20,565 bases of DNA, from positions 1 to 20,565 of IMG/VR virus record IMGVR_UViG_3300001533_002736; one strand, given 5' to 3'. Every line of letters begins with the position of its first letter. The first letter of the stretch is position 1. The notes under the pieces are model-generated. The model searched no databases and was not told the origin of the DNA. It saw only the letters and a program-made list of their open reading frames with translations. Source of the stretch: a virus. This document shows positions 1 through 20,565 of the stretch, in pieces. Position numbers and translations under genes: made by a program.

Positions 1-186
1 TTCATCAACAATTAATCCAAAATCAGAATCAATTCCACCATATAAAATCAATTCTCCTTCTTTCGAAATAGAAAGAAGATAATATGCTGACCTATCCCCC
101 ACCTCTTTTACTCTAAGATTTACAAAACTCCCATCATTCTCCAAATAAAACTCCATCTCTTTCCCATTTACATTCAATATCTTCAT
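1..186 (-). CDS. Hypothetical protein, N-terminal 62 residues (runs off the left edge)
   Basis: An open frame starts at ATG 184-186 and stays open to the window edge (62 codons, starting MKILNVNGKEMEFYLENDGS). An AAGGAAGGTGG ribosome binding site lies a few bases upstream, and the consensus promoter P1 stands about 55 bases further up, so it is the first gene of its transcript. The visible part looks like alternating beta strands with acidic turns. I do not recognise a family. A second ATG two bases upstream, in another frame, hits a stop after 18 codons, so the 186 start is preferred. Confidence 0.65.
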   Translation of the reverse strand, partial: MKILNVNGKEMEFYLENDGSFVNLRVKEVGDRSAYYLLSISKEGELILYGGIDSDFGLIVDE

Positions 187-240
187 ACATCCCACCTTCC
201 TTCTATCCAATTAAGGATGTTTTATTTAATGTTAATTAGA

Positions 241-269
241 ATTATAGTACAGTTATTTTATTGTGTCAA
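241..269 (-). promoter_or_regulatory. Promoter P1, perfect sigma-70 consensus
   Basis: On the minus strand TTGACA (264-269) and TATAAT (241-246) are separated by exactly 17 bases, with AT-rich sequence upstream that could act as an UP element. It sits between the terminator at 329-363 and the partial gene at 1-186, as expected for the start of a new transcript. The -35 region belongs to a motif (TACTTGAYAYAAT) shared with promoters P2, P3 and P4 in this window. Confidence 0.9.
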
Positions 270-328
270 GTAAAAAATGAAAAAGATTTGAAAAAAATTA
301 AAAGTTTTTCACGAAGGTAAAATACTAT

Positions 329-363
329 AAAAGCCCCTCATGACAGAACATGACAGGGCTTTT
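329..363 (-). terminator. Rho-independent terminator
   Basis: An outer stem AAAAGCCC/GGGCTTTT (329-336 with 356-363) encloses an inner stem TCATG/CATGA (338-342 with 349-353) and a 6-base loop, with a small asymmetric bulge between them. Read on the minus strand the hairpin runs into a TTTTATAG tail. It lies after the ribbon-helix-helix gene and before promoter P1, so it separates two transcripts. The inner part is made from two direct copies of CATGACAG. Confidence 0.75.
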
Positions 364-445
364 AGCTAAAAGTTGAATGGAAGTATGGAGAAACTTAGAA
401 AACTCTATAGTACCTTAATATGTGTACAATACTGTAACCTTTCAA

Positions 446-661
446 TCACTTCCCAACCATCTTTGAAAGTTTCAACACTTCTCTCATTAACAACTCTACT
501 CCCTTTCTCAAAGACTCCTCTTTCTTCTTTCCATATCGATTGATCATCTGCTCTGCTGCTTCCACCATAAACTCCGATCGGGTTCTATTATCAGCCTCAG
601 CATAAGCAGAAAATCTATGAGCTTGGTCATCAGTAACATATACACTAATCTTCTTCTTCAT
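446..661 (-). CDS. Ribbon-helix-helix DNA-binding protein (CopG/Arc-like)
   Basis: A 71-residue basic protein. A short beta strand (KKISVYV) is followed by two helices with the spacing typical of ribbon-helix-helix repressors, including the NRTRSEFM segment where the second helix begins. The C-terminal 30 residues form a lysine-rich amphipathic helix. Members of this family bind DNA as dimers and act as repressors or antitoxins. No toxin-like partner is next to it, so a phage transcription regulator is the simpler reading. I chose the second ATG (661) because the AAGGGG ribosome binding site abuts the first ATG at 667 with no spacing. It is the last gene before the terminator at 329-363. Confidence 0.65.
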   Translation of the reverse strand: MKKKISVYVTDDQAHRFSAYAEADNRTRSEFMVEAAEQMINRYGKKKEESLRKGVELLMREVLKLSKMVGK

Positions 662-676
662 CTTCATCCCCTTCTA

Positions 677-739
677 TCAATCGAAAACAATCTTTATCTT
701 ATATCCCTTATACTCCATCTCTTCTACTACATCACTCAT
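677..739 (-). CDS. Possible 20-residue ORF, coupled to the peptidase gene
   Basis: The ATG at 737-739 overlaps the end of the M23 peptidase gene (stop at 732-734), and the frame reads 20 codons (MSDVVEEMEYKGYKIKIVFD) to a TGA at 677-679, 10 bases before the next start. A GGGAGATGG ribosome binding site precedes it. The position and tight coupling fit this dense phage gene layout. The peptide is too short for family recognition, so it could simply be a spacer. Confidence 0.35.
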   Translation of the reverse strand: MSDVVEEMEYKGYKIKIVFD

Positions 740-1208
740 CTTCCATCTCCCTATTCAAAAATCTCTCTGGATCTACAAGAATCTCATAATGCAAATGATT
801 TCCTGTACTCAACCCTGTATTTCCTACCTTCCCTATCATCTGTCCCTTCGTAACTTCCTCTCCCTCCCTTACAAATGTCTTTGAAAGATGTCCATAAAAC
901 GTGGCCCAACCATCATCTCCTACTACTAATAAACATCCTCCATAGACAACATGACCTTTCCAATACCCATCAGGAGGAGGAAAATGAGTCCTTACTTTCC
1001 CTTCATGAGTAGAGACCACAATAGTTCCCTCTGCTGAAGCTATATCTATGGCCGTATGAAATCCGGATCTTCCACCATACCCTCCTTCTCTATACCCAAA
1101 TCCACTGGATACCCACTCTCGTTCAGAATCTACTAATGGCCAAATATCAGGATCATCAGCAAACCCTAAAAACGAAACAAACATCAAAAGAATAACCAGA
1201 ACTTTCAT
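732..1208 (-). CDS. Exported M23-family (LytM-type) zinc endopeptidase
   Basis: The 158-residue protein begins MKVLVILLMFVSFLGFADD, a signal peptide with a basic start, hydrophobic core and small residues before the cut. The rest is an M23 domain: HTAID carries the first His and Asp ligands and HLHYE near the C terminus carries the HxH pair. The TGLSTGNHLHYE block is typical of the family. M23 enzymes cut peptide crossbridges in peptidoglycan. In a phage this suggests a role at the cell wall, in lysis or entry. The start at 1208 is preferred over the ATG at 1220 because GGAGGG lies directly before it. A strong terminator (1228-1247) stands just upstream, so expression may depend on readthrough. 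Confidence 0.85.
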   Translation of the reverse strand: MKVLVILLMFVSFLGFADDPDIWPLVDSEREWVSSGFGYREGGYGGRSGFHTAIDIASAEGTIVVSTHEGKVRTHFPPPDGYWKGHVVYGGCLLVVGDDGWATFYGHLSKTFVREGEEVTKGQMIGKVGNTGLSTGNHLHYEILVDPERFLNREMEDE

Positions 1209-1227
1209 TCTACCCTCCATAAAACAA

Positions 1228-1247
1228 AGAGAGGCCGAAGCCTCTCT
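1228..1247 (-). terminator. Rho-independent terminator with UUCG tetraloop
   Basis: On the minus strand an 8-bp perfect stem AGAGAGGC/GCCTCTCT closes a TTCG tetraloop (the very stable C-UUCG-G form) and is followed by TTGTTTTAT. The stem begins at the stop codon of the DUF932 gene. It ends about 20 bases before the M23 start. It should end most transcripts of the upstream recombination unit. Confidence 0.85.
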
Positions 1248-2256
1248 AATTTTCTACTACATCCTTTACAAGCTCAACCATCTTTGTCTTTACAGAACTA
1301 CTCGGTAACATCGTTCTTTTGAACAACGTTTCCGGATTCCTATAATTCCGCAAGTGATCCAGATACTCAACTCCAGCCGACCACAATCCATAAGCTGTTC
1401 TACGATGAGGCTCTGGAATTGTCACACTATTATCCAACAGATTCTGAACCTCAAATCGAGCATTATCAATATTCCTCTGAACCCTCTCACTAACCTGTAT
1501 TTCTTTCGACACATCCGGAACAGGATCTGGAATAAAGCGCATCAGAAAGTCCTTTACCTGTTCATCTCTGACCTCTATCTCTGCAAGCTCATTAGCCAAG
1601 TGGAGAAACTCTTCATGCTGTTTTCTCGTCAAAAACAAAGCTTGTTTTGCCTGATCTATCCTGTCCATCACCTTCTTCGTATGCTTGAAGGTATACTGCA
1701 ATCCAGATCCTCTCGACTCTGCTTCGGCTGCTGTAAATGTATTCCAACATACTACCCTGACTGATATTGCTTGAGCTTTACAAGCGGCTGTTCCATCATG
1801 AGTAGTCGAAATCATCACATACGGATAAACAGGAGAATTATCTCCCTTTACCTGCAAAGGTTCATCTAACCGAACAAGAACCCACAGAAGCCTCCCTTCT
1901 TTAAGAACTCCCGCTGTCTCATACTTCATGTTCTTCTGTTCCATCAAAGCATCAACAATATCCCACAAAGTATCATTCTGAACTACCTGATAGGATCCTT
2001 TTACAACCGAAAGCATCCTCCCGTTATCACTCCTAACAAGAGCTTTCCAATCATTCATTGAAAAGATATTACTCGCTGGAATAACTTGATCTCCGGTATC
2101 TTCCTTAGCAATAGCTATAGGCTTCTCCAACACATCCCAATCGTGTCCAGCAAACTTAATTGCCTCTTCCCTTCCGGGATAGTCATCCAACACTACTGCA
2201 AGCCCATGCCACGCTGGTTTACGAACAGCAAATCCTACTTCAAACTCATGACTCAT
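1246..2256 (-). CDS. DUF932 phage/plasmid-like protein
   Basis: A 336-residue protein that matches the DUF932 (phage/plasmid-like, TIGR03299-type) family as I know it. The N-terminal part has the MSHEFEVGFAVRKPAWHGLAVVL-type opening, the middle has the VVQNDTLWDIVDAL and STTHDGTAACKA segments, and VCWNTFTAA follows. The C-terminal third is helical and ends in a segment containing TAYGLWSAGVEYLDH. The family is common in phages and plasmids and has no established function. The start at 2256 has a GGAGGA site inside the end of the preceding gene, which it overlaps by 11 bases. It is the last gene before the UUCG terminator. Confidence 0.8.
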   Translation of the reverse strand: MSHEFEVGFAVRKPAWHGLAVVLDDYPGREEAIKFAGHDWDVLEKPIAIAKEDTGDQVIPASNIFSMNDWKALVRSDNGRMLSVVKGSYQVVQNDTLWDIVDALMEQKNMKYETAGVLKEGRLLWVLVRLDEPLQVKGDNSPVYPYVMISTTHDGTAACKAQAISVRVVCWNTFTAAEAESRGSGLQYTFKHTKKVMDRIDQAKQALFLTRKQHEEFLHLANELAEIEVRDEQVKDFLMRFIPDPVPDVSKEIQVSERVQRNIDNARFEVQNLLDNSVTIPEPHRRTAYGLWSAGVEYLDHLRNYRNPETLFKRTMLPSSSVKTKMVELVKDVVEN

Positions 2257-2530
2257 ATTCTTCCTCCTCTATAATATTACTTAATTGCTCACCCACCACA
2301 GCTTTTTCTTCCTTCGTCATATATGGATCACCTATTTTGAAAAGCTTCTCCAATCCTTCTCTCTTACCAAACCTCTTTAAGTTCTTTCCTTCTATCAACT
2401 GAGCTTTTGCTTCCTCATCAGCATCCGAATCAATATCTACAAACAAAACACCTTCTATTGTACTTGGTCCTATCTGAAAAACCTCATCCAAAATCCCTTT
2501 GTAAATCGAAACAACTGTTATACTAGCCAT
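2246..2530 (-). CDS. Hypothetical 94-residue acidic protein
   Basis: The frame starts at ATG 2530 with an AGGAG site 5 bases upstream and ends inside the start of the DUF932 gene. The first half alternates hydrophobic and small residues (VVSIYKGILDEVF). The second half is charged, helical, and ends in EEEEYES. I do not recognise a family. Its coupling to the DUF932 gene suggests a joint role, but nothing more can be said. Confidence 0.7.
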   Translation of the reverse strand: MASITVVSIYKGILDEVFQIGPSTIEGVLFVDIDSDADEEAKAQLIEGKNLKRFGKREGLEKLFKIGDPYMTKEEKAVVGEQLSNIIEEEEYES

Positions 2531-2541
2531 CTCATCTCCTA

Positions 2542-2991
2542 TTATTTTATCAAACTAATCTTGTCTCTCAATCCAGATACATTCCACATAGCCACCATTT
2601 TCCTACCAGTAGCTGAATAAATCAATACTACAACCTCATCAGAATCCATCAACTCCTCCAAAAACCCTTCCGTCATAAACACAGCCTCTCCATCAGAAGA
2701 TAAACTTACTCTGAATGTTTCAGGATCTTTATCATCAAACTTAACAGATATATTACGAGAATCCGAATCAAGACTGTAACCACCCCAGTGGATAAAAGAC
2801 TCATAACCTTCTCCATCTTTTCTAACAGCTATAGCAGGTTCCATCAATGTCCCCTGAGAAACCGCAGCCTCATTAAACAGAAACGCTGTAGTTGTCCCTG
2901 CCATTAAATCTTCAGATTCCACAACCTCCCATTCTGCCATAGCAAATTGAGTCAGCAATACTAACACCACCACAAATAACATCTTCCTCAT
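2542..2991 (-). CDS. Exported VasI-like protein
   Basis: A 149-residue protein with a signal peptide (MRKMLFVVVLVLLTQFAMAE, cut likely after AMA). The mature part has the order of motifs I associate with VasI-type accessory proteins of type VI secretion loci and their phage relatives: W...DLMAGTTTAFLF, then AIAVRK, FIHWGGY, SVKFDD, RVSLSSDGEAVF and finally MWNVSGLRD. It would act outside the cytoplasm. It follows the Rad50 C-terminal half by 11 bases, an odd place for an exported protein. The family assignment is from memory of the pattern and is moderately sure; the signal peptide is clear. Confidence 0.6.
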   Translation of the reverse strand: MRKMLFVVVLVLLTQFAMAEWEVVESEDLMAGTTTAFLFNEAAVSQGTLMEPAIAVRKDGEGYESFIHWGGYSLDSDSRNISVKFDDKDPETFRVSLSSDGEAVFMTEGFLEELMDSDEVVVLIYSATGRKMVAMWNVSGLRDKISLIK

Positions 2992-3002
2992 CTTCTTACT
3001 CC

Positions 3003-3608
3003 TTATTCTGTTACTTTCGAAATCCCATCTTTCAAAGACACTTCATGTACCCTATCAGCCGCATCAATCAAATCCTTATTATGAGTTACCATAATAAACT
3101 GCACACCAAGCTTATCTGAAAGCTCCTTCATCATCATTCCAGCCTTCTGTTGCAAGTCTCTCGATACAAATCGGAACGGTTCATCCAATACCAACAATGG
3201 ACGAATCTTCTTTGACTTATACAACAATGACCAGAAAACCACTCTCAATGCAAACGAAGCTATATCAACCGCCCCTCCTCCAGTAGCGCTCATCGGATCT
3301 ACTCGCTGTCCATCACGAACAAACCAACATTCAGCTACTGTTCTATTTGCTTTAATCTCAAACGATACCTCAAACTCATAAGGCTCTGGAAATACAGCAT
3401 CTAAGGCCATACTAACTATCGACTCTATATGATACTTCAACTCCTCCTGTGTCTTTTGAGCTACCATCTGTAGAATCGTTTGGGCCTCAAGAATATTATT
3501 CAATTCTCCTTCAAGTCTTTCCATCTTTACACCAAGCTCATCTCTGCTCTCTGTCAGTGCTTGTCTCCTTCCCTCAAAATGTGACAACTTATCCCTGTAA
3601 TTCTTCAT
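3003..3608 (-). CDS. sbcC: Rad50/SbcC ATPase, C-terminal half
   Basis: A 201-residue protein: about 60 residues of coiled coil, then the C-terminal ABC lobe. The signature loop is SATGGGAVD (107-115), a degenerate form of LSGGE, followed by Walker B LLVLDEP (138-144) and the H-loop VTHN (174-177). It has no Walker A, which lies on the separate protein at 5277-6332. The two must pair to make an ATPase that works with SbcD (3865-4788) in opening and trimming DNA ends. Its start overlaps the coiled-coil gene upstream by 20 bases. That arrangement would also allow a frameshift fusion of the two. Confidence 0.85.
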   Translation of the reverse strand: MKNYRDKLSHFEGRRQALTESRDELGVKMERLEGELNNILEAQTILQMVAQKTQEELKYHIESIVSMALDAVFPEPYEFEVSFEIKANRTVAECWFVRDGQRVDPMSATGGGAVDIASFALRVVFWSLLYKSKKIRPLLVLDEPFRFVSRDLQQKAGMMMKELSDKLGVQFIMVTHNKDLIDAADRVHEVSLKDGISKVTE

Positions 3609-3831
3609 ACTTCCTCTCTATCTCCTTCTCCTTCGATTGGATCTTCTCATCAAGCTCCTCAATATCAGCATCCATCTTATCTATGAGAAGTTTTGCATCT
3701 TCAACTGAATCACACTCAAACTCTCTCTTCAACTGAGATTCAAGCTGTTCCTTCTTTCCTTCCAAACGACTCTTCTCTGACTTCTTTTTCTCAATCCTAT
3801 CTTTCATATCCATCAGCTTTTCACTATTCAT
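3589..3831 (-). CDS. Short coiled-coil protein, likely the returning arm of split Rad50
   Basis: About 80 residues, almost wholly heptad coiled coil, rich in Glu and Lys, with one Cys in the FECDSVEDAKLL segment. That segment resembles the stretch just after the zinc hook in SbcC-type proteins. It lies between sbcD and the Rad50 C-terminal half and overlaps the latter by 20 bases, so it most likely supplies the second coil arm. ATG 3829-3831 is preferred over the in-frame GTG at 3834 because GGAGG then has 6-base spacing. It is also possible that it only adapts the coil length or binds SbcD. Confidence 0.7.
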   Translation of the reverse strand: MNSEKLMDMKDRIEKKKSEKSRLEGKKEQLESQLKREFECDSVEDAKLLIDKMDADIEELDEKIQSKEKEIERKYEELQG

Positions 3832-3864
3832 CACTTTCCTCCTTAATTTTCAATACATGACAAC

Positions 3865-4788
3865 TCATTTTGCTGGGGTTTCCACAGCTTTCCATACCAT
3901 TGTCTCTACACTATCTTCTACAGGATTCTCTTGAAGATGATTCCTCAAATTATCCTCAAAACTAAGTCCAACCTCATACTCATTCCTCATATTCTCTACA
4001 AACGAGGCTATCTTCTCATCCCTCTCTTCTCTGTCCTCTTTGTAAGAAAGATCAAACACATCCTTCTCTATAGGCAAAAGAACATGATCAAGAGATCGAT
4101 ATTGCGTATCATAAATAAACACTGCAGGTTCCTCATCTACATCATCCGCTCCCATTCTCAAAAGACCACCAGGATTCACCAACAATGACTCTTCATGATT
4201 CTTAGACAAAAACTTTTCATGATTATGGCCAGTCACAAACAGATCTACATTTGGATGCTTTCTAAGAATACTATTCCCTTTTACTCCTCCAGGGATCCAT
4301 TCTTTTCCTAATACCATACCATGCCACAGTACAATCTTATTATCCTCTTCATCAAAATCCTCTTTAAGATCGGTTCCCCACCCACGTCCTATTACCTTCC
4401 ACTTTTTATTATGATCCTCAAGATCAACAAACTGTTCTTCTTTATCATGGATGTTTTCAACATACCCTCCACGAATGAGAACTCCAAGTGACGATCTTCC
4501 AAGTTCCTTCATACTATGGTACGGCAAATCATGATTCCCAGGGATCACAAGAACTCTAACTTTATATTCATCAATAATATCCATCATCAGAATCTCAAGC
4601 ATCTGAGACTGAACAGGTCTTCCAACATTGAATACATCCCCAGCATGAAGAATAGCCTCCACATCATACTTACAAGCTATTTCAAAAACAAACCTAATCT
4701 TTCTTTCCATAGCTTCATAGAAATTATCCTTTCTGGCTACTGGAACATCATCTCTTATATGCCAATCTGCTGTAAGTAAGAACTTCAT
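3865..4788 (-). CDS. sbcD: SbcD/Mre11-type DNA repair nuclease
   Basis: A 307-residue calcineurin-like phosphoesterase. The metal-binding motifs appear in order: DWH (8-10), GDVFN (50-54), GNHDLP (84-89), a later LWHGM and TGHNHEKF. These are the Mre11/SbcD ligands for two manganese ions. The partner is Rad50/SbcC, encoded in pieces on both sides. The complex cuts hairpins and protein-blocked ends and trims double-strand breaks for recombination. The C-terminal about 60 residues are helical and acidic, probably the Rad50-binding tail. The start overlaps the upstream metalloprotease stop as ATGA. Confidence 0.92.
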   Translation of the reverse strand: MKFLLTADWHIRDDVPVARKDNFYEAMERKIRFVFEIACKYDVEAILHAGDVFNVGRPVQSQMLEILMMDIIDEYKVRVLVIPGNHDLPYHSMKELGRSSLGVLIRGGYVENIHDKEEQFVDLEDHNKKWKVIGRGWGTDLKEDFDEEDNKIVLWHGMVLGKEWIPGGVKGNSILRKHPNVDLFVTGHNHEKFLSKNHEESLLVNPGGLLRMGADDVDEEPAVFIYDTQYRSLDHVLLPIEKDVFDLSYKEDREERDEKIASFVENMRNEYEVGLSFEDNLRNHLQENPVEDSVETMVWKAVETPAK

Positions 4789-5096
4789 TCTTCATCCTCC
4801 ATAAGCCATTTCACTACATCCTTATTATTACGAATAAAATCAAAAACACCATAACTCAAAGACGTAATTTGTTTTTCTTCCAAACTCCCAGCCAAATACC
4901 TTTCATCAATTGCATGCAAACATTCATGCAATAAAGCTTCCTTCTGTCTAGTAACTGGATACGAACTTCCTATTTTCATTTTAATTTCATCAAATAAATG
5001 ATGTCCAAACAACACATCTCCACCACTAATTAACTTTTCCTCAAACTCAACATCATAATTTAAGGCTCCTATTTTGACTGTCTTAGGAGCATTCAT
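4785..5096 (-). CDS. Small HEXXH zinc metalloprotease-like protein
   Basis: A 103-residue protein with HECLH at 57-61 in the helix EALLHECLHAIDE, the zinc motif of gluzincin-type proteases. The Glu in LEEKQITSLSYG further on could be the third ligand. The beta-rich start (KTVKIGALNYDVEF) and the length match small phage proteins annotated as ImmA/IrrE- or SprT-like peptidases. The substrate is unknown. It is wedged between a membrane protein and SbcD and overlaps both genes by 4 bases (ATGA), so it is made with the repair complex. Confidence 0.75.
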   Translation of the reverse strand: MNAPKTVKIGALNYDVEFEEKLISGGDVLFGHHLFDEIKMKIGSSYPVTRQKEALLHECLHAIDERYLAGSLEEKQITSLSYGVFDFIRNNKDVVKWLMEDEE

Positions 5097-5284
5097 TTCT
5101 TATCCTCCTTTCTAATCCCCATAATAAAGAACCCAGTAAAAAACAAAATTGCTCCTGGAATCCATGAAACAAAATACAAAAACAATAACCAAGGATCTTC
5201 ATGCAAAACCACCATAAAAGTTGGAGCAAATAACATCACAACCCATCCTAAAACAACAAAGAAAATACCAATAACCTTATCCAA
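5093..5284 (-). CDS. Small two-segment membrane protein
   Basis: 63 residues with two hydrophobic segments (about 4-26 and 32-54) and a basic tail RKEDKK, so probably an inner-membrane hairpin with cytoplasmic ends. The start is TTG at 5282-5284, preceded by CAGGAGG inside the end of the Rad50 N-terminal gene. The stop overlaps the protease start. No family is recognised. A membrane protein within a double-strand-break repair cluster is unusual. Confidence 0.7.
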   Translation of the reverse strand: MDKVIGIFFVVLGWVVMLFAPTFMVVLHEDPWLLFLYFVSWIPGAILFFTGFFIMGIRKEDKK

Positions 5285-6332
5285 CTTTTACCTCCTGCCC
5301 ACAAAGAGGACACACTTCCGGCATTGTCCTATCAAACAAATCCTGTTCATAATAAATATCATCTTCTATCTTCTTAATACTTCGAATAGAACTCTTCAAA
5401 GAACTAACCAAATCAACAAGAGCATTCATCTTATGATCCTTAAACTCTCTATCTATCTTTATATCTTCCAACTCATTCAAATCACTAATCAATCCATCAT
5501 AGTCAAAATCCTCAATAACAATCGAATCAAGCTCATCCACTATACCGACCATCCGATCCTGGCTTTCTTTCTTTTCATTCCTAACTTCTATCAACTTTTC
5601 TAATATATGCAGATCTTCCTCCGCTCCACTTATCCAACCAAACTGACTCAAATCAATCTGACTAAGAGGATCCACTATATTCCTAAGCTTCTCCTTATGC
5701 TCTTTCTTTCCATCAGACAGACCATACAAATACTCATATTCCTCTATCTCTTTCTTAGCCTCATCTATCCAATCCAAGTCCTCTATTTTCGTATGAACCT
5801 CTATGTACTCAGAATCTATTCTCTTCTTTTCCTTCTCAGTATCTCTTTTCCACTTATTTACATTGGATACCGCCACATCCATCTTATCCAGATTCACAAC
5901 TCGATTCAGCTTTTTGGCTATCTCTCCAGACGAATCAGACAACAGAAAAACAGAATCATGCTGCCCTTGAACGTTAATCTCATCCAGATTCAATTTCTCC
6001 TCTATTGGCCGAGGAACATTAGACCCCATTCCCTTGTACACCTCACCATCGAAACTATATTCATTTGTACTTGATCCCCTCCTACGAATAATCTCTTTCC
6101 CATCCACTTCAAGTACAACTTCCATATCCCCCTTTACTTTCCCATCTTCCTTAGCCCAGTGAGAAACCATACTCTCTCCTGACGGTTTGTTACTACACAC
6201 AAGACTAAGAGCCCTTAAAATAGAAGACTTCCCACTATCTGAGGAACCCACAATTACATTCAATCCTTCTCCAAACTCTATCTCACTATTCTTATGAGAC
6301 TGAAAGTTCCGAAGCTTAATCTTCTCTATCAT
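5277..6332 (-). CDS. sbcC: Rad50/SbcC ATPase, N-terminal half ending in the zinc hook
   Basis: A 351-residue protein. The N-terminal lobe begins MIEKIKLRNFQSHKNSE, followed by Walker A GSSDSGKSS (29-37) and a Q-loop region near VQGQHD. A coiled coil runs from about 150 to 335. The end of the protein is CPLC (341-344), the half zinc hook that joins two Rad50 molecules, with only seven residues after it. A normal Rad50/SbcC continues back along a second coil to the signature and Walker B lobe; here that part is on separate genes (3589-3831 and 3003-3608), with sbcD in between. The ATG follows the radC stop directly (TAGATG). Confidence 0.9.
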   Translation of the reverse strand: MIEKIKLRNFQSHKNSEIEFGEGLNVIVGSSDSGKSSILRALSLVCSNKPSGESMVSHWAKEDGKVKGDMEVVLEVDGKEIIRRRGSSTNEYSFDGEVYKGMGSNVPRPIEEKLNLDEINVQGQHDSVFLLSDSSGEIAKKLNRVVNLDKMDVAVSNVNKWKRDTEKEKKRIDSEYIEVHTKIEDLDWIDEAKKEIEEYEYLYGLSDGKKEHKEKLRNIVDPLSQIDLSQFGWISGAEEDLHILEKLIEVRNEKKESQDRMVGIVDELDSIVIEDFDYDGLISDLNELEDIKIDREFKDHKMNALVDLVSSLKSSIRSIKKIEDDIYYEQDLFDRTMPEVCPLCGQEVKVG

Positions 6333-6785
6333 CTACAATACTCCTTTCTCCAGGAAGCTATAATAACCACCATCAGTAACAATCATAAAATCTATAACCT
6401 CTATACCTATAAGCTGTCCAGCTTCTTTCAAACGACCCTTCACATCACTATCTTCTTTAGAATATTCTAAGTTTCCAGAAGGATGATTATGAACTAAAAG
6501 AACAGCAACAGCATTCTCTCTAATAGCCTCTCTAAAAACTTCTCTTGGATGTACCATTGTTCTATTTACTAATCCCTTAGAAACCTCATGAACCTTAATT
6601 ACTTTACGCTCTCCATCCAAAATCAAAGACACAAAATATTCTTGTTCTTTATTCCTATACTTTCTTACATAAGGCAAAACATCTTGAGGATATCTAATCC
6701 TATCCCTCTTCTTCCCTCCACCAGAAACTTCTTTCAAAAGCAATAACAACTCTTCTCGATCCAACTCATCATAATTTACTTCCAT
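6333..6785 (-). CDS. radC: RadC-family JAB/MPN domain protein
   Basis: A 150-residue protein carrying the JAMM metal motif HNHPSG (99-104), then S109 and D112, as in RadC. It has a short acidic N terminus in place of the usual helix-hairpin-helix domain (bacterial RadC is about 225 residues), so only the JAB domain is present. RadC proteins are linked by name to recombination repair, but their biochemical role is not settled. An AAGGAG site precedes the ATG directly after a strong hairpin (6806-6841). It opens the SbcCD cluster and its stop touches the Rad50 start. Confidence 0.88.
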   Translation of the reverse strand: MEVNYDELDREELLLLLKEVSGGGKKRDRIRYPQDVLPYVRKYRNKEQEYFVSLILDGERKVIKVHEVSKGLVNRTMVHPREVFREAIRENAVAVLLVHNHPSGNLEYSKEDSDVKGRLKEAGQLIGIEVIDFMIVTDGGYYSFLEKGVL

Positions 6786-6805
6786 CTTCCATCTCCTTAA
6801 ACAAA

Positions 6806-6841
6806 GGGAAGGGAACCATTTTTACCGGAGGCTCCCTTCCC
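6806..6841 (-). terminator. Terminator or attenuator hairpin upstream of radC
   Basis: On the minus strand a 12-bp stem (9 perfect pairs GGGAAGGGA/TCCCTTCCC plus GCC/GGT with one wobble) closes a 12-base loop and is followed by TTTGTTTAA. This is a good intrinsic terminator shape. Its tail merges with the radC ribosome binding site AAGGAG, so it could attenuate transcription of the radC-sbcCD unit or mask translation initiation. Confidence 0.65.
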
Positions 6842-6867
6842 ATCAATTATAATACGCCAGAAATCAA

Positions 6868-7011
6868 TTATTTGGAGAAACCTACATGGGCCACTTCCAT
6901 GCGCCCCTCCCAGGCAAAATCGGGTTCTTTGAAACCAAGGCTTCTGCTGGTGCGACCAGAAGCCACGTTCTGCCTTCTCACAAAAAACAGAACGTACCAT
7001 CTTCTATCCAT
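6868..7011 (-). CDS. Possible 47-residue basic ORF
   Basis: ATG 7009-7011 is preceded by GGAGGAG with 3-5 base spacing and follows the stop of the 94-residue gene by 10 bases, so the position is right for a gene. The peptide starts MDRRWYVLFFVRRQNVASG. It covers the GC-rich hairpin segment, and the sequence there is better explained by RNA structure than by protein coding. A longer frame at 6797-7000 covers the same bases and looks less protein-like. No family is recognised. Confidence 0.3.
   Translation of the reverse strand: MDRRWYVLFFVRRQNVASGRTSRSLGFKEPDFAWEGRMEVAHVGFSK
6886..6995 (-). ncRNA. Candidate structured RNA segment
   Basis: Two adjacent perfect 8-bp stems occur: ACGTTCTG/CAGAACGT (6965-6972 with 6988-6995, 15-base loop) and GGCTTCTG/CAGAAGCC (6939-6946 with 6957-6964), which touch end to end. 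The second can also refold into CTGGT/ACCAG with a 3-base loop. A weaker GGGC/GCCC stem lies at 6888-6906. Counting 6891-6980 gives 51 G or C in 90, far above the AT-rich neighbours. Located between promoter P2 and the terminator-like hairpin, it could be a leader that senses something or a stable RNA. Confidence 0.4.
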
Positions 7012-7021
7012 CTACTCCTCC

Positions 7022-7306
7022 TCAAATATCTATATATGATACAACCGTAATTACTCTCTGACAGTAGGATTCCACATATTCCTTCTGTATCTTTTCAGAC
7101 ACTTTCTTTCTCAATTCCATGTACTTCTCATTAAACTTTTTTATCCCCTCCTCATTTACATTTATTCCATACTCTAACCAGAACCTCATATCCCTTACAA
7201 TTGCCCAAAAGGTCTCATACTCATTCTTCCAAATCTGCTCATCATAAAGCCCTTTTGCCTCCAACTTTCCCTTAATCTCTTCCATCTTCTTTTTTGAAAC
7301 TTCCAT
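7022..7306 (-). CDS. Hypothetical helical protein, first gene of the P2 unit
   Basis: A 94-residue highly charged, mostly helical protein (rich in Lys, Glu, Trp and Tyr). An AAGGAGAGAAG ribosome binding site precedes ATG 7306, and the P2 -10 box is only 32 bases upstream, so the leader is short. No motif or family is recognised. Being first behind a consensus promoter, and ahead of an attenuator-like hairpin, it is probably made in larger amounts than the genes behind it. Confidence 0.7.
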   Translation of the reverse strand: MEVSKKKMEEIKGKLEAKGLYDEQIWKNEYETFWAIVRDMRFWLEYGINVNEEGIKKFNEKYMELRKKVSEKIQKEYVESYCQRVITVVSYIDI

Positions 7307-7337
7307 CTCTTCTCTCCTTTTCCTTTACTATAACTTA

Positions 7338-7366
7338 ATTATAATCGATTATTCAGATTATGTCAA
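7338..7366 (-). promoter_or_regulatory. Promoter P2, perfect sigma-70 consensus
   Basis: On the minus strand TTGACA (7361-7366) and TATAAT (7338-7343) are 17 bases apart. The 22 bases from the -35 box outward (7361-7382) match those of P1 (264-285) with a single difference, so the two promoters share the upstream region as well as the boxes. It drives the 94-residue gene and the repair unit. Confidence 0.9.
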
Positions 7367-7390
7367 GTAGAAAATGAAAAAGTTAAAAAA

Positions 7391-7513
7391 TGAAGTAGAC
7401 GGGATTCGAACCCGCACGATGCTGTGCACTTTCCCTTCAACAGGTACCCATTTACCACCGTCGTCACTAACACACCACATGGATTGCATGTCTACCAATT
7501 CCATCACTACTTC
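7391..7513 (-). tRNA. Oversized class II tRNA-like gene (Leu-like D arm), anticodon unclear
   Basis: The ends are clearly tRNA: acceptor GAAGTAG/CTACTTC, T arm GCGGG-TTCGAAT-CCCGT, discriminator A, no encoded CCA, and a D arm with GAATTGGTAGAC as in leucine tRNAs. But 71 bases lie between position 26 and the T arm where a class II tRNA would have about 30. I cannot form a 5-bp anticodon stem from the expected position 27. The extra part shares the AGCATCGT block with the tRNA-like gene next to it. It may contain a short insertion, be degenerate, or be a tRNA-like RNA that does not decode. Confidence 0.6.
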
Positions 7514-7516
7514 ATA

Positions 7517-7626
7517 AGCCTCCGGAGGGAATTGAACCCCCGACCTTCCCTCAGTACGATGCTTGGCCTTTGCATTCATACTGATTGTCTAACTGACTGG
7601 ATGCTCTACCACTAAGCTACAGAGGC
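7517..7626 (-). tRNA. Oversized tRNA-like gene, anticodon unclear, with long hairpin insert
   Basis: Acceptor GCCTCTG/CGGAGGC, D arm GCTTAGTGGTAGAGC, T arm GGGGG-TTCAATT-CCCTC and an AGGTC variable segment are typical. Position 27 to 48 spans 60 bases where 22 are usual. The extra part contains a hairpin at 7551-7584 with 12 pairs (TCAGTA/TACTGA, then TG/CG, then ATGC/GCAT after one bulged A) and a 9-base loop. Without it a standard anticodon stem still does not form; only TCC/GGA pair. It lies 5 bases after the nuclease stop region and 3 bases before the next tRNA-like gene, so the pair is probably processed from the recA transcript. Confidence 0.6.
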
Positions 7627-7631
7627 AAATA

Positions 7632-8015
7632 CTAATCGAAACTTTTAGTTTTCAAATGATCATTTAAGAGAGATTGAAAAAAGTCCCAATCAACTATCAC
7701 TATCGGTTTTCTAAAAGCCTTTCTTTTGTGGACAATCACCCACTCTGTTCCTTCCTTCTTATTACGCTTAGCCTGAGCAACAGTAGTCTCGATCCCAAGT
7801 TTCTCAGTAGACTTACATTCAATCGAAAGAGGAAGAAGCCTAAACGCCTTCCCCCTCAATATCACATCTACCCCAGACTGGCCCATAGGACGAGACTGAA
7901 TCTCCATCTCATCTTCCGGACCCCACGGAATCGCAGTTAAACCAGACAGCTTTTCAGCTACCCATTTTTGAAGATTTCTCGCTTTACTTTTTCTTGACGC
8001 TACACTAATAGACAT
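7632..8015 (-). CDS. PD-(D/E)XK endonuclease, resolvase-like
   Basis: A 127-residue protein. The core is GVDVILRG followed by LSIECKSTE, giving the D...ExK catalytic set of PD-(D/E)XK nucleases, and the basic N terminus SRKSKARNLQKWVAEKL fits phage proteins annotated as Holliday junction resolvase-like nucleases of this fold. Its likely job is to cut branched recombination intermediates made by RecA. The ATG follows the recA stop directly, with GGGGAGG before it, so it is translated from the same message. Substrate choice is inferred from context. Confidence 0.75.
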   Translation of the reverse strand: MSISVASRKSKARNLQKWVAEKLSGLTAIPWGPEDEMEIQSRPMGQSGVDVILRGKAFRLLPLSIECKSTEKLGIETTVAQAKRNKKEGTEWVIVHKRKAFRKPIVIVDWDFFQSLLNDHLKTKSFD

Positions 8016-9911
8016 TTATCCCTCCCCTTCATCACCTATTTCCTTTCTTATTATTTTCTCAATCTTAACAGCTTTCTCAGGATTTTCTTCCAACCAAACA
8101 GAAGCATTATCAGCACCCTGACCCATACGCTCATCACTAAAAGAATACCAACTACCACTCTTATTGATTATCTCTTTTCTCACAGCGGTATCAAGTAAAC
8201 TTCTATACTTATCTACCCCTTTTCCGAAAATAATAGAGATCTCTATCTTCCTGAATGGAGGAGCTACTTTATTCTTCACTACTTTTACTCTTACACGATT
8301 CCCAATAGACTCCTGCCCTCTATCTATACTCTCTATTCTTCTAATCTCCAAACGAATTGACGTATAGAACTTTAGAGCCCTTCCACCTGTAGTAGTCTCT
8401 GGATTACCAAACATAACTCCAATCTTCATACGAATCTGATTGATAAAAATCAAAACTGTATTTGTCTTTTTGATAATCCCATTCAGCTTTCTCAAAGCCT
8501 GACTCATCAATCTAGCTTGCAACCCCATATGGCTATCACCCATCTCACCATCTATCTCTGCTTGAGGAGTAAGGGCTGCAACCGAATCAACAACAATTAT
8601 ATCTACTCCTCCAGATCTTATTAAAGACTCAGCTATCTCAAGAGCCTGTTCCCCACTATCAGGTTGAGAAATCCACAACTCCTCCATCTTTACTCCAAGA
8701 TTCCTTGCATACTGTGGATCAAGAGCATGTTCAGCATCAATAAATGCTGCAACTCCTCCAGCCTTCTGAGCCTCTGCTACCGCATGAATAGCCAATGTAG
8801 TCTTTCCAGAATTATGCACAACAAACCCATTTGCTACAAAATTATTATATGGAACAAAACACTTAATATCATAAGTATCTCTCCACCCAACTGTAACAAT
8901 ACTCTCAATAAAATCCTCATTAGCAACAAACCTCAAATTATTATGATTTTCAAGTGAATGGTGTCTATAATGATCAGATTTACTTATTACTTGGAGATTC
9001 TCAAGAACATCATTTTTACAATTACCATCTACATGATGAACATCCATATCTTCTGGAACCGTCCACAAATCACCAATAGGTTTATCTGAGTTCAACAAAT
9101 CCACATAATCTTTATAAGAATATCCATTTTTGTCAGCTTCAACTAACAAATGAGATTTCCTCACTCTAAACCTTATATAGCTATACTTCTTGTTTCCTCT
9201 TCTATCATTGGCAGTAACTATCTTCTTTCTTCCTCCAGGATGTCTTTTCAAAAATACTTCAGAGTACCTAATACTTTTATGCTTCTTTACATTGCATTTG
9301 TTATTATGAACAAAGACGTTTGAACCTACAAACAAATCACCAAGAGGAACATACTTCTCTCCATCAAAAAACTTATGATCCTTAGTACAAACAATCTCCT
9401 TTCCACCAACAGACCTAACCAAATAACATTGTTTCCTTCCAGTAAAAACCACATTAGCAATCTTATTGGAAAAAACACAATTTTCTTCATTTATAGAGGA
9501 CACATAAAAATCACTATCTTCTGTAACTTTCCTCTGGTAAAATCCTTTTCCTCCTCTTTTTATTCCATGAAACCTTTCATAAAGCCTCTTTATTGTTCCT
9601 CCTTTATGATTCTGTATTTTCCCATTCTTGCTCCAAATAGAATATTGAATATGAGTATCTTTATCCAAACAAGATTCCGGACCATATATCTCAGTAATCC
9701 TTCCTCTTGGATATCCCCATACTCCAACAGCCTCATCTAACTGAATGTTCCCAGTGGAAATAACTGGGATATCCGGGAAAGCACCATCATCATACCTCAT
9801 GATGCTTCCTCTTCCAAACTTCTTTTCTATTTCCAAAGTAGCTGATTCAAGAGCCTTCCGTCTTTCCTCTGTTCTACTATTTTTTTCTTCTACTTCTTTT
9901 GCCTTACTCAA
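8016..9911 (-). CDS. recA: RecA recombinase precursor containing an intein
   Basis: 631 residues, of which 1-80 and 368-631 join to a 344-residue RecA of normal length. The N part has [15 protein letters not shown]; the C part resumes at SGKTTLAIH, so the mature Walker A is [20 protein letters not shown], Walker [13 protein letters not shown] and the L2-region [11 protein letters not shown] are intact. RecA coats ssDNA and catalyses strand exchange; the phage also encodes SSB and a UvsY-like mediator. The start codon is TTG (9909-9911) with AAGGGG 7 bases upstream; the in-frame codon set before it contains a TGA. Activity requires intein splicing, because ATP binding is broken until then. Confidence 0.97.
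8811..9671 (-). mobile_element. Intein with HNH homing endonuclease, inserted in the RecA P-loop
   Basis: Residues 81-367 of the precursor (287 residues). The first residue is Cys ([11 protein letters not shown], block A). Block B has CTKDHKFF with the conserved T-x-x-H. The C-terminal end shows [12 protein letters not shown] (block F) and FVVHN followed by Ser of the extein, all ligands needed for standard splicing. In between is an HNH domain (VHHVDGN at 291-297, N305, and SDHYRHH at 312-318) instead of the more common LAGLIDADG type. Both domains look complete, so splicing and homing may both still work. Confidence 0.95.
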
Positions 9912-9941
9912 TCTCTGACCCCTTCATAGAAAAAAGATCCT

Positions 9942-10106
9942 TCACACCACCATAAAAAGCAAACAATGTTTCAACCTCTTTTTATCCTCTTCAGTTTCAC
10001 ATTCTTTCAAAAGTTCTTCTTTCACTTTCCCTTCATCACCAGCATGGTATTCATCAGCCCTTTTCTTAATACCTGTTATCCATACCAATAAATCAAAAAG
10101 ATTCAT
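9942..10106 (-). CDS. Hypothetical 54-residue protein upstream of recA
   Basis: ATG 10104-10106 follows the stop of the HTH gene immediately, with GGAGG 7 bases upstream, and the frame ends at TGA 9942-9944, 30 bases before the recA TTG. The peptide (MNLFDLLVWITGIKKRADEY..., ending CLLFMVV) is charged and helical with hydrophobic ends. It fills a space otherwise empty in this dense operon. No family is recognised. Confidence 0.65.
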   Translation of the reverse strand: MNLFDLLVWITGIKKRADEYHAGDEGKVKEELLKECETEEDKKRLKHCLLFMVV

Positions 10107-10475
10107 CTATTTTCCTCCAAACACTTTCTGGAAATCAGACTCCTTAACACAATATCTTCCTCCTAACTGCATTAGAACCCCAGCCTCTTTCGAAGCTTTA
10201 ATAGCATTGTACCTGGAAACTCCTGCCTTCTCCTGCACATCTGGAAGTGAAATCAACTTCTCTTTCGAACCAAAATCATCCTTATAGTGCATCTCCAGCA
10301 TTTGAAGCACCCCTTCCTCATTCAACTTATCTGTATCTTCTCTCAGTTTCTCCATCCAGCGACTAACAGTAGTCCAGTCCGGGGGCATATGCCCCCGAAC
10401 TCCGACTATACTACTAATATACTGGCGAACTTCAGATACAGAGCTTTCACTACTGATCCTCTTCATAGCTTTCAT
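10107..10475 (-). CDS. Helix-turn-helix protein with excisionase-like C-terminal domain
   Basis: About 122 residues. The C-terminal part reads as a small winged HTH (SLPDVQEKAGVSRYNAIKAS, then GGRYCVKESDF), in the pattern of excisionase or MerR-like DNA-binding domains. The N-terminal part (VSEVRQYISSIVG, WTTVSRWMEKL) may hold a second DNA-binding helix pair. The frame is open to 10556 but those residues overlap the ssDNA-binding protein gene; AGGAGG at about 10480 favours ATG 10475 or 10466. The gene carries a perfect 18-bp palindrome at 10380-10397. A regulatory or origin-binding role is possible from context only. Confidence 0.6.
   Translation of the reverse strand: MKAMKRISSESSVSEVRQYISSIVGVRGHMPPDWTTVSRWMEKLREDTDKLNEEGVLQMLEMHYKDDFGSKEKLISLPDVQEKAGVSRYNAIKASKEAGVLMQLGGRYCVKESDFQKVFGGK
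10380..10397. repeat. Perfect 18-bp GC-rich palindrome
   Basis: CGGGGGCATATGCCCCCG is its own reverse complement, with 14 of 18 bases G or C in an AT-rich genome. It lies inside the HTH gene, where it encodes RGHMPP. It can form a hairpin in RNA or a twofold protein site in DNA. Confidence 0.8.
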
Positions 10476-11478
10476 AAGCCTCCTCGCATTTTGCATATGT
10501 TTCATCATCACATTCAATACCGCATTTCTTCCTATCGGTATCAAAATCCTCACCAAAAATCAGTCCATACGGACATTCACTTCCATAGGAAAGTTCACCT
10601 TTCTTTTTGCGAGGCTTCCTCTCTTCCTTGGCCTCTTCCCCTTTCTCCGGCTCTTTCCTCTTTTCACTTCTTTTGACTCTCTCTTCCCTCGGTTTCTCCT
10701 GGGGCTTCTCATCCTCTGCAGACGCTTCCCTATAATCTATGGTAGTTATCTCCCCATTGTAAAACTGCTCCACTTGCTCATAAGTGGGAATATTGAGAAG
10801 CATTTCAAGAGCAATAGATCTATCCAGGATCTCTTCAGGAAGCGGATCTCTGTCCACAAACTCAAAATCCTTAAACTCACTGAACTTAAATCTACCACTA
10901 CGATTCTCATCTACCCAGCACTTAATCATAGCCCCATCTTCAAGATCAGAGTAATCAAAGAACCCCCTCTCCGACCTACTCAACTTTCCCTTCAACTCAC
11001 GATGAAAAAGTTTTTCAGAAACCTCAAATATCTTGATCTCGTCGGTCCTGTTTTCCATTACATTATACAACACACGACGAGAAGGCCATGGAAGATTCTG
11101 CTTACTTCCATCAGCTTTCAATTCCCGAGCATGTTCACATATCGGACATGGTTTACCGAATGTCATATCAAGACACAACACAGACGAAGAATCCTGTGGC
11201 CCTATCCCTCTATGGATACCAAACTCCAGAAAATAATCTTCATCTCCAATTTCCATCCGACCTGCTACCACCTCCGGGTGATTTTCCGACCGAATAATAT
11301 ATGGAAGAATATGAAACTCCAAAGCATTTCCTCGTTCTTCTTTGAAGAAATCAAACTCAAATCCATGTTTCCCAAGAGCATAGGAACCAGAGAAACTTCT
11401 ATTTGCATCATCCTTGTCCCTATTCATCCTCTCCTTCTTTCGCTTCCTTCTCTCCTCTCTAGTATCCCTACTCATCAT
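10450..11478 (-). CDS. gp32-like single-stranded DNA-binding protein
   Basis: 342 residues. A very basic N terminus (about 1-30) precedes an OB-fold core with the zinc set H89, C102, C111 and C114 (FGIHRGIG ... LCLDMTFGKPCPICEHA), the arrangement of phage gp32-like proteins. RRVLYNVMENRTDEIKIFEVS continues the core. A long Lys/Glu linker (about 255-295) leads to a Cys-rich acidic tail (ECPYGLIFGEDFD, then KKCGIECDDETYAKC), which often binds partner proteins. It protects ssDNA and organises helicase, polymerase and RecA. The start is ATG 11478 or the adjacent ATG 11475, with AAGGAG upstream, overlapping the preceding stop. Confidence 0.85.
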   Translation of the reverse strand: MMSRDTREERRKRKKERMNRDKDDANRSFSGSYALGKHGFEFDFFKEERGNALEFHILPYIIRSENHPEVVAGRMEIGDEDYFLEFGIHRGIGPQDSSSVLCLDMTFGKPCPICEHARELKADGSKQNLPWPSRRVLYNVMENRTDEIKIFEVSEKLFHRELKGKLSRSERGFFDYSDLEDGAMIKCWVDENRSGRFKFSEFKDFEFVDRDPLPEEILDRSIALEMLLNIPTYEQVEQFYNGEITTIDYREASAEDEKPQEKPREERVKRSEKRKEPEKGEEAKEERKPRKKKGELSYGSECPYGLIFGEDFDTDRKKCGIECDDETYAKCEEAYESYEEDQ

Positions 11479-11707
11479 CTTCTCCTTCTACTCTACCTTC
11501 ATCCGTCTGGAACGCCTCATTTGCTATATAACTGATATCTTCTTTTTTAGCACGAAATCCAAGTAATCTACTTGTCTTAAACTTCAATTCAGAAAATACA
11601 TCAATAGGATCTTCTGAATCATCAACTTCGGCTTTCATTTCAATGGTCTCAGTTTCAAAATTGCCTAGGTTCCTTACTCGACGATAGGATATTTCTTTAA
11701 TCTTCAT
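11468..11707 (-). CDS. Small conserved-type phage protein, unknown function
   Basis: 79 residues beginning MKIKEISYRRVRNLGNFE. The pattern of a beta strand with RVRNLGNFETE followed by an acidic helix (EDPIDVFSELK) is one I have seen in small phage replication-region proteins without known function. The frame is open far upstream, but that part overlaps the UvsY-like gene and is not protein-like. The ATG at 11707 overlaps that gene's stop, with AAGGAG 11 bases before. Confidence 0.65.
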   Translation of the reverse strand: MKIKEISYRRVRNLGNFETETIEMKAEVDDSEDPIDVFSELKFKTSRLLGFRAKKEDISYIANEAFQTDEGRVEGEDDE

Positions 11708-12161
11708 TGCTCTCATCTCTCCTTCTTCTCTTCTGTTCACGGATATTATCCATCCTTCCAACTTTCGGTTCCGCATTGTAACCAAAAATGAACAGATCAA
11801 CCATCTTCTCCAAAGCTTTCTTCCTATGAGAGAAAGCCTCCACAGCACCACCAAGAAGCTTCACCCTATATGAAGCCTCATTCAATTCCTTTACTTTCTT
11901 TTGCACCTCCTCATCTTCCTTCAGAAGAGACTCAATCGTCCCTTCCGTCAACTTCGAAATACTACGAGAGTAATTTCCCTCACGTATATCCAAATCCTTC
12001 TTTGCCTTCAAGACATCCAACTCTTCCTTCAAATCAGCTTTTTCCTTTTCTGCATTTGCAAGCATCTCAGAATACCGCTGATAAAGTCCGGGCTGTGCCT
12101 CCCACTCATGATCCAGATTATCCGGATCAATTCTCAATTCTTCCTCATAAGATTCACTCAT
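11697..12161 (-). CDS. UvsY-like recombination mediator, coiled coil
   Basis: 154 residues, mostly helical. It has an aromatic N-terminal segment (QPGLYQRYSEMLANAEKEK), a coiled coil, KLTEGTIESLL, then VKLLGGAVEAFSHRKKALEKMVDLFIFGY and a basic tail KRRRRDE. This order matches phage proteins commonly annotated as UvsY-like mediators, which help RecA load on SSB-covered ssDNA. Its place directly before the ssDNA-binding protein and close to recA supports that. The match is by pattern, not by a unique motif. Confidence 0.6.
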   Translation of the reverse strand: MSESYEEELRIDPDNLDHEWEAQPGLYQRYSEMLANAEKEKADLKEELDVLKAKKDLDIREGNYSRSISKLTEGTIESLLKEDEEVQKKVKELNEASYRVKLLGGAVEAFSHRKKALEKMVDLFIFGYNAEPKVGRMDNIREQKRRRRDESNED

Positions 12162-12173
12162 CTTCCATTCTCC

Positions 12174-13073
12174 TTATTCACAAACTTCATAGCACATCGC
12201 AGTCAATCCTGCTTTTCCACTATTGTAAAGCGGATCTCGAAACACATCGATAATATCAAATGCTCTATCCATCCCACTGTTCAACAAAACCGCATTCATA
12301 TATCCCAGTACAGCACGACGAACACTTTCCGGTTCTTCTTTCAGCCCCTTAATTATCTTTGACACCTCCTTCCAAGAAGCATTTTTGAGAAGCTTCTGGC
12401 ACAATTCCCTAACCTCCGGAGAAGCTCCTTCAGTAACAATTACTGACTTTGCTTCTTCCGGATCTTCAACATCCATCACCTGCTCAAGAGCAATCACAGC
12501 ACTTCGAGCAGACCCCTCAGCATACTCTATAATCGTATCATACACTTCCTGTTCTACTTTCTTCTTATGCTTCCTTGCTATCCTTTTAATAAGGTATAAC
12601 AAGTCCTCATCAGTCAAAGCATTCAACTTAAACTTAGCAGATCTCGTATGAATCGCCTTCTTCAACTTAGATGGATTCTCCGTCAACAGAAAATAGTACG
12701 TCATTCTCGGAGTATCTTCCAAAGGCTTTTTCATAGCCGACTGCCATGAATCACTTGCCTTATCTACCTCATCCAAAATATAAACCTTCGCCTTTCCTTC
12801 CATCGGCATCATTGAAGCATCCACTGTCAAATCACGAGCACTGTCTACTCCAGTCTCATTTGACACGTTCCTTTCTTGAATCCCCATCCCCTCTGCTCCA
12901 AGTTCATACGCACAAATCCGAGCCAAGGTAGTTTTACCAACTCCACTCGGACCATGAATCATATACACATGAGGGCGAGTTTCCGAAGCCACCATAGCCT
13001 TTAATGAATCAACTATTGATTGATTCCCTACCACCTCATCGAAACTCTCTGGCCTTTCTGTAATACTAAACAT
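12174..13073 (-). CDS. AAA+ clamp loader subunit (DnaX/RFC-small type)
   Basis: 299 residues beginning MFSITERPESFDEVVGNQ, the usual opening of clamp loader ATPases. Walker A is GPSGVGKTT (41-49), Walker B VYILDEVD (97-104), sensor 1 lies in FLLTEN, and TRSAKF takes the place of the SRC arginine-finger motif. Two further helical domains follow (sensor 2 in GSARSAVIALEQV). It should open the beta clamp encoded at 15621-16658 and load it on primed DNA. No second loader subunit is seen, so it may be a homo-oligomer or mix with host subunits. It is the first gene after promoter P3. Confidence 0.88.
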   Translation of the reverse strand: MFSITERPESFDEVVGNQSIVDSLKAMVASETRPHVYMIHGPSGVGKTTLARICAYELGAEGMGIQERNVSNETGVDSARDLTVDASMMPMEGKAKVYILDEVDKASDSWQSAMKKPLEDTPRMTYYFLLTENPSKLKKAIHTRSAKFKLNALTDEDLLYLIKRIARKHKKKVEQEVYDTIIEYAEGSARSAVIALEQVMDVEDPEEAKSVIVTEGASPEVRELCQKLLKNASWKEVSKIIKGLKEEPESVRRAVLGYMNAVLLNSGMDRAFDIIDVFRDPLYNSGKAGLTAMCYEVCE

Positions 13074-13091
13074 CTTCTTCTCCTTATCATA

Positions 13092-13120
13092 AGTATATAA
13101 TAATATTCATATTGTATCAA
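13092..13120 (-). promoter_or_regulatory. Promoter P3
   Basis: On the minus strand TTGATA (13115-13120), a 17-base spacer and TATACT (13092-13097). It is one mismatch from consensus in each box, and shares TACTTGA and the following ACAAT with P1 and P4. It lies between the polymerase stop and the clamp loader start and gives a leader of only about 10-15 bases. Confidence 0.75.
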
Positions 13121-13134
13121 GTAAAAAAAATAAA

Positions 13135-15621
13135 TTAAGAAGCATATATCTTCTTAACATTTTCCAATCCAATCCAAGGCTGATCCACCTCTCCTACTTC
13201 TTTCTCAACCTGCAAAGGAACTATAAGCCAACTCCCCCACTTATCTGCCACATGACCAAGGGCCTTTGACATCACCATATCTAAATCCTCTGAATACCCA
13301 GGATCATTCGAAAAAACTATCGAATCATGGATCTGTCCTACAGGCTTTGTAGACCATCTTTTTATCCTTCTCATAGTATAATCAATTGTCTCCAGATTCA
13401 CATGAAACGCAGTTCCTTGAATAGCAAGATTATTTACCTGATTTTTCCTCATAATACCACCAGCCCTAAAACCAGTATAATATTCAACATATCCTTTTTT
13501 CTTATACCAATTCCAATTATCCTCTTTCCACTGAGCATAATCAGGAAATCTCTTGTTCCAAAACTTAGCTTCAACCGATTCCATATGCTCTGTAAAATCC
13601 TCAAGATTTCTTATTCCAAACTCTCTAAGATGTTTTCTTGACTCCTCATCCATTCTTTCCCATATACTTATTGCACAATTAACAAAATAATCTCCATAAA
13701 ACTGAGCAAACACAAATCCATTCTTAGCAAGATATCTTTCCAACTTATAAAGCTTTTTCATTTTAGGATTCTTATACTCTGATTCATCCCGAATAAATAT
13801 TTCCTTAGCCTGATCTTTGTGCATATCTGAAGATTCATCAGTCACATAAGCCAACATATTCCTGTCCTTGTGATAACAAACAGAAATCCCTACCTCTATA
13901 GACTTAAAGTCAAAATCCTCAAATCGATGTCCTGGAAACGGGAACAACCCACTTCTCGTAATCCTCTGAGCATCTTCATCCCTTTTAGGAATATTTTGGA
14001 AGTTAATATAACTAGAGCTGCTTCTATACGAACTGACAGTATTAAGATTAAAGAAACAATGGAGCCTATTATCCTCAGAGATCTCTTTCAAAAACCCATC
14101 CAAGTATGTACTTTCAATCTTTACCCATCTCCTGTATTCAAGAATATCCTTTGCTATCGGGTGATCTATTTTTTCCAAGACCTGAACACTTGTCCCCTCC
14201 TTCCCTTCAGGGGGAACAACCCCTTCCATGTCAAACAAAACCTCTTTAACCTGCTTAGGAGATCCTGGATTAAAATCATCAGGAACATTCTCATAAGAAA
14301 GCAGTCTACTAACTACTTCAATTTTCTTCTCTCCTGCTTTTTTCTTCTGTTCCTTATAATAATCCATATCAGCAGGAATCCCATTTAACTCTATCTTAAC
14401 AAAGTTTCCTGTAGTTCTATGAAACAAATCATACGCATCATGGAAATCTTTTATTTTTGACTTCTGTAACTGATACAACTTGTATGTATACAATGAATCT
14501 TCACCACAATATTGCAAAAGAGTATTCTTCGGAACCTCTCTCAGTCTATTAAAACCATTCCCTCCATCAGCCTTAATATATGGCTCAATCTCATCATTAT
14601 ATCCAGCTACACCAAAGTTCACATACGTTTGAAACTTTAGACCTGTCACTCCCCAACGATTATCCAAAATATGAGAAGCAATCATAGTATCGAAATACCA
14701 ATTTTTTACTTTTGTTCCAAGAAGAACCCTGGACCAATTTTCTTCAAACTTCATATTCTGAGCCACTTTTTTTACATCTGATCTCAAAAACTTCTTAAGC
14801 TTTTCAATCACATTCTTGTTATCCAACATAAAAGCATAAGAAAAAATCCCATCCGAAATACTGACACAAAGAATGTCATGACCCTTATTATATGGTTTCA
14901 ATCCTGTAGTCTCATAATCAAAAGATACAACACCCCTTTCCATCATCTTCTCTATAGCATCTATTATCTCTTCTTCTTCTTTCAAAACAAAGACATCAGA
15001 ACTATAATTATGTACATACATCTTAGCATGATGATTCACAGCTTCTTTCAAATGAGATCTGAAATATAAATCATACACCGGATTATCAGCATTTCTCAGA
15101 ATATAAGCTGGGTGAAAAACAGGAAAAATATAAGCCTCCAAATCTTGATCCGGGATAGCTCGACCTACCCAAACCCCCAACTTTCCTATCGATACCTTAT
15201 GTCCTATTACACCTTTCAGTCCTGTTCCAAATGTAATAATTTTTCTCGGCTTATACTCTTCAATCAATTGATACAAATACCGTCTACACTGTTTTATCTG
15301 ATTATCTGTAGGAGTTTTATTTCCTTTTGGACGGCATCTACAAGCATTTGTCCGAATACAATCTTCATCCATATCAATGCCCACTTCACCCAACATCTTT
15401 GCAAGATAATTCCCAGACTTTCCTACAAACGGTATTCCTGTCTCATCTTCTTTCCTACCTGGAGCCTCACCAACAAGAAGAATCTTTTTCTTTCCTTGTC
15501 CATAAGGCTCCATATATGGTGTAATACAGCCCCGGTCGAGCTTACACTTCCCACAACTCAAAGAAGCATTCTTCGATGGAGAAACTGTCATCTCTTCCTC
15601 AGAAAACATAAAACCTTGCAT
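13135..15621 (-). CDS. polA: Uracil-DNA glycosylase / 3'-5' exonuclease / DNA polymerase I fusion
   Basis: 828 residues. Residues 1-200: family 4/5-type uracil-DNA glycosylase with GEAPG (51-55), GIPFVG, FHPAYILR (169-176) and Cys 23, 26, 94/96 and 112, fitting an iron-sulfur cluster. Residues 205-400: DEDDy proofreading exonuclease with FDYETTG (D235, E237), NMKFE (N289) and YCGED (Y371, D375). Residues 400-828: family A polymerase with motif A DFKSIE (D571), motif B RYLAKNGFVFAQFYG (about 629-643) and motif C QIHDS (D766). Motif C has Ser where HDE is usual. A similar glycosylase-like N terminus is, to my memory, known in SPO1-like phage polymerases. It starts in TAATG overlap with the clamp gene. 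Confidence 0.93.
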   Translation of the reverse strand: MQGFMFSEEEMTVSPSKNASLSCGKCKLDRGCITPYMEPYGQGKKKILLVGEAPGRKEDETGIPFVGKSGNYLAKMLGEVGIDMDEDCIRTNACRCRPKGNKTPTDNQIKQCRRYLYQLIEEYKPRKIITFGTGLKGVIGHKVSIGKLGVWVGRAIPDQDLEAYIFPVFHPAYILRNADNPVYDLYFRSHLKEAVNHHAKMYVHNYSSDVFVLKEEEEIIDAIEKMMERGVVSFDYETTGLKPYNKGHDILCVSISDGIFSYAFMLDNKNVIEKLKKFLRSDVKKVAQNMKFEENWSRVLLGTKVKNWYFDTMIASHILDNRWGVTGLKFQTYVNFGVAGYNDEIEPYIKADGGNGFNRLREVPKNTLLQYCGEDSLYTYKLYQLQKSKIKDFHDAYDLFHRTTGNFVKIELNGIPADMDYYKEQKKKAGEKKIEVVSRLLSYENVPDDFNPGSPKQVKEVLFDMEGVVPPEGKEGTSVQVLEKIDHPIAKDILEYRRWVKIESTYLDGFLKEISEDNRLHCFFNLNTVSSYRSSSSYINFQNIPKRDEDAQRITRSGLFPFPGHRFEDFDFKSIEVGISVCYHKDRNMLAYVTDESSDMHKDQAKEIFIRDESEYKNPKMKKLYKLERYLAKNGFVFAQFYGDYFVNCAISIWERMDEESRKHLREFGIRNLEDFTEHMESVEAKFWNKRFPDYAQWKEDNWNWYKKKGYVEYYTGFRAGGIMRKNQVNNLAIQGTAFHVNLETIDYTMRRIKRWSTKPVGQIHDSIVFSNDPGYSEDLDMVMSKALGHVADKWGSWLIVPLQVEKEVGEVDQPWIGLENVKKIYAS

Positions 15622-16658
15622 TATTCCTCTTCCATACCCATAACTAGAGCTGTATAATTTCCAGCTCTCATATAAATCTTCTTTCCAGACCCTGCACCAT
15701 AAACAGATACATCCATCTGGTCCTCTTTCATCGCTTCCACAAAGAATCTATAATTCACAGCAAACGTAACATCTTCTCCAGAGAACTCTTCTTCCATATC
15801 GTGATGATACAGAATCTTTCCCATATCATTCTCGCTTCTAATAGTAAACTCACCATCCTTCAAGCCAATAAATACCCTCCCTCCCGGATAGACATTATCT
15901 TGAAACAGCTTTACTATCTCAGATCCAGATAAAACCTCTCTTTCCAGAACAAACTCGGAAATCGGATCCTGATCATTCATAACCTTCTTATAATTAGGAA
16001 ACTGTCCTTCAATATAAGCACCACCCACAAGTCCATCAGCCCCAGAAAACCAAATCCACTTTCTATCCTGATCTATCCAATAAGAATCCAGCTCCATTTC
16101 TTGAAACACCACTACAAGATCTTTCGATATAATTACCTCAGGCATCTCAGTATCAAGAGCATACATTCCAAGCCTTCTACCATCAGTAGCAGCCATCTCC
16201 TTTCCATTTACATAAATACCAGTCATAACGTATCGAGTTATATCTTCAGATGCAAAATCTATACAATGAGCAAGAGCCACTCGAAAATTACCGGGAAGTG
16301 AACTGAAATCGTTCAGATCAGGTTCATGCATATCCGGGTACTGCTTTGGATCAAACCGAACAAAAGAAGCCTCATACTCTCCAGTCTTAATTAAAACCGT
16401 ATCCCCATCATCCTCAATACTAACCTCTTCATGCCGTGTTTTACTCAAAAGAATTGAAAACTCTTTATAGTTCAAACACACATCCATCTTAAGATCATCT
16501 ACTGGCACAATTATCTGCTTTCTCATATCAGTAGCCACTATCGTACTTTCCCTCAGCCACACTTTTGACAAAGGAGACGTATCCGAATTAGCCACAACAC
16601 ATTTTTTCATTTTACCAAGAGCCTTACTTAGCTCCTTTCTTTTTACTACTGGCATCAT
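15621..16658 (-). CDS. dnaN: Beta sliding clamp (DnaN-like)
   Basis: 345 residues with three clamp repeats and DnaN landmarks: VLIKTGEYEASF in the first, TGIYVNGKEMAATDGRRLG in the second, GQFPNYKKVM between second and third, and AVNYRFFVEAMK plus YTALVMGM at the end. It would ring DNA as a homodimer and hold the polymerase encoded next to it. The start ATG 16658 has AAAGGAG upstream and lies inside the helicase gene end (35-base overlap); its stop overlaps the polymerase start by one base. A phage carrying a bacterial-type clamp rather than a gp45-type one is less usual. Confidence 0.92.
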   Translation of the reverse strand: MMPVVKRKELSKALGKMKKCVVANSDTSPLSKVWLRESTIVATDMRKQIIVPVDDLKMDVCLNYKEFSILLSKTRHEEVSIEDDGDTVLIKTGEYEASFVRFDPKQYPDMHEPDLNDFSSLPGNFRVALAHCIDFASEDITRYVMTGIYVNGKEMAATDGRRLGMYALDTEMPEVIISKDLVVVFQEMELDSYWIDQDRKWIWFSGADGLVGGAYIEGQFPNYKKVMNDQDPISEFVLEREVLSGSEIVKLFQDNVYPGGRVFIGLKDGEFTIRSENDMGKILYHHDMEEEFSGEDVTFAVNYRFFVEAMKEDQMDVSVYGAGSGKKIYMRAGNYTALVMGMEEE

Positions 16659-18045
16659 AAACTCCTTTCACCTTTTTCTTCCACCGTGAATCCATACATG
16701 GCTTTCCTATAGATAGACACTGAGTTACTACAACCTCATCTGTCTCCAACGATCCATCATGCCTCTCAAGCCACAAAGCAAGCCTCATCAATCCCTTCCC
16801 TTTCTCATCCTTATCCTGATTAAGCCCTATCATCTTTGCGACATGAGCAAGTTTCCTCATATCCTCAGCTACATTATCCGCATATGCATCCCTCCTCAAA
16901 GTAGATCTATCTGTCTGGGTAGCAGTAAAATACAAAAGATTCCTCTTCTGAGCCAGACTTCTTGCTTTCTTCCACGAATGATCCAACCGTTGTCTATAAT
17001 CCCTAGGAGAATCCGGTTCAGGAGCCATTATATCCTCATAGTCCACTATCACCACATCCGGAATAAAATCTTCATAATATTCTAAGTTCTCAAGGTGGAT
17101 CTCCAAATCTTCATTACTAAAAGTATCTTGGGGATACGTAAGAAGCCGAAACCTCGAACTTGGATTATGTCTTTTGAAGTTTTTTACTGCCTGCTCCCAT
17201 CCCTCTATAGATAAAGACTCTAACTTCTTTGTCTCATATACAACTCTACATCCCCCATCTTCCATATCCCTAAACTTCGGAACATCAACTTCTCGTTCCT
17301 TTATGGAACATCCTGTAAATGATTGAACAAGCCTCTTTATACACTGATTCTCCAACATTTCAAGAGAAACAAATAAAACTGATAATCCATCAGTCAAAGC
17401 AGCTATGGCAAAAAACTGCAACCACCAACTCTTTCCCCTCTTAGGAGGACCAGCAAGGGCTACAAGATCACCTCTATGAAAATCTCCAACTAACTTTCCA
17501 AGATCCCCATTTACCCTCAACAACGTTTCATTCATTTCGGATATTGCGTTTGCTACTTTCTGAATATCCTCTAATACATCTACGCCCTCACCACGAGGAC
17601 GCTCTAACCGCTCAAACGTTACTACCCTATTCTCTGCCTTCGCTATATCCCCTTCTTCCAAATCAGCTTTTACAGAAGCCACAAACGAACTTAATTTCCT
17701 TTCTTTTAAGTAAAACTCAGCATTATCCAAATGGAACTTATCATTATAAGACTCCATCTTCTCTACTTTCTTAGACATAGAGACTAAAAACTTTTCAATA
17801 TACTCAGTCTCTTCCTCTGAAATATTCTCTTTTTCACCATCAAAAATCGATTGAATCTCTCCCTTCGGAGACTCCTCATATCCACTATAATAATCCAAAC
17901 ACCATCGAGCTACTCTTTTTGAATACGGATTCCTAAACAATCCTATATCAAGAACAGTACGAATATCCCTCAAAAACCTATCTGAAATTATCATCCCTAA
18001 CAGGATATCTTTTTCTTTATCTACAGCTACTTTTCTACGTTTCAT
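16624..18045 (-). CDS. dnaB: DnaB-like replicative helicase
   Basis: 473 residues. A small helical N-terminal domain (1-140) and linker precede a RecA-like motor with Walker A GPPKRGKSW (199-207), VLFVSLEM, Walker B PDVVIVDYED (329-338) and TATQTDRS (374-381), as in the DnaB/gp41 superfamily 4. It would move 5'-3' on the lagging strand as a hexamer and recruit the primase. It ends in a basic KKKVKGVYDASSKKKG tail. Start overlaps the primase stop by 4 bases. No helicase loader gene is visible in this window. Confidence 0.88.
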   Translation of the reverse strand: MKRRKVAVDKEKDILLGMIISDRFLRDIRTVLDIGLFRNPYSKRVARWCLDYYSGYEESPKGEIQSIFDGEKENISEEETEYIEKFLVSMSKKVEKMESYNDKFHLDNAEFYLKERKLSSFVASVKADLEEGDIAKAENRVVTFERLERPRGEGVDVLEDIQKVANAISEMNETLLRVNGDLGKLVGDFHRGDLVALAGPPKRGKSWWLQFFAIAALTDGLSVLFVSLEMLENQCIKRLVQSFTGCSIKEREVDVPKFRDMEDGGCRVVYETKKLESLSIEGWEQAVKNFKRHNPSSRFRLLTYPQDTFSNEDLEIHLENLEYYEDFIPDVVIVDYEDIMAPEPDSPRDYRQRLDHSWKKARSLAQKRNLLYFTATQTDRSTLRRDAYADNVAEDMRKLAHVAKMIGLNQDKDEKGKGLMRLALWLERHDGSLETDEVVVTQCLSIGKPCMDSRWKKKVKGVYDASSKKKGAK

Positions 18046-18911
18046 ACACCAAGCTCATCCTTTATTTTTTGAGCTTCTTCAATAGACAAAGAACCAGGAT
18101 CTTCCTGTTCAATTTCTATTATCTCAGTATCTACCTCTACCCCATCCAAGAGAACAGCCAACTTCTCTGCTGCCTCTTCTCCAGCATCATCTCGGTCAAA
18201 CAAAATAAACACATCATCTAAAAGCTCCGACATCAAAGTCAATTGCTTCGCAGTAAAAGACGTTCCGAACGTAGCACAAGCCCCATCTCCAAACTTCCAC
18301 ACATCCACCACACCTTCCATAACAATAGCTTTCCGTTTATTACAGGAATCTATGTTATACAAAACATCCTTAGCTGGAATAATAGAAACATTATCCGGAC
18401 AAGTAATATACCTGGGCTCCGCATCAACTATTGTTCGTAACTGCCAACTCACTACATACCCATTAAAATAAATTGGAATTACTATTCTATTCCTATAATC
18501 TCCAAACCTCTCTGTACCCCTCAAATCAAACTTTCTCACTACCTCCTCATCAAATCCACGATTTCTGAGATACCTCATATGACGTTCTTCAATCACATTC
18601 CCTGGAACAAAGAACTGCATCTGTTCCTTCTCTACAATATCAGGAACCTCAACAGAATCCGAGTCAAACTGCTGAAAAACATCTATAGCTTTTGAATATG
18701 AAATACCAAGTAGATTTTTAATTACCCACGGAATAGAACTTGAACCACATCTCCAACAATTATAATAAACACCCGATAGATTAAACCCACCATGATTACT
18801 ATGATCATCACACAAAGGACACTTTATATTTACCCACCCATCCTGAACATTCTTTCCCTCACGGAACTTCTCTATTCCATAAGAATCAAGAAACTGAATT
18901 ACATCAAACAT
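18042..18911 (-). CDS. dnaG: DnaG-like primase (zinc finger and TOPRIM)
   Basis: 289 residues from ATG 18911. The zinc-binding domain has C31, C34, H37 or H40, C52 and C55 (IKCPLCDDHSN, YYNCWRC). A central domain follows (YRNRIVIPIYF). The TOPRIM part has MEGVVDVWKF with the catalytic Glu and Asp, then FILFDRDDAGEEAAEKL. It makes RNA primers on the lagging strand. The frame is open 22 codons further upstream, but MFDVIQFLDSYGI is a natural start and lies within the stop of the 49-residue gene, suggesting translational coupling; its own ribosome binding site is weak. Confidence 0.88.
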   Translation of the reverse strand: MFDVIQFLDSYGIEKFREGKNVQDGWVNIKCPLCDDHSNHGGFNLSGVYYNCWRCGSSSIPWVIKNLLGISYSKAIDVFQQFDSDSVEVPDIVEKEQMQFFVPGNVIEERHMRYLRNRGFDEEVVRKFDLRGTERFGDYRNRIVIPIYFNGYVVSWQLRTIVDAEPRYITCPDNVSIIPAKDVLYNIDSCNKRKAIVMEGVVDVWKFGDGACATFGTSFTAKQLTLMSELLDDVFILFDRDDAGEEAAEKLAVLLDGVEVDTEIIEIEQEDPGSLSIEEAQKIKDELGV

Positions 18912-19053
18912 CTTTAGAAAAACCCAACAAACGAGAAACCTTAGACCACATTTCAGATCTTCTATACAACTTCTCACTATTATTTAAACGGGCCTTAAAA
19001 AGAAGTATATAACTATGCCGCTTACACCAACTACCAAGCCATCTCATATCCAT
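18904..19053 (-). CDS. Small basic protein, first gene of the P4 unit
   Basis: 49 residues from ATG 19051-19053, with AAGGGGAG 5 bases before it and promoter P4 about 30 bases upstream; the stop at 18904-18906 overlaps the primase start. The peptide (MDMRWLGSWCKRHSYILLF..., ending GFSKDV) is rich in Arg, Lys, Trp and Ser. No family is recognised. As the leading frame it probably secures translation of the primase, whose own ribosome site is poor; it may also be a real nucleic-acid-binding peptide. Confidence 0.6.
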   Translation of the reverse strand: MDMRWLGSWCKRHSYILLFKARLNNSEKLYRRSEMWSKVSRLLGFSKDV

Positions 19054-19080
19054 TCCATCTCCCCTTATTAAGATACTTTA

Positions 19081-19109
19081 ATTATATTTCATTATTACTA
19101 TTGTGTCAA
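19081..19109 (-). promoter_or_regulatory. Promoter P4, perfect sigma-70 consensus
   Basis: On the minus strand TTGACA (19104-19109), 17 bases, TATAAT (19081-19086). It drives the replication unit from the 49-residue gene to the polymerase. It shares TACTTGACACAATA with P1. Confidence 0.9.
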
Positions 19110-19118
19110 GTAATAATT

Positions 19119-19286
19119 TTAACCATTATATCCATTTGCCCTTATAGCTCTTCCCTGTATGTCGGCCTTTTTCATGGCCCTTTCTCTTGCCTTTTTATCT
19201 CCACATTTATAATGATATTTCTTTTGAGATCCCTATTAACAGTAACACCCCTTTTTATCTTTCTTTCCACACACTACTATAGGCAT
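19119..19286 (-). pseudogene. Small Cys-rich (zinc-ribbon-like) gene interrupted by TAA TAG
   Basis: ATG 19284-19286 has a very strong AGAAGGAGG site. The frame reads 16 codons (MPIVVCGKKDKKGCYC), meets TAA TAG at 19233-19238, and then continues in the same frame for 37 codons (GSQKKYHYKCGDKKARERAM, then KKADIQGRAIRANGYNG) to TAA at 19119. Both parts look like one protein: Cys pairs on each side and the ARERAMKKADIQGRAI helix resembles the tail of small phage zinc-ribbon proteins as I remember them. Either the gene is broken, or only a 16-residue Cys peptide is made. Two adjacent stops make simple readthrough unlikely. The remaining bases up to 19378 hold nothing convincing. Confidence 0.45.
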
Positions 19287-19378
19287 AATAACCTCCTTCT
19301 AATCTAATAATTCCCAAAAACCATCGTTCACAACATCCGATACCTTTGAAGAAAAACATATTCGATCTGTTCTTTTGA

Positions 19379-19582
19379 TTATGGATCATAATATCCTTGA
19401 TCAAATAACATTTTGCGTAATGCGTGATATATCTTTCCCGCATCTTCTATTTTTTCACCTTTATACTCCACTCCGTGTTCATCGATTATAAGATCAAACA
19501 TGATAATTTTAGGTGGAGGCAGTAGTGCAAATGTTATATAAAGACAATCATCATTTTTTATTCGTAATTCATCTTCTTTCAT
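19379..19582 (-). CDS. Hypothetical 67-residue protein
   Basis: ATG 19582 is preceded by GGAGGAG, the best ribosome site in the region; the frame is open further upstream, but that part overlaps the next gene and is not protein-like. The peptide begins MKEDELRIKNDDCLYITFALLPPPK, with alternating strands, and ends in a helix (EDAGKIYHALRKMLFDQG). No family recognised. Confidence 0.6.
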   Translation of the reverse strand: MKEDELRIKNDDCLYITFALLPPPKIIMFDLIIDEHGVEYKGEKIEDAGKIYHALRKMLFDQGYYDP

Positions 19583-19593
19583 ATCTCCTCCTT

Positions 19594-19758
19594 CTACAAT
19601 AAGTGTAGAAAATGAAGGATTATAAGGATTACTACCGTAATAAACAACGTAAATGAACAAATACAAAGGGGTCCACTCTCTTTTAACGCAAGGAAAGACG
19701 CTACTATTAATATAACATTTATTAAGATTAATAATACTATTAAGGTTATTACATTCAT
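19594..19758 (-). CDS. Small membrane protein with two hydrophobic segments
   Basis: 54 residues from ATG 19758 (MNVITLIVLLILINVILIVA...), with two membrane-spanning segments separated by a short ALKESGPLC loop. AAGGAGAG lies 4-6 bases before the start, which overlaps the upstream stop (ATGA-type). The frame is open six codons further up, inside the upstream gene. The function is unknown; small phage membrane proteins of this type include holin-like and superinfection-exclusion proteins, but nothing here decides that. Confidence 0.6.
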   Translation of the reverse strand: MNVITLIVLLILINVILIVASFLALKESGPLCICSFTLFITVVILIILHFLHLL

Positions 19759-20336
19759 TCTTCTCTCCTTGCCCACTCAGGACGGGGGGTCCATGATTCT
19801 TTCCAGCACCTGTCAAAGGGAATGTGATAATCTTCTAAATTGATACAATTCTCAAACCCCCTCCAGTCTTCTATTCCCCTTTCAGGTTTTTCTCTGCAAG
19901 CCCACCACTCACCGTCTTTATCCTTTGCAATGCCGATGATATCATTCGGCAGGTGGTCCCAAATTGTCCCAATGGGGCGGTAATGGTCGTAGTTACAACC
20001 GTAACTACCAACCAGTTTTTTAAGCGTAGTAAATAAAGGAGTTCCTGTTTCATCATACTTGGAAAAAAAATAAACCAATGCTATATCTTCATCACCATCA
20101 TCCCACACCTCACAGGGCTGTCCCGGTACAAGCCAGAGGTCACAAATGATTGGTTCCGGTCCACCGTTACACAGTCTTACTTCATGGGTGCAGCTTCCAT
20201 CGGAATCCCATGTGGTAATATGCCATTCGTTGCCCTGAAGCCAGATCGTTTGGTGGTTTATCCGCTCTTCTGGTAGTACAAGGACATACCTCTTCCCGTC
20301 GATAATTGCTTCGTTTTCGTTTACTTCAATTTTCAT
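19755..20336 (-). CDS. Hypothetical 193-residue protein
   Basis: ATG 20336 has GGAGG 6 bases upstream. The protein is acidic and rich in Trp, Cys and His (WLQGNEWHITTWDSDGS, CEVWDDGDEDIALVYFF, DGEWWACREKPERG). It has a beta-rich first half and probably forms one compact domain. The base composition is visibly richer in G and C than in the replication genes, so it may have been acquired separately. I do not recognise a family. Confidence 0.65.
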   Translation of the reverse strand: MKIEVNENEAIIDGKRYVLVLPEERINHQTIWLQGNEWHITTWDSDGSCTHEVRLCNGGPEPIICDLWLVPGQPCEVWDDGDEDIALVYFFSKYDETGTPLFTTLKKLVGSYGCNYDHYRPIGTIWDHLPNDIIGIAKDKDGEWWACREKPERGIEDWRGFENCINLEDYHIPFDRCWKESWTPRPEWARREE

Positions 20337-20388
20337 TTTTACCCTCCAGTGATAGGTCGTCTTTTTTTAGCTCTTTCCATGCATTCAT
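20326..20388 (-). CDS. Possible 20-residue coupling ORF
   Basis: ATG 20386-20388 overlaps the upstream stop, and the frame (MNAWKELKKDDLSLEGKNEN) ends inside the start of the 193-residue gene. Such overlaps at both ends suggest translational coupling. It has no strong ribosome site of its own. Confidence 0.3.
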   Translation of the reverse strand: MNAWKELKKDDLSLEGKNEN

Positions 20389-20564
20389 TTTGTCCTGCTT
20401 CTATGTATGTGCTCTTCTTCAGCGACTGCAATCAATGCAAACAAAGCATCCCGGCGAATGAACGTCCTAATAAGCAAATTAGTTCGTTCGTTTTTTAAGT
20501 CAATCTGGTAGGCATCATTGTTAACTACCTCTATTGATTCAATGTTAATTTCATCACCCATCAT
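20385..20564 (-). CDS. Hypothetical protein at the right edge, possibly truncated by the window
   Basis: A frame from the tandem ATGs at 20559-20564 (MMGDEINIESIEVVNNDAYQ...) to TGA 20385-20387, 58-59 residues. It ends in a helix (RRDALFALIAVAEEEHIHRS). The ribosome site would lie outside the window, and the true start may too. Overlap with the next ATG fits the operon style of the rest. No family recognised. Confidence 0.5.
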   Translation of the reverse strand: MMGDEINIESIEVVNNDAYQIDLKNERTNLLIRTFIRRDALFALIAVAEEEHIHRSRTK

Positions 20565-20565
20565 T

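Follow-up and report, generated by a model that had tools for sequence, protein, structure and literature searches.

What does a phage tRNA gene encode that has kept its acceptor, D and T arms intact but lacks an anticodon arm? The question is raised by two genes that lie head to tail, tRNA2 upstream and tRNA1 downstream with a 3-nt spacer between them, in a 20.6-kb IMG/VR phage contig (the window, i.e., the whole stretch of 20,565 nucleotides analysed here). An initial annotation of the window had offered three explanations for the pair: tRNAs with introns, tRNA-like RNAs that do not decode, and decoys for the anticodon nucleases of phage defence.

Genomic setting of the tRNA-like genes

Among the products encoded by the contig are an intein-bearing RecA, a DNA polymerase of family A, a clamp loader, a helicase, a primase, SbcCD-like proteins and RadC, and this gene content identifies the contig as belonging to a phage of bacteria; judged by RecA and a sigma-70 promoter, the host looks bacterial. 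The RecA gene (window positions 8016-9911) is split by the intein, which carries an HNH endonuclease domain. It is followed by a nuclease-like gene (Table 1), and since the stop codon of the latter is only 5 nt before tRNA2, the tRNA pair is probably cotranscribed with the nuclease-like gene and recA. The promoter directly downstream of the pair probably serves the next operon. It is one copy of a sequence repeated in the window at about 240-300, 7337-7369, 13079-13123 and 19068-19112, whose other copies resemble promoters of this type.

A protein search with the nuclease-like gene returned 17 loci (L002-L018, 34-52% identity), and the tRNA pair is absent from all 17 of them. SbcC and PolA protein queries for close relatives gave none, and a DNA similarity search of phages and plasmids returned ordinary tRNA arms or nothing.

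Table 1. Coordinates of the tRNA-like genes, their parts and the flanking features in the window
Feature	Position	Strand	Basis and remarks
tRNA2	7626-7517 (110 nt)	minus	Rfam tRNA and our pattern scan; body nearest to phage tRNA-Thr
Foreign middle of tRNA2	7542-7601 (60 nt replacing about 22)	minus	sequence, Rfam, fold
12-pair hairpin UCAGUAUGAAUGC...GCAUCGUACUGA inside tRNA2	7551-7584	minus	9 bp plus 3-4 bp
Segment TGAATGCAAAGGCCAAGCATCGT of tRNA2	7556-7578	minus	resembles tRNA1 segment 7416-7439, p about 0.01
tRNA1	7513-7391 (123 nt)	minus	our pattern scan; D arm and 3' end common to phage tRNA-Leu(UAA)
Foreign middle of tRNA1	7416-7487 (72 nt)	minus	no significant fold
Segment TGAAGGGAAAGTGCACAGCATCGT of tRNA1	7416-7439	minus	resembles 7556-7578 of tRNA2
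Nuclease-like gene	7632-8015	minus	weak match to RusA-like Holliday-junction resolvases (phrog_244, E 1.6e-7)
Perfect sigma-70 promoter, TTGACA-N17-TATAAT	7338-7366	minus	directly downstream of the tRNA pair

Normal tRNA bodies without an anticodon arm

The bodies of the two genes are not chance products. Our pattern scan, which requires 7/7 acceptor pairs, D-arm features, a 5/5 T stem and a canonical T loop (TTCRANY), picked out exactly these two elements in the window, whereas 1.6 Mb of shuffled sequence gave no match. The description of the pair as two tandem tRNA-like genes with normal ends and intact acceptor, D and T arms is thus borne out; both also have G18G19 in the D loop. The body of tRNA2 is Thr-like and that of tRNA1 Leu(UAA)-like. 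The acceptor is GCCTCTG/CGGAGGC in tRNA2, which has U73, and GAAGTAG/CTACTTC in tRNA1, which has A73; D and T arms are present in both, the D arm of tRNA1 being TGATGGAATTGGTAGACAT, and CCA is encoded in neither. A comparison with 1,231 tRNAs of the fetched loci likewise placed tRNA1 closest to phage tRNA-Leu(UAA) and tRNA2 closest to tRNA-Thr. An IMG/VR scan with a short gap gave ordinary tRNA-Leu genes, which were used as templates: an ordinary phage tRNA-Leu(UAA) such as that of L423 resembles tRNA1 in its D arm and T-arm end but, unlike tRNA1, has a full anticodon arm and a variable arm. Standard tools recognised the genes in part. The only known family returned by the Rfam search was RF00005, which matches tRNA2 (48.7 bits, E 7e-8), although at a site for which the model provides 11 nt the gene has 49; tRNA1 fell under the cut-off, and ARAGORN run without introns called neither gene.

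Both genes thus have the 7-bp acceptor, the D arm and the 5-bp T arm with a TTCRANY loop of canonical bacterial and phage tRNAs and lack the canonical anticodon arm: between the D and T arms, neither gene has a 5-bp stem closing a 7-nt loop that contains U33. In-place arm scores agree with this, lying in the usual range of shuffled sequence (p = 0.89 for tRNA2 and 0.08 for tRNA1), so that the reported lack of a 5-bp anticodon stem holds for either gene. What may be left of the stem are the 3 bp UCC/GGA that bound the middle of tRNA2 and the 4 bp CAAT/GTTG in tRNA1. The surplus, given earlier as about 38 bases, is indeed about 38 nt in tRNA2 and, relative to a class II tRNA-Leu, about 37 nt in tRNA1. 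The 12-pair hairpin described in tRNA2 was found again, and the middle that contains it is more stable than its own shuffles (z -2.9, p 0.008); the middle of tRNA1 has no excess stability (z +1.0). The relatedness of the two inserts, also proposed from the start, stands in part. They are alike over 24 columns at about 79% (p about 0.01). This likeness is modest: when other inserts are paired at random, 1% of the pairs score as high. The stretch AGCATCGT that both inserts contain is weak evidence of kinship, because its copy in tRNA1, like the 3' end of the segment 7416-7439, aligns with the end of the variable arm in ordinary phage tRNA-Leu(UAA).

Excision tests and phage tRNAs with removable inserts

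If the extra sequences were introns, their removal should restore an arm. We removed every possible single segment from each gene and scored the rejoined arm against shuffles with a home-made score. No canonical arm was restored by any single excision, either in tRNA2 (best p 0.04-0.10) or in tRNA1 (p 0.53). The method is sensitive, since 27 of 74 other insert-bearing phage tRNAs, counted among the IMG/VR matches listed, gave restored arms that beat all 200 shuffles. ARAGORN with introns allowed, a check proposed with the initial annotation, did call tRNA2, as a tRNA-Ile(aat) with a 51-nt loop; the call is implausible and recovered no canonical arm.

These 74 tRNAs come from one IMG/VR scan and are the matches listed rather than a random sample. 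In one set of phage tRNAs (loci L142, L107, L119, L086, L081, L109, L110, L147, L132, L030/L034, L040, L044, L432 and others), inserts of 39-54 nt lie in the anticodon stem, and their removal leaves a perfect arm; in L142, for example, taking out 41 nt between positions 29 and 30 gives ACGGC-AUGAUAA-GCCGU. The identities restored are Ile, Thr, Asn, Lys and others. Many of the inserts are placed at 29/30 of the anticodon stem and consist of a hairpin followed by C[AT]GCAA, a core that is invariant in the 18 of 18 members aligned. One member is found in the cultured Aeromonas phage Ahp1_CNU-2021 (MT161459, 11731-11844), where it is annotated as tRNA-Pseudo, and similarity matches indicate similar DNA in the Aeromonas phages phiAS5, Aeh1 and PX29 and in Synechococcus phage B23. 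The window pair shares with these tRNAs an intact body and about 36-50 nt inserted beyond the third anticodon-stem pair; it has neither their core nor their perfect arms after removal, the sequences nearest to the core being ATGCAA in tRNA2 and CAGCAT in tRNA1.

Two further insert types were observed in phage tRNAs: CGCTTA..GCA followed by GTTCCTAT (L121, L088, L099, L169, L085, L104), and a long hairpin around CTTGT..ACCGA with TTATC at the end (L167, L171, L164). In L069 and L125, class I tRNA bodies have a long hairpin instead of the anticodon loop, and in L105, L058, L115 and L137 a second T-arm-like element within the insert recalls the possible tRNA-in-intron of Lak phages.

Leu-like phage genes without an anticodon arm

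A further IMG/VR scan with a Leu-type D arm gave at least 115 matches, again not a random sample, and among them at least 93 tRNA-Leu-like genes with hypervariable middles (loci within L177-L296). Acceptors with at least 6/7 pairs occur in 92 of the 115 matches listed, with 45 different acceptor sequences that each fit their partner; AGTCAGG recurs in 39 of these 92. Because the acceptor is paired 7/7 in 78 of the 115 matches listed (68%) versus 3.5% when arms are swapped, selection acts on the tRNA body, and the middle is hypervariable. A73 is found in 73% of the Leu-like matches listed, the middle measures 49-79 nt, the T stem has A51 in 87 of the 93 genes, and a canonical arm is in place in only 6 of the 93 (both counts among the matches listed). 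Class II excision gave p values that spread up to 1.0 and no general restoration of an arm, which argues against introns as a general feature of these genes. By a home-made score with a floor of 0.01, an H-type pseudoknot that stops about 2 nt short of the T stem can be formed by 28 of the 92 matches listed at p<=0.05, which is an excess, 15 of them being at the floor; in the related pair L225/L255 a U-A pair of one stem is changed to C-G on both sides. No general conserved neighbour gene was found for the set. When this pattern was sought in a collection with one genome for each cellular species, a paired acceptor was seen in only 18 of 116 matches, most of them being other things; genomes of cells contain the pattern far less often than phages do.

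tRNA1 is like these genes in its Leu-type D arm, class II size, A73, paired acceptor and foreign middle in place of an anticodon arm. We keep it out of the set because its T stem is GCGGG where 87 of the 93 genes have A51. By the same home-made score, tRNA1 shows no significant pseudoknot (p 0.38). tRNA2 differs from the Leu-type set by its class I body. The window pair fits the general anatomy but lacks the signatures of the removable-insert tRNAs and of the Leu-like genes alike.

Several elements were noted beside this set. In L217, L252 and L276 a gene like class II aminoacyl-tRNA synthetases (Pfam tRNA-synt_2) precedes a tRNA gene by about 850 nt. The tRNA combines a Leu-type D arm with the anticodon GUU, U37, an encoded GCCA and an extremely long variable arm, and together with the synthetase-like gene it is possibly a private synthetase-tRNA pair of these phages. 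A phage contig with a Leu-like anticodon-less gene, L293, also contains a Type-P3 twister ribozyme (2924-2993). The bacterial contigs L302 and L341 carry tRNA-Leu-like elements with a common GAAGGCGAAACACGTAT end that are possibly Y-RNA-like.

Possible origins and functions of the pair

The best explanation of the pair is, in our view, that the two genes specify stable tRNA-like RNAs that do not decode. It fits best among the three options proposed at the outset, given that there is neither an arm in place nor a clean excision, and we hold it tentatively, as a little short of an even chance. The two bodies retain the acceptor/T arm and the elbow, the parts of a tRNA that are recognised in RNase P cleavage, 3' processing and CCA addition and by elbow-binding proteins, and they lack the anticodon arm, which the ribosome reads. 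In the genes of the window, one Thr-like and one Leu-like, the anticodon arm past its first 3-4 bp would have been replaced by unrelated sequence. The pair would be transcribed as the last part of the recA/nuclease operon, and each transcript would be matured into a stable tRNA-like RNA by the host, through RNase P, 3' processing and CCA addition by its CCA-adding enzyme. An RNA of this kind would be unable to decode for want of an anticodon arm; it could instead mimic tRNA as a non-coding RNA and engage host proteins that bind the top half of tRNA, candidate targets being enzymes that process, modify or charge tRNAs, or defences that sense them. This reading is favoured by bodies that have every structural feature tested and did not arise by chance, by the failure to find an arm either in place or through a clean excision, and by the recurrence of the same anatomy in phages and its rarity in cellular genomes. 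It is weakened by the lack of the A51 signature and of a significant pseudoknot in tRNA1, by the absence of the pair from the loci related through the nuclease-like gene, and by an intron-like parse of tRNA2 that is suggestive.

According to that parse, tRNA2 would be a tRNA-Thr(CGU) interrupted between positions 29 and 30 by an intron of 36 nt, placed as in the removable-insert tRNAs, and tRNA1 would have an intron that is not recognised. The parse is in line with the Thr-like body and yields U33, the anticodon CGU and A37 in an imperfect arm, UCCGC-AUCGUACU-GAGGG; TGCAA stands 7 nt before the 3' junction, as it does in the cultured Aeromonas phage (L432), and Thr plus this motif is reached by 0.08% of shuffles (Thr alone by 0.85%). 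Dozens of phage tRNAs do bear removable inserts of such a type, and tRNA introns, described as 'enigmatic', have been published for Lak megaphages (PMC6784885). However, the parse was found post hoc, it reaches only 4/5 pairs and requires a G.A mismatch and an 8-nt loop, it competes with the 12-bp hairpin, and 19% of shuffles match it once the Thr and motif requirements are dropped. The C[AT]GCAA core is in neither middle, and the excision result for tRNA1 gives no hint of an intron. The proposal of intron-bearing tRNAs is unsupported for tRNA1 and only weakly possible for tRNA2, as a degraded tRNA-Thr(CGU); for the pair we consider it unlikely. The Lak tRNAs resemble the window pair in having a short extra sequence whose removal is unexplained, but are otherwise classifiable, whereas the window pair recovers no canonical arm; this comparison is with the Lak set as described in print. 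A group I intron was rejected, the extra sequence being only about 40-50 nt with no Rfam intron match; the catalytic core of such introns takes roughly 200 nt or more. A tmRNA was likewise discarded, with a T-arm match of only 15 nt and no call by ARAGORN.

Decay would explain the pair as tRNA genes that suffered an insertion or rearrangement in each anticodon arm and are unused and on the way out. The 3' end of tRNA1 does resemble a tRNA-Leu with a variable arm damaged by a 4-nt deletion, and the poor fold of its middle agrees with decay. Against this, both genes have kept the acceptor, D and T arms and lost the same arm, and the same outcome recurs across phages with paired acceptors, unlike random decay, so that we regard this account as quite unlikely. 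A tRNA scaffold presenting an antisense or guide segment in its middle is suggested by middles that are hypervariable among otherwise similar scaffolds, and tRNA1 has one 14-nt same-strand match in an ssb-like gene. That match is same-sense, and for this reason cannot base-pair with the ssb-like mRNA; moreover, the longest own-locus match in 82 Leu-like genes is 10.07 nt versus 9.94 nt in shuffled middles, with no excess, and guides are very improbable. We give as little credence to a decoy function against the host's anticodon nucleases. Such nucleases can be evaded or countered by phage tRNAs (PMC10264068), but the loop that these enzymes cleave is absent from both RNAs and no anticodon nuclease, defence or antidote gene was recognised in the window, which leaves this third suggestion of the initial annotation unsupported.

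Among known phage RNAs, T4 rnaC and rnaD (species 1 and 2 RNA) are stable RNAs of a phage tRNA cluster, and the T arm of rnaC is tRNA-like. Unlike the window pair, they have no paired acceptor plus D arm, and we rejected them as relatives on sequence as well as on tRNA-arm likeness. Predicted tRNA pseudogenes are listed in a published study of T4-like genomes, Aeh1 among them (PMC1524935). In the open literature we found no paper on anticodon-less phage tRNAs.

It is conceivable, if doubtful, that a broad and undescribed kind of phage non-coding RNA exists, with tRNA bodies, often of Leu type, that would be matured like tRNAs and act as mimics, their anticodon and variable arms being swapped for hypervariable, often pseudoknotted domains; the window pair, one of whose members is of Thr type, would then be divergent examples.

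Anticodon-less or interrupted tRNA genes are widespread in phages and largely undescribed: their bodies are paired across dozens of phages, and tRNA finders call them pseudogenes or overlook them. Since removable-insert tRNAs occur in a cultured Aeromonas phage, the mimic and the intron readings are both directly testable. If expressed, such genes would either supply mimics of tRNA that serve infection in some role other than decoding, or carry small introns that are removed by an unknown bacterial route.
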